Assembly: GCA_026706485.1 (NCBI GenBank)
Contig: JAPOYR010000011.1
Location: 1-64,000 of the forward strand
Direction of reading: 5' to 3'
Source of the DNA: Chloroflexota bacterium
GTDB taxonomy: Bacteria; Chloroflexota; UBA11872
DNA: 64,000 bases
The notes under the pieces are model-generated. The model searched no databases. It was not told the origin of the DNA and saw nothing but the letters and a program-made list of their open reading frames with translations. The position numbers and the translations under genes are program-made. This document shows, piece after piece, positions 1 to 64,000 of this stretch (position 1 is the stretch's first letter; each line of letters starts with the position of its first letter).

Positions 1-50
1 AGGCGGGACCAGTGTCCCGGATGACACCGGAGCTACTGGTCGAGTCCCAT

Positions 51-66
51 TAGGGGCGCCCCTACA
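51..66. repeat. family A palindrome (half-type copy)
   Basis: The sequence TAGGGGCGCCCCTACA is a self-complementary core flanked by the same TAGGGGC/GCCCCTA ends seen in the other family A copies. It lacks the internal variable arm. Confidence 0.6.
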
Positions 67-99
67 AGTACCTCAGACCTCGTGCCGGCAGCCCGTTTA

Positions 100-126
100 G
101 GGCAGGTTTGAAACCTGCCCCTACCG
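100..126. repeat. family A palindrome
   Basis: The arms GGGCAGGTTT and AAACCTGCCC are separated by a single G and followed by CCTACC. The 10-bp stem is perfect. Further copies are at 274 and 1211, and a covarying variant is at 308. Confidence 0.8.
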
Positions 127-220
127 AACCCAGGGAGCCGCCCCGATTCGGGTACCCCACAAGACCGGATCGGGTGCCGAATGACCACGAGAATCCCGTG
201 CGCCGCCGGGTCACATGAAT

Positions 221-256
221 GGTGGATTCCCGCCTTCGCGGGAATGACGGATGGGG
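221..256. repeat. family B palindrome
   Basis: GGTGGATTCCCGCC, TTCG, then GGGAATGACGGATGGGG. Inverted ATTCCCGC/GCGGGAAT arms form the stem. Related copies are at 7602, 9847, 33623, 43351, 61073 and 62711, all between genes. Confidence 0.8.
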
Positions 257-273
257 TGTGAGGTTTCTCGAAT

Positions 274-296
274 GGGCAGGTTTGAAACCTGCCCCC
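274..296. repeat. family A palindrome
   Basis: The core is identical to the copy at 100: arms GGGCAGGTTT and AAACCTGCCC around one G. It is followed by CCACC rather than CTACC. Confidence 0.8.
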
Positions 297-307
297 ACCG
301 GTTCAGT

Positions 308-335
308 TGTAGGGGCGGGTCTCAGACCCGCCCGT
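308..335. repeat. family A palindrome, covarying variant
   Basis: The GTAGGGGC flank is followed by arms GGGCGGGTCT and AGACCCGCCC around one C. Relative to the copies at 100 and 274 the stem carries two paired changes (A-T to G-C and T-A to C-G), so the arms differ while pairing is kept. Confidence 0.75.
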
Positions 336-374
336 CCCCGACCTCGTCCACCGGGCAAAGCGACGTCGGTCGGC

Positions 375-1124
375 CTAGTCCGTACATCCCAGCAGCGCGC
401 GCCGCACCGGATCGGTCTGGCGGGCGATGAACTCCGGCGTGTGGTGCCATTCGGGGCGCACGTCGTAGACCTGGGTGGACCACTTGTAGACCACCCACAC
501 CAGGCGGCGCGGGCGCGACGAGCGGTTGGGCATGGCGGTGTGCCAGATGTTGGTGTCGTTGATGAGGCACGTGCCCGCCGGCGCGGTGAGCGGCACCATG
601 CCCGGCAGCGCCCGTGGCTGGTTGTCGTGATTGGCCCACGGGGGTGGACGATTCGGGTCCCTGTGACTGCCGGGCACCACCGCCGTCGGCCCGACCTCCT
701 CGGTCACGTCGTCCAGGTAGATCGTGAGGCGCATGTAGGGTCCGCCGTCGCGGTGCCACAGCGTCGCGGCCGGCGAGTTAGGCGCCCGGTAGTTGCCCAT
801 CCCACTCGACAAGAGGACCACGTCGTGGTTTCGCGCCGCCTGCACGATCGGCAGCACAGTGGGCAGGTCCATGAAGTCCTCGAACAGTGGATCGAGCTCG
901 AAAAAGCGGTGGAGGTCGATCGACCCGAAGCCCTTGACCGACGTCGACGCGCCGTCCACCACCGCCGACGGCACGTTTTCGTAATCGGCGATCAGCGCGT
1001 CGAAGCGCTCGCGAATCGGTTCCAGGCGCTCGGGGCTGATGGCGTTGGGCACCGCCGTGTAGCCGACGTGCTCAAGCCGCCACACGTGCATGAACAGCTC
1101 GTGCACGCTGGGAATGGGTTGCAT
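375..1124 (-). CDS. phytanoyl-CoA dioxygenase (PhyH) family protein
   Basis: This is a probable Fe(II)/2-oxoglutarate-dependent oxygenase of about 249 residues, cytosolic, with unknown substrate. The facial triad is visible as H124-x-D126 in 'LWHRDGGPYMRL' and the distal H195 in 'NIWHTAMPN', followed by an Arg-rich stretch expected for 2-oxoglutarate binding. The chosen ATG has GGAG five bases upstream; an in-frame ATG at 1148 would add eight residues. The gene lies upstream-to-downstream with a Gfo/Idh oxidoreductase on the same strand, a common pairing in Chloroflexota and planctomycete catabolic regions. Only the fold-level assignment is firm; members act on phytanoyl-CoA, ectoine and many small molecules. 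Confidence 0.88.
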   Translation of the reverse strand: MQPIPSVHELFMHVWRLEHVGYTAVPNAISPERLEPIRERFDALIADYENVPSAVVDGASTSVKGFGSIDLHRFFELDPLFEDFMDLPTVLPIVQAARNHDVVLLSSGMGNYRAPNSPAATLWHRDGGPYMRLTIYLDDVTEEVGPTAVVPGSHRDPNRPPPWANHDNQPRALPGMVPLTAPAGTCLINDTNIWHTAMPNRSSRPRRLVWVVYKWSTQVYDVRPEWHHTPEFIARQTDPVRRALLGCTD

Positions 1125-1210
1125 CGCCGCTCCGTCTGCCGAGCGCATCGCCGTCGAACGCGGCCCCAGGATACGCCGCCGGGATGCACGCTATTCCCGC
1201 AGGCTGAGCA

Positions 1211-1237
1211 CGGGCAGGTTTGAAGCCTGCCCCTACG
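1211..1237. repeat. family A palindrome at the 3' end of the Gfo/Idh gene
   Basis: Arms GGGCAGGTTT and AAGCCTGCCC (one G-T wobble) are followed by CCTACGCC. The CTA of the conserved flank, read on the minus strand, is the TAG stop codon of the neighbouring oxidoreductase gene. Confidence 0.75.
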
Positions 1238-2228
1238 CCAATCGCTCCAGGTCCACCGCGCGTCCCAGGCGCATGGCCTCGTAGAGTCCGTCGGCCAATT
1301 GCACGGCCCGCACGCCGTCGGCGCTGTTGGCCAGGGGCCGGCCGCCGCTGCGCACGGCGTCGATGAATGCGTCCAGCATCGCGGTGAGGCCGGCTTCCTG
1401 GTCCGGCGGCTCCGACGTCTCAGCCACGACCCGCTCACCTTCGAACACGCGGACTCCCGTCAGGTCGTTCCAAAGCTCGGCGCGGCGCGACCCGTCGTCC
1501 ACCGCGCCCCAATAGGTTCCACCGTGGACGGTGCGCCCGAATTCGCCAACCACCACCTGCGCCACGCCGCCACTCGCAAACTTGATGGTCGCCGTCAGGG
1601 TGTCCGGCAGCCCCGAACGGCGCACGTAGCGACCGCCGGTTCCATAGACGCGCAGCGGACGCGAGCCGGACAGATAGGCGGCCATATCGAGCACATGGCT
1701 GCCGAACGTGCCGAGCACGCCGCCGTGCTCGGCCTCGCCCTCCCACCGGTCGGCCAGCGAGTCGACCGTGGCGCGCACCACAACCGACTGCGGTCCCGGC
1801 ACCGTGGAGCGGACCAGAGCAACGCCCGGCGCCGCGCGCAACGCGAAGTCAACGCCGGCCACCACGCCCGCCTGGCGCACCGCCGCATGCGCGTGCAGCG
1901 CGTCGGGCAGCTTGGTCGCCAGCGGCGCCTCCACGAACACGTGCTTTCGGGCGCGGGCCGCCGCCGCCACCAGTTGCGCGTGCGAGTCGGGTCGGGTCGC
2001 GACCAGCACGGCCTGGACCTGGGTCCGGTGAAGCGCCCCGTCGACATCGTCGTCGGCCCTTGGGCCATCCAACTGGGCCGCCAGTTGCATGGCGGCCTCA
2101 AGATCACGATCGACGCACCACAGCAGCCGGCAGTCGGATCGCCGCGCCACCGCTCGGGCCAGGCGACCGCCCATTACGCCACACCCGATGAGAGCCAATT
2201 GCAAGGGACCCGCGGCGGCGCCCGCCAT
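1233..2228 (-). CDS. Gfo/Idh/MocA-family oxidoreductase
   Basis: A NAD(P)-dependent sugar or cyclitol dehydrogenase-like protein of about 331 residues. The N-terminal Rossmann motif 'ALIGCGVMGG' lies near residue 11, and the C-terminal Gfo/Idh domain includes 'GGVLGTFGSHVLDMAAYL', the usual region for substrate-binding Asp/His residues. The family's conserved EKP motif reads E100-A101-P102 ('FVEAPLATK'), so the usual catalytic-site Lys is absent. Dehydrogenase activity is therefore uncertain, and a non-canonical or inactive member is possible. The ATG at 2228 is preferred over an upstream TTG at 2249. The TAG stop comes from a palindromic repeat. Confidence 0.85.
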   Translation of the reverse strand: MAGAAAGPLQLALIGCGVMGGRLARAVARRSDCRLLWCVDRDLEAAMQLAAQLDGPRADDDVDGALHRTQVQAVLVATRPDSHAQLVAAAARARKHVFVEAPLATKLPDALHAHAAVRQAGVVAGVDFALRAAPGVALVRSTVPGPQSVVVRATVDSLADRWEGEAEHGGVLGTFGSHVLDMAAYLSGSRPLRVYGTGGRYVRRSGLPDTLTATIKFASGGVAQVVVGEFGRTVHGGTYWGAVDDGSRRAELWNDLTGVRVFEGERVVAETSEPPDQEAGLTAMLDAFIDAVRSGGRPLANSADGVRAVQLADGLYEAMRLGRAVDLERLA

Positions 2229-2358
2229 GGTTGTCACGGATTCGGGCAAACCGCGCGTAACGTCATGCCGGCGAATGGCGATCTATCGCGCGAGACATTC
2301 CATGCTCCACAGATTTAGATTTAACGTCGTACGCGCCCACCGCAGCCATTTCCTGTCG

Positions 2359-2364
2359 TATAGT
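2359..2364 (+). promoter_or_regulatory. possible -10 element (TATAGT) for the LCP gene
   Basis: TATAGT lies 20 bases upstream of the ATG at 2385, in a comparatively AT-rich stretch between divergent genes. No convincing -35 box is visible at the usual spacing. Confidence 0.3.
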
Positions 2365-2384
2365 GGACGCCACAATTCGACATA

Positions 2385-3563
2385 ATGCCTAACCGCCTGA
2401 TGCCCGACGGTTCCGAGCGCCTCGCCAGGCGTCTGCACCGCGCCGAAATCATAAGCCTCAGCGCCTCGTTGGCGGTCTTCGTCGTCATCGGCGTCATTGG
2501 GCTGTTCGTGTGGCGCAGCAACAGTGCCGAGCCTGTCACTGCCGCGCCTCAATCAACCCCCACCGTCGTGGCGCGTCCGGTCGCCACCGAGCCGCCGCCG
2601 GCGCCCACCGCGGCAACCCCCGCACCAACCGAGGCAGTCCAGGTGGACATCGAACCGCCCCCGGTCGCCGAACAGGTGGAGCAGCCCAATCCGCTCGACC
2701 TGATCCAGACGTGGCCCGGCGATCGGCCGTTCTCCCTGCTGCTGCTGGGTCTCGACCAGCGGCCCGGAGAGGCCAGCGGTCGCACCGACGCCATGGTGCT
2801 CACTCGAATCGAGCCGGCCAACAACTCCGCGGCGCTGATCTCCATCCCGCGCGATTTGTGCATCGCCACCTGCCGCACGGACCCCTACCGCATCAACTCC
2901 GTCTACCAGAATGAGGGTCCCGATGTCCTCCGACAGCGCGTGGGAGAAATCGTGGGGATCAAGGTGGACTATGTGATGGTCTTCGACTTCTACGGCTTCC
3001 GGCGGCTCGTCGACTTCTTTGGCGGCGTCGAAGTCGACGTGACCACCACGATCTACGACGAGAGCTATCCCAACGCTACCGACACCGGGTTCGAGCCCCT
3101 GTATATCCCCGCCGGCGTCAACCACTTCGATGGCGATATGGCGCTGCGCTACGCGCGCTCGCGCCATCAGGACGGGGCCATCGCCCGCGATCAGCGGCAA
3201 CAGCAGATTCTCCTCGCCCTGCGGGATCAGCTATTGACCCCGCGCACGATCTTGCAGTGGCCCAACTTCCTGGAGCGCCTGCGCGACACCTTCAAGACCG
3301 ACGTGCCGTTCGAGCTGGTCCCCTCCATGCTCAAGCTCGCGCTCTCGATCGACTCGTCGCGCGTGGTTCAGGGCGCGGTCGGGTTCGATCGCGGGCTATC
3401 GCGCACGGTTATCGCCGAAAACGGCGCCTACGTGCTCGAACCCAACGTGCCCCTCATCCAGGCCTACGCCGCCGAGCTGATCCGCAACGGCGAGGCCCTG
3501 CCGGCAATGGAAGGCACCGCCGCCAGTCCCGAATTCGCCGACCGGCAGCACCTGGAGCCGTAA
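2385..3563 (+). CDS. LytR-CpsA-Psr (LCP) family protein
   Basis: A membrane-anchored 392-residue protein. LCP enzymes transfer lipid-linked glycan polymers to the cell wall or related acceptors outside the membrane. It has a short cytosolic N-terminus, one membrane span at about residues 26-46 and a Pro/Ala/Thr-rich linker to about residue 100. The LCP domain then shows 'SLLLLGLDQRPG', 'RTDAMVLTRI', 'ISIPRDLC' and 'ALRYARSRH', with the Arg/Asp residues that bind the polyprenyl pyrophosphate. A second LCP gene with a different anchor is at 46747. It converges on the methyltransferase gene, with a hairpin repeat between them. Confidence 0.9.
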   Translation: MPNRLMPDGSERLARRLHRAEIISLSASLAVFVVIGVIGLFVWRSNSAEPVTAAPQSTPTVVARPVATEPPPAPTAATPAPTEAVQVDIEPPPVAEQVEQPNPLDLIQTWPGDRPFSLLLLGLDQRPGEASGRTDAMVLTRIEPANNSAALISIPRDLCIATCRTDPYRINSVYQNEGPDVLRQRVGEIVGIKVDYVMVFDFYGFRRLVDFFGGVEVDVTTTIYDESYPNATDTGFEPLYIPAGVNHFDGDMALRYARSRHQDGAIARDQRQQQILLALRDQLLTPRTILQWPNFLERLRDTFKTDVPFELVPSMLKLALSIDSSRVVQGAVGFDRGLSRTVIAENGAYVLEPNVPLIQAYAAELIRNGEALPAMEGTAASPEFADRQHLEP

Positions 3564-3643
3564 CGAGGGTCTAAGAGACCTCACGTCGTGGCAGGACGGT
3601 CGTTGGCCATTCGCGATGCGCGGCCACACGAACCCATTCCGAA

Positions 3644-3692
3644 CGCCAGCCGCTGACCCCCATCCTGACCTTCCCCCTTCCAGGGGGAAGGG
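3644..3692. repeat. family C hairpin repeat (terminator-like)
   Basis: The core CCTTCCCCC, TTCCA, GGGGGAAGG can form a strong stem. It sits about 80 bases after the LCP stop and just before the 3' end of the convergent methyltransferase gene. Nearly 50 bases match the copy at 13451. There is no T-run, so a terminator role is inferred only from position and stem strength. Confidence 0.65.
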
Positions 3693-3717
3693 ACCAGAAC
3701 TGAGCCTCCCTAGCACC

Positions 3718-4524
3718 TCACTCCGGGGACCGGCGAGCCACGACGTAGATTTCGGACGGCTCATAGGCGACCTCTAGCGCCCGCCGCAGGATGGCCGCCA
3801 CCCGCGTCAACTCGTCGCGCGTGTGCTGCAATTCGGCGCTCACCGCGTGCAGCGCCGCCTCCAGGTCCGCCGCGTAGCGCGACCGCGCCACGCGACCGCC
3901 CAGCCACCGCGTCACGCGGTCTTCGTCGGGCGGCGCGTTGCGATCCGGTGGCGGATCCTCCGTTATGTCAAGATCGCCGAGCGTTACCGGCAGGCCGCGC
4001 GCGGACGTTGGATTGACCCCGGACGCATGCACGTCGAGTCCCGCGTCCCGGCACAGGAACTCGAGCAACTCCAAGTCGTAAGGCCGCACGTGGGTCGGGT
4101 CCTTCCAGAACTCGTGCGCAATTGTCGGCAAGCTGCCCGGATTCGGCGTGGCCACGATCAACGATCCACCGGGGACCAGGCGGCTTCCGCCGAGCCGCAC
4201 CAGCGCCGCGCCTTCGTCCACCGGAAAGTGCTCGATGACGTGCAGGGCGCTCACCACGTCGAACGTCTCGGGCGTCGCCTGCAGATAGTCCAGCGCCTCA
4301 GCCTCGATCACCCGGTGAGTCGCGGCGTGCGCCAGCATGGCCCTGTCCAGGTCGACGCCGTGGGTTTCCATTCCAGCGGCGGCCGCCACGTCCAGAAACT
4401 CGCCCCGACCGCAGCCGATGTCGAGGATTCGCCCCGCCGACGGGAGGAATTGGGCGTACCACGCGCGCGCGTCGCGGACCATCGCGGGGTCGAACCCGCG
4501 GAAGGCGTACCAGTCGGACGCCAT
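3718..4524 (-). CDS. class I SAM-dependent methyltransferase
   Basis: A 268-residue soluble methyltransferase. Motif I is 'ILDIGCGRGEFLDVAA' near residue 34, the acidic loop is 'HGVDLD', and 'FDVVSALHVIEHF' followed by 'LVPGGSLIVATPNP' completes the Rossmann fold of the UbiE/Methyltransf_11 type. A C-terminal region of about 70 residues is predicted to be helical and does not suggest a substrate. Such proteins are frequent beside glycan genes, where they methylate sugars, but nothing here proves that. The gene is monocistronic, divergent from the CinA-domain gene and convergent with LCP. Confidence 0.85.
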   Translation of the reverse strand: MASDWYAFRGFDPAMVRDARAWYAQFLPSAGRILDIGCGRGEFLDVAAAAGMETHGVDLDRAMLAHAATHRVIEAEALDYLQATPETFDVVSALHVIEHFPVDEGAALVRLGGSRLVPGGSLIVATPNPGSLPTIAHEFWKDPTHVRPYDLELLEFLCRDAGLDVHASGVNPTSARGLPVTLGDLDITEDPPPDRNAPPDEDRVTRWLGGRVARSRYAADLEAALHAVSAELQHTRDELTRVAAILRRALEVAYEPSEIYVVARRSPE

Positions 4525-4610
4525 CAGGACGTGTAGCGGTCGCGGCGCAAGGCGGCAGGTGAGAAGGTGAACATGGCAATCAGGAGCGAGGCGCGGTCCC
4601 GTCGCGACCG

Positions 4611-4616
4611 TACAAT
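4611..4616 (+). promoter_or_regulatory. candidate -10 element (TACAAT) for the CinA-domain gene
   Basis: TACAAT lies 27 bases upstream of the GTG start at 4644, in the gap between divergent genes. The -35 region is not well conserved. Confidence 0.35.
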
Positions 4617-4643
4617 ACTGGGCCGCTTGTCAGGTCACCGCCC

Positions 4644-5447
4644 GTGCGCAACGACGACGTCGAAATCTTCGCCATCGGCACGGAGCTCGTGACCGGGCTG
4701 ATTCTGGACACCAACTCGCACTGGATCGCCGGCGAGGTGGCCGTGGCCGGGGGCGACGTGCGGCGCATCACCGCGCTGGCCGACGACTTTGACGCCCTCA
4801 CGGCCGAGTTGCGCGCTGCGATAGCCCGCCGCGCTCGGGTAATCATCACCACCGGCGGCCTGGGCCCCACGCCCGACGACCTGACGGTCGAGGCCGTGGC
4901 CGAGCTAGCCGGCTGCGGCGTGCACACGCCCCATGAGGTGCTGGAGGACTACGCGCGCCGGCGCGGCATCAGCCTGGAAGAGGCCTCCAGCCCGCCGCGA
5001 CTGAAGATGGGCACCGTCCCGGCCGCCGCTCGGGTGCATCTCAACCCGGTGGGTTGGGCGCCCTGCTTCATGGTGCCAGTCGAAGACTCCAGCATCTGGT
5101 GCATGCCGGGACCGCCGCGCGAGGTCCAGGGCTGCTTCAGCGCCCACATCAAGCCCGTCGTCGAGCACCTGTTTGCCGGTCAGTCCGCGCGGATGCGCGT
5201 GTTCATCGACGCCCACGAGTCCGAGACCTCGCCGCTCATGCAGTCGGTCATGCGCCGCATTCCATCCGCCTATCTCAAGGCATATGTCGGCATGTCCAAC
5301 CCCGAGGGGCTGCCGGTCGACATCGTCGTGCGCAGCACGGACGGCGCGGCGCCCAATGAGCTGCTCCAGCAGGCCTACGACGAGTTCTGCGCCGTCGCCG
5401 CCGCGTCCGGCAAGACGGTGTCCCTGGAGGCGCCGGCCGCGTCGTAG
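4644..5447 (+). CDS. CinA-domain (MoaB/MogA-like) competence/damage-inducible family protein
   Basis: A 267-residue protein with a molybdopterin-binding-like fold. 'EIFAIGTELVTGLILDTNSHWIA' (motif start near residue 8) and 'IITTGGLGPTPDDLTVEAVA' are the hallmarks of COG1058, the N-terminal half of CinA, which in some species has ADP-ribose pyrophosphatase activity. The C-terminal CinA nicotinamide-nucleotide amidase domain is missing: the protein ends after 'AASGKTVSLEAPAAS'. The start is GTG. It precedes the aldolase/SDR gene by about 50 bases on the same strand. The exact reaction is not established. Confidence 0.85.
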   Translation: MRNDDVEIFAIGTELVTGLILDTNSHWIAGEVAVAGGDVRRITALADDFDALTAELRAAIARRARVIITTGGLGPTPDDLTVEAVAELAGCGVHTPHEVLEDYARRRGISLEEASSPPRLKMGTVPAAARVHLNPVGWAPCFMVPVEDSSIWCMPGPPREVQGCFSAHIKPVVEHLFAGQSARMRVFIDAHESETSPLMQSVMRRIPSAYLKAYVGMSNPEGLPVDIVVRSTDGAAPNELLQQAYDEFCAVAAASGKTVSLEAPAAS

Positions 5448-5498
5448 TGGCGTCGCAGTAGACTGCCCGCGCCTGATCGAAACCCCGGTCGAGCTCAC

Positions 5499-7502
5499 AT
5501 GCAATCCCGCTGGTCCGACGACGACGCGCGAGGCCTCGACCCGATAGGTCTCAGGGTCTACACCTCGCGGCTGATCGGCGCGGAAGCGGCGCTGGTGCTG
5601 CACGGGGGCGGCAATACGTCCGTCAAGCTCGACGACCACGACCACCGCGGACGCCCCTGCCGCGCCCTGGCCATCAAGGGCAGCGGGTCCGACCTGCGCA
5701 CCATCGAGCCCGGCGACTTCGCGCGGCTGCATTTGGACGACCTTCACGCATTGCGTGCGCGGTCGGAGATGTCGGACGACGAGATGCTGGCCTACCTCGC
5801 ACGCAGCTCGCTCGATCCCGATGCCCCGCGACCGTCGATCGAGACGCTGCTCCACGCGTTCCTGCCCGAGGCGTGGGTCGATCATTCGCATGCGGACGCC
5901 GTGCTCGCGCTCACAAACCAGCCGGACGGCCACCGCCTCGTGCGCGAGGTCTTCGGCGACCGGGTGGCGGTGGTGCCCTACATCCTGCCCGGATTCAAGC
6001 TGGCGCAGCTCACCGCCGACGTGTACGACGCGAATCCCGGAGTCGAGGGCCTGGTGCTCGACATGCACGGGCTGGTGACATTCGGCGCGACGGCGCGTGA
6101 GTCCTACGAACGACACGTCGAGCTGGTGTCCCTGGCCGAGGTCTATGTGCGGCCGCACCTGCCGGCGCACGGAAGCACGCCCGGCGACGAGGCGGCCGCG
6201 GCCAAGCTGGCGCCGGTGCTGCGCGGCACGCTCTCGACCTCGAAGCGAGTCCTGGTGCGGTGTGACGGCTCGCCCCGCGTGCGTGCGTTCGTCGACCGGC
6301 CCGATCTCGAGCAGATTTCCCAGCAAGGCCCGGTCACGCCCGACCACGTGCTGCGCACCAAACGGCTGCCGCTGGTGCTGCGCGCCACCGATTCCGACGG
6401 CGTGGGCGCCGCCGTGGCGGGGTACCGCGCGGCCTACGAGGGCTACGCGCGCGAGCACGGCGGCGCCGACGCGTTTCAGCACGACTCCGCGCCGCGCGTG
6501 GTGCTCGTTCCCGGCATCGGCATGTTCACCACCGGCGCTTCCTGGCACGAGGCGGGCATGGTGGCGGACATGTACCGCCACAGCATGGATGTCATCGAGG
6601 CCGCCCGCGCCATCGGGACCTATCAGGCACTGCCGGCGGATGATCTCTACGACATGGAGTACTGGCCGCTCGAGCTCTACAAGCTCACTCGCGCGCCGCC
6701 GGAGCGGGAGCTGGCCCGGCGCGTGGCGCTGGTCACCGGCGCCGGGCGCGGCATCGGACGCGCCATCGCGCAGGCGCTCGCGGCCGATGGGGCGTTTGTC
6801 TTCGTCACCGATGTCGACCTCGACGCGGCGACCGCCGTCGCCGAAGGCATCACCGCCGACGGCGATCGAGCCCAGGCGCTGCAGTTGGACGTCACGTGCG
6901 AACGCCAGACGGCGAGAGCGTTCGAGGCCGTGGCCAGGAACGCGGGCGGCGTGGACATCGTGGTCTCCAACGCCGGGATCGCAGCCGCCGCGCCGCTTGA
7001 CGACCTGGAGCTCGACACCTGGCAGAGCAGCCTGGACGTCAACGCCACCGGGCACTTCCTCGTCTGCCGCGCCGCGTTGCGCCAGATGCGAGCCCAGGGA
7101 CTGGGCGGCAGCATCGTGCTCATCTGCACCAAGAACGCGCTCGATCCGGGCGCCGGATTTGGCGCCTACAGCGCCGCCAAGGCGGCCCAGCTTCAGCTCG
7201 GCCGCGTGCTCGCCGTGGAAGGCGGGGCCGATGGCATCCGCGTCAACATGGTCAATCCCGACGCCGTGTTCGAAGGCTCCGGGCTATGGGACGCCGACCT
7301 GCGGGCCGGGCGCGCCGCCGCGCACGGCGTGGCAGTGGAGGACCTGGAATCGTTCTACTCACGGCGCAACCTGCTGGGGCGGCGCGTGACGGGTCCAGAC
7401 GTCGCCGCGGCCGTGTCGTTTCTCGCGTCGGATCGATCCGCCAAGACGACGGGGGCCGTCATCCCGGTCGACGGCGGGCTGCGGGGCGCGTTTCCGCGGT
7501 AG
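5499..7502 (+). CDS. bifunctional class II aldolase / short-chain dehydrogenase (RhaD-like fusion)
   Basis: A 667-residue fusion. Residues about 20-380 form a class II aldolase/adducin domain ('LHGGGNTSVKLDDHD', and zinc-ligand-like 'DHSHADAVLAL' and 'DMHGLVTFG'). Residues about 405-667 form an SDR domain with 'ALVTGAGRGIGRAIAQAL', the catalytic-type 'YSAAKAAQLQLGR' (Y-x3-K) and a C-terminal 'GAVIPVDGGL'. The architecture matches rhamnulose-1-phosphate aldolase/lactaldehyde dehydrogenase fusions of rhamnose and other deoxysugar catabolism. No rhamnose isomerase or kinase is adjacent, so the sugar is unproven. The ATG start is 51 bases after the CinA-domain gene. Confidence 0.9.
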   Translation: MQSRWSDDDARGLDPIGLRVYTSRLIGAEAALVLHGGGNTSVKLDDHDHRGRPCRALAIKGSGSDLRTIEPGDFARLHLDDLHALRARSEMSDDEMLAYLARSSLDPDAPRPSIETLLHAFLPEAWVDHSHADAVLALTNQPDGHRLVREVFGDRVAVVPYILPGFKLAQLTADVYDANPGVEGLVLDMHGLVTFGATARESYERHVELVSLAEVYVRPHLPAHGSTPGDEAAAAKLAPVLRGTLSTSKRVLVRCDGSPRVRAFVDRPDLEQISQQGPVTPDHVLRTKRLPLVLRATDSDGVGAAVAGYRAAYEGYAREHGGADAFQHDSAPRVVLVPGIGMFTTGASWHEAGMVADMYRHSMDVIEAARAIGTYQALPADDLYDMEYWPLELYKLTRAPPERELARRVALVTGAGRGIGRAIAQALAADGAFVFVTDVDLDAATAVAEGITADGDRAQALQLDVTCERQTARAFEAVARNAGGVDIVVSNAGIAAAAPLDDLELDTWQSSLDVNATGHFLVCRAALRQMRAQGLGGSIVLICTKNALDPGAGFGAYSAAKAAQLQLGRVLAVEGGADGIRVNMVNPDAVFEGSGLWDADLRAGRAAAHGVAVEDLESFYSRRNLLGRRVTGPDVAAAVSFLASDRSAKTTGAVIPVDGGLRGAFPR

Positions 7503-7601
7503 GGCGCACTGGCCGTTTCGGGAATCTCTCCGTTGCCGAGTCCTTTGGGCAGGGGCGACGCATGCGTCACCCCTAGGCGTGAGTGAACAGATGGGGGGAA
7601 C

Positions 7602-7657
7602 TGGATTCCGGCCTCCGCCGGAATGACGGAGGGGTAGCGCAAGGGTTTCTCGATGGG
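7602..7657. repeat. family B palindrome
   Basis: 'CTGGATTCCGGCCTCCGCCG' is followed by GAATGACGGAGGGG and then GCGCAAGGGTTTCTCGATGG. Part of the trailing sequence recurs downstream of the copy at 33623 (TACGCAAGGGTCTC). Confidence 0.75.
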
Positions 7658-7676
7658 AGAAAGTCACCGGCGGTGC

Positions 7677-7702
7677 GGGCGCCCACAAGGGGCGCCCCTA
7701 CA
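7677..7702. repeat. family A palindrome, GGGCGCCC variant
   Basis: GGGCGCCC, ACAAG, GGGCGCCCCTACA. It is almost identical to the copy at 9958 and similar to that at 26304. It shares the GCCCCTAC tail with the GGGCAGGTTT-type copies near the start of the window. Confidence 0.75.
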
Positions 7703-7771
7703 CGGGCATGCAAAGGCCGCTTGACGCGCAGGGCGCGAGTGAGCCTGCCTATGTATCCAGCCGGCCGTACG

Positions 7772-8230
7772 CTACTTGCCGCAGGCCCCCGCGGTGACGC
7801 CGGACCCGTCGGTGTTGAACGAGCTGCCGCAGCCGCAGGTCGTCTGGGCGTTGGGGTTTCGGACCGAGAAGCCGCGACCCATCATGCTGTCGATGAAGTC
7901 GATCTCGGCTCCTGCGATCAGGTGCGCCGTGTGCCCATCGATGTAGACCTCGACGCCGTTCGACTCGGCCGTGATGTCGGTCGGCTCCGGCTCGTGGGCG
8001 AGCGCCATGGCGTATTCATAGCCCGCGCAGCCGCCGCCGATCACCGCGACCTTGAGCGCGCCTTGGGTGTGTCCCCGCTCCGAGAGGATCTCGCCGAAGG
8101 CGCGCGCCGCGCGATCGGTGACCGCCACCGGCGAGGGCGGCGGCGGGGCAGCCATCGGCAGCCCGATCGGTTCGTCAGCCGGGCCATCCATCGGCAGCGA
8201 GATTCGGCCGTCGGTTTGCACTGCACTCAT
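7772..8230 (-). CDS. A-type iron-sulfur carrier (HesB/IscA/ErpA family)
   Basis: A 152-residue A-type scaffold/carrier that delivers Fe-S clusters to apoproteins. All three conserved cysteines are present: C68 in 'GGGCAGYEY' and C132/C134 in 'TTCGCGSSF'. The first 33 or so residues are a Pro-rich, low-complexity extension absent from the roughly 107-residue E. coli homologs. The gene is alone on its strand, not in an isc or suf operon, and diverges from folC. ErpA versus IscA cannot be decided. Confidence 0.92.
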   Translation of the reverse strand: MSAVQTDGRISLPMDGPADEPIGLPMAAPPPPSPVAVTDRAARAFGEILSERGHTQGALKVAVIGGGCAGYEYAMALAHEPEPTDITAESNGVEVYIDGHTAHLIAGAEIDFIDSMMGRGFSVRNPNAQTTCGCGSSFNTDGSGVTAGACGK

Positions 8231-8454
8231 CGTGCGTCATTCCTCAATTGCAGGGCGTTTGCAGCCTTCCCCCGAAGCTAGCACGAGGGACGCTCGGCGG
8301 CGAGCCAAGCAGGAGTGTCGCAGCCCGGTCAAAGCCAAGACTACGCGCGCACAAGTCTCGGAAATGCGAATGCCAGGCGCAGGTCTTCTAGGATCACCTG
8401 TTACACCCGAACAGCGAAGCTGTGACTCGTTTCACGCGTGGAAGACCTCCCTCC

Positions 8455-9807
8455 ATGACCTACGTCGAGGCCCTGCGCTGGATCTATGGCTTCGCCGACC
8501 TGGAGCGCGGCGTGGGCCACGCGGGCCGGGAGGCCTATGCGGCGGGCCCGGCGCGCACGCGGAGGCTGCTGCGCGCCCTCGGCGATCCACACCTCGGCCT
8601 GACCTGCGTCCACGTCGGCGGCAGCAAGGGGAAGGGCAGTGTTTGCACGCTGGTGGCGAGCGCGTCCGAGGCCGCCGGCCTGCGGACGGGCGCCTACACC
8701 CAGCCGCATCTGCATTCGTTCCGCGAACGCTTCGCCATCGACGGTCGCGCCATCGAACCGCAGGCCTTCGCCGACCTCTGTCAACGGCTCGCGCCCCACG
8801 TCGACTCCCTGACGGCCTCCCATCGCCAGGACGGTCCCTACTCGACCTTCGAGCTGGCCACCGTGCTCGCGCTGCTGTGGTTCGCGGAGCAGGAGGTTGA
8901 CCTGGCCGTGATCGAGGTCGGGCTCGGCGGACGGCTGGACGCGACCCGCGTGATCGAACCGGCCGTGGTGGGCCTGACGACCATCGTGCTGGAGCACACG
9001 CGCGTACTGGGCGACTCGCTTGAAGCCATCGCGAGGGAGAAGGCCGGCATCATCAAGCCGCGAGTGCCGGTCGTCGCCGCCGCGCAATCCGATGAGGCGC
9101 TGGGAGTGTTCCGGGCCACGTGCGAGGCCCAAGGGGCTCCGCTGGCCGCGGTGGAACCGCTGGACTGGGAGGACGCGGCCTGGCACGAGGCGCGACTGCT
9201 GATGATGGTTCGCGCGCCCGACGGCGACGGCAGCCTGCCGGTGGGACTCGTCGGCCCGCACCAGCGTCAGAACGCCGCCGTGGCGTGGCACATCTGCCGT
9301 GAGCTGGCGGACCAGGGACTGTCGTTCGACCGCGGCGCCATCCGCGCCGGATTCGGCGCCGCGGCGTGGCCCGGACGGCTGGAGGTCGTGGCCGGCGATC
9401 CGCTGACCATTGTGGACGGCGCCCACACCCCGGAGGCCGTCGAGGCCGTCGTGACGGCGCTGCGAGAAGTCTTCGGGGTGCAGCGCGGTCCCGTGATCTT
9501 CGGTGCGCTGCGCGACAAGCGCGTGCCGGCAATGCTGGAGGCGCTGCGCGGATATGCCGCGCCGTTGATCCTGGTCGAGCCGGAGCACCCACGAGGTTGG
9601 GCGCCCGAGCGCATGGTCCGGCGATATCGGCTCACCTCGGAGATGGAAATCGCGCCGTCGGTCACGGCGGCCTTGCGTGAAGCGCGTGCGGCGCACCGGC
9701 CCGGCCAGGCCGTGCTCGCCACCGGCAGCCTGGCGGTCGCGGCCGACGTGCGCGCGGCCGCCGGCGTGCCGCATGAAGTCGACCCTGAGCCGTGGGCAGG
9801 GCCGTAG
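8455..9807 (+). CDS. folC: bifunctional dihydrofolate synthase / folylpolyglutamate synthase
   Basis: A Mur-ligase-family enzyme of about 450 residues that adds glutamate to dihydropteroate and to folates in the cytosol. The ATP-binding loop 'GGSKGKGS' is at residues 55-62, followed by 'TQPHLHSFRERF', 'IEVGLGGRLDATRVIEP', 'IAREKAGIIK' and the C-terminal domain with 'IVDGAHTPEAV'. The ATG giving 'MTYVEALRWIYGF' matches the usual family N-terminus; an upstream GTG at 8422 would add 11 residues. It is divergent from the HesB gene and downstream is repeat-rich. Confidence 0.93.
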   Translation: MTYVEALRWIYGFADLERGVGHAGREAYAAGPARTRRLLRALGDPHLGLTCVHVGGSKGKGSVCTLVASASEAAGLRTGAYTQPHLHSFRERFAIDGRAIEPQAFADLCQRLAPHVDSLTASHRQDGPYSTFELATVLALLWFAEQEVDLAVIEVGLGGRLDATRVIEPAVVGLTTIVLEHTRVLGDSLEAIAREKAGIIKPRVPVVAAAQSDEALGVFRATCEAQGAPLAAVEPLDWEDAAWHEARLLMMVRAPDGDGSLPVGLVGPHQRQNAAVAWHICRELADQGLSFDRGAIRAGFGAAAWPGRLEVVAGDPLTIVDGAHTPEAVEAVVTALREVFGVQRGPVIFGALRDKRVPAMLEALRGYAAPLILVEPEHPRGWAPERMVRRYRLTSEMEIAPSVTAALREARAAHRPGQAVLATGSLAVAADVRAAAGVPHEVDPEPWAGP

Positions 9808-9846
9808 GGTGGAGGTTGGATCTGCTTCGCGCGTTGGTGACTTTAG

Positions 9847-9877
9847 GGTGGATTCCCGCCTCCGCGGGAATGACGGA
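9847..9877. repeat. family B palindrome
   Basis: GGTGGATTCCCGCC, TCC, GCGGGAATGACGGA. The stem is close to that of the copy at 221. It sits between folC and the DUF1992 operon. Confidence 0.8.
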
Positions 9878-9957
9878 CCCGAATTGCCCGCGGCCGGTAT
9901 TGTCCCAGGCCCTCTCGGCAGCCAAGCTGAGTGACGATGACCGGACACAGAGAAGGC

Positions 9958-9983
9958 GGGCGCCCACAAGGGGCGCCCTTACA
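9958..9983. repeat. family A palindrome, GGGCGCCC variant
   Basis: GGGCGCCC, ACAAG, GGGCGCCCTTACA. It differs from the copy at 7677 by one base. It ends 24 bases upstream of the DUF1992 gene. Confidence 0.75.
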
Positions 9984-10007
9984 ACTCAGTCAGGCGTTAG
10001 TCGCCGT

Positions 10008-10523
10008 ATGACCAGCGACGACGTGCGTCCGATCCGACGGCGTGTTGAGCAGGCCATCGAGCAGGCCGTCGCCGAAGGCGCGTTCGACAACCTGGCGGGA
10101 GCTGGACTCCCGCTCAAGTCGGAAACAGGAATCGTTCCAAACGAGTTGCGGGTACCGTTCAAGGTGCTGGAAAACGCCGGCATGGCTCCCGCCTGGGTGG
10201 AGCTGGCCGCCGAGATCGAGCGGCGTATCGACGAGTTCCGTGCGGCTCGGCACGACCATGATCGGCGAATGCGCCGGGCGTGCGCGCACGCGCTGGCGGG
10301 GACGGCCGGCGACTTCGCCGCGCGGTTCCGTGCCGCGGGCCACGCCCACCAGGAGCTGCGCGACGCGCTGGCAAAGGACGTGAGAGGCATCGTGCGCCTG
10401 ATCGACCGGTTCAACACCATGGCGCCGGCCAGTGCGCCGCGATTCGGCTTTCTGGCGCGCGCCGAGCTCGAAGCCGTGGACGCCATATGGCCATGGCCCG
10501 CGCCGGGCGGCGACCGGGCGTGA
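10008..10523 (+). CDS. DUF1992 (DnaJC28-like conserved domain) protein
   Basis: A 171-residue protein. 'RVEQAIEQAVAEGAFDNLAGAGLPL' and 'NELRVPFKVLENAGMAPAWVEL' (about residues 10-65) match the DUF1992 domain found in bacterial YhdN-like proteins and eukaryotic DNAJC28; its biochemical role is unknown. The rest is Arg/Ala-rich helix. The open frame extends upstream to 9792 through two palindromic repeats, so the ATG at 10008 is chosen. It is the first gene of a coupled operon: its TGA overlaps the GTG of the next gene by four bases. Confidence 0.8.
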   Translation: MTSDDVRPIRRRVEQAIEQAVAEGAFDNLAGAGLPLKSETGIVPNELRVPFKVLENAGMAPAWVELAAEIERRIDEFRAARHDHDRRMRRACAHALAGTAGDFAARFRAAGHAHQELRDALAKDVRGIVRLIDRFNTMAPASAPRFGFLARAELEAVDAIWPWPAPGGDRA

Positions 10524-11656
10524 AGCGGCAAGCCCGGGCACTCCTCGGTCGGCTCGTCGCCGCAATCCTCGTTCCGCCGTTCGGCGCACTCGCGCTTTGG
10601 CGCAGAGCGTTGGGAGTTGGAAGCGATCGCGGCGAGCCTCAGTCGGTGCTGCTGGTGCGACTCGACCTGATGGGTGACGTGGTGAACGGGCTGTCGGCCG
10701 CCCACGCGGCGCGGCAGCGGTGGCCTCGGGCGCACATCGCCTTCATGGCGCCGCCTCAGTGGCGAGCGATCGTGGAACGCTGCTCGGCGGTGGACGAAAC
10801 GATCGGCCTTGATCCCGCGGTCGTCACGCATTGGCCCGCCTGCCTGAATCCGGGGCGCTGGTGGAGTCTGCTGCGAGCGCTCCTTGCCCTGCGCCGGCGT
10901 CGCTTCGACCTGGCCGTGAGCATCTACGGGCCGATTGCCGGGACGGTGGTGGCGCTGAGCGGCGCCCGCGAGCGCCGCGGCTACGAACGCGAGGCCCCGC
11001 CGTTCAGCTTCGACCGGGCCTTCGCCGGTGAACGGCGTAACGGCGGGCCGCACGAGACCGAGCTGGCGGCGCGCCTGATTGGTGACGAGCTTCCGCCCTG
11101 GCGCACCATCGACCGCACCGACGACCTTCCCATGCCGACGGCCCTGACCGGAGCCGGCCGGCCGCTGGTCGTGGCGCACGCCGGCGCGGCGCACGGTGAC
11201 GCCAAGCGTTGGCGCGAGGAACACTGGAAACACACGCTGGCGGAACTAGCGGCCGGTGGTGCGACGGTCGCGCTCGTCGGGCTGGCTGGCGACCGCGCGC
11301 TGGCTCGGCGGCTGCAGGAGTCAGTCGATAGTCTGATCGACCTCACCGGCGAAACGTCGCTCGAATCGCTCATGGGCACGCTCCTGGCGGCGGACCTCGT
11401 GATCTCCACGGACAGCGGTCCGGCGCACCTGGCGCGGGCGCTGGGAACCAGAGTGATCGCCTTGCACGGGCCGACCGACACCGCCCTGCACGGACCCGGC
11501 GATCCCGCGTGCGCGGCCCTGCGCCTGGAGATGCCGTGCGGGCCTTGCTACGACTTCCGCCGCATGGCGACCTGCCAGTTCGGCGATACGCTCTGCATGG
11601 AATGGCTCCATCCCGACCGCGTCGTCGGCGCCGCGCGCTCGATGCTGCCCACATGA
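10520..11656 (+). CDS. glycosyltransferase family 9 protein
   Basis: A 378-residue heptosyltransferase-like GT-B enzyme. 'SVLLVRLDLMGDVVNGLSAA' (near residue 37) is the GT9 N-terminal motif, and the C-terminal nucleotide-sugar site has 'LVISTDSGPAHLARALGTRVIALHG'. A 'CGPCYDFRRMATCQFGDTLC' Cys cluster near the C-terminus is typical of many GT9 proteins. GTG at 10520 gives a 4-nt overlap with the DUF1992 stop; an ATG at 10487 would overlap more. It presumably transfers a sugar to a membrane-linked glycan, acceptor unknown. It is translationally coupled to the next gene. Confidence 0.88.
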   Translation: MKRQARALLGRLVAAILVPPFGALALWRRALGVGSDRGEPQSVLLVRLDLMGDVVNGLSAAHAARQRWPRAHIAFMAPPQWRAIVERCSAVDETIGLDPAVVTHWPACLNPGRWWSLLRALLALRRRRFDLAVSIYGPIAGTVVALSGARERRGYEREAPPFSFDRAFAGERRNGGPHETELAARLIGDELPPWRTIDRTDDLPMPTALTGAGRPLVVAHAGAAHGDAKRWREEHWKHTLAELAAGGATVALVGLAGDRALARRLQESVDSLIDLTGETSLESLMGTLLAADLVISTDSGPAHLARALGTRVIALHGPTDTALHGPGDPACAALRLEMPCGPCYDFRRMATCQFGDTLCMEWLHPDRVVGAARSMLPT

Positions 11657-12441
11657 GCGGCGCACCCGCCGCCGAGACTCAGGCGCTTCAAGCGCTCGAG
11701 TTTCGCGTGCTCGGCACGCGCGTGCACGGCGTCGACCTGGGCCAGGCCACCGCGTGGATCGACGCCTGGGCGCAGGCGGGCGCGCGCGCGCACATCGCCA
11801 CCGTCAACCCCGAATTCGTGATGCTCGCGCGCCAAGACGCCGAATTCAACGACCTGCTGGAGCGCACCCGGCTCAACGTGCCGGACGGGGTCGGCGTCGT
11901 GCTCGACGGACGCCTGGGCGGCGCGCGCGTCCCAGGCCGCGTAACCGGCGTGACGCTAATGCACGAGGCGATGCGGTTGGCCGCGGTCCGGGAGTGGCCC
12001 GTGGCGCTCGTCGGCGGCGCGCCGGGCGTGGCCGAGGCCGCCGCCGAGCGGCTGGTCCACGACGTGCCGGGACTGCGGCCGCCGCACACCTATGGCGGCG
12101 CGCGCGGACCCGAGGGCGACGCCGCGGCCCGGGATTTCCTGCGAGACGTGCGCCCGCGCATCCTTTGCGTCGGCTACGGCGCGCCGCACCAGGAGCTTTG
12201 GATCGATCGCAACGTCAGCTCGGACGCGGCGTGCGTGGCCATTGGCATAGGCGGGACGCTGGACTATCTGAGCGGCCGCGTGCCGCGCGCGCCGGCCGCG
12301 CTGCGATCGGTAGGCCTCGAATGGGCCTACCGGCTATGGCGGCAACCATCGCGCTGGCGCCGCATGCGGGTGCTGCCGGTCTTCGCCGCGCTGGCAGTCC
12401 GCGAGATTCTTGACCGCAAGACCAAGGACGCCGCCGAATGA
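11653..12441 (+). CDS. WecG/TagA/CpsF family glycosyltransferase
   Basis: A 262-residue GT26 enzyme. 'HIATVNPEFVMLARQDAEF', 'LNVPDGVGVVLDGRLGG', 'RVTGVTLMHEAM' and 'ILCVGYGAPHQELWIDRN' are the family blocks; the second contains the candidate catalytic Asp. Homologs add ManNAc(A) or related sugars to an undecaprenyl-PP-linked sugar at the membrane during teichoic acid, enterobacterial common antigen or exopolysaccharide synthesis. ATGA overlap with the GT9 gene upstream and with the kinase gene downstream indicates coupled translation. Together with two LCP genes, a wall-linked polymer is plausible, but the product is unknown. Confidence 0.9.
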   Translation: MSGAPAAETQALQALEFRVLGTRVHGVDLGQATAWIDAWAQAGARAHIATVNPEFVMLARQDAEFNDLLERTRLNVPDGVGVVLDGRLGGARVPGRVTGVTLMHEAMRLAAVREWPVALVGGAPGVAEAAAERLVHDVPGLRPPHTYGGARGPEGDAAARDFLRDVRPRILCVGYGAPHQELWIDRNVSSDAACVAIGIGGTLDYLSGRVPRAPAALRSVGLEWAYRLWRQPSRWRRMRVLPVFAALAVREILDRKTKDAAE

Positions 12442-13352
12442 GCCGCGTGGTCGTGGTCGGCAGCCTCAACCTGGACATCGTCATGCGCCTGCCGCGCATT
12501 CCGCGTCCAGGCGAGACCGTGCACGGCGGGCGCATCGGCCGCTATCCCGGCGGCAAGGGCGCGAATCAGGCCGTCGCGGCCGCGCGCGCCGGGGCGGCGG
12601 TGGCGATGGTTGGCGCCGTGGGTCGGGACGATGCCGGCGACGCGTTGCTCAGGTCGCTCGCCGCGGCCGGCGTGGATCGGGCCGATGTGCGCCGGAACAC
12701 CGACGCCGCCACCGGCACCGCCATGATCGTCGTCGACAGCTCGGGCGCCAACGCCATCGCCTTGGCGGAGGGGGCCAATCTGGCCGTGCGGCCGGAGGAC
12801 GCGGCGCGCGCGGTGACCGCGCACGATCCCGCCGTCGTCGCGGTCCAGCGGGAAGTGCCGGACGCGGCTGTTCGGGCCGCCCTGAGCCATGCGCCCGCGG
12901 GGGCCATCCGCGTGATGAATGCCGCGCCTCTGGAGCCGGACGCCATCCTGCCGCTCGACGTGATCGACTTGCTGGTCGTGAACGAGATCGAGGCGTCGGA
13001 TTTGTTGGGATCGCCGGTCACGAGCGACGACGCGCCCGACGCCGCGCGACGCCTGGCCGCCGGCGTCACGCGGGGATGCGTGATCACGCTGGGCGGCGAC
13101 GGCCTGGCGGCATGGGTGGACCGTCAGGCGCTGCGCCTCCACGCCCACCCCGTCAACGTCGTCGACACGACCGGCGCCGGAGACGCATTCTGCGGCGCCA
13201 TGGCCGCCGCGCTGGCACTGGGCAAACCGATGCCGACCGCGCTCGCCTGGGGCAACGCCGCCGGTGCGCTGGCGGCCAGCCGGCCCGGCGCGCAGCCGTC
13301 GATGCCCACCCGTGCGGAGATCGCCGCGCAGCTGGCCACGTCCATCGTCTAG
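12438..13352 (+). CDS. PfkB-family carbohydrate kinase, ribokinase-like
   Basis: A 304-residue sugar kinase. The N-terminal signature 'VVVGSLNLDIVMRLPRIPRP' and 'GRYPGGKGANQAVAAARAG' match ribokinase, and the C-terminal signature 'VVDTTGAGDAFCGAMAAAL' carries the catalytic Asp and anion hole. It is the last gene of the four-gene operon (ATGA overlap). Ribokinase would phosphorylate ribose, but the glycosyltransferase neighbours make another sugar possible, and no rbs transporter is adjacent. A family C hairpin follows about 100 bases downstream. Confidence 0.88.
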   Translation: MSRVVVVGSLNLDIVMRLPRIPRPGETVHGGRIGRYPGGKGANQAVAAARAGAAVAMVGAVGRDDAGDALLRSLAAAGVDRADVRRNTDAATGTAMIVVDSSGANAIALAEGANLAVRPEDAARAVTAHDPAVVAVQREVPDAAVRAALSHAPAGAIRVMNAAPLEPDAILPLDVIDLLVVNEIEASDLLGSPVTSDDAPDAARRLAAGVTRGCVITLGGDGLAAWVDRQALRLHAHPVNVVDTTGAGDAFCGAMAAALALGKPMPTALAWGNAAGALAASRPGAQPSMPTRAEIAAQLATSIV

Positions 13353-13450
13353 CCAGCAGTCACGGTCGCCATGGGGATGGTCTGAACGATTCTTCGCGAT
13401 GGTGGTGTTCGCAGCCGTCACGCGGAGGGGTCAAACAGCCCCTCCGGCAG

Positions 13451-13498
13451 CGCCAGCCGTTGACCCCCATCCCAACCTTCCCCCTTCCAGGGGGAAGG
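13451..13498. repeat. family C hairpin repeat (terminator-like)
   Basis: CGCCAGCCGTTGACCCCCAT then CCCAACCTTCCCCC, TTCCA, GGGGGAAGG. It differs from the copy at 3644 at only a few bases. It lies between the convergent ribokinase-like and MFS genes, consistent with a bidirectional terminator or a mobile palindrome. Confidence 0.7.
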
Positions 13499-13523
13499 CG
13501 CTCTAGCAGTGCTCTTCTGGAGT

Positions 13524-14675
13524 TCAGGCCGACGCCGGCGATGGCTCGACCTGCTCGCGGCGCGGCATCCAGGGCAGCACCGCCAGCACCACCAACTGCG
13601 CCAGCGCCATCCCGGCGAACGCCACGTTCAACCCCGCCGCGTCGCCGATGATGCCGGTGACGTAGTTCCCCACGGCGCCGGCGCCGAAGGACAGGCCGAG
13701 TACGACGCCGCTGGCCGCGCCCATGTGACCCGGCAGCAGCCGCTGCACCATCACGACCGTGGGCGTGAAACCGGCGCCAAGGAATGCCCCCATCACCGCG
13801 CCGAGCGGAATGTGCCACGGGCCGAAGGGCAGGAGCCCGAAGGCCAGCATCGCAGGAATCATCACCAGGGATGACACGGCGAGAATCCGGCGCACGCCGA
13901 AGCGGTCGGTGGAGACGCCGCCAGCGAAGGCGCCCACCGCGTGGCCGACCAGATACGCCGAAAGCACGATGCCCGCGCGCACGGGGTCCGGCCGGTCGGG
14001 CGACACGAAAACGGGGACGAAGGTCACGAGCGCGGCGTAGGCCCAGCCGCGCACCACGGCCACCAGCAAAAGTCCGACGAGCGCCGCCGAAATCCCACGA
14101 AACGCGGTCCGCCCCACGGCAACGCTGACGCTCGGCTGTTGCGGGGCCCGGAAGTTGCGCAGCGACTAGGCCATGAACGCCGACACCACCAGCACCGGCG
14201 CGAGCACCACCGGCACCCAGTCGGTGCCGCCGGCCTCCAGCACGCCGCCCAGGATCAGCGGCGCGACGGCGAACGCGGCGTGTCCACCCAGGAAAAACAG
14301 CGCAACGTTCGTTCCGGTATTGCGGCCCTGGGCCTCGTTGGCAATGGCCGCGCCCTGGGGATGAAATGCCGCGACGCCGACGGCAGCCACCACCAGGTAC
14401 ACCACCAGCAGCGGATAGCTGGGCGCAAACGCGGCCACGGCCACCCATACCGCAATCCAAGCGGGGCTGATCGATGCGAGCCAGCGCCGTCCCATACGGT
14501 CGCCGATGTAGCCGAACAGCGGCTGAATCACCGAGGTCGTCAAGGCCCAGGCGAGCGCCGCCAGACCGATCATGCCGTAGGACATCTCCAGCCGCACGGC
14601 CAGGATGGGATAGAGCATGCTCGGCCCCAGGGCGGAGAAGTCCGACGCGAAGTGGCCCAGCGCGACGGTGATCAC
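13524..14675 (-). pseudogene. Fsr-like MFS transporter split by an in-frame TAG
   Basis: Two halves lie in the same reading frame. The N-terminal half (14675-14166) has 'ALGHFASDFSALGPSMLYPI', 'PLFGYIGDRMGRRW' and 'VAAFHPQGAAIA', which resemble the fosmidomycin-resistance (Fsr) branch of the MFS. It ends '...SAFMA' at a TAG at 14168-14166. Reading past this codon, the frame stays open for 213 further codons and gives the second six-helix half ('GVSTDRFGVRRILAV', 'GAGFTPTVVMVQRLLPG'). The full length would be about 383 residues, normal for an MFS. A single substitution (for example CAG or TGG to TAG) explains it. A recoded or sequencing-error stop cannot be excluded. The start is GTG at 14675. 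Confidence 0.8.
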
Positions 14676-14821
14676 GGCCTGCCGGCCGGCAAGGATTCGC
14701 GAGGCGGTTCGACCTTCGAGGCCTCGGCGCTACAGCCGGGACGGCCCCGTGACGGTGGTACATTCGCAGGCCAAGCGTACGCACCGTCGGCGCACCTCGC
14801 ATGCCTCCCCCTGCCGCCGTT

Positions 14822-17473
<2,652 letters not shown>

Positions 17474-17528
17474 CTTCAACGGCGTGACCCAGAATCTCCA
17501 ATCCGACCCGAATCGGGCGGCCTAATCC

Positions 17529-17729
17529 ATGCCGAAGGTGCGGGACGCAATCCGGATGGTGGAGCGCGACGGCTGGAGCCACGTGGCCACGCGGGGGAGC
17601 CACCGACAGTTCCGACACCCGGTGAAGCCGGGCAAGGTCACGATTCCTGGCAAACCGAGCGACGACGTGGGGCCGAAGCTCTGGGCCAGTATCATGAGGC
17701 AGGCTGGCATCGAGAAAGAACGTCGATGA
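17529..17729 (+). CDS. hicA: HicA-family toxin (mRNA interferase)
   Basis: A 66-residue dsRBD-like protein. 'MVERDGWSHVATRGSHRQFRH' contains the conserved G-S-H, whose His is catalytic in HicA RNases, followed by 'KVTIPGKPSDDVGPKLWASI'. It is encoded upstream of and overlapping (ATGA) the HicB antitoxin gene, the usual type II arrangement. It would cleave mRNA in the cytosol when not bound by HicB. Confidence 0.88.
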   Translation: MPKVRDAIRMVERDGWSHVATRGSHRQFRHPVKPGKVTIPGKPSDDVGPKLWASIMRQAGIEKERR

Positions 17730-18070
17730 AGCTCACGTACGCTGTCGTCTTCGAGCAGACGCCCAACAACTACGCCGCCTACGTGCCGGACGTCCCGGGC
17801 TGCGTCAGCACCGGCAAATCGTGGGACGAGATGCTCGCGATGATCCGCGAGGCGCTGGTGTTTCACATCGAGGCGATTCTGGAGGATGGCGAACCGCTCC
17901 CGGAGCCGAGGATGTCCATCGACGAGGCCATTGCGAGCCACAGCGAACCGATCGCCGATCACGTGCTCGACTCCTACCGGGAGTTCGGCGAGCCCGCCCC
18001 CACGATCTCGACCCGGTTTGAGATGGTTGAGATCGAGGTTTCCGCCCCGCAGGCCGTTCAGGCGGGCTGA
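17726..18070 (+). CDS. hicB: HicB-family antitoxin
   Basis: A 114-residue protein. 'YAVVFEQTPNNYAAYVPDVP' then 'GCVSTGKSWDEMLAMIREAL' is the partial RNase H-like HicB fold that inhibits HicA. The C-terminus lacks an obvious Arc-type ribbon-helix-helix or HTH DNA-binding domain, so autoregulation is not evident. The 4-nt overlap with hicA implies co-translation. It is followed after 75 bases by dnaG. Confidence 0.88.
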   Translation: MKLTYAVVFEQTPNNYAAYVPDVPGCVSTGKSWDEMLAMIREALVFHIEAILEDGEPLPEPRMSIDEAIASHSEPIADHVLDSYREFGEPAPTISTRFEMVEIEVSAPQAVQAG

Positions 18071-18105
18071 CGTACGTCCGGCGCCGATCGTCGGCGGCTA
18101 GGGAC

Positions 18106-18111
18106 TAGAAT
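18106..18111 (+). promoter_or_regulatory. candidate -10 element (TAGAAT) for dnaG
   Basis: TAGAAT lies 34 bases upstream of the GTG start at 18146, which itself has a strong GAGGAGG ribosome-binding site at 18133-18139. The -35 box is weak. Confidence 0.35.
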
Positions 18112-18145
18112 CTACGACGACCTGAGACACGCGTGAGGAGGCCGC

Positions 18146-19969
18146 GTGGCCTCGCCCGTTGAGGACATTAAATCCCGGCTCAATGCCGCCGAGGTCATTG
18201 GCCGCGACGTGCGGCTGCAGCGCTCGGGGCGGTACCTCAAGGGGCTGTGCCCGTTTCATCAAGAGAAGACGCCGTCATTCTTCGTCTTCGGCGATCGCGG
18301 CACGTTTCGCTGCTTCGGCTGCGGCGAGGGCGGCGACCTGTTCACCTACGTCATGCGGCGGGACGGCAGCAGCTTTCCCGACGCGCTGCGGCTGCTGGCC
18401 GGCGAGGCGGGGGTGGAGCTGCGCGCGCAGGACCGCGACCCCGAAGCCGACCGGCAACGGCGGAGCACTCGGGCCGCGCTGGATGAAGCGGCCAGCCTCA
18501 TGCACCGGCTACTGCGCGAGTCGCCCGAGGCCACGGGGACGCGCGCCTATCTGGAGGAGCGCGGAGTATCCGAGCAGATGCTCACGACGTTCCGCCTGGG
18601 CTACGCGCCGGCGCGCGGCTCGCCGGTCACGAAGCACCTGCGCCAGCTGGGTACCGACGCGGAGGCGCTGAGCGCCACGGGCCTGGTCCGCGACGACGAT
18701 GGACCGCCGCGCGACTACTTCTTCAACCGCTTGATCTTCCCGATCAGCGAGCGGCGCGGGGCGGTGATCGGGTTTGGCGCGCGGGCGCTGGGCGACGCAA
18801 CGCCCAAGTACCTGAACTCACGGGAGAGCGACACCTTCCGCAAAGGCAACCATCTCTACGGCTTCAATCTGGCGGCGGACGCCATCCGGCGCGAGCGTGA
18901 GGCGGTGCTGGTGGAGGGCTACATGGACGCCATCGCGGCGCACCAGTTCGGATTCATGAACACCGTGGCATCCATGGGAACGGCACTGACCCACGAACAG
19001 GGTCGACTGCTCGCCGGATCGGGCGCGCAACGCATCGTCCTGGCGCTGGACGCCGACACCGCCGGAGCCGCCGCGACGCGCCGGGGCGTGGACGTGCTGC
19101 GCGACGCCGGTCGCGACGCTGCCGACGCGGAGGTGGACTTTCGCGGATTGATTCGACACGAGGCGCGGCTTTCGATCGATGTCGCCGTGGTCGAGCTGCC
19201 GTCGGGCGAAGACCCGGATTCCGTGATTCGTGCCGACACGACGCGCTGGCGCGCATTGCTCGAAGCGGCGGTGCCCCTGGCGGACTACTACTTCCGCTGG
19301 GCACTCGAAGAGCATGACGTGTCGTCGATCGTCGGGCGGCGTCGGGCGGTCGCCGACCTGACGCCGGTCATCACGGAGATCAACGAACCCGCCGTGCGAG
19401 CGCACTACTACGAGCGCCTCTCGCACGTATCCGGTGTGCCGGTCGAGGAGCTGCGCCGCGCGGCCCCGCGCCGTCAGCGCCGCATGGGCGCGGCTCCCGC
19501 AGCCGCCAGTCAGCCTGTCGACCGGGTGGAGGAAGGGTTGCTGGAACTGGTGCTCCAGGCGCCGCCCGAGGCGGCCGGCGCGGTCGCGGGACTGAACGCG
19601 TCGAACGTATCGGATCCGTCGCTGCGCTACGTGATCGAGGCCCTGGCGCGGAGTGCTGGAGAGCCCTTAAGCGACTCCTGGGAGTCAGTTCTCGAAGGAC
19701 TCGATGACCAGTCGCGCGAGCAGGTGGAAGCCGTGCACGCCCGCGTGGCCGGTTTGCCAGCGCTCGAGGGCGAGGCGTTCGACAGCGCGCTGCAGGTCAC
19801 GATACTGCGGCTGCGTGAGCGGCGCATCCTCGAACAGCTGCGAGAGGTCGGCGCGATGGACGACGGCGACGCCGCGGCCGCGCGCTCGCGCGAGTTGGGC
19901 GCGCAGAAGCGCAGCGTGGAGATGGCGATGCGCGAGCTGTCGGTCCTCACCCACGGACCGGCGCCATAG
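18146..19969 (+). CDS. dnaG: DNA primase
   Basis: A 607-residue replicative primase that makes RNA primers for lagging-strand synthesis. The zinc ribbon is C35-x2-H38 and C56-x2-C59 ('GLCPFHQEKTPSF', 'FRCFGCGEGGD'). The catalytic core has 'FNRLIFPISERRGAVIGFG' and 'KYLNSRESDTFRKG', and the TOPRIM part has 'AVLVEGYMDAIAAHQFG' and 'IVLALDADTAGAAATRRG'. A C-terminal helicase-interaction region follows. The GTG start has GAGGAGG six bases upstream. Unlike many bacteria there is no rpoD immediately downstream; thioredoxin converges on it instead. Confidence 0.96.
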   Translation: MASPVEDIKSRLNAAEVIGRDVRLQRSGRYLKGLCPFHQEKTPSFFVFGDRGTFRCFGCGEGGDLFTYVMRRDGSSFPDALRLLAGEAGVELRAQDRDPEADRQRRSTRAALDEAASLMHRLLRESPEATGTRAYLEERGVSEQMLTTFRLGYAPARGSPVTKHLRQLGTDAEALSATGLVRDDDGPPRDYFFNRLIFPISERRGAVIGFGARALGDATPKYLNSRESDTFRKGNHLYGFNLAADAIRREREAVLVEGYMDAIAAHQFGFMNTVASMGTALTHEQGRLLAGSGAQRIVLALDADTAGAAATRRGVDVLRDAGRDAADAEVDFRGLIRHEARLSIDVAVVELPSGEDPDSVIRADTTRWRALLEAAVPLADYYFRWALEEHDVSSIVGRRRAVADLTPVITEINEPAVRAHYYERLSHVSGVPVEELRRAAPRRQRRMGAAPAAASQPVDRVEEGLLELVLQAPPEAAGAVAGLNASNVSDPSLRYVIEALARSAGEPLSDSWESVLEGLDDQSREQVEAVHARVAGLPALEGEAFDSALQVTILRLRERRILEQLREVGAMDDGDAAAARSRELGAQKRSVEMAMRELSVLTHGPAP

Positions 19970-19993
19970 CGCCGCCGGCGCGGGACCTGGGTG

Positions 19994-20323
19994 CTACGCG
20001 GCGAGCGCCTGGTCGATCTGGCTCTTGATGTCCGCCTTGGGGCGAAAGCCGACGATGCGACCCACTTCGGCGCCGCCGCTGAAGATGATCAGCGTGGGAA
20101 TGCCGCGGATGCCCAGTTGCATGGGCGTGTCCGGGTTCTCGTCCACGTCCATCTTGGCGAACGCCACCTGGCCGTCGTAGTCCTGCGCCAGCTCTTCGAC
20201 CACCGGCGCCACCATCTTGCAAGGCCCGCACCACTCGGCCCAGAAGTCCACCAGCACGGGCGTTTCGGCATCGAGCACGGTCGATTGGAATTCAGCGTCC
20301 GTCACCGCCACGGGAGCCGCCAT
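19994..20323 (-). CDS. trxA: thioredoxin
   Basis: A 109-residue cytosolic disulfide reductase. The active site is W31-C-G-P-C35 ('FWAEWCGPCKMVAPVVEEL'), followed by 'FAKMDVDENPDTP' and the cis-Pro loop 'GIRGIPTLIIF'. The length and absence of a signal peptide indicate classical TrxA. It converges on dnaG with 24 bases between the stops. It is divergent from mobA. A TrxR-like flavoprotein at 27909 could be a partner, but this is not shown by linkage. Confidence 0.95.
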   Translation of the reverse strand: MAAPVAVTDAEFQSTVLDAETPVLVDFWAEWCGPCKMVAPVVEELAQDYDGQVAFAKMDVDENPDTPMQLGIRGIPTLIIFSGGAEVGRIVGFRPKADIKSQIDQALAA

Positions 20324-20390
20324 GTGATCCTGTCACCCTTCGCGTGCGCCACGAAATCGCGCGCCCGAGACTAGGAACGACGCCGTAGTC

Positions 20391-21059
20391 ATGTCAACGG
20401 CAGATGACCCGCCGGGATCCGCGGCGGCCTCGGCGGTGGTGCTCGCCGGCGGCGCCAGCCGCCGCATGGGGCGCGACAAGCGGCTGTTGCCCTGGGGAAC
20501 GGACGCCGACGGACGGCCACGCACGCTGTTGCAGGCGGTCGTCGACACGCTGGCGGCAGTCACCGACGACGTGATCGTGGTGGCGAATGACCGGCCCGAT
20601 GTTGGGCGCGCCCGTGTGGTGCCGGACGCGATCCCGGGCTCGGGCAGCTTGGGCGGCATCCTGTCGGGCATCGAAGCGGCGCTGCACAAGCGTGTGTTCG
20701 TGGCAGCGGTCGACATGCCGTTTCTGAACGTGGCGCTCGTGCGCGATCTGCTGGACCGACTTGGGGGTCACGATGCGGTCGTGCCGGTCATTGGCGGCCG
20801 ACCCGAGCCACTGCACGCGGTCTACGGTCCCGCCGTCGCAACCGCGGCCCGACGGCAGATCGCCCAGGGGCAGCTCAAGATCGCGTTGGCCTACGAAGGA
20901 CTTGAAGTCGTGCGGGTGCCGGAGGCGGACCTTCGGCGGGTGGACCCGGAGCTGCGCTCGTTCCGAAACGTCAACACGCCGGAGGACTACACGGGTGCTC
21001 GGACGGATGCCGCATTGCCGAACACTGATATGTCATTCCGAGCGAAGCGAGGAATCTAG
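20391..21059 (+). CDS. mobA: molybdenum cofactor guanylyltransferase (MobA-like)
   Basis: A 222-residue nucleotidyltransferase that attaches GMP to molybdopterin. The GGxSxRMGxDK-type signature is 'AGGASRRMGRDKRLLPWG' (residues 19-36). 'AAVDMPFLNVALVRDLL' carries the metal-binding Asp, and the C-terminal 'FRNVNTPEDY' is typical of MobA. The last residues ('SFRAKRGI') and the TAG stop are encoded by a palindromic repeat inserted at the 3' end, so the natural C-terminus was probably altered. A CinA/MoaB-like gene is 15 kb away; no other moa/moe genes are in the window. Confidence 0.9.
   Translation: MSTADDPPGSAAASAVVLAGGASRRMGRDKRLLPWGTDADGRPRTLLQAVVDTLAAVTDDVIVVANDRPDVGRARVVPDAIPGSGSLGGILSGIEAALHKRVFVAAVDMPFLNVALVRDLLDRLGGHDAVVPVIGGRPEPLHAVYGPAVATAARRQIAQGQLKIALAYEGLEVVRVPEADLRRVDPELRSFRNVNTPEDYTGARTDAALPNTDMSFRAKRGI
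21031..21058 (+). repeat. family E repeat, left inverted copy flanking GIY-YIG
   Basis: The 28 bases begin TGTCATTCCGAGCG and end GCGAGGAATCTA. They are the reverse complement of 21383-21410 with one mismatch (A versus C at the centre). They include the last codons and first two stop bases of mobA and end six bases before the GIY-YIG GTG. Confidence 0.9.
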
Positions 21060-21064
21060 GGCGC

Positions 21065-21385
21065 GTGTCGCCTCAACCAGAGCGGCGGTACTACGTTTAC
21101 ATCATGACGAACCGCGTCAGAACGCTCTACGTCGGTGTTACCAACAATCTGGTGCGGCGGATGTACGAGCATAAGCGGAAGCTGGTGCCTGGCTTCACCA
21201 GCAAATACAACCTGACCTGGCTGGCCTACTATGAAGAGACTTCGGATGTTGCGTCGGCCATTGCGCGAGAGAAGCAAATCAAGGGCTGGCGCAGGCGCAA
21301 GAAGATCGAATTGATCGAGTCAGTAAATCCACGCTGGAGAGACCTGTCGATGGAATGTTTTGACGATGGTCAATCAAAGCTCTAG
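21065..21385 (+). CDS. GIY-YIG domain nuclease
   Basis: A 106-residue single-domain nuclease (UPF0213/YhbQ-like). The two half-motifs are 'RYYVYIM' (residues 8-14) and 'TLYVGVTNNLVRRMYEH' (20-36), with the catalytic-site Arg in the second. The expected catalytic Glu is in 'AIAREKQIKGW' near residue 73. The C-terminus is basic. The start is GTG. The gene lies between two 28-bp inverted repeats and its TAG stop is the first triplet of the right repeat, so ORF and repeats look like one unit. A role in mobility of the repeats is inferred, not shown; housekeeping DNA repair is the alternative. Confidence 0.9.
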   Translation: MSPQPERRYYVYIMTNRVRTLYVGVTNNLVRRMYEHKRKLVPGFTSKYNLTWLAYYEETSDVASAIAREKQIKGWRRRKKIELIESVNPRWRDLSMECFDDGQSKL

Positions 21386-21410
21386 ATTCCTCGCTGCGCT
21401 CGGAATGACA
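21383..21410 (-). repeat. family E repeat, right inverted copy flanking GIY-YIG
   Basis: The 28 bases begin TAGATTCCTCGC and end CTCGGAATGACA. They are the inverted partner of 21031-21058 with one mismatch. The first TAG terminates the nuclease ORF. A third, degenerate copy without an ORF is at 62803. Confidence 0.9.
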
Positions 21411-21440
21411 GGGTGGTGGGATCGAATGACAGGGTGGTGG
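21403..21440. repeat. two tandem copies of a 21-bp unit
   Basis: GAATGACAGGGTGGTGG occurs at 21403-21419 and again at 21424-21440, a 21-base period. A third truncated GGAATGACGGA follows at 21446. It directly adjoins the right family E repeat and looks like serial duplication of its outer end. Confidence 0.75.
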
Positions 21441-21487
21441 AATTGGAATGACGGAGCCGCGGGAATTGACATGGAGGCAGGCGGACC

Positions 21488-21817
21488 ATGATGGAATACG
21501 AGGGCTACCGAGCCGTAGTGACGTACGACAACGAGGTTGGGGTTCTTCACGGCGAGGTCGTCGACACGCGCGACGTGATTACTTTTCAAGGCACGTCGGT
21601 CCCCGAGCTTCGACAGGCGTTTCGCGAGTCGGTGGACGAGTACCTGAAGGTGTGCGCAGAGCGAGGCCGGACTCCGGACAAGCCGTTTTCAGGGAACGTC
21701 GCGCTTCGGCTCCCGCCTTCCGTTCACCGGGCCGCGACAGCCGCCGCTCGCTCCGCGGACCAGAGCTTGAACGCGTGGATCACGGAAACGATTTCGCGTG
21801 CCGCACGCACCACGTGA
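21488..21817 (+). CDS. orphan HicB-family antitoxin with RHH domain
   Basis: A 109-residue protein. The N-terminal HicB-like fold ('YRAVVTYDNEVGVLHGEVVD', 'FQGTSVPELRQAFRESVDEY') is followed by an Arc-type ribbon-helix-helix DNA-binding segment near residues 75-105 ('VALRLPPSVHRAATAAA' with 'SLNAWITETI'). No HicA gene is adjacent: upstream is the GIY-YIG unit and downstream is intergenic. It may be a solitary regulator or the remnant of a TA pair disrupted by the repeat insertion. GGAGG lies about ten bases upstream of the ATG. Confidence 0.8.
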   Translation: MMEYEGYRAVVTYDNEVGVLHGEVVDTRDVITFQGTSVPELRQAFRESVDEYLKVCAERGRTPDKPFSGNVALRLPPSVHRAATAAARSADQSLNAWITETISRAARTT

Positions 21818-21959
21818 CCGGCGATGAAATCGGCCGACCGCAGGCATCCGCAATCAACCGCGACATTAGGGATCAAACCTCGACGGCATCCCGGGCGCTC
21901 CAGGTGGGTCGAGATCCCAGGCTGCACGCAGCCTGGGCCACCGGGCCATACCAGATCGC

Positions 21960-24467
21960 CTAGTGCGCGATCCCCAGCTGGTGCATGCGGCGGTGGATGG
22001 CGTCGCGGGCGGCTAGGAGCGGGCGCTCCAGGTAGGCGGTGTGGTCCGGCTCGCCGTGGTGGTGGGTGACTGAGTCATCGGCTGGCTCGCTGCTTGCGCG
22101 GCGGCGGACGTAGCTGAGGTTGCCGTCGATCATGGTGAGCATGTATTCGGCGGTGGCGTCGTTCCACATGCGCCAATCGCCTCCGGTCGACACGTAGACC
22201 GGCGACGTGTGGGCGAATCGCTGCCGCTTCCAGCCGTCGAGGTAGTAGGGCGCGTCGTAGTAGTCCGCTCCGCCGGTGCGGGCCGCGAACCACGTGTGTC
22301 CGTCCGCGCGTAGCCGCTCGCTCAGCTCCAGCCGCCGAGCGCCGTCGGACGCCACGGTTTCGGCCACGACCCGGCCTTCCTGCACGATCTGCAGGTTGTA
22401 GATGGGCAGGCTGCCTTCCGCCCAGGCCTCGACGTGCACCGTGCCGCCGTTGCTTGGCAGATGCACCGTATCGCCGATGGCGTGGCCCTCGACGCTGAGC
22501 CCGATGAGCGGACCACTGGACATGAAGGTGCGTCCGGCGCTCATTTGCGCGCGCCAGGCGTCGTAGGTGAAGGGCATGTCCTCGGCAAGCTGGACGTAGG
22601 TGCGGTAGATGCCCACGGGCGTGTCCGTGGCCATCTTGTCGGTGCCGCCCACCAGCGGCAGGCGGTAGCCCGCGTTGAGATAGCGGTAGTACTCGTCGTG
22701 GTCGAAGGGAACCTGGCGACACATCTCCACGGCGTCGGCCAGCCCCAAAGCGATCAGGGCCACCGGGTCGCCATTGGGCCAGGGGAAGTGCGGCAGCACC
22801 ACGGTGCCGCCCTGCTCGCGGCAGGCCTCGGCCCAGTGGGACATGGTGGTCTGCAGCGGGCCGCCCAGCTCGGCCTCGCCGGGACCGTCGGTGCACCAGG
22901 GCATGATCGGCTCGGTGTGGCCGAGCAGCGTGAGATGTCCGAGAAAGTGCTGCCGGTTCTCCTGGCCGAACGAGACGATGGTCTTGCCGTCGTCCGACAC
23001 CTGGGGCCGCCCGGTGAAGTCGTCGGTGTTGCTGAAGTAGTGGCCCCACTGCGACTGGAGCACGTTGGCGACGTTGAGGTCCTCGCCCGCCGACTCGAGC
23101 ACCGCGCCGTTGCCGGCCAGGAAGTGCACGTGCGTGTCGCCGCTGTACCAGCCCTGGGCGTTCATGTCGGTCCAGCGGCCGATGCGCAGCTCCAGGTCCC
23201 GCTGCCCCGGCTTGATTTCGACTTCCGTCCGCAACGGCTCGTACTCGAACCCCCGCGCGACATCCACGATCACCCGACCGCGCGGCAGCCAGCCCTGGCA
23301 GGCGCCGTCGACGTAGGCGTAAGTGACCTGGTCCATGCGCACATCGCCGAAAGCGTCGCGGCCCCAGGTCGAAAAGCCGGAAAACAGGTGCGGGTGGTGG
23401 CCGTAGGGCTGGTAGGGCACGCCCTCGGGCGAGCGGAAGTGAATGCGACAGGGCACTGGTCGACCGGTGTCGGCGTCGAGCACGCGCGTGTGCACCCAGT
23501 TGCGGCCCGATTCGGGCAGGCTGAGCCGGAGCCGCGGCGAGGCTTGCACCGTGCCCTGGGCCTGCAGATCGCCGAATCGCGCCGTGCCGAGCACCTCGTC
23601 ACCCTGCGCCACGCTGACTTCGGCGGACGGGACCGCGCTGACCTCCGTATATGCGGGGCTCGAGGTGAGGTTGTCCGCCTCGCCCCAGCCCTTGTTGACC
23701 GCGTCCACAAAGGCCTCGGGGTCCTGCGGCAGCGGCTGGGCGTAGGTCGCCGAGCCCCGCTTGACCTGCACATCCAGATCGAATGGCTTCGCGGCGTCCT
23801 CGGGGCGCGTCAACTCGATCCGCACGGGACGGCGCGGCGCGCGCTCCAGCGGGTCTTCGTCGACGAAGCCAGCCGAGACGCCACCCAGCACCCACGGCAG
23901 CGGGCCGCCGCTGATTTCGATGCTCGCGATCGCGTGCTCGGGATGCGGGTTGCGCCACGTCCAGAGGAAGAACGACCGCAATCGTCCCGTGGCGACCTCC
24001 GTGATCCGCCGCTGCTGCTCGTCGTAGGGGCCTTCGTAGCGCGGTTGCATGCCGTCTTCGCCGTTGCGCTCGGCCAGATACGGCTGGCCGGGCCGCATCG
24101 AGAAATGGCGTGAAATCCAGCCGATTTCGAATCGATCGCGCAGGGGAACGTCGATTCGAGTTCCGTTTTCGTATTTGAACGTGTAGCGACCCACCTCGCC
24201 GCCGGGCGCTCCGCCGTGGGCGATGGCCGTGTCCAGCAGCGCGTGCGCAAACGTGAGGGTGTGTACGGCACGACCCACCGGCAGCGCTTTTGGCTCCGGG
24301 TGTCCGCCGGGACCGAACTGCGCAATAGTTCCGCGCGCCGGGTCGCCCACGGCGAACGCCAACCCGCGAAAGTCCTGTGCACCGAGCAAATCGGGCGTTT
24401 CGGGTCCGGCCACCTCGGCGGGAACGTTGCAGAGGTCAGCGATAGAAATAGGTTCGTAGGGATTCAC
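21960..24467 (-). CDS. CehA/McbA-type metallohydrolase (PHP-like) domain protein
   Basis: A large 835-residue protein. The first 440 or so residues are beta-rich with no motif I recognise firmly. At D444-x-H446-x-H448, 'WYSGDTHVHFLAGNG' starts a PHP/CehA-like metallohydrolase domain that includes 'VVLPHFPWPNGDPVAL' and 'LVGGTDKMATDTPVGIYRTY'. 'SAGRTFMSSGPLIGLSVEG' and a C-terminal beta domain are typical of CehA/McbA relatives (carbaryl hydrolase and its homologs). The substrate is unknown. There is no obvious signal peptide; the start is GTG. It is divergent from the CocE-type hydrolase gene, suggesting shared regulation in the 153-base gap. Confidence 0.72.
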   Translation of the reverse strand: MNPYEPISIADLCNVPAEVAGPETPDLLGAQDFRGLAFAVGDPARGTIAQFGPGGHPEPKALPVGRAVHTLTFAHALLDTAIAHGGAPGGEVGRYTFKYENGTRIDVPLRDRFEIGWISRHFSMRPGQPYLAERNGEDGMQPRYEGPYDEQQRRITEVATGRLRSFFLWTWRNPHPEHAIASIEISGGPLPWVLGGVSAGFVDEDPLERAPRRPVRIELTRPEDAAKPFDLDVQVKRGSATYAQPLPQDPEAFVDAVNKGWGEADNLTSSPAYTEVSAVPSAEVSVAQGDEVLGTARFGDLQAQGTVQASPRLRLSLPESGRNWVHTRVLDADTGRPVPCRIHFRSPEGVPYQPYGHHPHLFSGFSTWGRDAFGDVRMDQVTYAYVDGACQGWLPRGRVIVDVARGFEYEPLRTEVEIKPGQRDLELRIGRWTDMNAQGWYSGDTHVHFLAGNGAVLESAGEDLNVANVLQSQWGHYFSNTDDFTGRPQVSDDGKTIVSFGQENRQHFLGHLTLLGHTEPIMPWCTDGPGEAELGGPLQTTMSHWAEACREQGGTVVLPHFPWPNGDPVALIALGLADAVEMCRQVPFDHDEYYRYLNAGYRLPLVGGTDKMATDTPVGIYRTYVQLAEDMPFTYDAWRAQMSAGRTFMSSGPLIGLSVEGHAIGDTVHLPSNGGTVHVEAWAEGSLPIYNLQIVQEGRVVAETVASDGARRLELSERLRADGHTWFAARTGGADYYDAPYYLDGWKRQRFAHTSPVYVSTGGDWRMWNDATAEYMLTMIDGNLSYVRRRASSEPADDSVTHHHGEPDHTAYLERPLLAARDAIHRRMHQLGIAH

Positions 24468-24620
24468 GCGGCACTACCCCGGCGGACCGGCCGTTCGCAT
24501 AGTGGCGGTCTGCCTCAGCCCCGGCAACCCAAGGCGCGGCGGATACACTGCCCACGCTGACAGACCGTCAGTCGCCTGCCCCTCGACCGGGCGGCGCGCG
24601 GCATCCCATGAGGGCCGGCC

Positions 24621-26297
24621 ATGCACCCCACATTCGGCGTTCACTACGCGCTGGATACCAAGATGCCGATGCGCGACGGCGTGCAGCTTTCGGGCGACAT
24701 CTATCTGCCCGACGCTCCCGGCCCGTTCCCGACGGTGCTGATTCGCACGCCCTACGACAACAACACGCCGGAAACGATTGCGTCGGCCCGCGCCTTCGCC
24801 CAGGACGGCTACGCGTGCGTGGTGCAGGACGTGCGCGGTCGCTGGGACTCGGACGGCGTCTACTACCCCTTTCACAACGAGGCGACCGACGGCTTCGACA
24901 CCCACGAGTGGATCGGGCGGCAACCGTGGAGCAACGGCCGCATCGGCATGAGCGGCCCGTCGTATCTGGGACTGGTGCAGTGGCTCAGCGCGCCTCGGGG
25001 AAGCCAATTCCTTACCTGTCTCGCGCCGCGGGTGGTGTGCCCGGAGTTCCTCGGCGGTCTGGTGCGACCGGGCGGGGCCTTGCAGCTCACCACGGCGCTC
25101 ACCTGGGGCATGCGCACCAACTCACGCACGGCACAGAGCATCGCGTTTCACAACTGGACCGAGGCGTTTCACACGCTGCCGATCAAAGACCTGGACCTGC
25201 GCGCCGGCCGACGACTCGACTTCTGGCACGACTGGCTGGAGCACGACCGCTATGACGACTACTGGGAGGAGATCAGCGTCTCCCACCGCTGGCACGAGAT
25301 CCGCGTGCCGGCGCTGACCATGGGCGGCTGGTACGACCTCTACGCCGCCGACACGCTGGAGAACGTCAACAACCTGCGGCGTTTCGGGGCCACGCCGGAG
25401 GCGCGCCAGAGCCGCGCGATCGTCGGTCCCTGGCCACACCGCCTGGCCGAGTCCACGCGGCTCGGCGACGTCGACTTTGGCGTCGATTCGCTGGTGAGCC
25501 TCACGCAGCTCGAGCGGCGCTGGTTCAACCTCTGGCTCAAGGGCGAGGACGACGGCTTGAGCGAGGAGCCGCCGCTGCGCCTGTTCACCATGGGTGTCAA
25601 CGAATGGCGCGACGAGCACGAGTGGCCGCTGGCGCGCACCGACTGGCAGACCTGGTATCTGCACTCGGAAGGCAGCGCCAACACGGCGCGCGGCGACGGC
25701 ACGCTGACGACCGCGGCTCCGGGCGAGGAGCGGCCCGACCGCTACGTCTACGATCCCCGGTTCCCCGTGCAGTCGCTGGGCGGCACTACCTGCTGCACGC
25801 CGGAGATCGTCGCCTGGGGGCCTTACGACCAACGCCCCGTCGAGGCCCGGTCGGACGTGCTCTGCTACACGTCGGAGCCGCTGCCAGCCGATCTGGACGT
25901 CACAGGACCCATCACGTTGGTGCTATATGCCGCCACCGACGGCCGCGACACCGACTGGACGGCCAAGCTGGTGGACGTGTCGCCCAGCGGCTACGCCATG
26001 AACCTTTGCGACGGCATCGTGCGCGCCCGCTACCGCGACGGCATGGCGGAGCCGGCGCTGCTGGAGCCGGGGAGGGTCTACCGCTACGAGATCGACGTGG
26101 GCGTGACCAGCAACGTCGTCCGCGCCGGGCACCGCATCCGGCTGGAAGTCTCGTCGTCGAATTTCCCGTGCTACGACCGCAATCTGAACACAGGCAACGA
26201 CCTCGCCAGCGACACCGAGATGCGCGCCGCCTCGCAGACTGTGCTGCACGCGCACTTGCATCCGTCGCACCTGCGGCTGCCGGTGATTCCCTCCTAA
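24621..26297 (+). CDS. CocE/NonD family serine hydrolase (S15-like)
   Basis: A 558-residue alpha/beta-hydrolase plus C-terminal jelly-roll, as in cocaine esterase and X-Pro dipeptidyl-peptidases. The nucleophile S114 lies in 'IGMSGPSYLGLVQW' and the oxyanion region in 'VVQDVRGRWDSDG'. The Asp is probably in 'GGWYDLYAADTLEN' and the His in 'GPWPHRLAEST'. The C-terminal X-Pro domain begins about residue 330 and ends 'IRLEVSSSNFPCYDRNLNTG'. It hydrolyses esters, amides or glutaryl-type acyls in characterised relatives; the substrate here is unknown. There is no signal peptide. Confidence 0.9.
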   Translation: MHPTFGVHYALDTKMPMRDGVQLSGDIYLPDAPGPFPTVLIRTPYDNNTPETIASARAFAQDGYACVVQDVRGRWDSDGVYYPFHNEATDGFDTHEWIGRQPWSNGRIGMSGPSYLGLVQWLSAPRGSQFLTCLAPRVVCPEFLGGLVRPGGALQLTTALTWGMRTNSRTAQSIAFHNWTEAFHTLPIKDLDLRAGRRLDFWHDWLEHDRYDDYWEEISVSHRWHEIRVPALTMGGWYDLYAADTLENVNNLRRFGATPEARQSRAIVGPWPHRLAESTRLGDVDFGVDSLVSLTQLERRWFNLWLKGEDDGLSEEPPLRLFTMGVNEWRDEHEWPLARTDWQTWYLHSEGSANTARGDGTLTTAAPGEERPDRYVYDPRFPVQSLGGTTCCTPEIVAWGPYDQRPVEARSDVLCYTSEPLPADLDVTGPITLVLYAATDGRDTDWTAKLVDVSPSGYAMNLCDGIVRARYRDGMAEPALLEPGRVYRYEIDVGVTSNVVRAGHRIRLEVSSSNFPCYDRNLNTGNDLASDTEMRAASQTVLHAHLHPSHLRLPVIPS

Positions 26298-26303
26298 TGA
26301 CGC

Positions 26304-26329
26304 GGGCGGCCACGAGGGCCGCCCCTACA
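26304..26329. repeat. family A palindrome between convergent genes
   Basis: GGGCGGCC, ACGA, GGGCCGCCCCTACA. The stem sequence differs from the copies at 7677 and 9958 but pairing and the GCCCCTACA tail are kept. The CTA at 26325-26327 is the TAG stop of the DUF35 gene on the other strand. Confidence 0.7.
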
Positions 26330-26663
26330 CCGAATCGACGGTTTCGAATTCCGGCCCGCGTTCCGGATCGACGTGGCGCAGGCGAACACGTGCGCCCAGG
26401 GCACGCCCGGCATCCCCGATCAGTCGTCCCATGGTGCGCAAGCCACAATCCAGCTCGACGATCACGACCGTGTAGGGCGCTTCGTCGGCGTACCGCGTCG
26501 GGGGCACGTGGATGGTTGTCCAGACGGCGATCCGTCCGTCACCGGGAATCTCGTGCGGCTCCATGTCATAGCGCCCGCACGTGGGGCAGGCATCGCCGCG
26601 CGCCATAACCAGCCGACCGTCATGACGACAGCGATAGACCGTGAGCTGCGGCTGACTAGTCAC
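26325..26663 (-). CDS. Zn-ribbon/OB-fold (DUF35) protein, thiolase partner
   Basis: A protein of about 112 residues with a rubredoxin-like zinc ribbon and an OB-fold ('WTTIHVPPTRYADEAPYTVVI', 'DCGLRTMGRL'). The ribbon is incomplete: the second knuckle is C-x2-C ('DACPTCGRYD') but the first has one Cys ('YRCRHDG'). DUF35 proteins partner thiolase-like enzymes; in steroid side-chain degradation the Ltp2-DUF35 complex is an aldolase. GTG at 26663 overlaps the thiolase stop by eight bases, indicating coupled expression as a complex. The substrate is unknown. Confidence 0.82.
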   Translation of the reverse strand: MTSQPQLTVYRCRHDGRLVMARGDACPTCGRYDMEPHEIPGDGRIAVWTTIHVPPTRYADEAPYTVVIVELDCGLRTMGRLIGDAGRALGARVRLRHVDPERGPEFETVDSV

Positions 26664-27813
26664 GGGCGAGGATGTGCACGGTGGCCGCCGCGCCGCAGCC
26701 ACCCATGCTGTGCGCCAGGCCGATGCGGGCGCCGGCGACCTGATTGGCGGCCTCGCCGCGAAGCTGCAGCGCGAGATCGTAGATCTGCCCGACGCCGCTC
26801 GCGCCCACCGGGTGGCCCTTGGCGATCAGCCCTCCGCTGGGGTTGACCGGCAACCGGCCGTCCACGGCGGTCTCGCCGGATTCCACCGCGCGTCCGCCCT
26901 CCCCGCGCGGAACCAGGCCGAGATCTTCGGTCGCCACCAGCTCCGCAATGGTGAAGCAGTCGTGCACCTCGGCCACGTCCACTTCACCGGGTCCGATTCC
27001 CGCCTGCCCAAATGCCTCGGACGCCGCGCGTATCGTGGCGGGAAACGATGTCAGGTCATCCATCCCGCTCAGCGCCACCGGCCCCGACCCCTGACCCGAG
27101 GCGAGAATGCGCACGCCGCGGCTGGTGTACTGACGCGCGATTTCCGCAGTGCAGACAACCGCCGCCGCCGCGCCGTCGCTGATGGGCGGACAGTCGAAGA
27201 GCCGCAGTGGCTCGGCGACAAAGCGTGAGCTGACCACCTCGTCTATGGTCGTCGGCTTCCGAAATTGAGCCTTGGGATTCGCCGCGCCGTTGTCGTGGTT
27301 CTTGACCGAGACGGCGGCAATCTGCTCCCGCGAGGTGCCGTACCGCGCCATGTGCGCCTGCATCACCATGGCAAAGGCTCCCGGAAACGTGAGGCCGGTT
27401 CGCATTTCGACGTCCTCGTCGCCGGCGGTGGCCAGCGCGGCGGTTACCTCGCCGGTGGAAATATTCGACATCTTCTCGACGCCGGCCACGAGCACGACAT
27501 CATGAATGCCTGCGGTGACGGTCAGGTAGCCGTGCCGCAGGGCAATGCCCCCGGACGCGCAGGCGGCCTCAACCTTCGTCGCGGGTATGCCGTCGAGACC
27601 GAGACGCCGCGCGACGATGGGCGCCAGCGCCCCCTGGTCGGCCAGGCGCTCGCCGATGAAATTGCCCAAATACAGCGCCTGCACCCGGTCGCGCGGGATG
27701 CCGCTGTCGTCGAGTGCCGCGCGGCAGGCCTCGGTCGCCAGCTCGACAATCCCGCTGTCCGGCAGCTTGCCGAACGGAGTCGAGCCGACGCCGGCGATGC
27801 TTACGTCGTGCAA
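26656..27813 (-). CDS. thiolase-family / SCP2-type lipid-transfer protein
   Basis: A thiolase-superfamily enzyme of about 385 residues. 'VEAACASGGIALRHGY' carries the nucleophilic Cys, 'VAEVHDCFTIAELVATEDLG' the first His, and 'NPSGGLIAKGHPVGASG' the C-terminal His, followed by 'SMGGCGAAATVHIL'. This places it with SCP-x/lipid-transfer thiolases, which act on fatty or steroid acyl-CoAs. The ORF is open upstream to 27906, but the family N-terminus ('VSIAGVGSTPFGKLP') points to TTG at 27813, which has GGTGAG upstream. The overlapping DUF35 gene suggests a two-subunit enzyme. Confidence 0.87.
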   Translation of the reverse strand: MHDVSIAGVGSTPFGKLPDSGIVELATEACRAALDDSGIPRDRVQALYLGNFIGERLADQGALAPIVARRLGLDGIPATKVEAACASGGIALRHGYLTVTAGIHDVVLVAGVEKMSNISTGEVTAALATAGDEDVEMRTGLTFPGAFAMVMQAHMARYGTSREQIAAVSVKNHDNGAANPKAQFRKPTTIDEVVSSRFVAEPLRLFDCPPISDGAAAAVVCTAEIARQYTSRGVRILASGQGSGPVALSGMDDLTSFPATIRAASEAFGQAGIGPGEVDVAEVHDCFTIAELVATEDLGLVPRGEGGRAVESGETAVDGRLPVNPSGGLIAKGHPVGASGVGQIYDLALQLRGEAANQVAGARIGLAHSMGGCGAAATVHILARD

Positions 27814-27908
27814 TCCAGTCTCACCACTGCAACGGACCCAATATCGGTCTCTATCATGCGACCATACGCCTCCGAGATGGGAGTGACCACCGCCACGGCC
27901 GCGCACCT

Positions 27909-28997
27909 ATGAGTCAGCTTTCGCCGGAAATCCTGTTCGACGTGCTGGTAATTGGCTGCGGGCCGGCGGGGACCCAGGCCGCGGTGAGCGCGGCGCACCA
28001 GATGCGGCACGTGGCGCTGATCGACGGCGGGGCCGTGAGCCTGCGCCGCGGCCGGCACTTCTGGTCGAAGTCGGTCGAGTTCGTGGACGCGCCGGTATTT
28101 CCGGGCATCACCGGACCGGCGTTCAACCGGGCGCTGAAAGAGTGGACCGAGGCACAGCCGGAACATGAGGTCACCATCGACGGCGAGTCGCGGTACATCG
28201 GCATTCGCCGCATCCCCGGCTATGTCACCGATATCGAAAGGGTCCAGGACGGCACCCTGGCAGTGACCATGTCGACGGCGATGCTGCCCCGCGACGGCGC
28301 GGCGCCACCCACGGAGACGGTCCGGGCGCGCACGGTGGTCGTGGCCTCGGGGTTCGAGGACGCCTGGCCCGACATAGAGATCGAATCTTCGGCGGAGCGG
28401 GCCTATGCGCGCTACGGCGTGGTGTTTCGATTTGCCGGCAATCACCGCGGGTGGCACGTCTGCGTGCGCTGCGACGGGCACCTGCACACCGACCAGGAAC
28501 TCGCCATCGTCGGGGTGGGGGACTATATCTTCGACGTCGTGCACGGCGCGCAGGATTTCACCCACCGGATGACCGTGCTGACCAACGGACGACCCCACGG
28601 CATGTCGGACGCGGTGCTGGCGGAAATGGCGCGCCGGGGCGTGCGGCTCGAGACCGAGCGGATCGAAGCCCACATCGGCAGCGGACGGGACCTGCTCGGG
28701 CTGCGCCTGGCCGACGGCCGGGAGCTTTTCTTCGACGGATTCTTCGTGGACGAGGGTCTCGTGCCCAACGACGAGTTTCTGTCCAGGTTCTCGCCGCAGC
28801 ATGACGATGAGGGGCTCCTGGTGTGCGACGAAGACCACTGCGTATTGGACGTTGACGGCAATCCCATCCCCGGCGTCTGGGCCTGCGGCGACATCGTTGC
28901 CGGCGAGCGCAATCTCATCGCGTCCGCGTTTGCCAGCGGGCAGGACGCGGGTCTGGAAGCCAGCGACAGCTTGCGCCGGTGGGCGCCGGTCAAATGA
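27909..28997 (+). CDS. FAD-dependent oxidoreductase, thioredoxin-reductase-like
   Basis: A 362-residue flavoprotein of the TrxR-like pyridine nucleotide-disulfide family. The FAD site is 'VLVIGCGPAGTQAAVSAA' (from about residue 12). A redox-type C185-V-R-C188 precedes D-G as in thioredoxin reductase (CxxCDG). The expected second nucleotide site GxGxxA is degenerate ('GVGDYIFD'), so NADPH binding may be altered. The C-terminal 'WACGDIVAGERNLIASAFASGQDAG' is typical. ATG at 27909 is chosen; upstream codons read through the divergent thiolase promoter. It overlaps the next gene by ATGA. The partner is unknown. Confidence 0.85.
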   Translation: MSQLSPEILFDVLVIGCGPAGTQAAVSAAHQMRHVALIDGGAVSLRRGRHFWSKSVEFVDAPVFPGITGPAFNRALKEWTEAQPEHEVTIDGESRYIGIRRIPGYVTDIERVQDGTLAVTMSTAMLPRDGAAPPTETVRARTVVVASGFEDAWPDIEIESSAERAYARYGVVFRFAGNHRGWHVCVRCDGHLHTDQELAIVGVGDYIFDVVHGAQDFTHRMTVLTNGRPHGMSDAVLAEMARRGVRLETERIEAHIGSGRDLLGLRLADGRELFFDGFFVDEGLVPNDEFLSRFSPQHDDEGLLVCDEDHCVLDVDGNPIPGVWACGDIVAGERNLIASAFASGQDAGLEASDSLRRWAPVK

Positions 28998-29989
28998 GCG
29001 AGGAGTTGGGTACGGACATGGACGCTTTCACCGTCACCACTGAGCAAATCGATCTGCCCCGCACCGCCACGCCGCAGGCGCGTCGCGTGGCCGTCGCCTG
29101 GCGCGGCCGGCCCATCTGCGCCTTCACCCAGGGCGTGCATCGTTGCTATCTGTACCCGTTGTATTCGCCCGGCGGCGTGCCGCTGACCGCGGAGAGTCCC
29201 GTCGACCATCCACACCACGACTCGATCACGGTGGGCGCAGACATGGTCACGGCCAAGTTCCCGCCGCTGACGCCGGCCATATCGCCGCTGTCCGAGTCCG
29301 GCACCTACAACCTCTATGCCAACAACGTGTTTCAAGGACGCTCGCCGGGCCGCACCTGGTCCGTGGACGTCAACGCGACCGAGCTGGCACCGGATCACTT
29401 GCGCGTGGTGCAGACGGTCGAGTGGCAGGGACCGGAGGAGTGGGGGGCCGCGGACGGCCGGCGCGTGCTCGCCCTGGAAACCAGGACCACGGACATCCGT
29501 CCCGGCGAGGTCGTCAACACGGTCGACATCCGGTCGCAACTGCGGCCCACGGAGTGGGACCTGACCATCGGGCCCACCCGCCACGCCTATTTCACCGTGC
29601 GCCTGGCCTATGGGATTCGGGTGGTCGACGGCGGCACGCTGGTCGACGCCGACGGACGCAGCGGAGGGGCGGCGATCACCAATTGCGCGTCAGCCTGGGT
29701 GGATGCGTCGGGTCCGGCGCCGCACAACGCCAGGGCGGGCCTGAGCATCCTGGGGCACGCCTCTACGGCGCACGTGCCCTGGGTGGCCTACGACTGGGGC
29801 ACGGTCAACGTGAACCCGTTGGCCCGCGAGGCGGCCACCGTGCCGCGAGGCGACACGCTGGATCTTGGCATTCGACTGCTCGCGCACGACGGCGACGCCG
29901 TCGAGGCGGACATTGCAGCCCACGCCGCGACGTTCGCGGCCGAAACCGACGCCGGTGCTAGCATTTCGAGCGTGGCCAGCCGCCCCTAG
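28994..29989 (+). CDS. PmoA-like (DUF6807) family protein
   Basis: A 331-residue protein. 'CYLYPLYSPGGVPLT' followed by 'SPVDHPHHDSITVG' matches the DUF6807 family often annotated 'PmoA family' in databases; despite the label it is not a methane monooxygenase subunit and its function is unknown. Members are found next to sugar or aromatic catabolism genes. ATG at 28994 overlaps the flavoprotein stop (ATGA), so the two are translationally coupled. The aminotransferase starts eight bases after its stop. No signal peptide is visible. Confidence 0.75.
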   Translation: MSEELGTDMDAFTVTTEQIDLPRTATPQARRVAVAWRGRPICAFTQGVHRCYLYPLYSPGGVPLTAESPVDHPHHDSITVGADMVTAKFPPLTPAISPLSESGTYNLYANNVFQGRSPGRTWSVDVNATELAPDHLRVVQTVEWQGPEEWGAADGRRVLALETRTTDIRPGEVVNTVDIRSQLRPTEWDLTIGPTRHAYFTVRLAYGIRVVDGGTLVDADGRSGGAAITNCASAWVDASGPAPHNARAGLSILGHASTAHVPWVAYDWGTVNVNPLAREAATVPRGDTLDLGIRLLAHDGDAVEADIAAHAATFAAETDAGASISSVASRP

Positions 29990-29997
29990 GACGCCCC

Positions 29998-31359
29998 ATG
30001 CTTGAAACGACGACGCGCGATGCGCTGGTCTCGGCGGACATTGAGCATCTGATCCATCAACTCACGCGCGCCGGTCACCACGCGCGCACGGGTCCGGTGA
30101 TCGTCGAGTCGGCGAGCGGCGCCACCCTGCGGCTGGCCGATGGGCGGGAGATTCTGGACGGCACGTCGGGCCTGTGGTGCGTCAACGCCGGTCACGGCCG
30201 CGCCGAGTTGGCCGATGCGGCGGCGGATCAGATGCGGCGTTTGGCCTTTGCCCACACGTCAAGCGGGTTTTCCCACCAGCCGGCCATCGAACTGGCCGCG
30301 CGTCTGGCGTCGTTGACTCCCGGTGACCTTACCGCGGCCTACTTCACCTCCGGCGGCGCCGAGGCCAACGAGACCGCCTTCAAGTTCGCACGCTACTACT
30401 GGCGCTTGCGGGGACAGCCGGGCAAGGCGCTAGTGCTCTCCCACGTGCGCGGCTATCACGGGCTGACGCACGGCGCGCAGTCGGCCACCGGGCTCACCGA
30501 ATACCACGGCACCTTTGGCGACCTGGCCGAGGGCTTCGACAAGGTGCCGCCGCCCTATCCCTACCGCTGGGAGGAGTACGCACCGGCCGACATCGACGCT
30601 GACGACATCGCCAGTGCCGTTGCCGTGGCGCGGCGGATCGAGGAGGTCGGGCCGGAGCGCGTGGCCGCCGTGATCATGGAGCCCGTGCTCGGCACCGGCG
30701 GCGTGATCGTGCCGCCGGACGGCTACTTGCGCGCCGTGCGCGAGGTCTGCGACCGGTATGACGTGCTCATGATCGCCGACGAGGTGATCACGGGATTTGG
30801 CCGCACGGGTACCTGGTTCGGATCCCAGCACGAGGACGTGGTCCCCGACATGATGACCTTCGCCAAAGGCGTCACCAGCGGCTATCTGCCCCTGGGCGGT
30901 GTGATGCTGCGGGAACACCTGCGGGACGCGATGCGCGACGCGCCGGGCGACCCGCCTCTCATGCACGTATTCACCTACTCAGGTCATCCGGTGCCGTGCG
31001 CCGTGGCGCTGGCGAATCTCGAGATTCTCGAGAACGAGGGCATCGTGGACGGCGTGGCGGCCAAGGGCCGCCGTCTGCGCCAACGCCTGGACGAGCTGCA
31101 CGACCTGCCCGAAGTCGGCGAGATCCGGTCGGCGGGCCTGATGTCCGGCGTGGAGCTGGTGCGCGACGAGGACACCAGGGAGCCGTACCACGTCAGCGAG
31201 CGACCGACCGCCGTGGCCGCGGCGGCGCTGGAGCGCGGGCTGGCCACGCGCGCCCTGCTGGGCGGAACGATGCAGCTGGCCCCGCCGCTGATCATCAGCG
31301 ACGAGGAGATTGATCGCGCGGTGGGAATCCTGGCGGAGTCCATCGTCGCCACGCGCTGA
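29998..31359 (+). CDS. class III PLP-dependent aminotransferase
   Basis: A 453-residue omega-amino acid:pyruvate-type aminotransferase. The fold blocks include 'DGTSGLWCVNAGHGRAEL', 'YFTSGGAEANETAFKFAR', 'HVRGYHGLTHGA' and 'LMIADEVITGFGRTGTWFG' (cofactor Asp). The PLP lysine is K290 in 'TFAKGVTSGYLPLGG'. Such enzymes move amino groups from beta-alanine, taurine, polyamines or aromatic amines to pyruvate. It is the third gene of the plus-strand catabolic cluster. The exact donor cannot be read from sequence. Confidence 0.92.
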   Translation: MLETTTRDALVSADIEHLIHQLTRAGHHARTGPVIVESASGATLRLADGREILDGTSGLWCVNAGHGRAELADAAADQMRRLAFAHTSSGFSHQPAIELAARLASLTPGDLTAAYFTSGGAEANETAFKFARYYWRLRGQPGKALVLSHVRGYHGLTHGAQSATGLTEYHGTFGDLAEGFDKVPPPYPYRWEEYAPADIDADDIASAVAVARRIEEVGPERVAAVIMEPVLGTGGVIVPPDGYLRAVREVCDRYDVLMIADEVITGFGRTGTWFGSQHEDVVPDMMTFAKGVTSGYLPLGGVMLREHLRDAMRDAPGDPPLMHVFTYSGHPVPCAVALANLEILENEGIVDGVAAKGRRLRQRLDELHDLPEVGEIRSAGLMSGVELVRDEDTREPYHVSERPTAVAAAALERGLATRALLGGTMQLAPPLIISDEEIDRAVGILAESIVATR

Positions 31360-31373
31360 GCGGGCCCAGGTTT

Positions 31374-31379
31374 TACGAT
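31374..31379 (+). promoter_or_regulatory. -10-like TACGAT seven bases before a start codon
   Basis: TACGAT is followed by only seven bases before the ATG at 31387. If used, transcription would begin at or next to the start codon, giving a leaderless mRNA. No Shine-Dalgarno sequence precedes this ATG. Confidence 0.35.
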
Positions 31380-31386
31380 TCGCGTC

Positions 31387-32244
31387 ATGGACCCAAATTG
31401 CCTGGCGCATGTGCTGACGGCTGGCGAACGGGATCGCTTCGACGCCGAGGGCTACCTGGTGGTCGAAGGCGCCCTGAGCGACGCGGAGGTGACAGCGCTC
31501 AACGCGGTGCTCGATCGGCTGCGCGACGCCGACCGGCTGGCATCACCCGAACGCTACGCGGGCATCGACCAGCGGGTGCTCCATCTCGGCTTCATCACAC
31601 TCGATCCGGCCTTCATGGACCTGATCGACCATCCCCGGCTGTTCCCAAAGGTGTGGGGAATCCTCGGGCCGAACATCTATCTCTACAGCACCCATCTCAT
31701 CATCACTCCGCCGCAGACCGACGAGTTCGACTCCGCGCGGGACACGCTCAACTGGCACCAGGATTCGAGCTGGATGGGCCGGGACATGCCCGAGATCGCC
31801 GTGCCGGCGCGCCTGTCGGTGAAAGTGGCGTATCTCCTCACCGATCACTCGCAGCCCGGCAGCGCCAACCTGTGGGTGCTTCCGGGCGCGCACACGCGGT
31901 CCTCCATCGACGTCCCGCCGGACGGTGAGGGCCAGCCCGCCGGCGCCATCCCCGTCTGCGCGCCCGCCGGCAGCGCGGTGATCTTCGACCGGCGGCTCTG
32001 GCACGACGGCAGCCCCAATGCCGCGCCGTGGTCGCGCCGGGCGCTGTTCTACGGCTATGGCTATCGCTGGATTCGGCGGCGCGACAAGGATGCAATGCCG
32101 GTTCCACCCGACTTGCTCGCCGATGCCGGGCCGATCCGCCGGCAGTTGCTGGACTACCCGAGCGAGGGCCACGAGCCGCTGCAATTCATCGGCGGCGAGT
32201 CGCCGCTGCGCGACTGGTTGCGGCAGCACGGTCAGCTTGCCTAG
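31387..32244 (+). CDS. phytanoyl-CoA dioxygenase (PhyH) family protein
   Basis: A 285-residue Fe(II)/2-oxoglutarate oxygenase. The metal triad is H124-x-D126 ('NWHQDSSWMG') and H206 ('RRLWHDGSPN'), with a following Arg ('WSRRALFYGYGYRW') for 2-oxoglutarate. It shares little sequence with the paralog at 375 beyond these motifs. It closes the flavoprotein-PmoA-like-aminotransferase cluster after a 27-base gap, so it may hydroxylate a substrate of the same pathway. It has no ribosome-binding site but a -10-like TACGAT just upstream. Confidence 0.9.
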   Translation: MDPNCLAHVLTAGERDRFDAEGYLVVEGALSDAEVTALNAVLDRLRDADRLASPERYAGIDQRVLHLGFITLDPAFMDLIDHPRLFPKVWGILGPNIYLYSTHLIITPPQTDEFDSARDTLNWHQDSSWMGRDMPEIAVPARLSVKVAYLLTDHSQPGSANLWVLPGAHTRSSIDVPPDGEGQPAGAIPVCAPAGSAVIFDRRLWHDGSPNAAPWSRRALFYGYGYRWIRRRDKDAMPVPPDLLADAGPIRRQLLDYPSEGHEPLQFIGGESPLRDWLRQHGQLA

Positions 32245-32391
32245 GGTTGATACGAGCCCATTTGGGCGCTCGGATGTCTGCGTCGAATCTGCAAATAGCC
32301 TGCATGGCCGGCGCATGCGCCCGACCTACGCTGACATGCCAAGAGGCACCGTCGATAGGCCCGATTCGACCGGGCCGATAGGAGTTTGGTG

Positions 32392-33321
32392 ATGCGCGGA
32401 GGACTCGTGCGGTGGCTGGTCGTCGCCGCATTGCTTGGCGTGGTCATCGCCGGCGTGGCCTACCTGCTGGTCTTCATCACCGGCGGAACCGGCGAGGCGA
32501 GCGAGCCCATCAGCGCTCCGCAGCTGTCGTTGCCCGCCGCTACCGCGACCCCCGAACCTCCGGCACCAACAGCAACCGCCGCCCCAACGCCAGCCGCGAC
32601 GGAAGACCCGACGCCGGTGGCAATGTCAGATTCCGAGCCGACGCCAACCGCGGCGCCCGAGCCGACCGCGACCCCGGCGCCGACGCCTGCCGCGACGGCA
32701 GCCCCGACGCCAACTGCGGCCCCCACGGCCACCGCGGCCCCGGCGGAGCCGGCGGCGGACGGCGTGCCCTCCGGTGCCGTCCTCTTTCGCATCGTGCCGG
32801 AGGAGTCGGAAGTCCGGTTCGAGATCGACGAAATCCTGCGCGGGGCCCCGACGCTGGTCGTTGGAACCACCAACCAGGTGGCCGGCGACTTCATCATCGA
32901 CTTCGCCGATCTCGCGGCCTCGCAGTTGGGCACGGTGCGCATCAATGTGCGCACCCTGCGCACGGATGAGGAGCGGCGCGACCGCGCCATTCGCTCGCGG
33001 ATCCTCGAGTCGGCGAGCGATCAGTATGAGTTCACCACGTTCGAGCCCGTGCGCTTGGAGGGGCTTCCCGGGTCGCTCGAGCTGGGACAGACCGTGCCGT
33101 TCCAAATCGTCGGGAATCTGGCCATCCGCGACATCACGCGCGAGGTCGTCTTCGACGCCGAGCTGACTGTGGTGTCCGCCGACCGCGTCGAAGGCACGGC
33201 GGTGACGACCATTCTGCGCGGGGATTACAGCCTCACGATTCCCAACGTGCCGTTCGTCGCGTCCGTGGACGAAGATGTGCTGCTGGGAATCAGCTTCGTC
33301 GCGGTGGCGGTCAGCGAATAG
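32392..33321 (+). CDS. membrane-anchored YceI-family protein
   Basis: A 309-residue protein. A signal anchor ('LVRWLVVAALLGVVIAGVAY') spans roughly residues 5-25. A Pro/Ala/Thr-rich low-complexity linker runs to about residue 123 and contains repeated 'TPTAAPEPTATPAPTPAATA'-like runs. The YceI lipocalin-like domain follows ('FRIVPEESEVRFEIDEIL' to the end) and in characterised homologs binds isoprenoids or amphiphiles. ATG at 32392 is set by AGGAG seven bases upstream. The domain would sit outside the membrane. It is followed by a repeat-rich gap. Confidence 0.88.
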   Translation: MRGGLVRWLVVAALLGVVIAGVAYLLVFITGGTGEASEPISAPQLSLPAATATPEPPAPTATAAPTPAATEDPTPVAMSDSEPTPTAAPEPTATPAPTPAATAAPTPTAAPTATAAPAEPAADGVPSGAVLFRIVPEESEVRFEIDEILRGAPTLVVGTTNQVAGDFIIDFADLAASQLGTVRINVRTLRTDEERRDRAIRSRILESASDQYEFTTFEPVRLEGLPGSLELGQTVPFQIVGNLAIRDITREVVFDAELTVVSADRVEGTAVTTILRGDYSLTIPNVPFVASVDEDVLLGISFVAVAVSE

Positions 33322-33388
33322 CACCCGAGGCCGCGATTGGGGGGTCGGCCCAATCCTGGCAAGCGTGTCGCAATCCGTTCGTGGCGAG

Positions 33389-33480
33389 TCCTTCGACAGG
33401 CTCAGGACAGGCTCGGTCGAACCACGACGGCGTCCTTCGACGCTGCTCAGAGCCTGCCCTGAGCTCACCGAAGGGACGAA
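33389..33480. repeat. family D composite palindrome
   Basis: CCTTCGACAGGCTCAGGACA lies opposite CGACGCTGCTCAGAGCCTGC with CCTGAGC...CCGAAGG. The arms contain multiple complementary blocks (CTTCG/CGAAG, AGGCTC/GAGCCT, CAGG/CCTG). A shorter relative is at 35342. It is not a CRISPR: there are no regular repeat-spacer units. Confidence 0.7.
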
Positions 33481-33622
33481 CGCGGACAACTCGTGGCGAG
33501 CTTGCCCCGAACTCGATACGGCAGCGAACGGACTACGAGTATTCTCGCGTGTGGAGACCATTGCAGAATCCAGCCGGACTTGGGAATGACCGGGCGCATC
33601 CTTTCCGCCCCAGGTTCAATGA

Positions 33623-33680
33623 GGGGTGGATTCCCGCTCCCCGCCTGCGCGGGGACAGGCTTCGCGGGAATGACGAATGG
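33623..33680. repeat. family B palindrome, long form
   Basis: GGGGTGGATTCCCGC, then an inner CCCCGCCTGCGCGGGG hairpin, then ACAGGCTTCGCGGGAATGAC. It resembles the copy at 61073, which carries a different inner stem in the same frame. Confidence 0.75.
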
Positions 33681-33787
33681 TTACGCAAGGGTCTCCACGT
33701 GCGTGAAGTGAATTCCGCAGTTGGTGGCAAGACTGAACGGATCTTCTCCTGGCCGACGAGAAACTGCCTCCCCCGCTACCGCGCAAG

Positions 33788-33793
33788 TAGAAT
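33788..33793 (+). promoter_or_regulatory. -10-like TAGAAT six bases before the YifB start
   Basis: TAGAAT is followed by six bases and then ATG at 33800, placing the expected transcription start on the start codon. No ribosome-binding site is present, which is consistent with a leaderless message. Confidence 0.4.
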
Positions 33794-33799
33794 CCGCGC

Positions 33800-35317
33800 A
33801 TGCTTGCCAAGGTACATAGCTGCGCGCTGGTGGGCCTCGACGGCGAGCTCGTGGACGTCGAGGTCGACGTAGCCCAGGGACTTCCCGCCTACACCATCGT
33901 CGGCCTGCCCGACGCCGCCGTGCAGGAGGCGCGGGAGCGCACGCGCGCGGCGATTCGCAACAGCGGCGCCGTGTTCCCCAACCGCCGCCTCACCGTCAAC
34001 CTGGCGCCGGCGGACGTGCGCAAGGTCGGACCGGTGCACGACCTGTCCATTGCGTCCGCCATCCTGGCCGCCACCGGACAGCTGGGCGATATCACCGAGA
34101 ACCGCGCGGTTTTCCTGGGCGAACTGTCGCTCGACGGCGCCCTGCGGCACACCGACGGGATTCTGCCAATGGTGGCCGAGGCGCGCGCAGCGGGCATGGA
34201 GCGCGCGTTCGTTCCCGCCATGAATGGAGCCGAGGCGGCCGTGGTCAGCGGCATCGAGGTGCTGCCCGTGACCTCGCTGCAGCAGCTGATCGCGCACTTC
34301 AGCGGCTTGATCCGAATCGAGCCGCTGCCGGCCACCCAAACGACTGTCGATCGCTCGAGCTATCCCGTCGATCTCGCCGACGTGCGCGGACAGGCCCACG
34401 TGAAGCGGGCACTGGAAATCGCGGCCGCCGGCGCGCACAACGTGCTGATGATCGGTCCGCCCGGCGCCGGCAAGACGCTGCTGGCGCGCTGCGTGCCGTC
34501 GATCCTGCCGCCGCTGGAGCTGGAAGAGGCGATCGAGGTCACCAAGATCTACAGCGTGGCCGGCCTGATCCCGCAGCGGACCTCGCTCATCGCCGAGCGG
34601 CCGTTTCGCGCCCCGCACCACACCGTGTCGCACGTTGGTCTGGTCGGCGGCGGCGTGACCCCTCAGCCGGGGGAGATCAGCCTGGCCCACCGGGGCGTGC
34701 TGTTTCTGGACGAGTTCCCGGAGTTCAGCCGGCAGTCGCTCGAAGCCTTGCGGCAGCCGCTGGAGGACGGCACCGTCAGCGTCGTGCGCGCCAACTACTC
34801 GGTCACGCTGCCCGCTCGACTCATGCTCGTGGCGGCCATGAACCCGTCGCCCGGCGGCTACGCCGAAGGCGGCGACGGAAACTCCACTATGGCCGATGCC
34901 GCGCGGCGCTACCGTCGGCGCATCTCCGGCCCGCTGCTGGACCGCATCGACGTGTATGTCGAAGTGCCGCAGATCCCCTATGAGGACATGGCGGGCGGCG
35001 ACCGGGGCGAGTCGTCCGAAGCCGTCCGCGAGCGCGTGGAAGCCTGCCGGGACATCCAGGCGGCCCGCCTCAATCCACACGATCTGCGGGTAAACGCCGA
35101 GATCACCGCGCGCCTGGTGCCGGAACTCTGCGAGATCGACAAGCGCGCCGAATCACTGCTGCGCGGCGCGCACGACCGGATGGGCCTAAGCGGGCGCGGG
35201 CATCACCGCACGCTCAAGCTGGCCCGCACCGTCGCCGACCTGGACGGCGCGGAGGTGATCGGGGCGGCTCACGTGGCCGAGGCGCTGCAATACCGCGCCC
35301 GCCTCGACGACACGTAG
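33800..35317 (+). CDS. YifB/ComM-family Mg-chelatase-like AAA+ ATPase
   Basis: A 505-residue cytosolic ATPase. An N-terminal Lon-like ChlI fold ('VDVAQGLPAYTIVGLPDAAV') is followed by the AAA+ domain with Walker A 'GPPGAGKT' (residues 219-226), Walker B 'GVLFLDEFPEF', 'VAAMNPSPGGY' and the sensor/arginine-finger region. 'RGHHRTLKLARTVADLDG' ends the C-terminal domain. ComM, the studied homolog, is a hexameric helicase promoting branch migration in natural transformation. No other competence gene is adjacent. The expected Cys-rich zinc region before the sensor is reduced. Confidence 0.93.
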   Translation: MLAKVHSCALVGLDGELVDVEVDVAQGLPAYTIVGLPDAAVQEARERTRAAIRNSGAVFPNRRLTVNLAPADVRKVGPVHDLSIASAILAATGQLGDITENRAVFLGELSLDGALRHTDGILPMVAEARAAGMERAFVPAMNGAEAAVVSGIEVLPVTSLQQLIAHFSGLIRIEPLPATQTTVDRSSYPVDLADVRGQAHVKRALEIAAAGAHNVLMIGPPGAGKTLLARCVPSILPPLELEEAIEVTKIYSVAGLIPQRTSLIAERPFRAPHHTVSHVGLVGGGVTPQPGEISLAHRGVLFLDEFPEFSRQSLEALRQPLEDGTVSVVRANYSVTLPARLMLVAAMNPSPGGYAEGGDGNSTMADAARRYRRRISGPLLDRIDVYVEVPQIPYEDMAGGDRGESSEAVRERVEACRDIQAARLNPHDLRVNAEITARLVPELCEIDKRAESLLRGAHDRMGLSGRGHHRTLKLARTVADLDGAEVIGAAHVAEALQYRARLDDT

Positions 35318-35341
35318 ATTCAGCTCGCGGTGCGCCCGCCG

Positions 35342-35403
35342 CCGTTCGTGGTGAGCCCGTCGAACCATGAACGGCGCCCTTCGACGTTGCTCAGGGCGAA
35401 CGG
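35342..35403. repeat. family D palindrome, short form
   Basis: CCGTTCGTGGTGAGCCCGTC, GAACCATGAACGGCG, CCCTTCGACGTTGCTCAGGG, CGAACGG. CCGTTCG at the left pairs with CGAACGG at the right. It lies between the YifB and formamidase 3' ends (convergent). Confidence 0.65.
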
Positions 35404-35441
35404 AGAAAACCGCTCCGCGTTGCTACGGAACTAGAACCTCG

Positions 35442-36398
35442 TCAGCCGCCCGCCACCTCGCGCAGCACGTCCTTCCGCAGCTTGCAGATCATGGTGTAGG
35501 CGGGATCGAACATGTTCCCCAGGTCGTACTCGACCATGCGGCCGAGCAGCAGGTGCGCCTCGCGGGTTGTCAGCCCGTAGTCCGCTTCGAGCCAGCGCAC
35601 CATCTCGGACGTGGCGTGCTGCACGGCCTGGTCGAGCGGTCGGAGGTTGCCGGCCGTCATGATGTGGGTGTCGTTTTCGAAGTGCGGCCACTCGATAGTC
35701 TTGCCCTTGATGAGGTCCAGCGTGAAGGTCACGTCCAGGGGCACTTCCACGCCCGTGCCGTCCATCTCGCCGTCGCCCTGCAGGGCGTGACCATCGCCGG
35801 TGTGGAACAGCCCGCCGGGCGCGAACACGGGAAAGTAGAGCCGCAGCCCCTCGACCACGCCGTTGTAGTCCATGTTGCCGCCGAAGGTCCCGGAGGTGGC
35901 GGTCGAGATGTGCTGCCGTCCAGGCGGCGCCACCGCCACGCAGCCGATCATGGTCCGCAGTGGCAGCGCCACTTCGTGGATGCGGTTCCGCGCCGGCGTG
36001 GGCTCTCCCGCCGGCGCACGCTCGGGCGGCTGGAGCCGGACGGTGCCGGCCTCTTGGTCGATGTCCCAGAAGGATCGGTCGGCCTCATCGCTGAAGTCGG
36101 GCACGTCGTCGAACTCGAGCACGTTGGCCGCCAACGCCGACGAGCTGAATCCCCATGGGCGCGTGATGCGCACCTTGTCGAGCGTGACGACCAGCGTGTC
36201 GCCGGGCTCCGCGCCGGCGACCGCGAACGGCCCCGACTGCGGGTTTCCGCGATTGGCGACGGTGTTGCCATGCCGGTCGCCGCCGCGAGCGTCGACGGTG
36301 CTCGTGCGCACGCTGTCGCCCGGCTGGACCGTCAGCGGCGGCTCGTGCCAGCCAAAGGTGTTGTGATAGGTCGTGGGCTCGAATTCGTGATGCGCCAT
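35442..36398 (-). CDS. acetamidase/formamidase family protein
   Basis: A 318-residue FmdA/AmdA-type amidase, normally a cytosolic zinc-dependent homo-oligomer releasing ammonia from formamide or acetamide. Family blocks include 'VQPGDSVRTSTVDARGGD', 'GPFAVAGAEPGDTLVVTLD', 'GCVAVAPPG', 'GGNMDYNGVVEGLRLYFPVF' and 'GLFHTGDGHALQGDGEMDGT'. The substrate could be another short amide. It converges on YifB; upstream, the region toward the secreted-protein gene has no related gene. Confidence 0.92.
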   Translation of the reverse strand: MAHHEFEPTTYHNTFGWHEPPLTVQPGDSVRTSTVDARGGDRHGNTVANRGNPQSGPFAVAGAEPGDTLVVTLDKVRITRPWGFSSSALAANVLEFDDVPDFSDEADRSFWDIDQEAGTVRLQPPERAPAGEPTPARNRIHEVALPLRTMIGCVAVAPPGRQHISTATSGTFGGNMDYNGVVEGLRLYFPVFAPGGLFHTGDGHALQGDGEMDGTGVEVPLDVTFTLDLIKGKTIEWPHFENDTHIMTAGNLRPLDQAVQHATSEMVRWLEADYGLTTREAHLLLGRMVEYDLGNMFDPAYTMICKLRKDVLREVAGG

Positions 36399-36639
36399 GT
36401 CGTGTTCTCCCGTCCGGGGGCAGGGCGAGGGCGGCGGCTCGCGGTCAGTTTCTCACTCGCGCGCCGAAGTGGCGCATGGCGCTGGCCGGCATGAGGATCC
36501 CCTTGCAGCCGGAACGGCGTCGCCGTCGAAGAACCGCCGAATCGGCCTGCCGCGGTCGGCAGTTGCCGGGACGCATGGGTGGTTTCAAAATTGGCCTCGG
36601 GTATTCGTGGTAAATCCGTCGTCCGCCGGGAGACGCAGC

Positions 36640-37644
36640 ATGCGGCGACTTATCGGAGCGCTCGCTGGTGCGGTTCTGATTGGGACCGTGACGGCCGGGC
36701 TAGTTCTCGCCCTCAACTACGACGGCGAGGACTACTGCCAGGACTATCCGGCGTGGCCCAACGGGACCTATCTGGGTCAAATGCATCCGTACCACTCGAA
36801 CTTCTACGCGGGATTCGCCGAACGTCGCGGGTTGGATCCGTGCGTGACCTGGGCTCAGAACCAGCGGGCTTCAGCAGCCCGCGGGCTGCGCGAGCTTGGA
36901 TACACCGTTGTCGAGCCTCCGGGGGGCTCGCCGGCATTGACCTCGACACCGACGCCCGACCCCGCGCCGACGCCCCCGCCCGTGCCCGCGCAGACTGCGC
37001 ATGCAACGACGACGTGGGTCTTGGACACGAGCGTGTACGACGAGGCCACGGGAGCCAAACGCTACATTGCCCTTGCCGCACAAAATCGGCGGGTCCTCGC
37101 GGTTCGTTGCCAAGACAACCTCATTGACACCATTGTCTATTTTGGCGAAGACGCGCATCTCTCAGGCGATATCAATGGTCTGGTGGCGACACAATGGAGA
37201 TTCGACGCCAAACCCACGATTTCAGGCGTCTGGGGGACAGCGACGAACAAGGAGTTCATTTTCTCAGGCGCCGCCGTGGCGATGGCACGGCAGATTTTCG
37301 CAGCCAGCCGATTCCGCATTCAGGCCACCGACCTGCTGAGCGGCAACCAGTACCTTGCGGACTTCACCCTCGATGGGCGCAGCGATCCGAACCATCCGGT
37401 TCGGCGCGTTTTCGGCGAGTGCGGTCTCACTATCGGTGAGAGCTACGTGGGCGAGGCCTTCTGTCGGGACACGGCGGCCTGGCCCAACGGCACCTACCTG
37501 GGCCAGATGCACCCCTTCCATGCCGACTTTTACACGGGCTTCGCGGAGAGGCGCGGGTGGGAGCCGTGCGAGACGTGGGCAACCGACCAGCGCAACTCGG
37601 CGATACGCGGCCTGCGTGCGCTTGGGTATACGGTCTACAGGTAG
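36640..37644 (+). CDS. secreted/membrane-anchored protein with duplicated Cys module
   Basis: A 334-residue protein of unknown function. The N-terminal signal anchor is residues 4-25. Residues 29-91 and 271-334 are two copies of one module with the common core 'AWPNGTYLGQMHP', then 'FY.GFAERRG..PC.TWA', 'QR.SA.RGLR.LGYTV'. Each copy has exactly two Cys 35 residues apart (33/68 and 275/310), suggesting one disulfide per copy. Between them, after a Pro/Thr linker, residues about 125-265 form a beta-rich domain with 'VLAVRCQDNLIDTIVYFGED', reminiscent of VasI-type folds. The codons of the two copies differ, so the duplication is old. ATG at 36640 has GGGAG six bases upstream. Confidence 0.75.
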   Translation: MRRLIGALAGAVLIGTVTAGLVLALNYDGEDYCQDYPAWPNGTYLGQMHPYHSNFYAGFAERRGLDPCVTWAQNQRASAARGLRELGYTVVEPPGGSPALTSTPTPDPAPTPPPVPAQTAHATTTWVLDTSVYDEATGAKRYIALAAQNRRVLAVRCQDNLIDTIVYFGEDAHLSGDINGLVATQWRFDAKPTISGVWGTATNKEFIFSGAAVAMARQIFAASRFRIQATDLLSGNQYLADFTLDGRSDPNHPVRRVFGECGLTIGESYVGEAFCRDTAAWPNGTYLGQMHPFHADFYTGFAERRGWEPCETWATDQRNSAIRGLRALGYTVYR

Positions 37645-37746
37645 CTCAACGAATCCCGCGGCGGACGATTGCCGAAGAATCCGTAGTCCCGGCGGCCGCC
37701 TGAATGGCTATGCGCTCTTGACCAGTATTCGTACTGCTCGAACTGC

Positions 37747-38148
37747 ATGCGGGAGTGGGTCAGGGTGAGGGGGCGGCCGGTAGTCCTCTATGACGGCCGG
37801 TGCGCCTTCTGCCGCGTCTGCGCCAGAGTCCTGCGATGCCTCGACCGAGGCGACCGCCTTGACCTGTTGGACTTCAACCGTCCGGAAGCCGAAGCCCTCC
37901 TGGCACCGCTCCCGGCAGCGGAACGCCGCACCGCTCTCCACATCGCGGACACTGAGGGCTCGGTCCACTCCGCCGGCCCGGCGCTGCGCCGGGCGCTGGC
38001 CGAAGCCATCGGTCCAGGTGCGGAGCGGGTGCTCACCAACGCGGCGGTCGCGCCGGTGGTCGACGCCGCCTATCGCGTCGTTGCCGCACGGCGCCACCAC
38101 CTCGGGTGGACCGAGCGGTTCACGCGCCGGCACGATGCGGGCAATTGA
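37747..38148 (+). CDS. DCC-family thiol-disulfide oxidoreductase-like protein (DUF393)
   Basis: A 133-residue protein with the family signature 'VVLYDGRCAFCRVCARVLRC' (C19-x2-C22) near the N-terminus and a C-terminal helical part ('VLTNAAVAPVVDAAYRVVA'). The thioredoxin-like redox role is predicted from the family, not proven. The start is ambiguous among ATG 37747 and nearby GTG codons. It lies between the duplicated-module protein and an epimerase gene without overlap. Confidence 0.85.
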   Translation: MREWVRVRGRPVVLYDGRCAFCRVCARVLRCLDRGDRLDLLDFNRPEAEALLAPLPAAERRTALHIADTEGSVHSAGPALRRALAEAIGPGAERVLTNAAVAPVVDAAYRVVAARRHHLGWTERFTRRHDAGN

Positions 38149-38259
38149 CCCGTGGCGCCGGTATTGAGAGTGGACACGGCGCGGATATGCCCGGCCGGCA
38201 AGCGACCGGTACGCTACAGCCCAATTCCCGCCTGCCGTTCTCACTGAGGAGTCCCGCCC

Positions 38260-39045
38260 TTGAGTAATCGACTGAAGGTGATGATCACCGGCGCCACCGG
38301 CGTGATCGGGCGCACGCTGATGGAGGACCTGGACGGCGTTTTCACGCTCACCGGCACCTCGCGCCAGCCGCAGGACGATCCGCGGTTTCGGGTGCTGGAC
38401 TTCGACGACATCGACGCGGTGGCCGAGGCGTTTGCCGGGCAGGACGCGGTGGTCCACATGCACGCCAAGTCGAACCACGACACGGACGAGCTGGAGCCGT
38501 ATCTGCAGCCAAACGTCGTCGGCGTCTACAACGCCTACGAAGCGGCGCGGCGGGCCGGCGTGAAGCGCTTCGTGTTCGCCAGCTCGAACCACGCCACCGG
38601 CTGGTACGAACTCGTGGGCGAGCGTTGCGACGCAGAGTCCACGCCGCGTCCGGACGGCATGTACGGCGTCGCCAAGGTCTGGGGCGAGGCGGTGGGCCGC
38701 TACTACTCGGACCGCTTCGGGATGGAGGTCGTCTGCCTGCGCATCGGCAGCTATAAGTACCGCCTGAAGCCGCCGGAGTGGGACTCCGGTGCGCGCATCC
38801 TCTCCACCTGGCTGAGCGACCGCGACCTGGTCAACCTGGTGCGCCGCTCGGTGGAGGCGCCGGGCATTCGCTGGGGCATCTACTATGGGATTTCGGCCAA
38901 CGCGCGCGCCTACTGGGACATCACCAATGCCGTCACCGAGCTGGGTTTCCGCCCCCAGGACAACGCGGAGGAATTCGCGGACGAGGTGCTGGCGAAGGGC
39001 GGCGAGTACGACCTCTGGGGCTACACGACCGAGGGGATGGTCTAA
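38260..39045 (+). CDS. NAD-dependent epimerase/dehydratase (extended SDR)
   Basis: A 261-residue protein. The Rossmann motif is 'VMITGATGVIGRTLME' (residues 8-23), and a Y-x3-K pair occurs in 'GMYGVAKVWGEAVGR', typical of uronate dehydrogenase-like or sugar epimerase SDRs. Its short length and 'VNLVRRSVEAPGIRWGIYYG' resemble uronate dehydrogenases, which oxidise galacturonate or glucuronate to lactones; this is a suggestion only. The TTG start has TGAGGAG about nine bases upstream. It is followed nine bases later by the aldo/keto reductase, so a two-gene operon is likely. Confidence 0.88.
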   Translation: MSNRLKVMITGATGVIGRTLMEDLDGVFTLTGTSRQPQDDPRFRVLDFDDIDAVAEAFAGQDAVVHMHAKSNHDTDELEPYLQPNVVGVYNAYEAARRAGVKRFVFASSNHATGWYELVGERCDAESTPRPDGMYGVAKVWGEAVGRYYSDRFGMEVVCLRIGSYKYRLKPPEWDSGARILSTWLSDRDLVNLVRRSVEAPGIRWGIYYGISANARAYWDITNAVTELGFRPQDNAEEFADEVLAKGGEYDLWGYTTEGMV

Positions 39046-39054
39046 GGGACGCCC

Positions 39055-39996
39055 ATGACCGAAAGCACGACGGCGACGCTGCCGGCGCGGCCCTTTGGGC
39101 GTCATTCGGACCGGGTGTCGATCATCGCCCTCGGCGGCGGTCACATCTCGCGACCAGGGGTAACCGACCAGGAAGCCGAGCGCATGATCCGCACGGCGCT
39201 CGACAACGGCGTTACCTTCTTCGACACGTCCTGGGACTATGCCGAGGGCCTCAGCGAGCGCCGCTACGGCCGGGTCCTGCCCGACCATCGCGACGACATC
39301 TTCCTCATGTCGAAGGTCTGCGACCGGACTCGCGATGGCGCCCTGGAGCAGCTCGACGAGAGCCTGCGCCGCCTGCGCACCGACTATCTCGACCTCTGGC
39401 AGTTCCACGAGATCAACTACGACAACGACCCCGAGTGGATCTTCGAGCCCGGCGGCGCCGTCGAGGCCGCCGAGATCGCCAAGGCCCAGGGCAAGGTGCG
39501 CTACGTCGGCTTCACGGGGCACAAGAGTCCGCACATCTTCAAGAGCATGCTGGCCGCCGACTACGAGTGGGACTCCTGCCAGATGCCGGTGAGCGTCTTC
39601 GACCACCAGTACCGCAGCTTCATTGCCGAGATTCTTCCCGAGCTGAACCGCCGCGGCATCGCCTGCATCGGGATGAAGTCGCTAGGCGGTAATGGGCAGT
39701 TCATCACCGAAGGCGGGCTGACGGCGCAGGAGCTGCGGCGCTACGCGCTGTCGCAGCCGATCACATCCCTGGCCTGCGGCGCGGTCACCCACGCCGATGT
39801 CTTGCAGGACCTCGAAATCGCCCGCACGTTCACGCCGATGACGGAGGACGAGCAGCAGGCGCTGCGCGATCGGGTGCGGCGCCAGGCCACCGACGGCCGC
39901 CACGAGTGGTTCAAGACCTCGACCTACTTCGACTCGCCCTATCACGCGGATGCCCACGGGTTCGGCAGCCACCTGAGGATTCCCCGCTTGCCGTGA
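39055..39996 (+). CDS. aldo/keto reductase
   Basis: A 313-residue (alpha/beta)8 oxidoreductase. 'VSIIALGGGHISRPG' and 'GVTFFDTSWDYAEGLSERRYG' include the catalytic Asp and Tyr, 'FLMSKVCDRTRDGALEQLDE' the Lys, and 'YLDLWQFHEINYD' the His. It probably uses NADP(H). It is likely co-transcribed with the epimerase-like gene upstream; together they could act on a sugar acid, which is inference. A family C hairpin follows 37 bases after the stop. Confidence 0.92.
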   Translation: MTESTTATLPARPFGRHSDRVSIIALGGGHISRPGVTDQEAERMIRTALDNGVTFFDTSWDYAEGLSERRYGRVLPDHRDDIFLMSKVCDRTRDGALEQLDESLRRLRTDYLDLWQFHEINYDNDPEWIFEPGGAVEAAEIAKAQGKVRYVGFTGHKSPHIFKSMLAADYEWDSCQMPVSVFDHQYRSFIAEILPELNRRGIACIGMKSLGGNGQFITEGGLTAQELRRYALSQPITSLACGAVTHADVLQDLEIARTFTPMTEDEQQALRDRVRRQATDGRHEWFKTSTYFDSPYHADAHGFGSHLRIPRLP

Positions 39997-40032
39997 CGGC
40001 CGCGACAGTCCCTCGTCACCCCGGTGCCCCGG

Positions 40033-40067
40033 CCCCTCACCCCAACCCTCTCCCCATGGGAGAGGGA
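40033..40067. repeat. family C-like hairpin repeat
   Basis: CCCCTCACCCCAACCCTCTC, CCCATGGG, AGAGGG. The CCCTCTCCC arm pairs with GGGAGAGGG. It sits immediately after the aldo/keto reductase gene, similar in placement to the copies at 3644 and 13451. A partial family B end (CGGAATGACGGAGG) follows. Confidence 0.65.
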
Positions 40068-40150
40068 GTCGGACGCCGGAATGACGGAGGAGTACTCCCC
40101 GGCCTCCGTGTGCGAAAGTGAAGGGCGCGCTTGGCCAACTGGATGTGTCG

Positions 40151-40441
40151 ATGACTGACGAGATCGACCGGCTGGTATGCGCGGTGGTGCACAACGACGA
40201 CGCCAACCGCGTAAATCAGGCACTGGTCGACGAGGGCTACGGCGTCACCCGCATCACGGCGCAGGGCGGATTCCTGCGCCGGGGAAACGCAGTCTTCGTC
40301 ATCGGCGTGGCCCAGTCGGCGGTCGACGCCGTCATCGACGTGCTGAAACGGAGTGCACACCAGGCAGCCGGTGCGGACGCCGGCGGCTCGGCCTACGGCA
40401 TCGTATTCGTGGTGCGGGCCGGCCAGTTCGCGAGGCTCTGA
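40151..40441 (+). CDS. PII-like cyclic-di-AMP receptor family protein (DarA/PstA-like), copy 1
   Basis: A 96-residue ferredoxin-like protein of the DUF970/DarA family, trimeric c-di-AMP sensors in Firmicutes. 'LVCAVVHNDDANRVNQALVD' and 'GYGVTRITAQ' lead to 'GGFLRRGN' at residues 39-46, matching the ligand-loop motif GGFLRxGN. The usual C-terminal strand 'VEVGGATVF' is missing; the protein ends 'GIVFVVRAGQFARL'. ATG at 40151 is preferred to GTG at 40118. A diverged second copy begins eight bases after its stop. No diadenylate cyclase is nearby. Confidence 0.82.
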   Translation: MTDEIDRLVCAVVHNDDANRVNQALVDEGYGVTRITAQGGFLRRGNAVFVIGVAQSAVDAVIDVLKRSAHQAAGADAGGSAYGIVFVVRAGQFARL

Positions 40442-40448
40442 CGTGACC

Positions 40449-40787
40449 ATGACCGCCGGCGGGAACGACCGCCTCGCCATCGCCGTGGTGCAGGACGCGG
40501 ACGCGATGCGCCTATCCAACGCGCTCAACGACGCCGGATTCGCGCACACGCGGATTCCGACGCGCGGAGGATTCCTGCAGCGCGCAAGCGAGGCCATCAT
40601 GGTGGCCTATTCGCACACACGCCACGAGACCCTGATGGAGCTGATCGCCAGCCAATGCCAGACCCGCAGCGAGATGCAGATCGTCTCGCTGGCCGGGGAC
40701 ACGATGCTGCTGGCGGAGCCGGTGGAGGTCGAGGTCGGCGGCGCCACGGTCTTCACGCTGGAGATCGAGCGCTTCGTCCGGCTCTAA
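40449..40787 (+). CDS. PII-like cyclic-di-AMP receptor family protein, copy 2
   Basis: A 112-residue paralog. 'RLAIAVVQDADAMRLSNALND' matches the DarA N-terminus and the C-terminal strand 'PVEVEVGGATVF' (residues 91-102) is fully conserved. The ligand-loop, however, reads 'GGFLQRASE' instead of GGFLRxGN. It thus keeps the part that copy 1 lost and lost the part that copy 1 kept. A GTG at 40443 is an alternative start. The two genes are surely co-transcribed. Whether they form a mixed trimer is an open inference. Confidence 0.82.
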   Translation: MTAGGNDRLAIAVVQDADAMRLSNALNDAGFAHTRIPTRGGFLQRASEAIMVAYSHTRHETLMELIASQCQTRSEMQIVSLAGDTMLLAEPVEVEVGGATVFTLEIERFVRL

Positions 40788-40841
40788 CCCGCGCGGCGCC
40801 TGGCGCATAATGCGCGCGCCGATCCGCACGCGAAACGCCTG

Positions 40842-42431
40842 ATGACCGACCAAATCATCGACGTATCCGGGCACTTTGGCGCCGTGCCCTTCGCCCGCGC
40901 CGCGTGGACTCCGGCGGAGGTCGTGGACCGCGCGTCGGCCGTGGGGATCACTCACACCTACGTCACGGCGCTCAGCGGGATCTACCACGAGGCGGGCCTG
41001 GGCAACGCCGACGCCCTCGCCGCGGCCGCACGGCATGGCGAGCTGACGGCAGCCGCAGTGGTCGACCCGCGCTCCGGCAGCCGGGTGCTGGACCAGGTCG
41101 AGGAGTCGATTGACGCCGGCGTGCGGCTGTTTCGCGCGTTTCGCGGCGCGCAAGGCGCCTGGCCGCCGCACGAGGCGACGTTTCTGGCCGCCGCCCGCCG
41201 GATCGCCGACGCGGGCCTGGTGCTGATGGCCGACCTGGGCAACCCCATCGGTGAGCTGACGGAGTTCATGCACGCGCTGGGCGACCTGGATCTGACGATC
41301 GTTTTCGCCAACGTGGCCTACGCCACGCTGGGCGAGGCGCTCACGGTCATGCGGAGCGATCCCCGAGTCCACCTGGAGAGTCACCGGCTCTGCCGCCCCG
41401 ACACGCTGGAGCTGATCGCGTCTGACGTGGGCGCCGACCGCGTGCTGTTCGGGACCTCCGGGCCGCCCTTCAACGCGCTGTCGGCGCTCAACCTGGTGCG
41501 ACACGCCAACCTGCCCGAACCGGACCGCCGGCTCATCCTGGCCGGCAACGCGCTGCGGTTAATCGAAGGCCGCGAAGTGGCCGACCGGGCGACTCCCGGT
41601 CTTACGCCCAATCCGTTCGGCCCGCCCGTGCGGGGTCCCGAGACCGTGCCGATCATCGACATTCACGCGCACAACGGCGCCTGGCCGTACGCCGACGCCA
41701 CCAGCCGCGACAACCACGGCATCACCACGCTCGAGCGGCTGATGGTCAAGTACAACGTGGAGCAGACGTTCGCCTCATCGGCGCTGGCCATCACCAACGA
41801 CTTCCGCCGCGGCAACCGGGAGCTGGTGGAGAGAAGCCGTGGACGCGGCACCATCCGCCCGCTGGTGACGATCACGCCCCACGACGTCGCCGGATCGTGC
41901 GAGGAGATGGACCGGTGGTATCCCGAGCCGCACGTTGTGGGGGCCAAGCTGCACACACAGTTGTCCCGCGTGCCCATCGGCGATCCGCGAATGGCCGCCC
42001 TGTTTCAAGAGGTCGCCGCTCGTGGCAAACCTGTGGTGAATCACGTGATGGCGTTGGGCGGATTCGATCCGCCGACCGAAACCCAACAGGTGGACGGCAT
42101 CGTCGAGCTGGCGGCAACGCATCCGGACCTGACCGTCGTGGCCTATCACGGAGGCGGTCTGGATTGGGAGCGGATGCTGGAGCTTGCCGCGCCGCTGCCC
42201 AATCTTTATGTCGAGTACGCCAGCTCGTGGCCGCAGGACAACCCGGTGCGCGCGGCCGTCGAGCGGCTGGGACCGAGTCGCGTGATGTTCGGAACGGACA
42301 TGGACCTGCTCTCGCCGTCGCTCATGGTCGGGCTGGTAGACAGCGCCGGTCTCGATCCCGCCGCCTACGCCGCGGTGATGCACGGCAACGCGAGGCGGGT
42401 GTTCAGGCTGGGGCTCGCGAGGTCGCCATAA
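40842..42431 (+). CDS. tandem amidohydrolase-2 domain protein
   Basis: A 529-residue protein made of two related halves. The C-terminal half (from about 270) has an intact metal-dependent amidohydrolase pattern: 'IIDIHAHNGAWPYADA', 'GKPVVNHVMALGG', 'VVAYHGGGLDWERM' and 'RVMFGTDMDLLSP'. The N-terminal half (1 to about 245) starts 'IIDVSGHFGAVPFARA', aligning with the same region, but lacks the HxH ligands and has 'VLFGTSGPP' in place of GTDMD. It is probably catalytically dead and structural. Candidate substrates are lactones or carboxylated aromatics. It follows the c-di-AMP receptor genes by 54 bases. Confidence 0.85.
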   Translation: MTDQIIDVSGHFGAVPFARAAWTPAEVVDRASAVGITHTYVTALSGIYHEAGLGNADALAAAARHGELTAAAVVDPRSGSRVLDQVEESIDAGVRLFRAFRGAQGAWPPHEATFLAAARRIADAGLVLMADLGNPIGELTEFMHALGDLDLTIVFANVAYATLGEALTVMRSDPRVHLESHRLCRPDTLELIASDVGADRVLFGTSGPPFNALSALNLVRHANLPEPDRRLILAGNALRLIEGREVADRATPGLTPNPFGPPVRGPETVPIIDIHAHNGAWPYADATSRDNHGITTLERLMVKYNVEQTFASSALAITNDFRRGNRELVERSRGRGTIRPLVTITPHDVAGSCEEMDRWYPEPHVVGAKLHTQLSRVPIGDPRMAALFQEVAARGKPVVNHVMALGGFDPPTETQQVDGIVELAATHPDLTVVAYHGGGLDWERMLELAAPLPNLYVEYASSWPQDNPVRAAVERLGPSRVMFGTDMDLLSPSLMVGLVDSAGLDPAAYAAVMHGNARRVFRLGLARSP

Positions 42432-42487
42432 GGGCGAATGCGACGGGCGGCGTCGCGGCTATTGCGAATCGATGCAGCCTCGATATA

Positions 42488-42509
42488 AGCTTAGCCTAGC
42501 TTAGCTAAG
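42488..42509. promoter_or_regulatory. candidate operator of the Phd/VapC module
   Basis: AGCTTAGCCT is followed directly by AGCTTAGCTA, a 10-base direct repeat at 42488-42507. The second copy overlaps a perfect 10-base palindrome, CTTAGCTAAG, at 42500-42509. It lies 14 bases before the antitoxin start, where TA autorepressors usually bind. Confidence 0.5.
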
Positions 42510-42523
42510 GCAGGAGTATCGCC

Positions 42524-42757
42524 ATGCAAGTCAACATGCACGAGGCCAAGTCGCAGCTCTCGCGACTCGGCGAGCGGGCCTGGGAGGGCGAAGAGGTCGT
42601 CATCGCGAAGGCGGGCAAGCCGTATCTGCGGCTGGTGCCCTTCCGGCCAGAGAACAAGCCGCGAAGGCTTGGCGACCTCAAGGGCCAGATCTGGATCGCT
42701 CCCGACTTCGATGAGACGCCCGAGGAAGTCATCAAGGCCTTCGAAGGCGACTTGTGA
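42524..42757 (+). CDS. Phd/YefM-family antitoxin
   Basis: A 77-residue protein. 'MQVNMHEAKSQLSRLGERAWEGE' then 'VVIAKAGKPYLRLVPF' is the Phd/YefM N-terminal DNA-binding fold. The C-terminal 'ETPEEVIKAFEGDL' is the likely toxin-neutralising tail. CAGGAG seven bases upstream fixes the ATG. It overlaps the VapC gene by four bases and probably represses the operon through the repeats just upstream. Confidence 0.9.
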   Translation: MQVNMHEAKSQLSRLGERAWEGEEVVIAKAGKPYLRLVPFRPENKPRRLGDLKGQIWIAPDFDETPEEVIKAFEGDL

Positions 42758-43146
42758 GGCGCCTGCTGATGGACACCCATGTGCTCCTGTGGGCACTTGG
42801 GGCCGAGCAAATGCTTGGAAACGACGTGCGTCAAGCCTTAACCGATCCGCGGAACGACGTATTCGTCAGCGCGGCTAGCGTCTGGGAAGTCGCTATCAAG
42901 AGCGCGCTCGGGAAGCTGCGAGCCCCCGAGCACTTGGCCGCGGCGGTTGAGGCAGCCGGATTCACCGAGCTTCCGGTGACGTTCATTCACGCCGAACAGG
43001 CGGGGAGCCTGCCCACGATTCATGGCGATCCGTTCGACCGGATGCTGGTGGCGCAGGCGCAGATCGAAGGGCTCACCCTGGTGACCGCCGACGCCAACAT
43101 GCTGCGCTACCCCGTCCGCACGATGGCGGCGCGGGACGGCGTCTAG
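42754..43146 (+). CDS. vapC: VapC-family PIN-domain toxin
   Basis: A 130-residue PIN-domain RNase. Acidic metal-binding residues are visible as D7 ('LLMDTHVLLWAL'), the Glu in 'ASVWEVAIKSALGK', and the Asp residues in 'DPFDRMLVAQAQIEG' and 'LVTADANML'. The GTG start overlaps the antitoxin stop (GTGA). Typical VapC targets are tRNAs; the target here is unknown. The cognate antitoxin is Phd-type, a common hybrid pairing. Confidence 0.92.
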   Translation: MRRLLMDTHVLLWALGAEQMLGNDVRQALTDPRNDVFVSAASVWEVAIKSALGKLRAPEHLAAAVEAAGFTELPVTFIHAEQAGSLPTIHGDPFDRMLVAQAQIEGLTLVTADANMLRYPVRTMAARDGV

Positions 43147-43161
43147 CAGCAAGCGATTTGC

Positions 43162-43237
43162 TGGAGCCGACGGTGGGATTCGAACCCACGACCTGAGCTT
43201 TACGAAAGCCCCGCTCTGCCAGCTGAGCTACATCGGC
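43162..43237 (-). tRNA. tRNA-Thr (anticodon CGT)
   Basis: A full cloverleaf is 76 bases long including an encoded CCA. The acceptor stem GCCGATG pairs with CGTCGGC (one G-T), the D-arm is GCTC/GAGC, the anticodon stem GGGCT/AGCTC has loop TTCGTAA, and the T-arm GTGGG TTCGAAT CCCAC is intact. The anticodon CGT reads ACG (Thr). It stands alone, downstream of and antiparallel to the VapC gene. Confidence 0.96.
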
Positions 43238-43350
43238 GAACGGAGAAAAGCCTAGCACTGGCACTCCAGCCGCCCCTTCGCAAGGTGTTGCACTTCGTTT
43301 GTGGACTTGGGGAATCCAGGCCGGTTGACTCCGGCCCCGCAACATCGACC

Positions 43351-43380
43351 CTGGACCCCGGCTTCCGCCGGGGTGACGGA
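43351..43380. repeat. family B palindrome (divergent copy)
   Basis: CTGGACCCCGGC, TTCC, GCCGGGGTGACGGA. The stem bases differ from other copies (CCCCGGC instead of TCCCGCC), but pairing and the TGACGGA end are kept. Confidence 0.65.
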
Positions 43381-43417
43381 CCGGGAGGACTTGCGCCCCC
43401 TTGAAGGACGGGCTCGG

Positions 43418-44257
43418 TCAGACGCCCCAGACATCCCGCATGACCTGCCGCACGGCCGGCGGCCCTTCGATGGTGGCCACTTCGTCGGCGGCCACCTGCA
43501 CGTCGGGCGGAGCGTGCGACATGGCGACGCCGCGGCCGGCCCATTGCAGCATCTCGATGTCGTTGCGGTCGTCGCCGACGGCTACGACCTCGGAAGCGTC
43601 GATTCCAAGCTCGCCGGCCAGCCAGGCCACGGCTTCCCCTTTCGTCCCACCGGCGGGCAGGGATTCCAGGCCTCCCGCACCGAGCCGCTCACTCCACCAG
43701 GACACCGTCGAGACGACCTCGGCAAGTTCCTCATTGATTCGGCGTTCGGCGCCGGCCACGGCTTCACGGTCGCCGAAGGCGAACACCTCGACGGGCGGCG
43801 CGGCAATTGCCGTGCTGGGCATGGGGCGAATGATCGGCAGCTTGGTCGACAGGTAGAGCCGCGTCGGGGCATGGGTCCACCACGCGCCGTCGCACAGGTA
43901 ACGCTCGCCGGCGAAGGGAGTCTCGACCCAGATTCCGGCCATGCCCCAGTCTCGATAGACCCCGAGCACCGCAGCGGCGGCGGCGTGGGTCATGTGCCGG
44001 CCTCGCAGTACGTGCCCGTCGCTGACGCACCGTACGATGCCGCCGTTGTTGAGGACGGCATAGGCAGAGCCGGGAAGCTCGCGCACGACTTCGGCGGTGG
44101 CATATGTCCCGCGGCCAGTAGCGACGACAACCGTGACTCCCTGCGCGGCGACATCGCCGAGCGAGCGAATCACGTCTGAATCTGGTCCCACGCCGGGCCA
44201 CGTCAGCGTGCCGTCCACATCGAGCGCGAGGAGTCGGGGGCGCAGGCTAGTCCTCAT
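43418..44257 (-). CDS. HAD-superfamily (Cof/IIB-type) phosphatase
   Basis: A phosphatase of about 279 residues. Motif I is 'LLALDVDGTLTWPG', motif II 'VVVATGRGTYATAEVV', and the C-terminal motif IV 'VVAVGDDRNDIEMLQWAGRG' carries the Mg-binding Asp pair. The intervening cap is of the C2B type. Substrates of Cof-type enzymes are sugar phosphates, phosphoglycolate or pyridoxal phosphate. ATG at 44257 overlaps the FmdB-like gene by 11 bases; another ATG at 44275 would add six residues. Confidence 0.9.
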   Translation of the reverse strand: MRTSLRPRLLALDVDGTLTWPGVGPDSDVIRSLGDVAAQGVTVVVATGRGTYATAEVVRELPGSAYAVLNNGGIVRCVSDGHVLRGRHMTHAAAAAVLGVYRDWGMAGIWVETPFAGERYLCDGAWWTHAPTRLYLSTKLPIIRPMPSTAIAAPPVEVFAFGDREAVAGAERRINEELAEVVSTVSWWSERLGAGGLESLPAGGTKGEAVAWLAGELGIDASEVVAVGDDRNDIEMLQWAGRGVAMSHAPPDVQVAADEVATIEGPPAVRQVMRDVWGV

Positions 44258-44651
44258 CGAACGCGTCGCCGCCATCGTCCAAGTCGGAAGCCACGTCCTC
44301 GAACTCGGCGTCGTCGGGCATTTCGCCGGCCTCCATGCGCCGCAACATGGGCTCGAATTCGTCGGGCAATGCTTCGCCCATCTCCTCGCTCATTTGGCGC
44401 GTCATGCGGGCGAGGCTGCGCGGATCGCCGGACTCCAGGCCTTCCATGGCGGCGTCCATACCCGAGAAATCTTCGTCGCCCGCGCCGTCGTCCGACGCAC
44501 CGCTGCGGACGATGGTGACGCGCGACAGCAGGCGCTCCAGCCGATCCGAGCCGCAGTGGGGACACGGCGGATCCTGCACAGCGGCGAATGTCTTGAAGAG
44601 CTTGGTGGAGCGCCGCCGGCAGTCGGGGCAGCGGTAGTCAAAGACTGGCAC
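44247..44651 (-). CDS. FmdB-family zinc ribbon protein
   Basis: A 134-residue protein. 'VFDYRCPDCRRRSTKLFKTF' and 'PPCPHCGSDRLERLLS' give two CxxC knuckles of the FmdB/CxxC_CxxC_SSSS zinc-ribbon type, first named as a putative regulator of formamidase expression. The C-terminal half is acidic and probably disordered ('DVASDLDDGGDAFDED'). The start is GTG. The formamidase gene at 35442 is 9 kb away, so no direct link is shown. It is translationally coupled to the HAD gene. Confidence 0.85.
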   Translation of the reverse strand: MPVFDYRCPDCRRRSTKLFKTFAAVQDPPCPHCGSDRLERLLSRVTIVRSGASDDGAGDEDFSGMDAAMEGLESGDPRSLARMTRQMSEEMGEALPDEFEPMLRRMEAGEMPDDAEFEDVASDLDDGGDAFDED

Positions 44652-44786
44652 CGGAGGGTGGAGGCCGCGCTGGAACAGCCAGCGCAGGGACGCCGCAAGT
44701 GTACGGCGCGCCGCAGTTTGCGGATGCCCGCGGTGCTAGGCTCGGTGCTGCAATTCGACCGCGCGAGCTCGTTCGAGCGTGCTGCC

Positions 44787-45941
44787 ATGAGGCGTTGGGA
44801 GCCCAGCAAAGACTGGCGCCGCCGCCATGGCTTGCGAGCGCACACGGTCACGGCGCTGTGCCGCGCGGCCGCGCTTGTCATCCGTCCCGCGCCACCCGGC
44901 GTTCACGCGCTGCCGCCCTCGCCATTCTCCGCGGTCGTCATCAAGCCGCTGGCGCTAGGCGACGTGCTGCGGACGACCCCGTTCCTGCACGCCCTGCGCC
45001 GGGCTCATCCCGACGCACGGATCACCTATGCCGTCGGCGACTACGCCCGGCGCACGCTCGAAAACAATCCCCACATCGACGACATGCTGGACATGGGACA
45101 GCTCGGAACGCCACGCCGGTACGACGCGCAGGCCTATCTGGGTCTCGCCCGACGGCTTCGACAGGGCCGATTCGATGTGGCCGTGATCTTGGACCGCTCG
45201 CCGCTCATGGCGCTCTTGCCCTACCTCGCGCGCATTCCCTACCGCATCGGCCTCCACAACAAAGGGCGCGGGTTTGCGCATACCACGCGGGTCCCCATCG
45301 CCGACGACGAACACGAAGTCGATGCCTACCTGCGAGTCGCACGGGCCATGGGGATCGATACCAGCGACGTTCGCTGCCACTTTCGCCCCTCGGTAAGCGA
45401 CGAAGCGGCCGCCGACCGTTTGCACCAAGAGTTTGGCGCCGCGCCCGGATCCCCGCTGGTGATCATGGCTCCCGGCGGCGGCTTGAATCCGGGCGCGGTG
45501 GACGTCTCGAAGCGCTGGACCGCGGCGGGCTATGCACATGTGGCCGACGCGCTGATCGAACGCCGCGATGCAACCGTGGTGCTGGTGGGCCTGCCGTCGG
45601 ACGCCAGCTCCAATGCCGCCGTGCGCTCGGCCATGCACGAGCCGGCGATCGACCTGAGCGGGCAGACCGGGTTCGGACAGCTCGCGGCGCTCATCGGGCG
45701 CGGCGACCTGTTCGTGGGCAACGACTCGACGGCGGCGCAGCTCGCCGCCTGCGTGGGCACGCCGTCGGTCACCGTCTTCACCACGACAGAGCCGTGGGTC
45801 TATGGACCCTACGCCCCAAATGCGGTCTGGGTGTATCGCGGCAGCCCCACGAGCGGCTTGGTGGAGAGCCCGGACGTCGCCGAGGTGGAACAGGCGGCCC
45901 TGGACTTGTTGCCGAATCGGACCGAGGGGGCCGCAGGCTAG
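44787..45941 (+). CDS. glycosyltransferase family 9 protein
   Basis: A 384-residue GT-B enzyme. 'FSAVVIKPLALGDVLRTTPFLH' is the GT9 N-terminal motif (near residue 48), and the nucleotide-sugar site has 'GDLFVGNDSTAAQLAACVGT' followed by 'VTVFTTTEPWVYGPY'. It resembles ADP-heptose:LPS heptosyltransferases; in this lineage it more likely builds another envelope glycan. It is divergent from the FmdB-like gene with a possible TAGGCT -10 about 50 bases upstream, and convergent with mutY. ATG at 44787 is chosen over ATG at 44724. Confidence 0.88.
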   Translation: MRRWEPSKDWRRRHGLRAHTVTALCRAAALVIRPAPPGVHALPPSPFSAVVIKPLALGDVLRTTPFLHALRRAHPDARITYAVGDYARRTLENNPHIDDMLDMGQLGTPRRYDAQAYLGLARRLRQGRFDVAVILDRSPLMALLPYLARIPYRIGLHNKGRGFAHTTRVPIADDEHEVDAYLRVARAMGIDTSDVRCHFRPSVSDEAAADRLHQEFGAAPGSPLVIMAPGGGLNPGAVDVSKRWTAAGYAHVADALIERRDATVVLVGLPSDASSNAAVRSAMHEPAIDLSGQTGFGQLAALIGRGDLFVGNDSTAAQLAACVGTPSVTVFTTTEPWVYGPYAPNAVWVYRGSPTSGLVESPDVAEVEQAALDLLPNRTEGAAG

Positions 45942-45945
45942 CCTC

Positions 45946-46725
45946 TCACGAGTCCGTCGCTGCCGCCCGACGCGGCGTAGCCCCCGATCCGACGCGATAG
46001 CCTGCCGTGCGTTCGGCCGCCATGGGCACGCCGTCGACGCGCCATTCGGCCACGGGCGGACCGCCCGCGAGGTCACGGCAAAGCTTGCGCAACGGACACC
46101 GGGGGCAGTCCGGCACTCGCGCCGTGCACACGGTGGCGCCGAGGTCCATGAGGCCCTGCCCGTAGTCGTAGAAGCGCCGGGCCGGCGTCAGCGCCTCGGC
46201 AAGCTCCGTCAGCCTGCGGGAATCGCGGTAAGCCGAGCCCTCGGCCGGGAGCCCGACGGCCCGGGTGTAGACCCGTGCAATGTTGGTATCCACCAGTGGC
46301 GCGCGTTTGCCGTTGCCGAAGGTGTGCACGGCAGCCGCCGCGTACGGGCCGAGGCCAGGAAGGCGCCGCAGTCCCTCGAGCGAATCCGGCATGCGGCCCC
46401 CGTGGTCCGCGACGACGACGGCCGCCATGGCCTTCAGCCACTTGCCGCGAATGTGATAGCCGAGCGGGTCGGTCAGCGCGCTGACCTCCTCGGCAGGCGC
46501 GCGATGAAGGTCCTCGATGGTCAGGTAGCGGCGCACGAACTCGCGGTATACCGGCGCCACCCGAGACGCCTGCGTTTGCTGGAGCAGCAGCTCGGACACG
46601 GCCACGTGGTAGGGATCGCGAGTTTCACGCCACGGCAGGTCACGCCGATGCGCGCGGTACCAGCGAATGAGGCGGTCCTGAAACGCCGTCCGAAATCGGC
46701 GTTCGATTTGCAGATGGCTAGTCAC
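45946..46725 (-). CDS. mutY: A/G-specific adenine glycosylase, short form
   Basis: A DNA repair enzyme that removes adenine opposite 8-oxoguanine. The HhH-GPD core has the general-acid E45 in 'VAVSELLLQQTQASRVAPVY', the hairpin 'LRRLPGLGPYAAAAVHTFG' and the catalytic D146 in 'LVDTNIARVYTRAVG'. The 4Fe-4S loop is C200-x6-C207-x2-C210-x5-C216. At about 259 residues it stops soon after the cluster and lacks the NUDIX-like C-terminal domain that recognises 8-oxoG in E. coli MutY (350 residues). GTG at 46725 is chosen; the frame is open to 46806. Confidence 0.88.
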   Translation of the reverse strand: MTSHLQIERRFRTAFQDRLIRWYRAHRRDLPWRETRDPYHVAVSELLLQQTQASRVAPVYREFVRRYLTIEDLHRAPAEEVSALTDPLGYHIRGKWLKAMAAVVVADHGGRMPDSLEGLRRLPGLGPYAAAAVHTFGNGKRAPLVDTNIARVYTRAVGLPAEGSAYRDSRRLTELAEALTPARRFYDYGQGLMDLGATVCTARVPDCPRCPLRKLCRDLAGGPPVAEWRVDGVPMAAERTAGYRVGSGATPRRAAATDS

Positions 46726-46746
46726 GGAACGCCCGCCTGATTCGCT

Positions 46747-48099
46747 ATGCACATGCACTGTCGCTCCGCGAGCCGATGGTACGGTCAAAAGGATCGTGCG
46801 CCGCACGAGATTTCGATTCTCCAGCCCGCCACGCCATTGATCCGACTCCTGGCGCGCGCCCTCACCCCAATCGCCATCGGCATGCTGACGGTCGCCGCGT
46901 GCGGCGACGCGACGCCTGGGCCAGGCTCAGCCACAACCGCGATCGTGGTCGTGGCGCCGACGCCCGAGCCGCCCGTGGCGCCAACGACCACCGCCATCGC
47001 TCCTGCCTCGCCGTCGCCGCAGCCGACGGACACGCCGAGCGCCACCGCCTCGCCGGCGGCGTCGCCCACGGCCGCGACCCCGCCACCGGCGATCACGGGC
47101 ACACCGACACCGCTGTCGACACCTGTGGCCCCAACGCCGGAGCCGACGGCCCCAGTTGACGTCACGCCGGCGGCCGGGGCGGCCACCCCAAATCCAGGAC
47201 CCGCGGAACCCGTCCGGCTGCCCACTGCCGTGACCGACCTGCCCGGGGTCGAGCAGCGCGTCACATTCCTGCTGTTGGGCATCGACCAGGCAGACTCATT
47301 CGAGGGCAACACGGACGTCATCATGCTGGTCAGCCTGGACCCCGAGAGCGGTTCGGCTTTGGTGCTCTCGATCCCGCGCGATCTCTGCCTGGACACCTGC
47401 GACACGCACTCCACCCGCGTGAACGAAATCTTCAAGCGCCAGGGCATGGAGCCGCTTCAAGCGACCCTTCACAACATCACCGGCCTTCCCATCGACTATT
47501 TCCTGCTGGTGAACTTCTACGGCGTGGAACGCATCATCGATGCGCTGGGAGGCGTGAACGTCTGGTCGCCGCGCGAGTTTGACGAACGGTTCGTCTACCT
47601 GGACACCGACGAGGAGATTCGCCTGGTCCTGGAGCCGGGCTCGAACACGCTCAACGGTCGGGAGGCCGTCGCCTACGGCCGCTCGCGCAAGTACGACCCG
47701 GGGGGCGACTTTGCCCGCATTTGCCGCCAGCAGCAGGTGATGCGCGGCCTGCGTGAGCAGGCCTTGTCACCGGCGCTGATCGTGAACATCCCCGCCGTGC
47801 TCGAGGAGCTCGGCGGCGCGTTCCGCACTGACTTTCCGCTCGAGCAGCTCCCCGCGCTGGCCGACTTGGCCCTTCGGACCCCTCCGCAGCGGGTGCACTC
47901 GTTTGCCGTGCACAGCCGCGGCGGCGAGCTGCTGCAGTGGTTCACCGGCGAGGACGGAGCGTTTCTCCTCCGACCCGATCTGGTCTCGATTCGAGACTTT
48001 GTGGCCGACGCGTTCGCACGATCCTTGGAAACCCCGACGAACGCGGCCGGCGAGCCGGTCTTCATCGCCGACAACTGCGAGGCCTACTACCCGAGCTAG
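46747..48099 (+). CDS. LCP family protein, probable lipoprotein
   Basis: A 450-residue LytR-CpsA-Psr protein. A hydrophobic segment ends in 'GMLTVAACGD', a fair lipobox with C52. This is followed by about 110 residues of Pro/Ala/Thr linker and an LCP domain ('VTFLLLGIDQADSFEGNTDV', 'LVLSIPRDLCLDTCDTHS', 'RVNEIFKRQGMEPLQ', 'AVAYGRSRKYDPGGDFARIC'). A TTG at 46837 would give a compact 21-residue lipoprotein signal and may be the true start. The membrane-span form at 2385 is a paralog with a different anchor. It is divergent from mutY. Confidence 0.87.
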   Translation: MHMHCRSASRWYGQKDRAPHEISILQPATPLIRLLARALTPIAIGMLTVAACGDATPGPGSATTAIVVVAPTPEPPVAPTTTAIAPASPSPQPTDTPSATASPAASPTAATPPPAITGTPTPLSTPVAPTPEPTAPVDVTPAAGAATPNPGPAEPVRLPTAVTDLPGVEQRVTFLLLGIDQADSFEGNTDVIMLVSLDPESGSALVLSIPRDLCLDTCDTHSTRVNEIFKRQGMEPLQATLHNITGLPIDYFLLVNFYGVERIIDALGGVNVWSPREFDERFVYLDTDEEIRLVLEPGSNTLNGREAVAYGRSRKYDPGGDFARICRQQQVMRGLREQALSPALIVNIPAVLEELGGAFRTDFPLEQLPALADLALRTPPQRVHSFAVHSRGGELLQWFTGEDGAFLLRPDLVSIRDFVADAFARSLETPTNAAGEPVFIADNCEAYYPS

Positions 48100-49799
48100 C
48101 CTTCGGCGGTCCCCAAGCGGGGAAAGTTCCGGGCCTCCCCGCTGCGCACGAAATCGGAATCGAGAAAAGCCGGCAACATCCGCCACGCACCGTCGGGGTA
48201 CTTGCGGTTTCGCAAGGCATCGCCAAGCAGCCGCAGTTGCACCGAATCGCCGGAATGGGGCCAGCTCTCGAAGACGGCGTTTTGGAAGTACTGGCGGATC
48301 ACGCCAGGCTCGGCGCCTGGAGCAATGATCGTGCCGGGGGCGCCGGTGTCCACACGCGCCTCCGTCCGCGGAGCGCCAAACGCCAGCGCGCCGCCGAATT
48401 GCTCGAAGAAGTCGAGAAAGCCCGTCACTGTGCCGTCGACCGCGAAGTTGGACACGCGATGACCCCACGTGCCCACGATCATGCCCTCCTGATCGGAAAA
48501 CAGGGTGGGCTCGATGCCGAGATTGGGCGCGCCATCGAGACCGCCGCCGATGAGATCCCACGCGGGGCGGGAAAACACTTTCCGCTTGCCTGAAAAGGTG
48601 TCGAGGTTCCAGTCCATGACGCCGCGCTGGAACCACTGCGAGATGACGCCGGGCACTTCGCGCCAGGGATCGGACGTGGGATAGCCCCACCGTCGCAGGC
48701 CGCCCGTGGCTCCGAAATAGGTGGCGAAGCCCGCCGTCAGCAGTTCGCCGTCCAGCCGCACGCGCCAATCGGTCAAGCTGTGTTGCAGCGGTCCAGGCGC
48801 CGCGTCGTCCAGCGCGATCCCGACCGCCAGATCCTCGGCCTCCGGCGGCGGCGCCGTTTGGCTGAGCGGCGACTCGAACACCTGCACGCGGCTGTTGAGA
48901 CTATCGGCGACGTATATCCGGCCGTCGTCATCCACGGCGATGCCCTGCGGGAATCGAAACTCGTTTTCCTCGACGCCTTCGCCGCCGAATCTCCCGACCA
49001 GTGCGCCGTCGGGCTCAAACACGGCCACGCGGTGGTCGGCTTCTTCGGTGACGTACAGCCGCTCCGCCTGGTCGACGGCCACGCCCACGGGGTTGCGGAC
49101 CGCCGGCGCGGTTACGGCGAACCGCCAAAACTCCCCGGTCGAGCTGAAGACCTGCACCCGGTCCCGAAACGTATCGGCCACGTACACCAAGCCCGAAGGC
49201 CCAACGGCGATGCCATTCGGCGTGCTGAACTCTCCCGGCTCCTCGCCGCGGCTGCCCCACATGGCGACGAACGAGCCGTCGGGCCCGAACTTCTGGACGC
49301 GGTCGTTAAAGCCGTCGGCGACGTAGACGAAGCCGTCGGCGTCGACCGCGATACCGCGCGGCGCGTTGAACTGGCCCTCACCGCCGCCTTGACCGCCCCA
49401 CTGGCTGCGAAACTCGCCGTCCCGCGTAAAGACCTGAATGCGTCGATTGCCGCCGTCGACCACGTAGAGCAGCCCGTTGGGTCCTAGCGCGACGCCTTTC
49501 GGCCTGGAGATGGACCCAGTGTCACCCTCCTCATCGACGAGAACCAGAAGCTCGAAGCCATCCGGAGAGATTCGGACGATGCGGCTGGCGCGTGAGTCCG
49601 AGGCGAAGAGAAACCCGTCGTCGTCGACGGCGACGCCCCACGGCGAGGAATCGCGGCCCACTCCACGGATGGCGGCAAGCGTGACCGCCAAGGGCTCGTC
49701 GTCGTCCTGCGCGGACACCGTTCGCACCGCCATTCCGGCCAGCGGCGCCAGCGCCAGGCCGGCAAGGAGCGTGCGTCGACCGAAGGGGCGAGGAATCAT
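48096..49799 (-). CDS. exported NHL-repeat beta-propeller protein with C-terminal duplicated module
   Basis: A 567-residue protein. The N-terminus 'GRRTLLAGLALAPLAGMA' resembles a Tat signal. Residues about 45-330 hold five to six NHL blades ('PRGIAVDADGFVYVADGFND', 'VQKFGPDGSFVAMWGSRG'). The last 230 residues contain two related segments: 'GFATYFGATGGLRRWGYPTS' leading to 'PGVISQWFQRGVMDW', and 'FLDFFEQFGGALAFGAPRTE' leading to 'PGVIRQYFQNAVFESW'. This looks like an LGFP-like or cell-surface-binding repeat. Export and scaffold function are inferred. Its stop overlaps the LCP stop on the other strand. Confidence 0.82.
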   Translation of the reverse strand: MIPRPFGRRTLLAGLALAPLAGMAVRTVSAQDDDEPLAVTLAAIRGVGRDSSPWGVAVDDDGFLFASDSRASRIVRISPDGFELLVLVDEEGDTGSISRPKGVALGPNGLLYVVDGGNRRIQVFTRDGEFRSQWGGQGGGEGQFNAPRGIAVDADGFVYVADGFNDRVQKFGPDGSFVAMWGSRGEEPGEFSTPNGIAVGPSGLVYVADTFRDRVQVFSSTGEFWRFAVTAPAVRNPVGVAVDQAERLYVTEEADHRVAVFEPDGALVGRFGGEGVEENEFRFPQGIAVDDDGRIYVADSLNSRVQVFESPLSQTAPPPEAEDLAVGIALDDAAPGPLQHSLTDWRVRLDGELLTAGFATYFGATGGLRRWGYPTSDPWREVPGVISQWFQRGVMDWNLDTFSGKRKVFSRPAWDLIGGGLDGAPNLGIEPTLFSDQEGMIVGTWGHRVSNFAVDGTVTGFLDFFEQFGGALAFGAPRTEARVDTGAPGTIIAPGAEPGVIRQYFQNAVFESWPHSGDSVQLRLLGDALRNRKYPDGAWRMLPAFLDSDFVRSGEARNFPRLGTAEG

Positions 49800-50155
49800 G
49801 GCGTGCGCGTGGGGCAGGGACGATTGGCTGCTGCCAGTCTAGCGGCGGCCCAACGCGCCAACCCGAGCTGATCCGCACCGTTCACGCTCATGGCTCTTGA
49901 TTCCATCGGGGTTGCAGACGCACCGGTGTGACGGTCACATGAAGAACGGCGCCCGCAGCGGATTCATGACGCCGGGGCGCGTATGCTGCCGCGCATGAGA
50001 TCCCGGCGCACCGTGGAGCGCGTTCCCATGCTCGCGTGGGAAAAAAGTCGCGCCGATTTGCGCAACGTTTTGCGTCCGAGCCGCGATGTATGTTCGGCGG
50101 GTCCGGACGTCCAAGGCAGCGGTCCTGCGGGAAGCTCGGACTCGCCTCCCTCCCC
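49800..50155. other. intergenic stretch, nothing recognised
   Basis: Between the divergent NHL and flippase genes there are 356 bases without a family-supported gene. A short hairpin TCCCA/TGGGA followed by six A lies at about 50025-50046; the A-run is on the wrong side for a plus-strand terminator. No palindromic repeat of families A-E is present. Confidence 0.55.
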
Positions 50156-51709
50156 ATGAGCCTGGGCGCCAACGGCATAGGATTCGTTGCCGTTGGCGCC
50201 CTGCTTGCTGTCGCGGCGACGGTCTACCTCGGGCTTCTGTCCGCGCGGCGCTTGACTCGACCGACCGCGCGCACGCAGGTCGCCGAACAGCGGCGGTTCG
50301 CGCGCAACGCCATCACGCCGGTTGCCGTCAGCCTGGCCGACCGAGCCCTGTTTTGGGTGTTCATGGTCGTCGTGCTCCGGTTCATCGGTCCGGAGGGCAA
50401 CGGCCACTACGCCTTCGCGACGAATCTGCTGGCCTATTTCGCCGTCATCGTTGACTTCGGCCTCGGCACCCTGGTGACGCGCGACGTGGCCAGGGACGCG
50501 GCCGGACTGGAGCGCATCTTCCGGTCGGCTCTGGCCCTGCGTGCGCGGCTGCTGGCCGTCAGCATGCCCGCCATGGTGGGCATCGCCCTCATCTATTGGG
50601 CCGCCGGCGCCATTGACGGGCTGGCGTTGCTTACCACCGCGGTGCTGGCGCTCGGACTGCCGTTGACCGCGGTGAACCAGGCCTATGCGGCCGTCTATGG
50701 CGCCTGGGAGCGCATGGATCGTCGCGCGCTCGTGGTGGCCGGAACCTCGGCCTTGACCGCCGGCCTCGGTCTGCTGCTGCTTGCGGCGGGACTTGGAGTC
50801 GTGGGCGTTGCGCTCGCGGGGCTGCTCTCGAGTTGCGTCACCCTGATCGCGATTGGCCGGCCGGTCGGATTCGGGCTGCTGCGTCGAGCCTGGGGCGTTC
50901 CGCGGGACGAACTGCGCGGCCTGGCGCGAGATGCGCTGCCACTCATGCTGAACAGCCTGCTGGCCACTGCGTTCATCCAGATCGACATCCTCATCCTGCA
51001 GCCCCTGCAGGGCACGGCGATCGTGGGGCACTACAACGCGGCGTTCAAATTCCTCAATGCGCTCAACATCTTGCCCTCGGCCATCGTGCTTGCCGCCTTC
51101 CCGCTCATGGCCCGCGCGTCCGCCGACCCGGCGGAGCTGACGCGTTGGTTCACGCGCGCGTGGCGGATTCTGGCAACGGCGGCCGCGGCCGCCGTGTTGC
51201 TGCTCTTCGTCTTCGCCGAGCCGGTCGTCGAAACGCTGCTCGGGTCGGAATACCTCCCGCAAACCGCCACGGCGCTGGCGATCCTGATCTGGTTCCTGCC
51301 GCTGAGCTACCTCAACGGGACGTTGCAATACGTCGTGATTGCCTCGGACCGCCAGTGGCGGCTCACCCCGGTGTTTCTGATTGCCACGCTGTTCAATGTG
51401 GGGCTCAATCTGGCGCTCGTGCCCATGTGGGGCTTCGTGGCGGCCGCGGCAACGACGATCGGGAGCGAGGTCGTCCTGCTGGCAGGCCTGGGCTGGATCC
51501 TGCGCCGGGACCGGCTGCTGAGTCGCGTGCTCGAGCCGGGCGCGCGTCCGGCAGTGGCTGCCGCGGTGGCGGCAGTGGTGGCGGTGTTGCTGCGCGACCT
51601 GTCGTGGATCGGCACGGCGCTGGCGGCCATGGCCGCCTACGTCGCGGTGCTGTTCGTCATCGGCGGGCTTCGGCTTGCCGCAATCCGCGACTCACTGCGA
51701 CTGTCTTGA
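50156..51709 (+). CDS. polysaccharide flippase (MATE/Wzx-like)
   Basis: A 517-residue integral membrane protein with about 13 predicted spans. After an isolated N-terminal span ('FVAVGALLAVAATVYLGLLS') it shows the polysaccharide-synthesis family start 'NAITPVAVSLADRALFWVFM', followed by 'FIGPEGNGHYAFATNLLAYF' and 'FGLGTLVTRDVARD'. Wzx-type proteins flip lipid-linked oligosaccharides across the membrane. It faces a set of minus-strand glycosyltransferases, so together they could assemble and export one glycan. ATG at 50156 is preferred over an open frame from 50036. Confidence 0.85.
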   Translation: MSLGANGIGFVAVGALLAVAATVYLGLLSARRLTRPTARTQVAEQRRFARNAITPVAVSLADRALFWVFMVVVLRFIGPEGNGHYAFATNLLAYFAVIVDFGLGTLVTRDVARDAAGLERIFRSALALRARLLAVSMPAMVGIALIYWAAGAIDGLALLTTAVLALGLPLTAVNQAYAAVYGAWERMDRRALVVAGTSALTAGLGLLLLAAGLGVVGVALAGLLSSCVTLIAIGRPVGFGLLRRAWGVPRDELRGLARDALPLMLNSLLATAFIQIDILILQPLQGTAIVGHYNAAFKFLNALNILPSAIVLAAFPLMARASADPAELTRWFTRAWRILATAAAAAVLLLFVFAEPVVETLLGSEYLPQTATALAILIWFLPLSYLNGTLQYVVIASDRQWRLTPVFLIATLFNVGLNLALVPMWGFVAAAATTIGSEVVLLAGLGWILRRDRLLSRVLEPGARPAVAAAVAAVVAVLLRDLSWIGTALAAMAAYVAVLFVIGGLRLAAIRDSLRLS

Positions 51710-51781
51710 CACGACGACTCCCGAGAGGAGCGCCGTGCAACAGCTCGCCGGCCGAAGCGTCTGCCGTCAGCTCGGCCCGGC

Positions 51782-53800
51782 TCAACGTTGCCCGTCGAGT
51801 GACGGCGGCACAAAGACCGTCCGGCCGAGCCACAAGCCCTTTTGGCCGACATACGACCGCAGGGCGAATTCACCTAACACCGGCAAACCCTCGCCCTCGG
51901 GTCCCACAAAGCCCATGAAGGTCTGGTAAGTGCCGGGAGGCGCGTCGGCTGGAATCCAAAGCCCGGTTCGGACTTCGTGGATCTCGCCGGGCGACCAGGC
52001 CGAGGTGCGTTGCCCGGCAAAGTTCTGCGCGTGGAATTCCTTGGAGTAGACCGCGCCGGTCGGGCCTTCCACCCACACGCGGATCCGCAAGTCGTAGTCG
52101 ACCGGCGCCGGCATCTCCAAGCGGATGCTGAATCGCATGCCGTCGCCGGCCTCCCGCGGACCCTGGTCTTTGCGATGGCCGGTGAACCACATTTCGGCCA
52201 TCTCGAAGTCGTCGTTGACATTGATTTGACCAACGCGCTCTACGAAGTCGTAGACATGCGTCATGTACAGCTGGAGCACGCCGTTGCGGTAGACCTCGGA
52301 GCGCGCCTGCCACAAGTGGCGCGTGAGCCAGGTCTCCGTGAGATTCCGGGGATCCGCCTGCTCCAGCCCCGCCAGCACCACCCACACGCGGTTGTGGTTC
52401 CGAGCCGCCTGCCCCAGCTTGCGTTCGACCTCCAAGAAGTCCACGGCCGGCGGCACCTCGTCGGGGAGGAGCCAGACATCGACCTTATCCAGGAAGTCGG
52501 GGAAGTAGTGCCGCCAGAACCACCCCTGCCACGGACCGGCAAGCACGACGGCGTCGCGGAATTTCGTCTGGTCAATGCCGGGGCGCCCGGGCCGCGCGAG
52601 ACTCTCGATGGTCGTGGTGATCGATCGGTAGTCGCCCCGCACGTAGTCGGTGAAATAGGCGCGACTCGCCACGACCGGCCCGACCAACACCACCAGCGCG
52701 ACTCCCGTGGCGGCCAGACTCCGCAGCGGAATCCGCGGCGCGGCGTCGAATGCCGCGGCCACGAGCACGCCGATCGCAGGAATCGCCGGTAGGAGATATC
52801 GCGGCTGATAGGGCTTGTCGAAGATGAGCAACAGCGCGAGAAAGGCGACCACCGACGCCACGAATCCGATCACCAGCCCTCCGCGGCGGCGGATGACGAC
52901 GGCGGCGACGCCGACCACGGCCAGCGCCGCGGCGCCGAGGGCAAATGCGGTCGAGAGCCGTCCGCTGCGGACCTCCTCCATGCCGACCAGTAGATCGAGC
53001 CAGGCCATTCGGCCAATCTCGACCAGCAGGCCGCGTGTGAGATCGCCGGTTCCAAAGGCCGGCAGGCTGTCGTGCAGCCCCCGCGCCAGGATCAGCCAGG
53101 GCAGCAGAACGGCCAGGCTCGCGGCGCCCACGGCGACGAAGACCAGCACGCGGCGCCGACGCTGCCGCCAATGCCAGGGCAAGGCCAGCACCATGGCGGC
53201 AAGCGCGATCGCCACGGTGAAGTCGATGTAGCTGCCCGCCGCGACGCAGACGGCCATCCCCAGCCAATCGCGACGCCGTCCGGAGCGCATGGCTCGCTCG
53301 AATAGCCAGAGCGAGAGCACGGCGAAGAGGGCCGCGGGTGCATACATTCGCGCCTCGCGGCTGAAGAACACCAGCAGCGGCGACGTGGTGACGACCACGG
53401 CGGCGACCACCGCCGGCCAAGCGGCGACATAGCAGCGGGCCAGGCGGTACGTCGCCGGGATCAGCAACAGTCCGAACGGGATCGAAAAGGCCCGCGCGAT
53501 CGGCTCGGATTCGCCGAACCACCCAATCCACACGTGCAGCGCCAGGTAGTAGAGCGGGGGATGCTCAAACGGCGCCGCGGCCAGATCGGCCACGATATCG
53601 AGCAGGCCGGCACGCGCGTACCAGATGGCGGCGACCTCGTCGAAGTCGAAGTCGCCCAACCCCTCCAGGTTCCACAGGCGCAGGCCCGCCCCCAGCACCA
53701 CGAGCAGTAGCACCGCTCGCTCGGGCGTGACCAGGGGCGCCATCCGCCGACCCCAGGTCGAGGCCGCGGCAGCCAGGCCGACGCTAGCCGCCGTAGGCAT
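51782..53800 (-). CDS. GT-C glycosyltransferase (PMT/ArnT-like, GT39/83) with C-terminal beta domain
   Basis: A 672-residue membrane protein. An acidic catalytic-type motif 'GLGDFDFDEVAAIWYARAGL' lies in the first extracytoplasmic loop near residue 52, followed by 'HPPLYYLALHVWIGWFGESE' and about ten spans ending near residue 330. This is typical of polyprenyl-phosphate-sugar:acceptor GT-C enzymes. The remaining roughly 340 residues are soluble and include a beta-rich end ('YDLRIRVWVEGPTGAVYSKE') that may bind carbohydrate. ATG at 53800 overlaps the upstream GT4 gene by 17 bases, so it belongs to the minus-strand GT operon. Confidence 0.83.
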   Translation of the reverse strand: MPTAASVGLAAAASTWGRRMAPLVTPERAVLLLVVLGAGLRLWNLEGLGDFDFDEVAAIWYARAGLLDIVADLAAAPFEHPPLYYLALHVWIGWFGESEPIARAFSIPFGLLLIPATYRLARCYVAAWPAVVAAVVVTTSPLLVFFSREARMYAPAALFAVLSLWLFERAMRSGRRRDWLGMAVCVAAGSYIDFTVAIALAAMVLALPWHWRQRRRRVLVFVAVGAASLAVLLPWLILARGLHDSLPAFGTGDLTRGLLVEIGRMAWLDLLVGMEEVRSGRLSTAFALGAAALAVVGVAAVVIRRRGGLVIGFVASVVAFLALLLIFDKPYQPRYLLPAIPAIGVLVAAAFDAAPRIPLRSLAATGVALVVLVGPVVASRAYFTDYVRGDYRSITTTIESLARPGRPGIDQTKFRDAVVLAGPWQGWFWRHYFPDFLDKVDVWLLPDEVPPAVDFLEVERKLGQAARNHNRVWVVLAGLEQADPRNLTETWLTRHLWQARSEVYRNGVLQLYMTHVYDFVERVGQINVNDDFEMAEMWFTGHRKDQGPREAGDGMRFSIRLEMPAPVDYDLRIRVWVEGPTGAVYSKEFHAQNFAGQRTSAWSPGEIHEVRTGLWIPADAPPGTYQTFMGFVGPEGEGLPVLGEFALRSYVGQKGLWLGRTVFVPPSLDGQR

Positions 53801-54932
53801 CGAGCGTCTGACGGGCGATGCGGCGCCACGAATAGCGGCGGGCCACGGCTTGTGATCCCGCCTCAAGCGTCGATCGGTACTCAGGGTCGTCTCGAACTCG
53901 AACCAGCGCCGCCGCCAGTGACTCGGGATCGCGCACCGGCGTAAACGCCACCTCGCCGGGGCGCACATCCAGCAGGTCGGGCCGCACGGGAGTCGTCGTG
54001 ACGACAGGCAGTCCGTGAGCCGCGGCAACCATGAACGATCCACGGCGCGTCGAGAGTCCATCGTCATAGGGCAGCGCCGCAACGTCGCAGGCGCGCAGCC
54101 ACCGCGAGATGTCGGGAGCCTCCAGGTACCCCGGTTCCAGCACACTCACGCCGGCAAACGTGGACGGCGGCACCGGGGCTGCCGCCCGCCGAGCGCCGAT
54201 ATCCGGGCCGGCGCCCCCGATCAGCGCGAGCCGCGCGCCGCATTTCGTTAGGGCCGGATTTCGCATCGCGGCCGCCAGCACTTCCAGCCCCTTCCCCGCC
54301 TGCCGGAAACCAAAGAAGCCGATGAGAAAGGCGTCCGCCGGCAGGCCCAGGTCGCGGCGAGCCTCGTCACGCGTTCCCAACGACGGTGGGGGCTCAATGG
54401 TCGGTCCCGCCGGAATGTACTGGGATCGACGCCACTCGCCCGGGATGCGAGCACTCACGCACGCGCGATCGAGGGCGTCGACGTAAATGCAGACGTCCGC
54501 CCAGCCGCGCAGCAGATCCACGACCCGTCGGCGCAACCGGCCCGCGCGGGGAAACACAAACGGCTCTGCCAGATCGTGAAACGTGACGACGACCAATCCG
54601 CCAAAGCCCATCAGGCGCAGCGCCCAGGGCATGAGCGGCGCTTGCAGCGCCGAGTCGAACGCCCCGGCCTGGTATTGAATATGCACGATGTCGTTCCGAA
54701 ATCGCCGGACCAGCCGAAGAACACTGACGATTTGGCGGCACCAGGGATTCGGCGCCAGGCGGTAGACGCGGTCGACGGGACTGTCCTGCGACACGGCCTC
54801 GGTGGCAACGTAGGTCCGCGCGCCCAGATCCTCGAGCGACGAGCGCAGGCGGATCACGTGATCGGCAATCCCACCGCGGCGCGGTGGGAACTCGGCGGTG
54901 ACGAAGAGAATTCGGCGCGTTGGCGCGGGCAC
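53784..54932 (-). CDS. glycosyltransferase family 4 protein
   Basis: A GT-B enzyme of about 382 residues. The N-terminal acceptor domain begins 'RRILFVTAEFPPRRGGIADH', and the C-terminal donor domain has 'IGFFGFRQAGKGLEVLAAA', 'VAALPYDDGLSTRRGSFMVA' and 'AHGLPVVTTTP', with the GT4 acidic region replaced by the D-G-L-S context. The GTG at 54932 has GAGGAG nine bases upstream; the longer frame to 55097 overlaps the GT2 gene in another frame. It is part of the GT operon read toward 51.8 kb. Donor and acceptor are unknown. Confidence 0.86.
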   Translation of the reverse strand: MPAPTRRILFVTAEFPPRRGGIADHVIRLRSSLEDLGARTYVATEAVSQDSPVDRVYRLAPNPWCRQIVSVLRLVRRFRNDIVHIQYQAGAFDSALQAPLMPWALRLMGFGGLVVVTFHDLAEPFVFPRAGRLRRRVVDLLRGWADVCIYVDALDRACVSARIPGEWRRSQYIPAGPTIEPPPSLGTRDEARRDLGLPADAFLIGFFGFRQAGKGLEVLAAAMRNPALTKCGARLALIGGAGPDIGARRAAAPVPPSTFAGVSVLEPGYLEAPDISRWLRACDVAALPYDDGLSTRRGSFMVAAAHGLPVVTTTPVRPDLLDVRPGEVAFTPVRDPESLAAALVRVRDDPEYRSTLEAGSQAVARRYSWRRIARQTLDAYGG

Positions 54933-54975
54933 TAGCGTCGACTCCTCGGTGAGACGCCGTCGGGCGGCACTGCCA

Positions 54976-55899
54976 CTACCGGCGCCAGCCGAACCACTGC
55001 CACAGCGTGACGCGCGCGATGCGCCCAGCCTCGGCGCGCGGTGAGGGCGCACCGCGCCCCAGCAGCAACCGCAGGAGCTGCTCGGCCAGCCTGACAAGAT
55101 TCACGAGGGCCACGAATAGGCGCAGAAACACGGCGAAGGGGCGCCCCCACATCTTGCCCGCAAACCGATAGCGACTCCGGAAGAAATTGCGCTCACGGGC
55201 CACAAGATCGCGTCCCGCCGACGCGCTGCCCACATGCCGCACCCGAGCTGTTTCCTCGACGGCGCAGATCCATCCAGCCGCCCGCAGCGCCCGGTGCAGA
55301 TCGAGCTCCTCCGAATACATGAAATACCCCGCGTCGAATCCGCCGACATCGCGCAAGGCGCGCGCGCGGAACGCGAGACAGGCGCCGTCGAGCCAATCCG
55401 GGGGCGCGTCGGGCACGGCGGCGTCGCGATAGTAGGACCGCAGCACGGCCGAGCCTCGCAGCCAGCGCTCCAGCATCGTGCCGTCCGCAAGCGCGGCGCC
55501 GATGGAGGGAAACGCGCGGGCCGGCGAACGGCTGCTGCCGTCGGCGTCAAGGTGAACCGGACTCACGCACCCGAGGCTGGGGTCGGCCTCGAGGCGGGCT
55601 CGGACGGCGGCGATCGTCCCGCGCTCGATGATCGCGTCGGCGTTCAGGACCAGGATGGGATCGCCGGTGACAAGGCCGATGCCGATGTTTGCAGCGGCGC
55701 CATAGCCGATGTTCCGGTGGGTGACGTGCAGCGTCACCGCCGGAAACTGCGCGCGCACCTGTTCGGCGGTGCCGTCGCTTGACCGGTTGTCAACCACGAT
55801 GACTTCGAGCTCGCCAGCACCGTCGGCCTGCAGCGCCTCGAGGCACGCGCCGATATGACCCGCCGATTGGTGCGTCACCACAACCGCGGACGCCCGCAT
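54976..55899 (-). CDS. glycosyltransferase family 2 protein
   Basis: A 307-residue GT-A enzyme. 'SAVVVTHQSAGHIGACLEAL', 'EVIVVDNRSSDGTAEQV' and 'ILVLNADAIIERG' (DxD-like N-A-D) define the nucleotide-sugar site. 'YFMYSEELDLHRALRAAGW' is the downstream ED motif of rhamnosyltransferase-like GT2 enzymes. The C-terminus has a short amphipathic helix. ATG at 55899 lies eight bases after the stop of the preceding GT2 gene. The acceptor is unknown. Confidence 0.88.
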   Translation of the reverse strand: MRASAVVVTHQSAGHIGACLEALQADGAGELEVIVVDNRSSDGTAEQVRAQFPAVTLHVTHRNIGYGAAANIGIGLVTGDPILVLNADAIIERGTIAAVRARLEADPSLGCVSPVHLDADGSSRSPARAFPSIGAALADGTMLERWLRGSAVLRSYYRDAAVPDAPPDWLDGACLAFRARALRDVGGFDAGYFMYSEELDLHRALRAAGWICAVEETARVRHVGSASAGRDLVARERNFFRSRYRFAGKMWGRPFAVFLRLFVALVNLVRLAEQLLRLLLGRGAPSPRAEAGRIARVTLWQWFGWRR

Positions 55900-55907
55900 G
55901 GCGTGGG

Positions 55908-56675
55908 TCAACCCGATGCGGCGCGGCGGCGCCAGCACCGGGCCAGTCCGCGCTGGAGGCGCCACTCGTATTCGGCCATCAGCAGCGCCAACTGCAGGCC
56001 CACCCAGCCGTCGCGATAGCCGTTGTATTCGACCAATCGGCGCCGGATTTCACGCAAGGGTTGCGCCACAACCGCCGTGCGGCGGCGGCGCACGCCGGCC
56101 CGGTACAGGCTATTTGCCTCCATCCGCGCGTAGCGCCGCTGCCGGCGGCGAAACTCGCGGATCGTGCGGTAGCTGTGGTGAACCAGCGGCGCCTCGATCA
56201 CCCCGATGCTACCGTCGACGTCGGGCACTTCATGCACCGCGCGCTCGACCGGGTAACTCACACGTCGACGGTCCATCACGCGCAATTGATGGTCGGGCGC
56301 CCAACCGCTGCCGCGCATCCAGTGGCCAAAGATTCGATTCAGGCGCGGGACGTCGTAGGCCGCGTGGGCCTCGCGGCCCGCGCGGGCGCGCACTTCCGCG
56401 GCCAGCGCGTCGGACACACGCTCGTCGGCGTCGACGAAAAACACCCAGTCGTAAGCGGCGCGGGCCAGGGCGTCCTGCCGCTGGGCCGCGAACGTGGTGA
56501 AGCGGCGTTCGACCACGCGGGTTCCGGCCGGGGCGGCCGACGGCGTGCCGTCGGCGCTGAACGCGTCCAACACCAGGCGCTCGTCGCACCAGGCAAGCGT
56601 TCGCAGGCACGGCTCGATGTTGGCCGCCTCGCCCGCGGCGATCACGATTGCGCTCAGCGGCGCGGGGCGACTCAC
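55908..56675 (-). CDS. glycosyltransferase family 2 protein (WaaE/KdtX-like)
   Basis: A 255-residue GT-A enzyme. 'LSAIVIAAGEAANIEPCLRTL', 'ERLVLDAFSADGT' and 'YDWVFFVDADERVSDALAAE' (DxD in V-D-A-D) match the WaaE-like LPS core beta-1,4-glucosyltransferase branch, with the C-terminal 'HHSYRTIREFRRRQRRYARM' also typical. The GTG start overlaps the stop of the preceding GT2 gene (GTGA). True LPS is not assumed for this lineage. Confidence 0.86.
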   Translation of the reverse strand: MSRPAPLSAIVIAAGEAANIEPCLRTLAWCDERLVLDAFSADGTPSAAPAGTRVVERRFTTFAAQRQDALARAAYDWVFFVDADERVSDALAAEVRARAGREAHAAYDVPRLNRIFGHWMRGSGWAPDHQLRVMDRRRVSYPVERAVHEVPDVDGSIGVIEAPLVHHSYRTIREFRRRQRRYARMEANSLYRAGVRRRRTAVVAQPLREIRRRLVEYNGYRDGWVGLQLALLMAEYEWRLQRGLARCWRRRAASG

Positions 56676-57547
56676 GATTCGTCGAGGGCCTCTAGCGCGC
56701 CGCGGACGCCAGTCACCGACCGGCCGGCGGCTTCATCCATGGCCGATCTTGCGCGCAGCCCCCAACGCATCGCCGCCAACGCCATCCCAGCCACCGGCGG
56801 CGGCGCGTGCGTGCGGTACCAGCGCACCCGGCTCCGGTAGAGCTGCGCCAGCATGCGATCCGGCTGTTCACTGGTGCTCGCGCCGCCGACATGCCACACC
56901 CGAGCCGCCGGCAGGTGCGCCACGCGCCAGCCGTAGTCCTTCAGCCGCCGGCAGAGGTCGATCTCCTCGCAATACAGCCAATAGTCGGGCGAGAAGCCAC
57001 CGATCAAGTCGACAGCCAGCCGCCGCAGCAGCATGCAGGCGCCCAGCGGATGATCGATGTCCACGGGGACGCCATCCGCCGCGACGCGCCCGTTCAGACG
57101 CCCGCGCCGCAGCCACGCCGGCGCGGGCCAGGCGTCGATGGCCGCTTGCGCCACGCCGGGGAAGCGAAACGCCCCCTCCTGAGGCGATCCGTCGAGATCC
57201 CTGAAATCGGGGCCGACGCACGCGACATCAGGCGACGATTCGGCGTGCTTCACGAGGTGCTCGATGGCGTCGCCATCCACGAACACGTCGTCGTTCATGA
57301 CGAGCACGTAGGCCGAGTCCGTGGCGGCGATGCCGTCATTCGCGGCCGCGCCGTAGCCGGGGTTGTCCGGGCGCGCGATGGAGGTCACCCACGGCCCGGC
57401 GTCGCTCACCGCCGCCAGCGCGGCGCCGTCGGCCGACGTGTCGACGAGCGCGATCCGCCCCGGCGGCCGCGAGCTGTGGCGCAGCGCATTGATGCAGCGG
57501 CGCGCTCGAGCGCCGCTGCCATGGGCCACAACGACCGCGTCAACCAT
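56672..57547 (-). CDS. glycosyltransferase family 2 protein (rhamnosyltransferase-like)
   Basis: A 291-residue GT-A enzyme. 'IARPDNPGYGAAANDGIAAT', 'YVLVMNDDVFVDGDAIEHLV' (D-D) and 'FSPDYWLYCEEIDLCRRLKD' resemble GT2 rhamnosyltransferases. It is the first gene after rplL on the same strand, 30 bases downstream with a hairpin between. It could be transcribed by read-through of the ribosomal operon or from its own promoter. Translational coupling links it to the next GT2 gene. Confidence 0.87.
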   Translation of the reverse strand: MVDAVVVAHGSGARARRCINALRHSSRPPGRIALVDTSADGAALAAVSDAGPWVTSIARPDNPGYGAAANDGIAATDSAYVLVMNDDVFVDGDAIEHLVKHAESSPDVACVGPDFRDLDGSPQEGAFRFPGVAQAAIDAWPAPAWLRRGRLNGRVAADGVPVDIDHPLGACMLLRRLAVDLIGGFSPDYWLYCEEIDLCRRLKDYGWRVAHLPAARVWHVGGASTSEQPDRMLAQLYRSRVRWYRTHAPPPVAGMALAAMRWGLRARSAMDEAAGRSVTGVRGALEALDES

Positions 57548-57553
57548 GGACGG

Positions 57554-57574
57554 CCTCCCGAAGCCGCCGGGAGG
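57554..57574 (-). terminator. hairpin after rplL (possible attenuator/terminator)
   Basis: CCTCCCG pairs with CGGGAGG around a 7-base loop, between the rplL stop and the first glycosyltransferase gene. There is no T-run, so full termination is doubtful; partial read-through into the glycan genes is possible. Confidence 0.4.
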
Positions 57575-57577
57575 GGC

Positions 57578-57964
57578 TTAGCGCAGCTCGGCGGTGGCGC
57601 CCACCTCGGCAAGCTTGGCGACGATCTGGTCGCCCTCGTCCTTCGAGACGCCTTCCTTCACCGGACCCGGCGCCGCGTCGACCACGCCCTTGGCCTCGCG
57701 CAGGCCCAGTCCCGTGATCTCGCGCACGGCCTTGATGACCTGGATCTTCTGCTGACCGGAAGACTCCAGGTGCACGGTGAACTCGGTCTGCTCCGCCTCG
57801 GCCGCCGCGCCGTTGGCGCCATCGGCCGCCGGCGCCGCGGCGATAGCCATCGGCGCTCCGGTGACGTTGTATTTCTCCTTCAGCGCCTCCACCAGCTCGC
57901 TGAGCTCGATCACCGTCATGGAGTCGATCGCGCTGAGAATGTCGTCCTTGCTGATCGTGGCCAT
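57578..57964 (-). CDS. rplL: 50S ribosomal protein bL12 (L7/L12)
   Basis: A 128-residue stalk protein that recruits translation factors. The N-terminal dimerisation helices ('[20 protein letters not shown]') are joined by an Ala/Gly-rich hinge to the C-terminal domain with '[20 protein letters not shown]' and '[18 protein letters not shown]'. It is full length for the family. It follows rplJ by four bases, as expected. No rpoB gene follows on this strand; glycosyltransferase genes do. Confidence 0.97.
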
Positions 57965-57967
57965 CCG

Positions 57968-58504
57968 TCACGCTCCTTCCGCGTGTGGTTGCAGTTGTTC
58001 GACGCGTTCCTGCAAGGCGTAAACCAATCCGTGAATCGTGCCGGCCAGGGTGTGCACCAGGCCGGAAATCGGGCTTTCGATTGACCAAACCAACTCCGAT
58101 TGCAACTGCTCGACCCCGAACAGCGAGGCCAGCCGCGCGATGCGATCGGTGTCAAGCGCCTGCCCTCCGGCCACACCGCCGCGAATCTCCATCTTGGGAT
58201 TCGAGGCAGTGAATCCCCGCAAGGCCCGCGCGGTGCCAATGACGTCCTCGCCACTGAACGCGAACGCGGTCTGGCCGTGAAAAAACGGCTCCAGGTGCTC
58301 GGCGTTACTCTGGCGCGCCGCCAGGATCGCCAGCGAGTTCTTCACCACGCGAAACTTCGCGCCGGTTTCGCGCATTTGGCGGCGCAGCGCCTGCATGTCC
58401 GACACCGTGAGCTCGCTATATCCGGCCACGATGCTCAGCGGCGCGTCCGCCAGCGCCGACGACAGCGCGTCGACGATTTCGACCTTTTCGGCCTTGGTGG
58501 CCAT
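57968..58504 (-). CDS. rplJ: 50S ribosomal protein uL10
   Basis: A 178-residue stalk base protein. 'SIVAGYSELTVSDMQALRRQ', 'FRVVKNSLAILAARQ' and 'AFSGEDVIGTARALRGF' match L10. The C-terminal helices that bind L7/L12 dimers follow. The ATG at 58504 has GAGGAAAGGA upstream; an in-frame extension to 58567 enters the L10 leader. It autoregulates its operon through the leader in other bacteria. Confidence 0.97.
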   Translation of the reverse strand: MATKAEKVEIVDALSSALADAPLSIVAGYSELTVSDMQALRRQMRETGAKFRVVKNSLAILAARQSNAEHLEPFFHGQTAFAFSGEDVIGTARALRGFTASNPKMEIRGGVAGGQALDTDRIARLASLFGVEQLQSELVWSIESPISGLVHTLAGTIHGLVYALQERVEQLQPHAEGA

Positions 58505-58679
58505 GCGTGTCAACGTCCTTTCCTCGAATGACCTTGTGCCGCGGCGTCGGGCGGCGCGCCGTGACACGCGCCGCTCGCGTGGTCATTCGCGCCTCGGCGG
58601 GCGTCCCCAAGGGAGCTTATGCAGCGCACCCGCGGTCTTCGGCTGACGGCAAAGGGGTGTGACTGGTGGGCTGGGCGCC
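58505..58679 (-). promoter_or_regulatory. ribosomal protein L10 leader
   Basis: The untranslated gap between rplA and rplJ contains, on the minus strand, GCCGAAGACCGCGGGTGCGC and flanking complementary segments. This resembles the conserved internal loop of the L10 leader motif by which the L10(L12) complex represses rplJL. Assigned by position and motif only. Confidence 0.6.
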
Positions 58680-59396
58680 TCAGGCGGCCAGCGCGGCGGC
58701 CTCCTCGTGAATGCGGGACACGTCCATCGAGACGCCCGGTCCCATGGTTGTGGTGAGCGTGGCGGAGAGCAGATAGGTGCCCTTGGCCGCGGCGGGTCGA
58801 GCCTGGACAATGGCGTCCACGATCGCCGCGATGTTCTCCTTGAGCGCTGCGGCGCCCATCGACACCTTGCCGGCGCGCACGTGCACGTTGGCCAAACGCT
58901 CGACGCGAAACTCGACGCGTCCGGCCTTGAGGTCCTTGACGACCCGGCCCACGTCGTTGGTCACGGTGCCCGCCCGCGCGTTGGGCATGAGCCCGCGCGG
59001 ACCGAGAATCCGCCCCAACGGGCCGATGATGCGCATGGTGTCGGGCATGGCGACCGCCGCCTCGAAGTCGAGCCACCCGCCTTGGATGCGCTTGGCCAGC
59101 TCGTCGGTGCCAATCTCGTCGGCCCCCGCCTCACGCGCTTCCTCGGCCCCATCGCCGGTGGCGAAGGCGATCACCCGGATCGACCGCCCCGTGCCGTGCG
59201 GCAGGGACAGCGTGCCGCGCACCTGCTGATCCTGGTGGGTGGGGTCCACGCCGAGCCGCATGTGCAACTCGACGGTTTCGTCGAACTTGGCGGGCGGAAA
59301 CTGCACCAGCTGATCGACGGCGTCCGAGATCGAAAGCCTGGCCTCGGAGTCCACCATCTCCGCCGCCTGCCGGTAGCGTTTGCCGTGACGCGGCAT
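58680..59396 (-). CDS. rplA: 50S ribosomal protein uL1
   Basis: A 238-residue stalk protein of the 23S E-site region. 'KFDETVELHMRLGVDPTHQD', 'QVRGTLSLPHGTGRSIRVIA' and 'PLGRILGPRGLMPNARAGTV' are the hallmark blocks. It is full length. It sits between rplK (two bases upstream) and the L10 leader. Confidence 0.97.
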   Translation of the reverse strand: MPRHGKRYRQAAEMVDSEARLSISDAVDQLVQFPPAKFDETVELHMRLGVDPTHQDQQVRGTLSLPHGTGRSIRVIAFATGDGAEEAREAGADEIGTDELAKRIQGGWLDFEAAVAMPDTMRIIGPLGRILGPRGLMPNARAGTVTNDVGRVVKDLKAGRVEFRVERLANVHVRAGKVSMGAAALKENIAAIVDAIVQARPAAAKGTYLLSATLTTTMGPGVSMDVSRIHEEAAALAA

Positions 59397-59398
59397 GG

Positions 59399-59824
59399 CT
59401 AGCCCTCCACCAGCACGCCCATGCTGCGGGCGGTGCCTTCGATTACGCGCTCGGCGGACTCGACGTCATAGGCGTTGAGGTCAGGCATCTTGGTCTCGGC
59501 AATCTCGCGCAGCTGGCGCCGGGTGATGGTGCCGACCACTTCCTCGTGCGGAACGGCCGCGCCCTTCTCAACCCCTGCGGCCTTGCGCAGGAGATCGGAC
59601 ACCGGCGGCGTCTTGGTGATGAAGGTAAACGAGCGGTCCTCGTACACCGAGATCTCGACGGGTATCACCGAGCCCATCTGGTCCTTGGTGCGCTCGTTGT
59701 ACTGCTTGGTGAACTCGACGATGTTGACGCCGTGGCTGCCCAGCGCCGGACCAACCGGCGGCGCCGGCGTGGCCTGCCCCGCGGCAAGCTGCAACTTCAC
59801 AATGGATCGGAGCCTTCGCGCCAT
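59399..59824 (-). CDS. rplK: 50S ribosomal protein uL11
   Basis: A 141-residue protein of the GTPase-associated centre. '[20 protein letters not shown]', '[20 protein letters not shown]' and '[19 protein letters not shown]' are diagnostic. It lies between nusG and rplA in the conserved order, with the next stop-start gap of two bases. Confidence 0.98.
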
Positions 59825-59836
59825 GGTGTCTCGAGC

Positions 59837-60439
59837 CTAGCCTCCGGCCCCGGCCACCGGGCCGCCGCTTTGCTTCTCCACCTGGAGAAAGTCCAGCTCG
59901 ACCGGGGTTTCGCGGCCAAAGAAGGATACAAGCACGCGCAAGCGCTCCTTCTCGTCGAGCACTTCGTCCACGGTGCCGAAGAAATCTGTGAACGGGCCGT
60001 CGATGATCTTGACGCGCTCTCCGGCCTGGATGCGGACCTCGGGACGCGGGGTCTCGCCCTCCATCTGCTTGAAGATCACGTCCGCTTCCTCGGGCGGCAG
60101 CCGCGTGGGGCGATTGCCCGAGCCGACGAAGTTCACCACGCCCGGCGTATTGCGCACGACGAGCCACGACTCGTCGTCAAGCACCATGCGCACCAGCACG
60201 TAGCCGGGATACATCTTGCGCTTCACGCGGCGGCGCTGGCCGTGCTTGACCTCTTCGATTTCCTCGGTCGGCACGATCACGTCGAAGATCTTGTCCGAGG
60301 CGTCCATGGAGACTACGCGGTGCTCCAGGTTGTCCTTCACCTTGCCCTCGTAGCCCGAGTAGGTGTTGATCACGAACCAGCCGTCGTCCTCACGGGCGGC
60401 GGTCGTCACGGTCTTGGCAGGTTCAGGCGATGTAGCCAC
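59837..60439 (-). CDS. nusG: transcription termination/antitermination protein NusG
   Basis: A 200-residue NusG. The NGN domain has 'WFVINTYSGYEGKVKDNLEH', 'KRKMYPGYVLVRMVLDDESW' and 'VRNTPGVVNFVGS'. The C-terminal KOW domain starts at 'IQAGERVKIIDGPFTDFFGT'. It binds RNA polymerase and modulates pausing and Rho-dependent termination. The GTG start has GGGGGA upstream. It sits between secE and rplK in the classic order. Confidence 0.97.
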   Translation of the reverse strand: MATSPEPAKTVTTAAREDDGWFVINTYSGYEGKVKDNLEHRVVSMDASDKIFDVIVPTEEIEEVKHGQRRRVKRKMYPGYVLVRMVLDDESWLVVRNTPGVVNFVGSGNRPTRLPPEEADVIFKQMEGETPRPEVRIQAGERVKIIDGPFTDFFGTVDEVLDEKERLRVLVSFFGRETPVELDFLQVEKQSGGPVAGAGG

Positions 60440-60451
60440 GACTATCCCCCT

Positions 60452-60721
60452 CTAGGCCACGACGACGTCGAACAGCTCGGCGAATACAAAGTCGGCCAGC
60501 CCGAGCAGCATCGCCATGAGCAGGCTGATGGCGACCACCAGTCCGGTGAGCCGGATGGTCTGCTCGCGGGTGGGCCAGTGCGCCTTGCGCAGCTCGGCGT
60601 AGGCGTCGCGAATGAACGCCCCGCCCGGAAGCCGCGCCAAGCGGCTGGGCGGCGCCGTGCGGCGCCGTGAACGGCCGCCACGGGCAGCCGTGCGGTTGGA
60701 TTGTTCTCTAACGAGTCTCAC
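60452..60721 (-). CDS. secE: preprotein translocase subunit SecE
   Basis: An 89-residue single-span SecE. A basic N-terminus and the amphipathic '[21 protein letters not shown]' (conserved KVxWPxR-like segment) precede the membrane span '[20 protein letters not shown]'. It stabilises SecY. The GTG start overlaps the rpmG 3' end by 14 bases. Confidence 0.94.
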
Positions 60722-60872
60722 GATGGCGTCGATGTTCGCGGCAGCGCGCGCAGTACTTGCTCAGCTCCATGCGATCCGGGTCGTTGCGCCGGTTCTTGCT
60801 CGACACATAGCCACGGCTGCCGCAGTCCGTGCATTCGAGCGTTATGACAAGTCGATCACCGCGTCGGGGCAT
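60708..60872 (-). CDS. rpmG: 50S ribosomal protein bL33
   Basis: A 54-residue zinc-type L33. From ATG at 60872 it reads '[20 protein letters not shown]', then '[20 protein letters not shown]', then 'CARC' and a basic tail. Zinc ligands are C14/C17 and C41/C44. It is followed by secE with a short overlap, the usual order. No tRNA-Trp is found between it and upstream sequence. Confidence 0.93.
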
Positions 60873-60958
60873 CAGAGCGTTCCGCAAAGCCGGGAGGAAC
60901 GATGCGCGTGCCCGGCCTCACCACGCGCACGCCCAAGGCACTGGCCAAGGGATAGCGC

Positions 60959-60964
60959 ATTGTA
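60959..60964 (-). promoter_or_regulatory. candidate -10 element (TACAAT) of the rpmG-secE-nusG operon
   Basis: On the minus strand TACAAT lies 86 bases upstream of the rpmG ATG. The -35 region (ACCGAA at 17-base spacing) is weak. It is in the only extended gap upstream of the ribosomal genes. Confidence 0.35.
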
Positions 60965-61072
60965 CACCGCTCAGCAGGGAGTTCGGTCGCACGGGAGCGG
61001 GCGACTTTGACATCTGAGCGCCGCATGGCGACGCAGCACCGGCGGGCGGCCTCGATGCGCCGCTTGACTTCC

Positions 61073-61129
61073 GGGGTGGATTCCCGCCCCGTATCGAGTA
61101 CGGGGCAGGCTCTTCGCGGGAATGACGGA
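61073..61129. repeat. family B palindrome, long form
   Basis: GGGGTGGATTCCCGC, then an inner CCCCGTATCGAGTACGGGG hairpin, then CAGGCTCTTCGCGGGAATGA. It shares its frame with the copy at 33623, but the inner stem sequence is different while still paired. Confidence 0.75.
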
Positions 61130-61135
61130 CTCAAG

Positions 61136-61255
61136 GTGGTCCACTACCCGGCGTTTCGGCTCAGACGCGACAAGCTGGCCGCGGCCCTGGCGATGGGTAC
61201 CATTTGGCGCGTCGCCGGCATTGCGGTGGTCGTCGAGATGGTGCGGTTCTCATGA
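61136..61255 (+). CDS. possible 39-residue membrane peptide
   Basis: A short frame from GTG at 61136 encodes a basic N-terminus and a hydrophobic segment 'AMGTIWRVAGIAVVVEMV'. Its TGA overlaps the ATG of the next membrane ORF (ATGA), the arrangement seen in truly coupled genes of this window. The frame is open further upstream, but that part is a palindromic repeat. Homologs are not recognised; it may be spurious. Confidence 0.35.
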   Translation: MVHYPAFRLRRDKLAAALAMGTIWRVAGIAVVVEMVRFS

Positions 61256-61569
61256 TGGCGCTATTTGGGGCAATCTTCGCCACGGTTGGCCTTGCCGCGC
61301 GCCTGATCGCCCGCGGCCTCTGGCGTGTCCTCGACGTCGTAGTGCAGGCGCTCGGCAACATCGCCCGCTACCTGATCCGCGTCCTCTGGTGGATCATCCG
61401 CGTCGGAGTGCCGGCGCTTGGGCGGGGCGCCCGCGCCTCCGGACGATTCGTCGGACCTCGATTGGTGTTCGCCTTCGCCCTGCTTGGCTACGGGACAGCC
61501 CGCGCCGGGACCTGGGTGCGGCGAAAGATCACCCGCGCGAACGACTCGCCATCACCCCCGACCGCATAG
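61252..61569 (+). CDS. small basic membrane protein of unknown function
   Basis: About 105 residues. It has a first hydrophobic segment 'MMALFGAIFATVGLAARLIA', a central one 'YLIRVLWWIIRVGVPALG', and a third near 'VFAFALLGYGTARAG', interspersed with Arg residues, plus a short hydrophilic tail. No family is recognised. It overlaps the small upstream ORF by four bases and converges on the ketopantoate reductase gene. Confidence 0.5.
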   Translation: MMALFGAIFATVGLAARLIARGLWRVLDVVVQALGNIARYLIRVLWWIIRVGVPALGRGARASGRFVGPRLVFAFALLGYGTARAGTWVRRKITRANDSPSPPTA

Positions 61570-61581
61570 GGCAGCGGGCGC

Positions 61582-62511
61582 TTAGATCCCTCCGAACGCC
61601 CGCGCCTTGGCCTTGAGTGAGAGGTAGATGGCCTCGAGCGCCGGGGTGGGCACGCCGGCCTCGCGGCCGCGGCGGACCACCGCGCCGGTGAGGTATTCGA
61701 GCTCGACGCGGCGTTGGTGGCCGAAGTCGACCTGGAGCGAGGTCGTGTTGTCCGCCGGGGCGGATTGCAGCAGGGCCACCAGGTCGTCGCTGGTCGATTC
61801 CGGCAGATCGACGCCCAGCGCGCGCCCAACGGACGCCGCTTCGTTGAACATCAGGCGGTAGAGATCCTCCATGCCCTCGGTGGAAAGAATGTCGCCGAGC
61901 GGAAGCTGGCAGGCGGCGCTCATGCCGCCGTGGACCGAGAGCAACACGATCTTGCTCCAAAGGATCCGGGTGATGTCGTCGCTGACCTCGGTCTCGATGC
62001 CGCAGCCGCGCAGCGCCTCGGCGATGGTCTCCACACGGTCGGATATTCCGCCGCCAGGCTCGCCAATGGCCGCGCGCACCAGCGCGTCCTGGTACTCGAT
62101 GACGCCGGGCCCGGCGATGTGGGCGGTGAGCCAGGTGGCGCCGCCGATGACGTGCTCGGCGCCCAGCACGGACGACAGCATCGGCACGCTGTCGATGCCG
62201 TTTTGCAGCGTGAGCACCGCGGTCTCTTCGCCAACGGCGGGGACCAGGAGCTCGGCGGCCGACTGGGTGTCGTAGGCCTTGACCGCGAACACGATGAGGT
62301 CGAACGTCGCCCCGGCATCCGCCGGCCGCTCGACGACGTCGACCGGGAGGAAGCGCCGCGATCCGTCTTCGCTGAGCATGCACAGACCGTGCTCGCGAAT
62401 GGCCTCCAAATGCGCGCCACGGGCGACGAACGTCACGTCGTGGCCGGTATCGAACAGCCCGGCGCCGACAAAGCCGCCAACTCCGCCCGATCCCATCATC
62501 ATCACGCGCAT
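61582..62511 (-). CDS. ketopantoate reductase family protein (PanE/ApbA-like)
   Basis: A 309-residue NADPH-dependent reductase. The N-terminal 'MMGSGGVGGFVGAGLFDTGH' (GxGxxG) and 'FVARGAHLEAIREHGL' bind NADPH. 'IVFAVKAYDT' carries the conserved Lys, and 'LTLQNGIDS' the Asn/Gly motif. The C-terminal helical domain includes 'SKIVLLSVHGGMSAACQLPL'. True PanE makes pantoate for coenzyme A, but this superfamily has other substrates, and no panB/panC genes are near. Confidence 0.88.
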   Translation of the reverse strand: MRVMMMGSGGVGGFVGAGLFDTGHDVTFVARGAHLEAIREHGLCMLSEDGSRRFLPVDVVERPADAGATFDLIVFAVKAYDTQSAAELLVPAVGEETAVLTLQNGIDSVPMLSSVLGAEHVIGGATWLTAHIAGPGVIEYQDALVRAAIGEPGGGISDRVETIAEALRGCGIETEVSDDITRILWSKIVLLSVHGGMSAACQLPLGDILSTEGMEDLYRLMFNEAASVGRALGVDLPESTSDDLVALLQSAPADNTTSLQVDFGHQRRVELEYLTGAVVRRGREAGVPTPALEAIYLSLKAKARAFGGI

Positions 62512-62666
62512 GCTGCGCTCCTTTTCTTACCGAGGTTTCTGTGTTGGCCGGTCAAGTGCGGCATTTGTGAAACACGGCCGTGACGGTTCCAGGTTAGGTG
62601 GGGGTGGATTCTCGCGTTTGGAGACTCTTGCAGGACTGGTCGACAGCCCACGCTCATGCGCCGGAT

Positions 62667-62705
62667 CACCCTCACCCTAACCCTCTCCCTTCCAGGGAGA
62701 GGGGA
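62667..62705. repeat. family C-like hairpin repeat
   Basis: CACCCTCACCCTAACCCTCTC then CCTTCCAGGGAGAGGGGA. The CCCTCTCCC and GGGAGAGGG arms pair. It is closest to the copy at 40033. Confidence 0.65.
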
Positions 62706-62710
62706 CCGGA

Positions 62711-62740
62711 CTGGATTCCCGCCTTCGTGGGAATGACGGA
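62711..62740. repeat. family B palindrome
   Basis: CTGGATTCCCGCC, TTC, GTGGGAATGACGGA. It immediately follows the family C copy with five bases between, as if the two were nested or inserted at one site. Confidence 0.75.
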
Positions 62741-62802
62741 CGGCGGCGCGGAAATAACGGAGGGGTGCCGCGCCATCTCCCGCCACCGCAATTGAACGTC
62801 TG

Positions 62803-62829
62803 AGATTCCTCGCTCCGCTCGGAACGACA
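62803..62829. repeat. family E repeat, solo copy
   Basis: AGATTCCTCGCTCCGCTCGG then AACGACA. It matches the right-hand repeat beside the GIY-YIG gene with two differences but has no nuclease ORF beside it. Confidence 0.75.
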
Positions 62830-62882
62830 GGCTGGTGCGTGGTCGGAATGTCGGAGGGGTTGCGCGCAGGTCACTTTGCCGA

Positions 62883-64000
62883 CTATCCCGAACCGTTGCC
62901 CACGGTCACCAGCGCCTCGGTCACGGGGCCTCGGCTTTCGCCGTCCACGCGGATTTCGGCCGTGAGAATGCGACGGATGTCCGAATGCCCCGGTGCCGTG
63001 GCCGTGAGCGTCAACTCGCCGCGGGCGCCGGCCTCGAGGTCCAGGGACTCAAATGCCTCGCTCGTGCGCCACCCATCGGGAGCCAGCAGCCGCGCTTCGA
63101 GCCGCACGGCTCGCTCGGCGTTGTTGCGGAGCATCAGACGATAGCTGCACGCCTCGCTGGGTTCGACGTGGCGCAGATAGGGAATCAACCGCGCCCACCA
63201 GAGGTCCACGCCCTCGTCGGCCGGTTCGTCCAGCAGGTCCCGCACCACGCGCTCCTTGCGGGCGATGAAGTCGCGGTACTCCGCCGCGCGCCGCGAGTCC
63301 CACGGGATCAGCTCGCGATGCCCCGGACAGACCAGATCGGGCTGCACAAGGTCCATTACGTCCGCGCAGCGACGATGCATCCACAGCTGCAAGCTGTTGC
63401 GCAACACGGTCGTCTGGTAGAGCTGCGCGGTCATGTCGCCGGTGATGCCGGGCGCCAGCTCCAGAAAGATGTTGTCGCCGGTGAACGCCACCTTTTGCCC
63501 ATCGACGTGGGTGGCGAGGACCGAGTGGAACTCCGTCTGGCCCGGCGCGTGGTGGACCTCGAACTCGAATTCCTCCCACTGAAACCGCTCGCCGTCGCGC
63601 AGCTTGCGTTCGATCGGGATCGGGGTCGGCATCGTGCACGGCGTGCTGCACCAGCCGGCGGGGTCCTCAAGCACCTGCGCCACCTCGTCCAGCGCCCAGA
63701 CGCGTGCGCCCTCGTGCCGCACCAGGTAGGGAATGCCCGCCGTGTGGTCGTCGTGGATGTGCGTGACGAGCACCATATCCATCTCGCGCACGCCGTAGGT
63801 ATCCCTCAGCTCGTCGAGGTGGTGCACGACGAAGCGCATCGTGTCCCCGTCCTCACGTTCCTGAGCGACGCCCATGTGCGCGAAGAACGAGTGCCCGTAG
63901 TCGATGAAGCACGCTTTGCCGCTGTCGGACAGCAGCACGTAGAAGTTGGAGCAGGTGTGCGGTCCGCCCCAGAGCAGATGGCGCGACACCTGGATGAACT
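62883..64000 (-). CDS. MBL-fold metallo-hydrolase (5' end beyond window)
   Basis: At least 368 residues, with the frame open to the window edge, so the N-terminus is probably missing. The metal-binding signature is 'LVTHIHDDHTAGIPYLVRHE' (HxHxDH), followed by the third His region 'FEVHHAPGQTEFHSVLATHV' and the bridging Asp in 'KVAFTGDNIFLE'. Beyond about residue 230 a helical and then beta C-terminal extension ends 'VDGESRGPVTEALVTVGNGSG'. Hydrolysis of a small ester or thioester is likely; the substrate is unknown. A GTG at 63989 is a possible but doubtful start. Confidence 0.85.
   Translation of the reverse strand, partial: FIQVSRHLLWGGPHTCSNFYVLLSDSGKACFIDYGHSFFAHMGVAQEREDGDTMRFVVHHLDELRDTYGVREMDMVLVTHIHDDHTAGIPYLVRHEGARVWALDEVAQVLEDPAGWCSTPCTMPTPIPIERKLRDGERFQWEEFEFEVHHAPGQTEFHSVLATHVDGQKVAFTGDNIFLELAPGITGDMTAQLYQTTVLRNSLQLWMHRRCADVMDLVQPDLVCPGHRELIPWDSRRAAEYRDFIARKERVVRDLLDEPADEGVDLWWARLIPYLRHVEPSEACSYRLMLRNNAERAVRLEARLLAPDGWRTSEAFESLDLEAGARGELTLTATAPGHSDIRRILTAEIRVDGESRGPVTEALVTVGNGSG

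Follow-up and report, generated by a model that had tools for sequence, protein, structure and literature searches.

The two adjacent DarA/PstA-family genes described here are best explained by a heteromeric, PII-like c-di-AMP receptor of the DarA/PstA type, with one subunit encoded by each gene, in which mixed trimers would form, bind the messenger and pass on an output; we give this reading a probability of about 0.5. The genes lie in a stretch of 64,000 nucleotides (the window, contig JAPOYR010000011.1 of assembly GCA_026706485.1) from a Chloroflexota bacterium. The pair is real and conserved and appears to be functional, and the pairing is part of a genuine, larger pattern: similar pairs, including fusions in a single open reading frame, recur in Chloroflexota.

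The gene pair and its conservation in the family

The features of the pair, in the numbering of Listeria monocytogenes PstA where PstA residues are named, are as follows.

40151..40441, + strand: copy 1, short (S-type) DarA-like protein of 96 aa; PF06153 at residues 7-70 with 59.7 bits; beside a full type in 19/19 family genomes
40265..40288, + strand: intact T-loop GGFLRRGN of copy 1 (G34-N41), from alignment with L. monocytogenes PstA residues 2-106
40355..40396, + strand: short unstructured stretch in place of the copy 1 B-loop; residues 69-82 without helix or strand in the AlphaFold2 model, residues 73-80 with pLDDT <50
40397..40417, + strand: retained terminal strand b4 of copy 1 with Phe99; E83-89 by DSSP on the model, F99 in 19/19
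40449..40787, + strand: copy 2, full-length (F-type) DarA-like protein of 112 aa; PF06153 at residues 8-111 with 90.8 bits
40566..40589, + strand: T-loop GGFLQRAS of copy 2, GGFL kept and N41 replaced by S in the alignment (S41 in 6/6 genomes of the genus, N41 in 13/13 of the sister genus)
40659..40745, + strand: B-loop of copy 2 with the VEVGGA kink; GG94-95 and A96 in 19/19
40719-40754, + strand: PVEVEVGGATVF of copy 2, at the kink of the B-loop and near the protein end

The sequence-only reading from which we started had recognized two neighboring members of this family, and both indeed exceed the Pfam cut-off for PF06153 (27 bits). Both miss the cut-off of the NCBIfam DarA equivalog NF058593 (140 bits), copy 1 with 62 and copy 2 with 89.6 bits, and neither is therefore filed as DarA itself. 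The stop codon of copy 1 is separated by 7 nt from the ATG of copy 2, and an in-frame GTG lies 1 nt past this stop. A repeated element, CCTCACCCCAACCCTCTCCC with a palindromic tail, is present at window positions 40035-40054, 62670-62689 and, with three mismatches, 37751-37770; these three matches are far above the 0.01 expected by chance, and one copy is located just 5' of the pair.

Copy 1 was modeled with AlphaFold2 (mean pLDDT 80, pTM 0.73). The model has the secondary structure E7-14 H15-27 E32-35 E46-53 H55-68 E83-89 according to DSSP and contains the PII-like beta-alpha-beta core, and a Foldseek search with it ranked PstA structures first (4rww, E 1.6e-7). Phe99 is aligned within YGIVFVV. 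As judged from alignment and model, the arm formed by the B-loop is gone from copy 1, and so is the GG94-95 kink, while the last strand remains. The initial reading of copy 1 was thus correct in that GGFLRRGN is kept and the VEVGGA-type kink is absent; the C-terminal strand that it took to be missing is present. Its description of copy 2, with PVEVEVGGATVF near the end and GGFLQRASE in the loop, holds in full, and the GGA94-96 kink with the long B-loop is found in this copy.

Conservation was assessed in 19 genomes of the family, six from the genus of the window (g1) and 13 from its sister genus (g2). A short gene followed by a full-length gene occurs in all 19, so that the tandem arrangement, whose conservation had been put forward as a check, is confirmed. 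The gap is about 7 nt throughout g1, and in g2 it does not exceed 24 nt in 12 of the 13 genomes. According to the alignment, copy 1 retains T28, GGFL, G40, N41, G47 and F99 in 19/19 genomes and copy 2 retains T28, GGFL, GG94-95, A96 and F99 in 19/19. Residue 47 of copy 2 is alanine in every genome, and residue 41 is serine in g1 (6/6) and asparagine in g2 (13/13). The "complementary losses" of the sequence-only reading are consequently present as motifs in the window, but on the side of copy 2 the loss of N41 is confined to the genus of the window. Both genes are under purifying selection: within g1, dN/dS is 0.105 for copy 1 and 0.083 for copy 2, as compared with 0.085 for the canonical copy described below.

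Ten other genes of the window were used as queries against the surroundings of the pair. They recur near it in five other g1 loci, and none was found near it in the 13 g2 loci; as the flanks differ and the pair stays, it is the pair and not the neighborhood that is kept. A functional link to the flanking aldo/keto reductase, epimerase and amidohydrolase genes was rejected because these queries had no match in the sister genus. Neither Pfam searches with the window genes nor the comparison of g1 and g2 flanks revealed a transporter beside the pair, and no target is visible in the window flanks. A gene for a Phd/YefM-like antitoxin (below the Pfam cut-off) followed by a PIN-domain gene occupies window positions 42524-43146 (+) and is found at the same place in five other g1 genomes, in one of them as partial matches only.

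Four PF06153 proteins above cut-off are encoded in the genome of the window. Apart from the pair, these are a canonical full-length copy (C8:81775), by its motifs a complete receptor, directly after tmk, and a second short copy that is not linked to the pair (C11:439479-439667; L117:3793-4086). The tmk-linked copy carries N41 and GG94-95 in 19/19 family genomes. The second short copy keeps GGFLRRGN, has V99 in place of F99, and was found in 6/6 g1 genomes and in none of the g2 genomes; it adjoins a gene that, named by eye, resembles inositol monophosphatase. A diadenylate cyclase domain (PF02457, 109.4 bits) is encoded at C10:59966, and the domain of this c-di-AMP synthase was detected in all 46 genomes tested.

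Binding half-sites in the window and in other pairs

The B-loop of PstA is flexible and is thought to contact partner proteins. As the accounts of the ligand site in two structural papers have it, c-di-AMP sits between two PstA subunits, one of which contributes an A-face composed of residue 26, T28, G47 and residue 108, while the neighboring subunit contributes a B-face composed of GGFL34-37, N41, F99 and the B-loop residue Gly94 (PMC4316997, PMC4475381). An N41A exchange strongly weakened c-di-AMP binding according to both (PMC4316997, PMC4475381). The contacts T28, GGFL34-37, N41, G47 and F99 are all present in copy 1, whereas copy 2 carries N41S and G47A. Copy 1 hence keeps both half-sites, and the pairs of the window's genus fall into the class in which the short protein alone is complete ('S_homo_ok') in 6/6 genomes.

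We then scored the half-sites of 100 pairs, 64 from profile searches and 36 from a T-loop pattern scan that is biased (see below), with some organisms represented in both sets. This set leaves out L251 (broken frame), L142 and L144 (both domains labeled S; same contigs as L229 and L220), the scan loci below L134 (same family as f1), L034 and L097 (the pair of G030, contained in the scan set as L187). Both partners have both faces in 34 pairs, only the short partner (S) in 36, including those of the window's genus, and only the full-length partner (F) in 11. In another 11 pairs neither partner alone is complete but the mixed junction is live (nine from family f10 and one each from f42 and f79), and in eight there is no live site. 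Among the 19 f10 pairs, 18 F proteins have N41 and six have T28, and 18 S proteins have T28 and two have N41. The partners in f10 thus often keep different halves, which amounts to a true split of half-sites. In f42 pairs (e.g. L240, L242 and L246), N41 is absent from both partners, replaced by S in F and by R in S. No site of the published type then remains, and a changed ligand is possible for these pairs.

T28 and N41 are kept by all 47 unpaired F proteins, while at least one face is lost in 31 of the 64 paired ones, so that paired F proteins seem to be released from being complete receptors. Counts of fewest changes gave six losses of T28 and six of N41 in F, and five of N41 and one of T28 in S. 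When partners were shuffled among the 64 pairs, no excess of live combinations was observed (56 as compared to 57.2 expected, P 0.84), and the same was true for 29 collapsed patterns (P 0.88). Under the criteria used, eight of the 64 pairs have no live half-site combination. Complementary loss was thus not found to be a rule across the phylum.

Spread in Chloroflexota, fusions and neighboring exchangers

In a profile search, the PF06153 family was found in 252 of 400 genomes of the phylum, and a count by eye gave at least two copies in about 145 of these 252. Adjacency was checked in 71 of the approximately 145 multi-copy genomes and additionally in 41 genomes of the window's class. F and S, labels that are based mainly on length, are adjacent in 28 of the 71 mapped genomes: in 12/12 of family f10, 9/9 of f42, two of f40 and one each of f64, f66, f69, f79 and f38. 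The copies lie apart in f16, f26, f49, f53, f57, f59, f72 and the remaining mapped genomes. Unpaired short copies occur in f2, f4, f16, f49, f53 and f72, besides the second short copy of the window's genus. An S gene without an F gene is rare; among 27 weak-scoring genomes with a single match only G346 looks S-only, to which the incomplete G039 can be added. The T-loop pattern scan, which is biased to an intact short T-loop and of which 80 of 212 confirmed loci were kept, added pairs in Anaerolineae, Caldilineaceae and Thermoflexales, among other named records. Of 149 genomes sampled from one other phylum, around a MAG of the Lachnospiraceae, 70 have the family; almost all matches are full-length, and a single F-S neighbor pair was seen (G448:C3:865978-866507).

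A tree of 113 rows, built on only 99 columns and with long branches flagged by the tool, unites the short copies of the window's class in a single clade with 43 rows (SH-aLRT 97). This clade does not include the short copies from f10, G051 and several further genomes of the phylum. Given this scatter, more than one loss of the B-loop is probable. By their tree positions, short and full copies are old paralogues; a recent tandem duplication was rejected because the two copies sit on distant branches.

F and S are encoded in one open frame at 12 loci (L079, L139, L143, L150, L160, L161, L164, L171, L173, L177, L189 and L197). Nine of the 12 have an internal Shine-Dalgarno-like match of at least four bases 5' of the S start, as compared with 12.2% of control positions (P 9e-7, a value that assumes independent loci, which related loci are not). 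Because of this site, an F-S protein and free S could both be made, and a transcript yielding the two would suffice for one three-domain ring. A two-domain fusion could equally join two trimers, one of F and one of S; an AlphaFold2 model of one fusion (pTM 0.62) did not settle the placement of the domains.

A lead to function comes from the neighborhood of pairs elsewhere. In some f10 genomes, the F domain forms the C-terminal end of a Na+/H+ exchanger (PF00999) of 632-664 residues, with the S gene next downstream. Such exchanger-F proteins were confirmed by Pfam at L220, L223 and L232, and L230 and L233 read alike. L229 shows the same layout with the exchanger split over two frames. At L223, a Met of its own is present in the F part, which could therefore be translated separately. 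PF00999-type exchanger genes also adjoin the unfused pairs L085, L086, L221, L222, L226 and L235 and the fusion L150, and a Na/Ca exchanger gene is located after the fusions L173 and L164. A gene for an MGH1-like glycoside hydrolase lies upstream of several pairs in f10 and f42 (L219, L224, L227, L228, L231, L233, L234, L239 and L243). MGH1-like enzymes act on compatible solutes, and this neighbor would fit an osmotic role. The neighbor queries matched at 25 of 101 pair loci and at none of 109 unpaired loci; this comparison is biased toward f10, f79 and two scan loci, from which the query genes came, and many unpaired loci have shorter flanks. With F and S fused to or beside cation exchangers, the likeliest output is a control over ion or osmotic balance. 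The window pair has neither exchanger nor hydrolase neighbors, and carrying this function over to it is an argument by analogy.

Mixed trimers or separate receptors, and relation to known systems

In the two-subunit receptor that we favor for the window, S (copy 1) would be the ligand-competent, arm-less subunit, having both pocket faces and no B-loop, and F (copy 2) the armed subunit, with a flexible B-loop and its own T-loop altered by N41S. Co-translation from the tight gene pair would most likely lead to mixed trimers. c-di-AMP may be held by S together with the adjoining face of F, whose arm would contact the target. The paired receptor would work alongside the separate canonical DarA encoded next to tmk, and its likeliest output, by analogy with the exchanger loci, would be control of ion or osmotic balance. 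A more specific version extends to Chloroflexota as a whole: f10 receptors would bind c-di-AMP only at the junction of F (GGFL/N41 and the arm) and S (T28/G47), messenger-dependent assembly would gate the Na+/H+ exchanger where F is its tail, and the window pair would be a soluble member of this group. We offer this version tentatively and regard it as less likely than not.

It is quite possible, if not what we favor, that the two genes encode independent homotrimeric paralogues, copy 1 being a self-sufficient arm-less receptor and copy 2 binding another ligand or none, and that they are neighbors merely by descent and shared expression. The main PstA side-chain contacts kept in copy 1 agree with this, as do the lone short copies of other families, the unlinked second short copy of the genus (C11:439479) and the lack of a complementarity excess upon shuffling. 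However, independence does not readily account for adjacency in 19/19 genomes despite changing flanks, for repeated fusion into one reading frame, or for the nine of 19 f10 pairs with a live mixed junction in which neither partner is complete.

The sequence-only reading had gone further and raised the possibility of an obligate mixed trimer whose binding determinants are split, the T-loop of copy 1 and the B-loop strand of copy 2 completing one pocket. Complementary motifs do exist in the window, and f10 presents a true split, with GGFL/N41 kept by F and T28 by S. In the structures as described, nevertheless, a single monomer supplies T-loop, N41, F99 and Gly94 (PMC4316997, PMC4475381); both of the motifs concerned lie on the B-face and hence cannot complement each other within one pocket. 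As copy 1 retains both faces, the idea fails for the window pair, and N41 of copy 2 is intact in the sister genus (13/13). Moreover, a third copy with both motifs exists in the window genome and in all 19 family genomes and short copies occur unpaired elsewhere, findings that this reading had itself named as evidence against it. We consider it improbable. That the pair is a decaying duplicate or an assembly artefact is hardly credible: the absence of a B-loop in one copy and the changed T-loop of the other do resemble decay, but the dN/dS values, the intact reading frames, the same forms family-wide and a predicted copy 1 fold close to PstA structures led us to reject it. The heteromeric receptor remains our preferred explanation.

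E. coli GlnB and GlnK form mixed PII trimers and provide a precedent for mixed trimers of PII paralogues; they differ from the window pair in that each is a complete PII protein, and their ligands are different ones. Sphaerobacter thermophilus and Thermomicrobium roseum belong to the same phylum as the window organism and resemble it in having multiple copies. Three PstA homologues are reported for each of them, and the accessible text of that report notes only their number and describes no short type, pairing or half-site loss (PMC4316997). The initial reading knew of no description of such a pair, and our literature search, which covered sources other than subscription reviews, likewise found no published account of short or paired DarA or of exchanger-DarA fusions.

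The closest relative is the homotrimer DarA/PstA/YaaQ (PF06153; PDB 4rww, 4d3h, 4wk1, 4rle and 3m05), with which the pair shares the family, the predicted fold, T-loop and pocket residues of copy 1 and the B-loop kink of copy 2. It differs in having two dissimilar co-encoded subunits, one without a B-loop and the other with an altered T-loop. A natural division into arm-less and armed subunits would allow the two roles of a PII-like trimer to be studied apart. The downstream partners of DarA/PstA remain unknown according to a 2025 paper (PMC12802241), and a lineage with a DarA domain inside a cation/proton exchanger offers a concrete, testable partner. In systems of the CpaA/KtrA type, c-di-AMP is described as controlling cation transport via an RCK_C domain (PMC4316997, PMC7288161). 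The f10 exchanger-F proteins resemble CpaA/KtrA in that a c-di-AMP signal would be joined to a cation/proton antiporter; in contrast to the RCK_C receptor domain, they have a PII-like F domain fused to PF00999, followed by a separate S gene.
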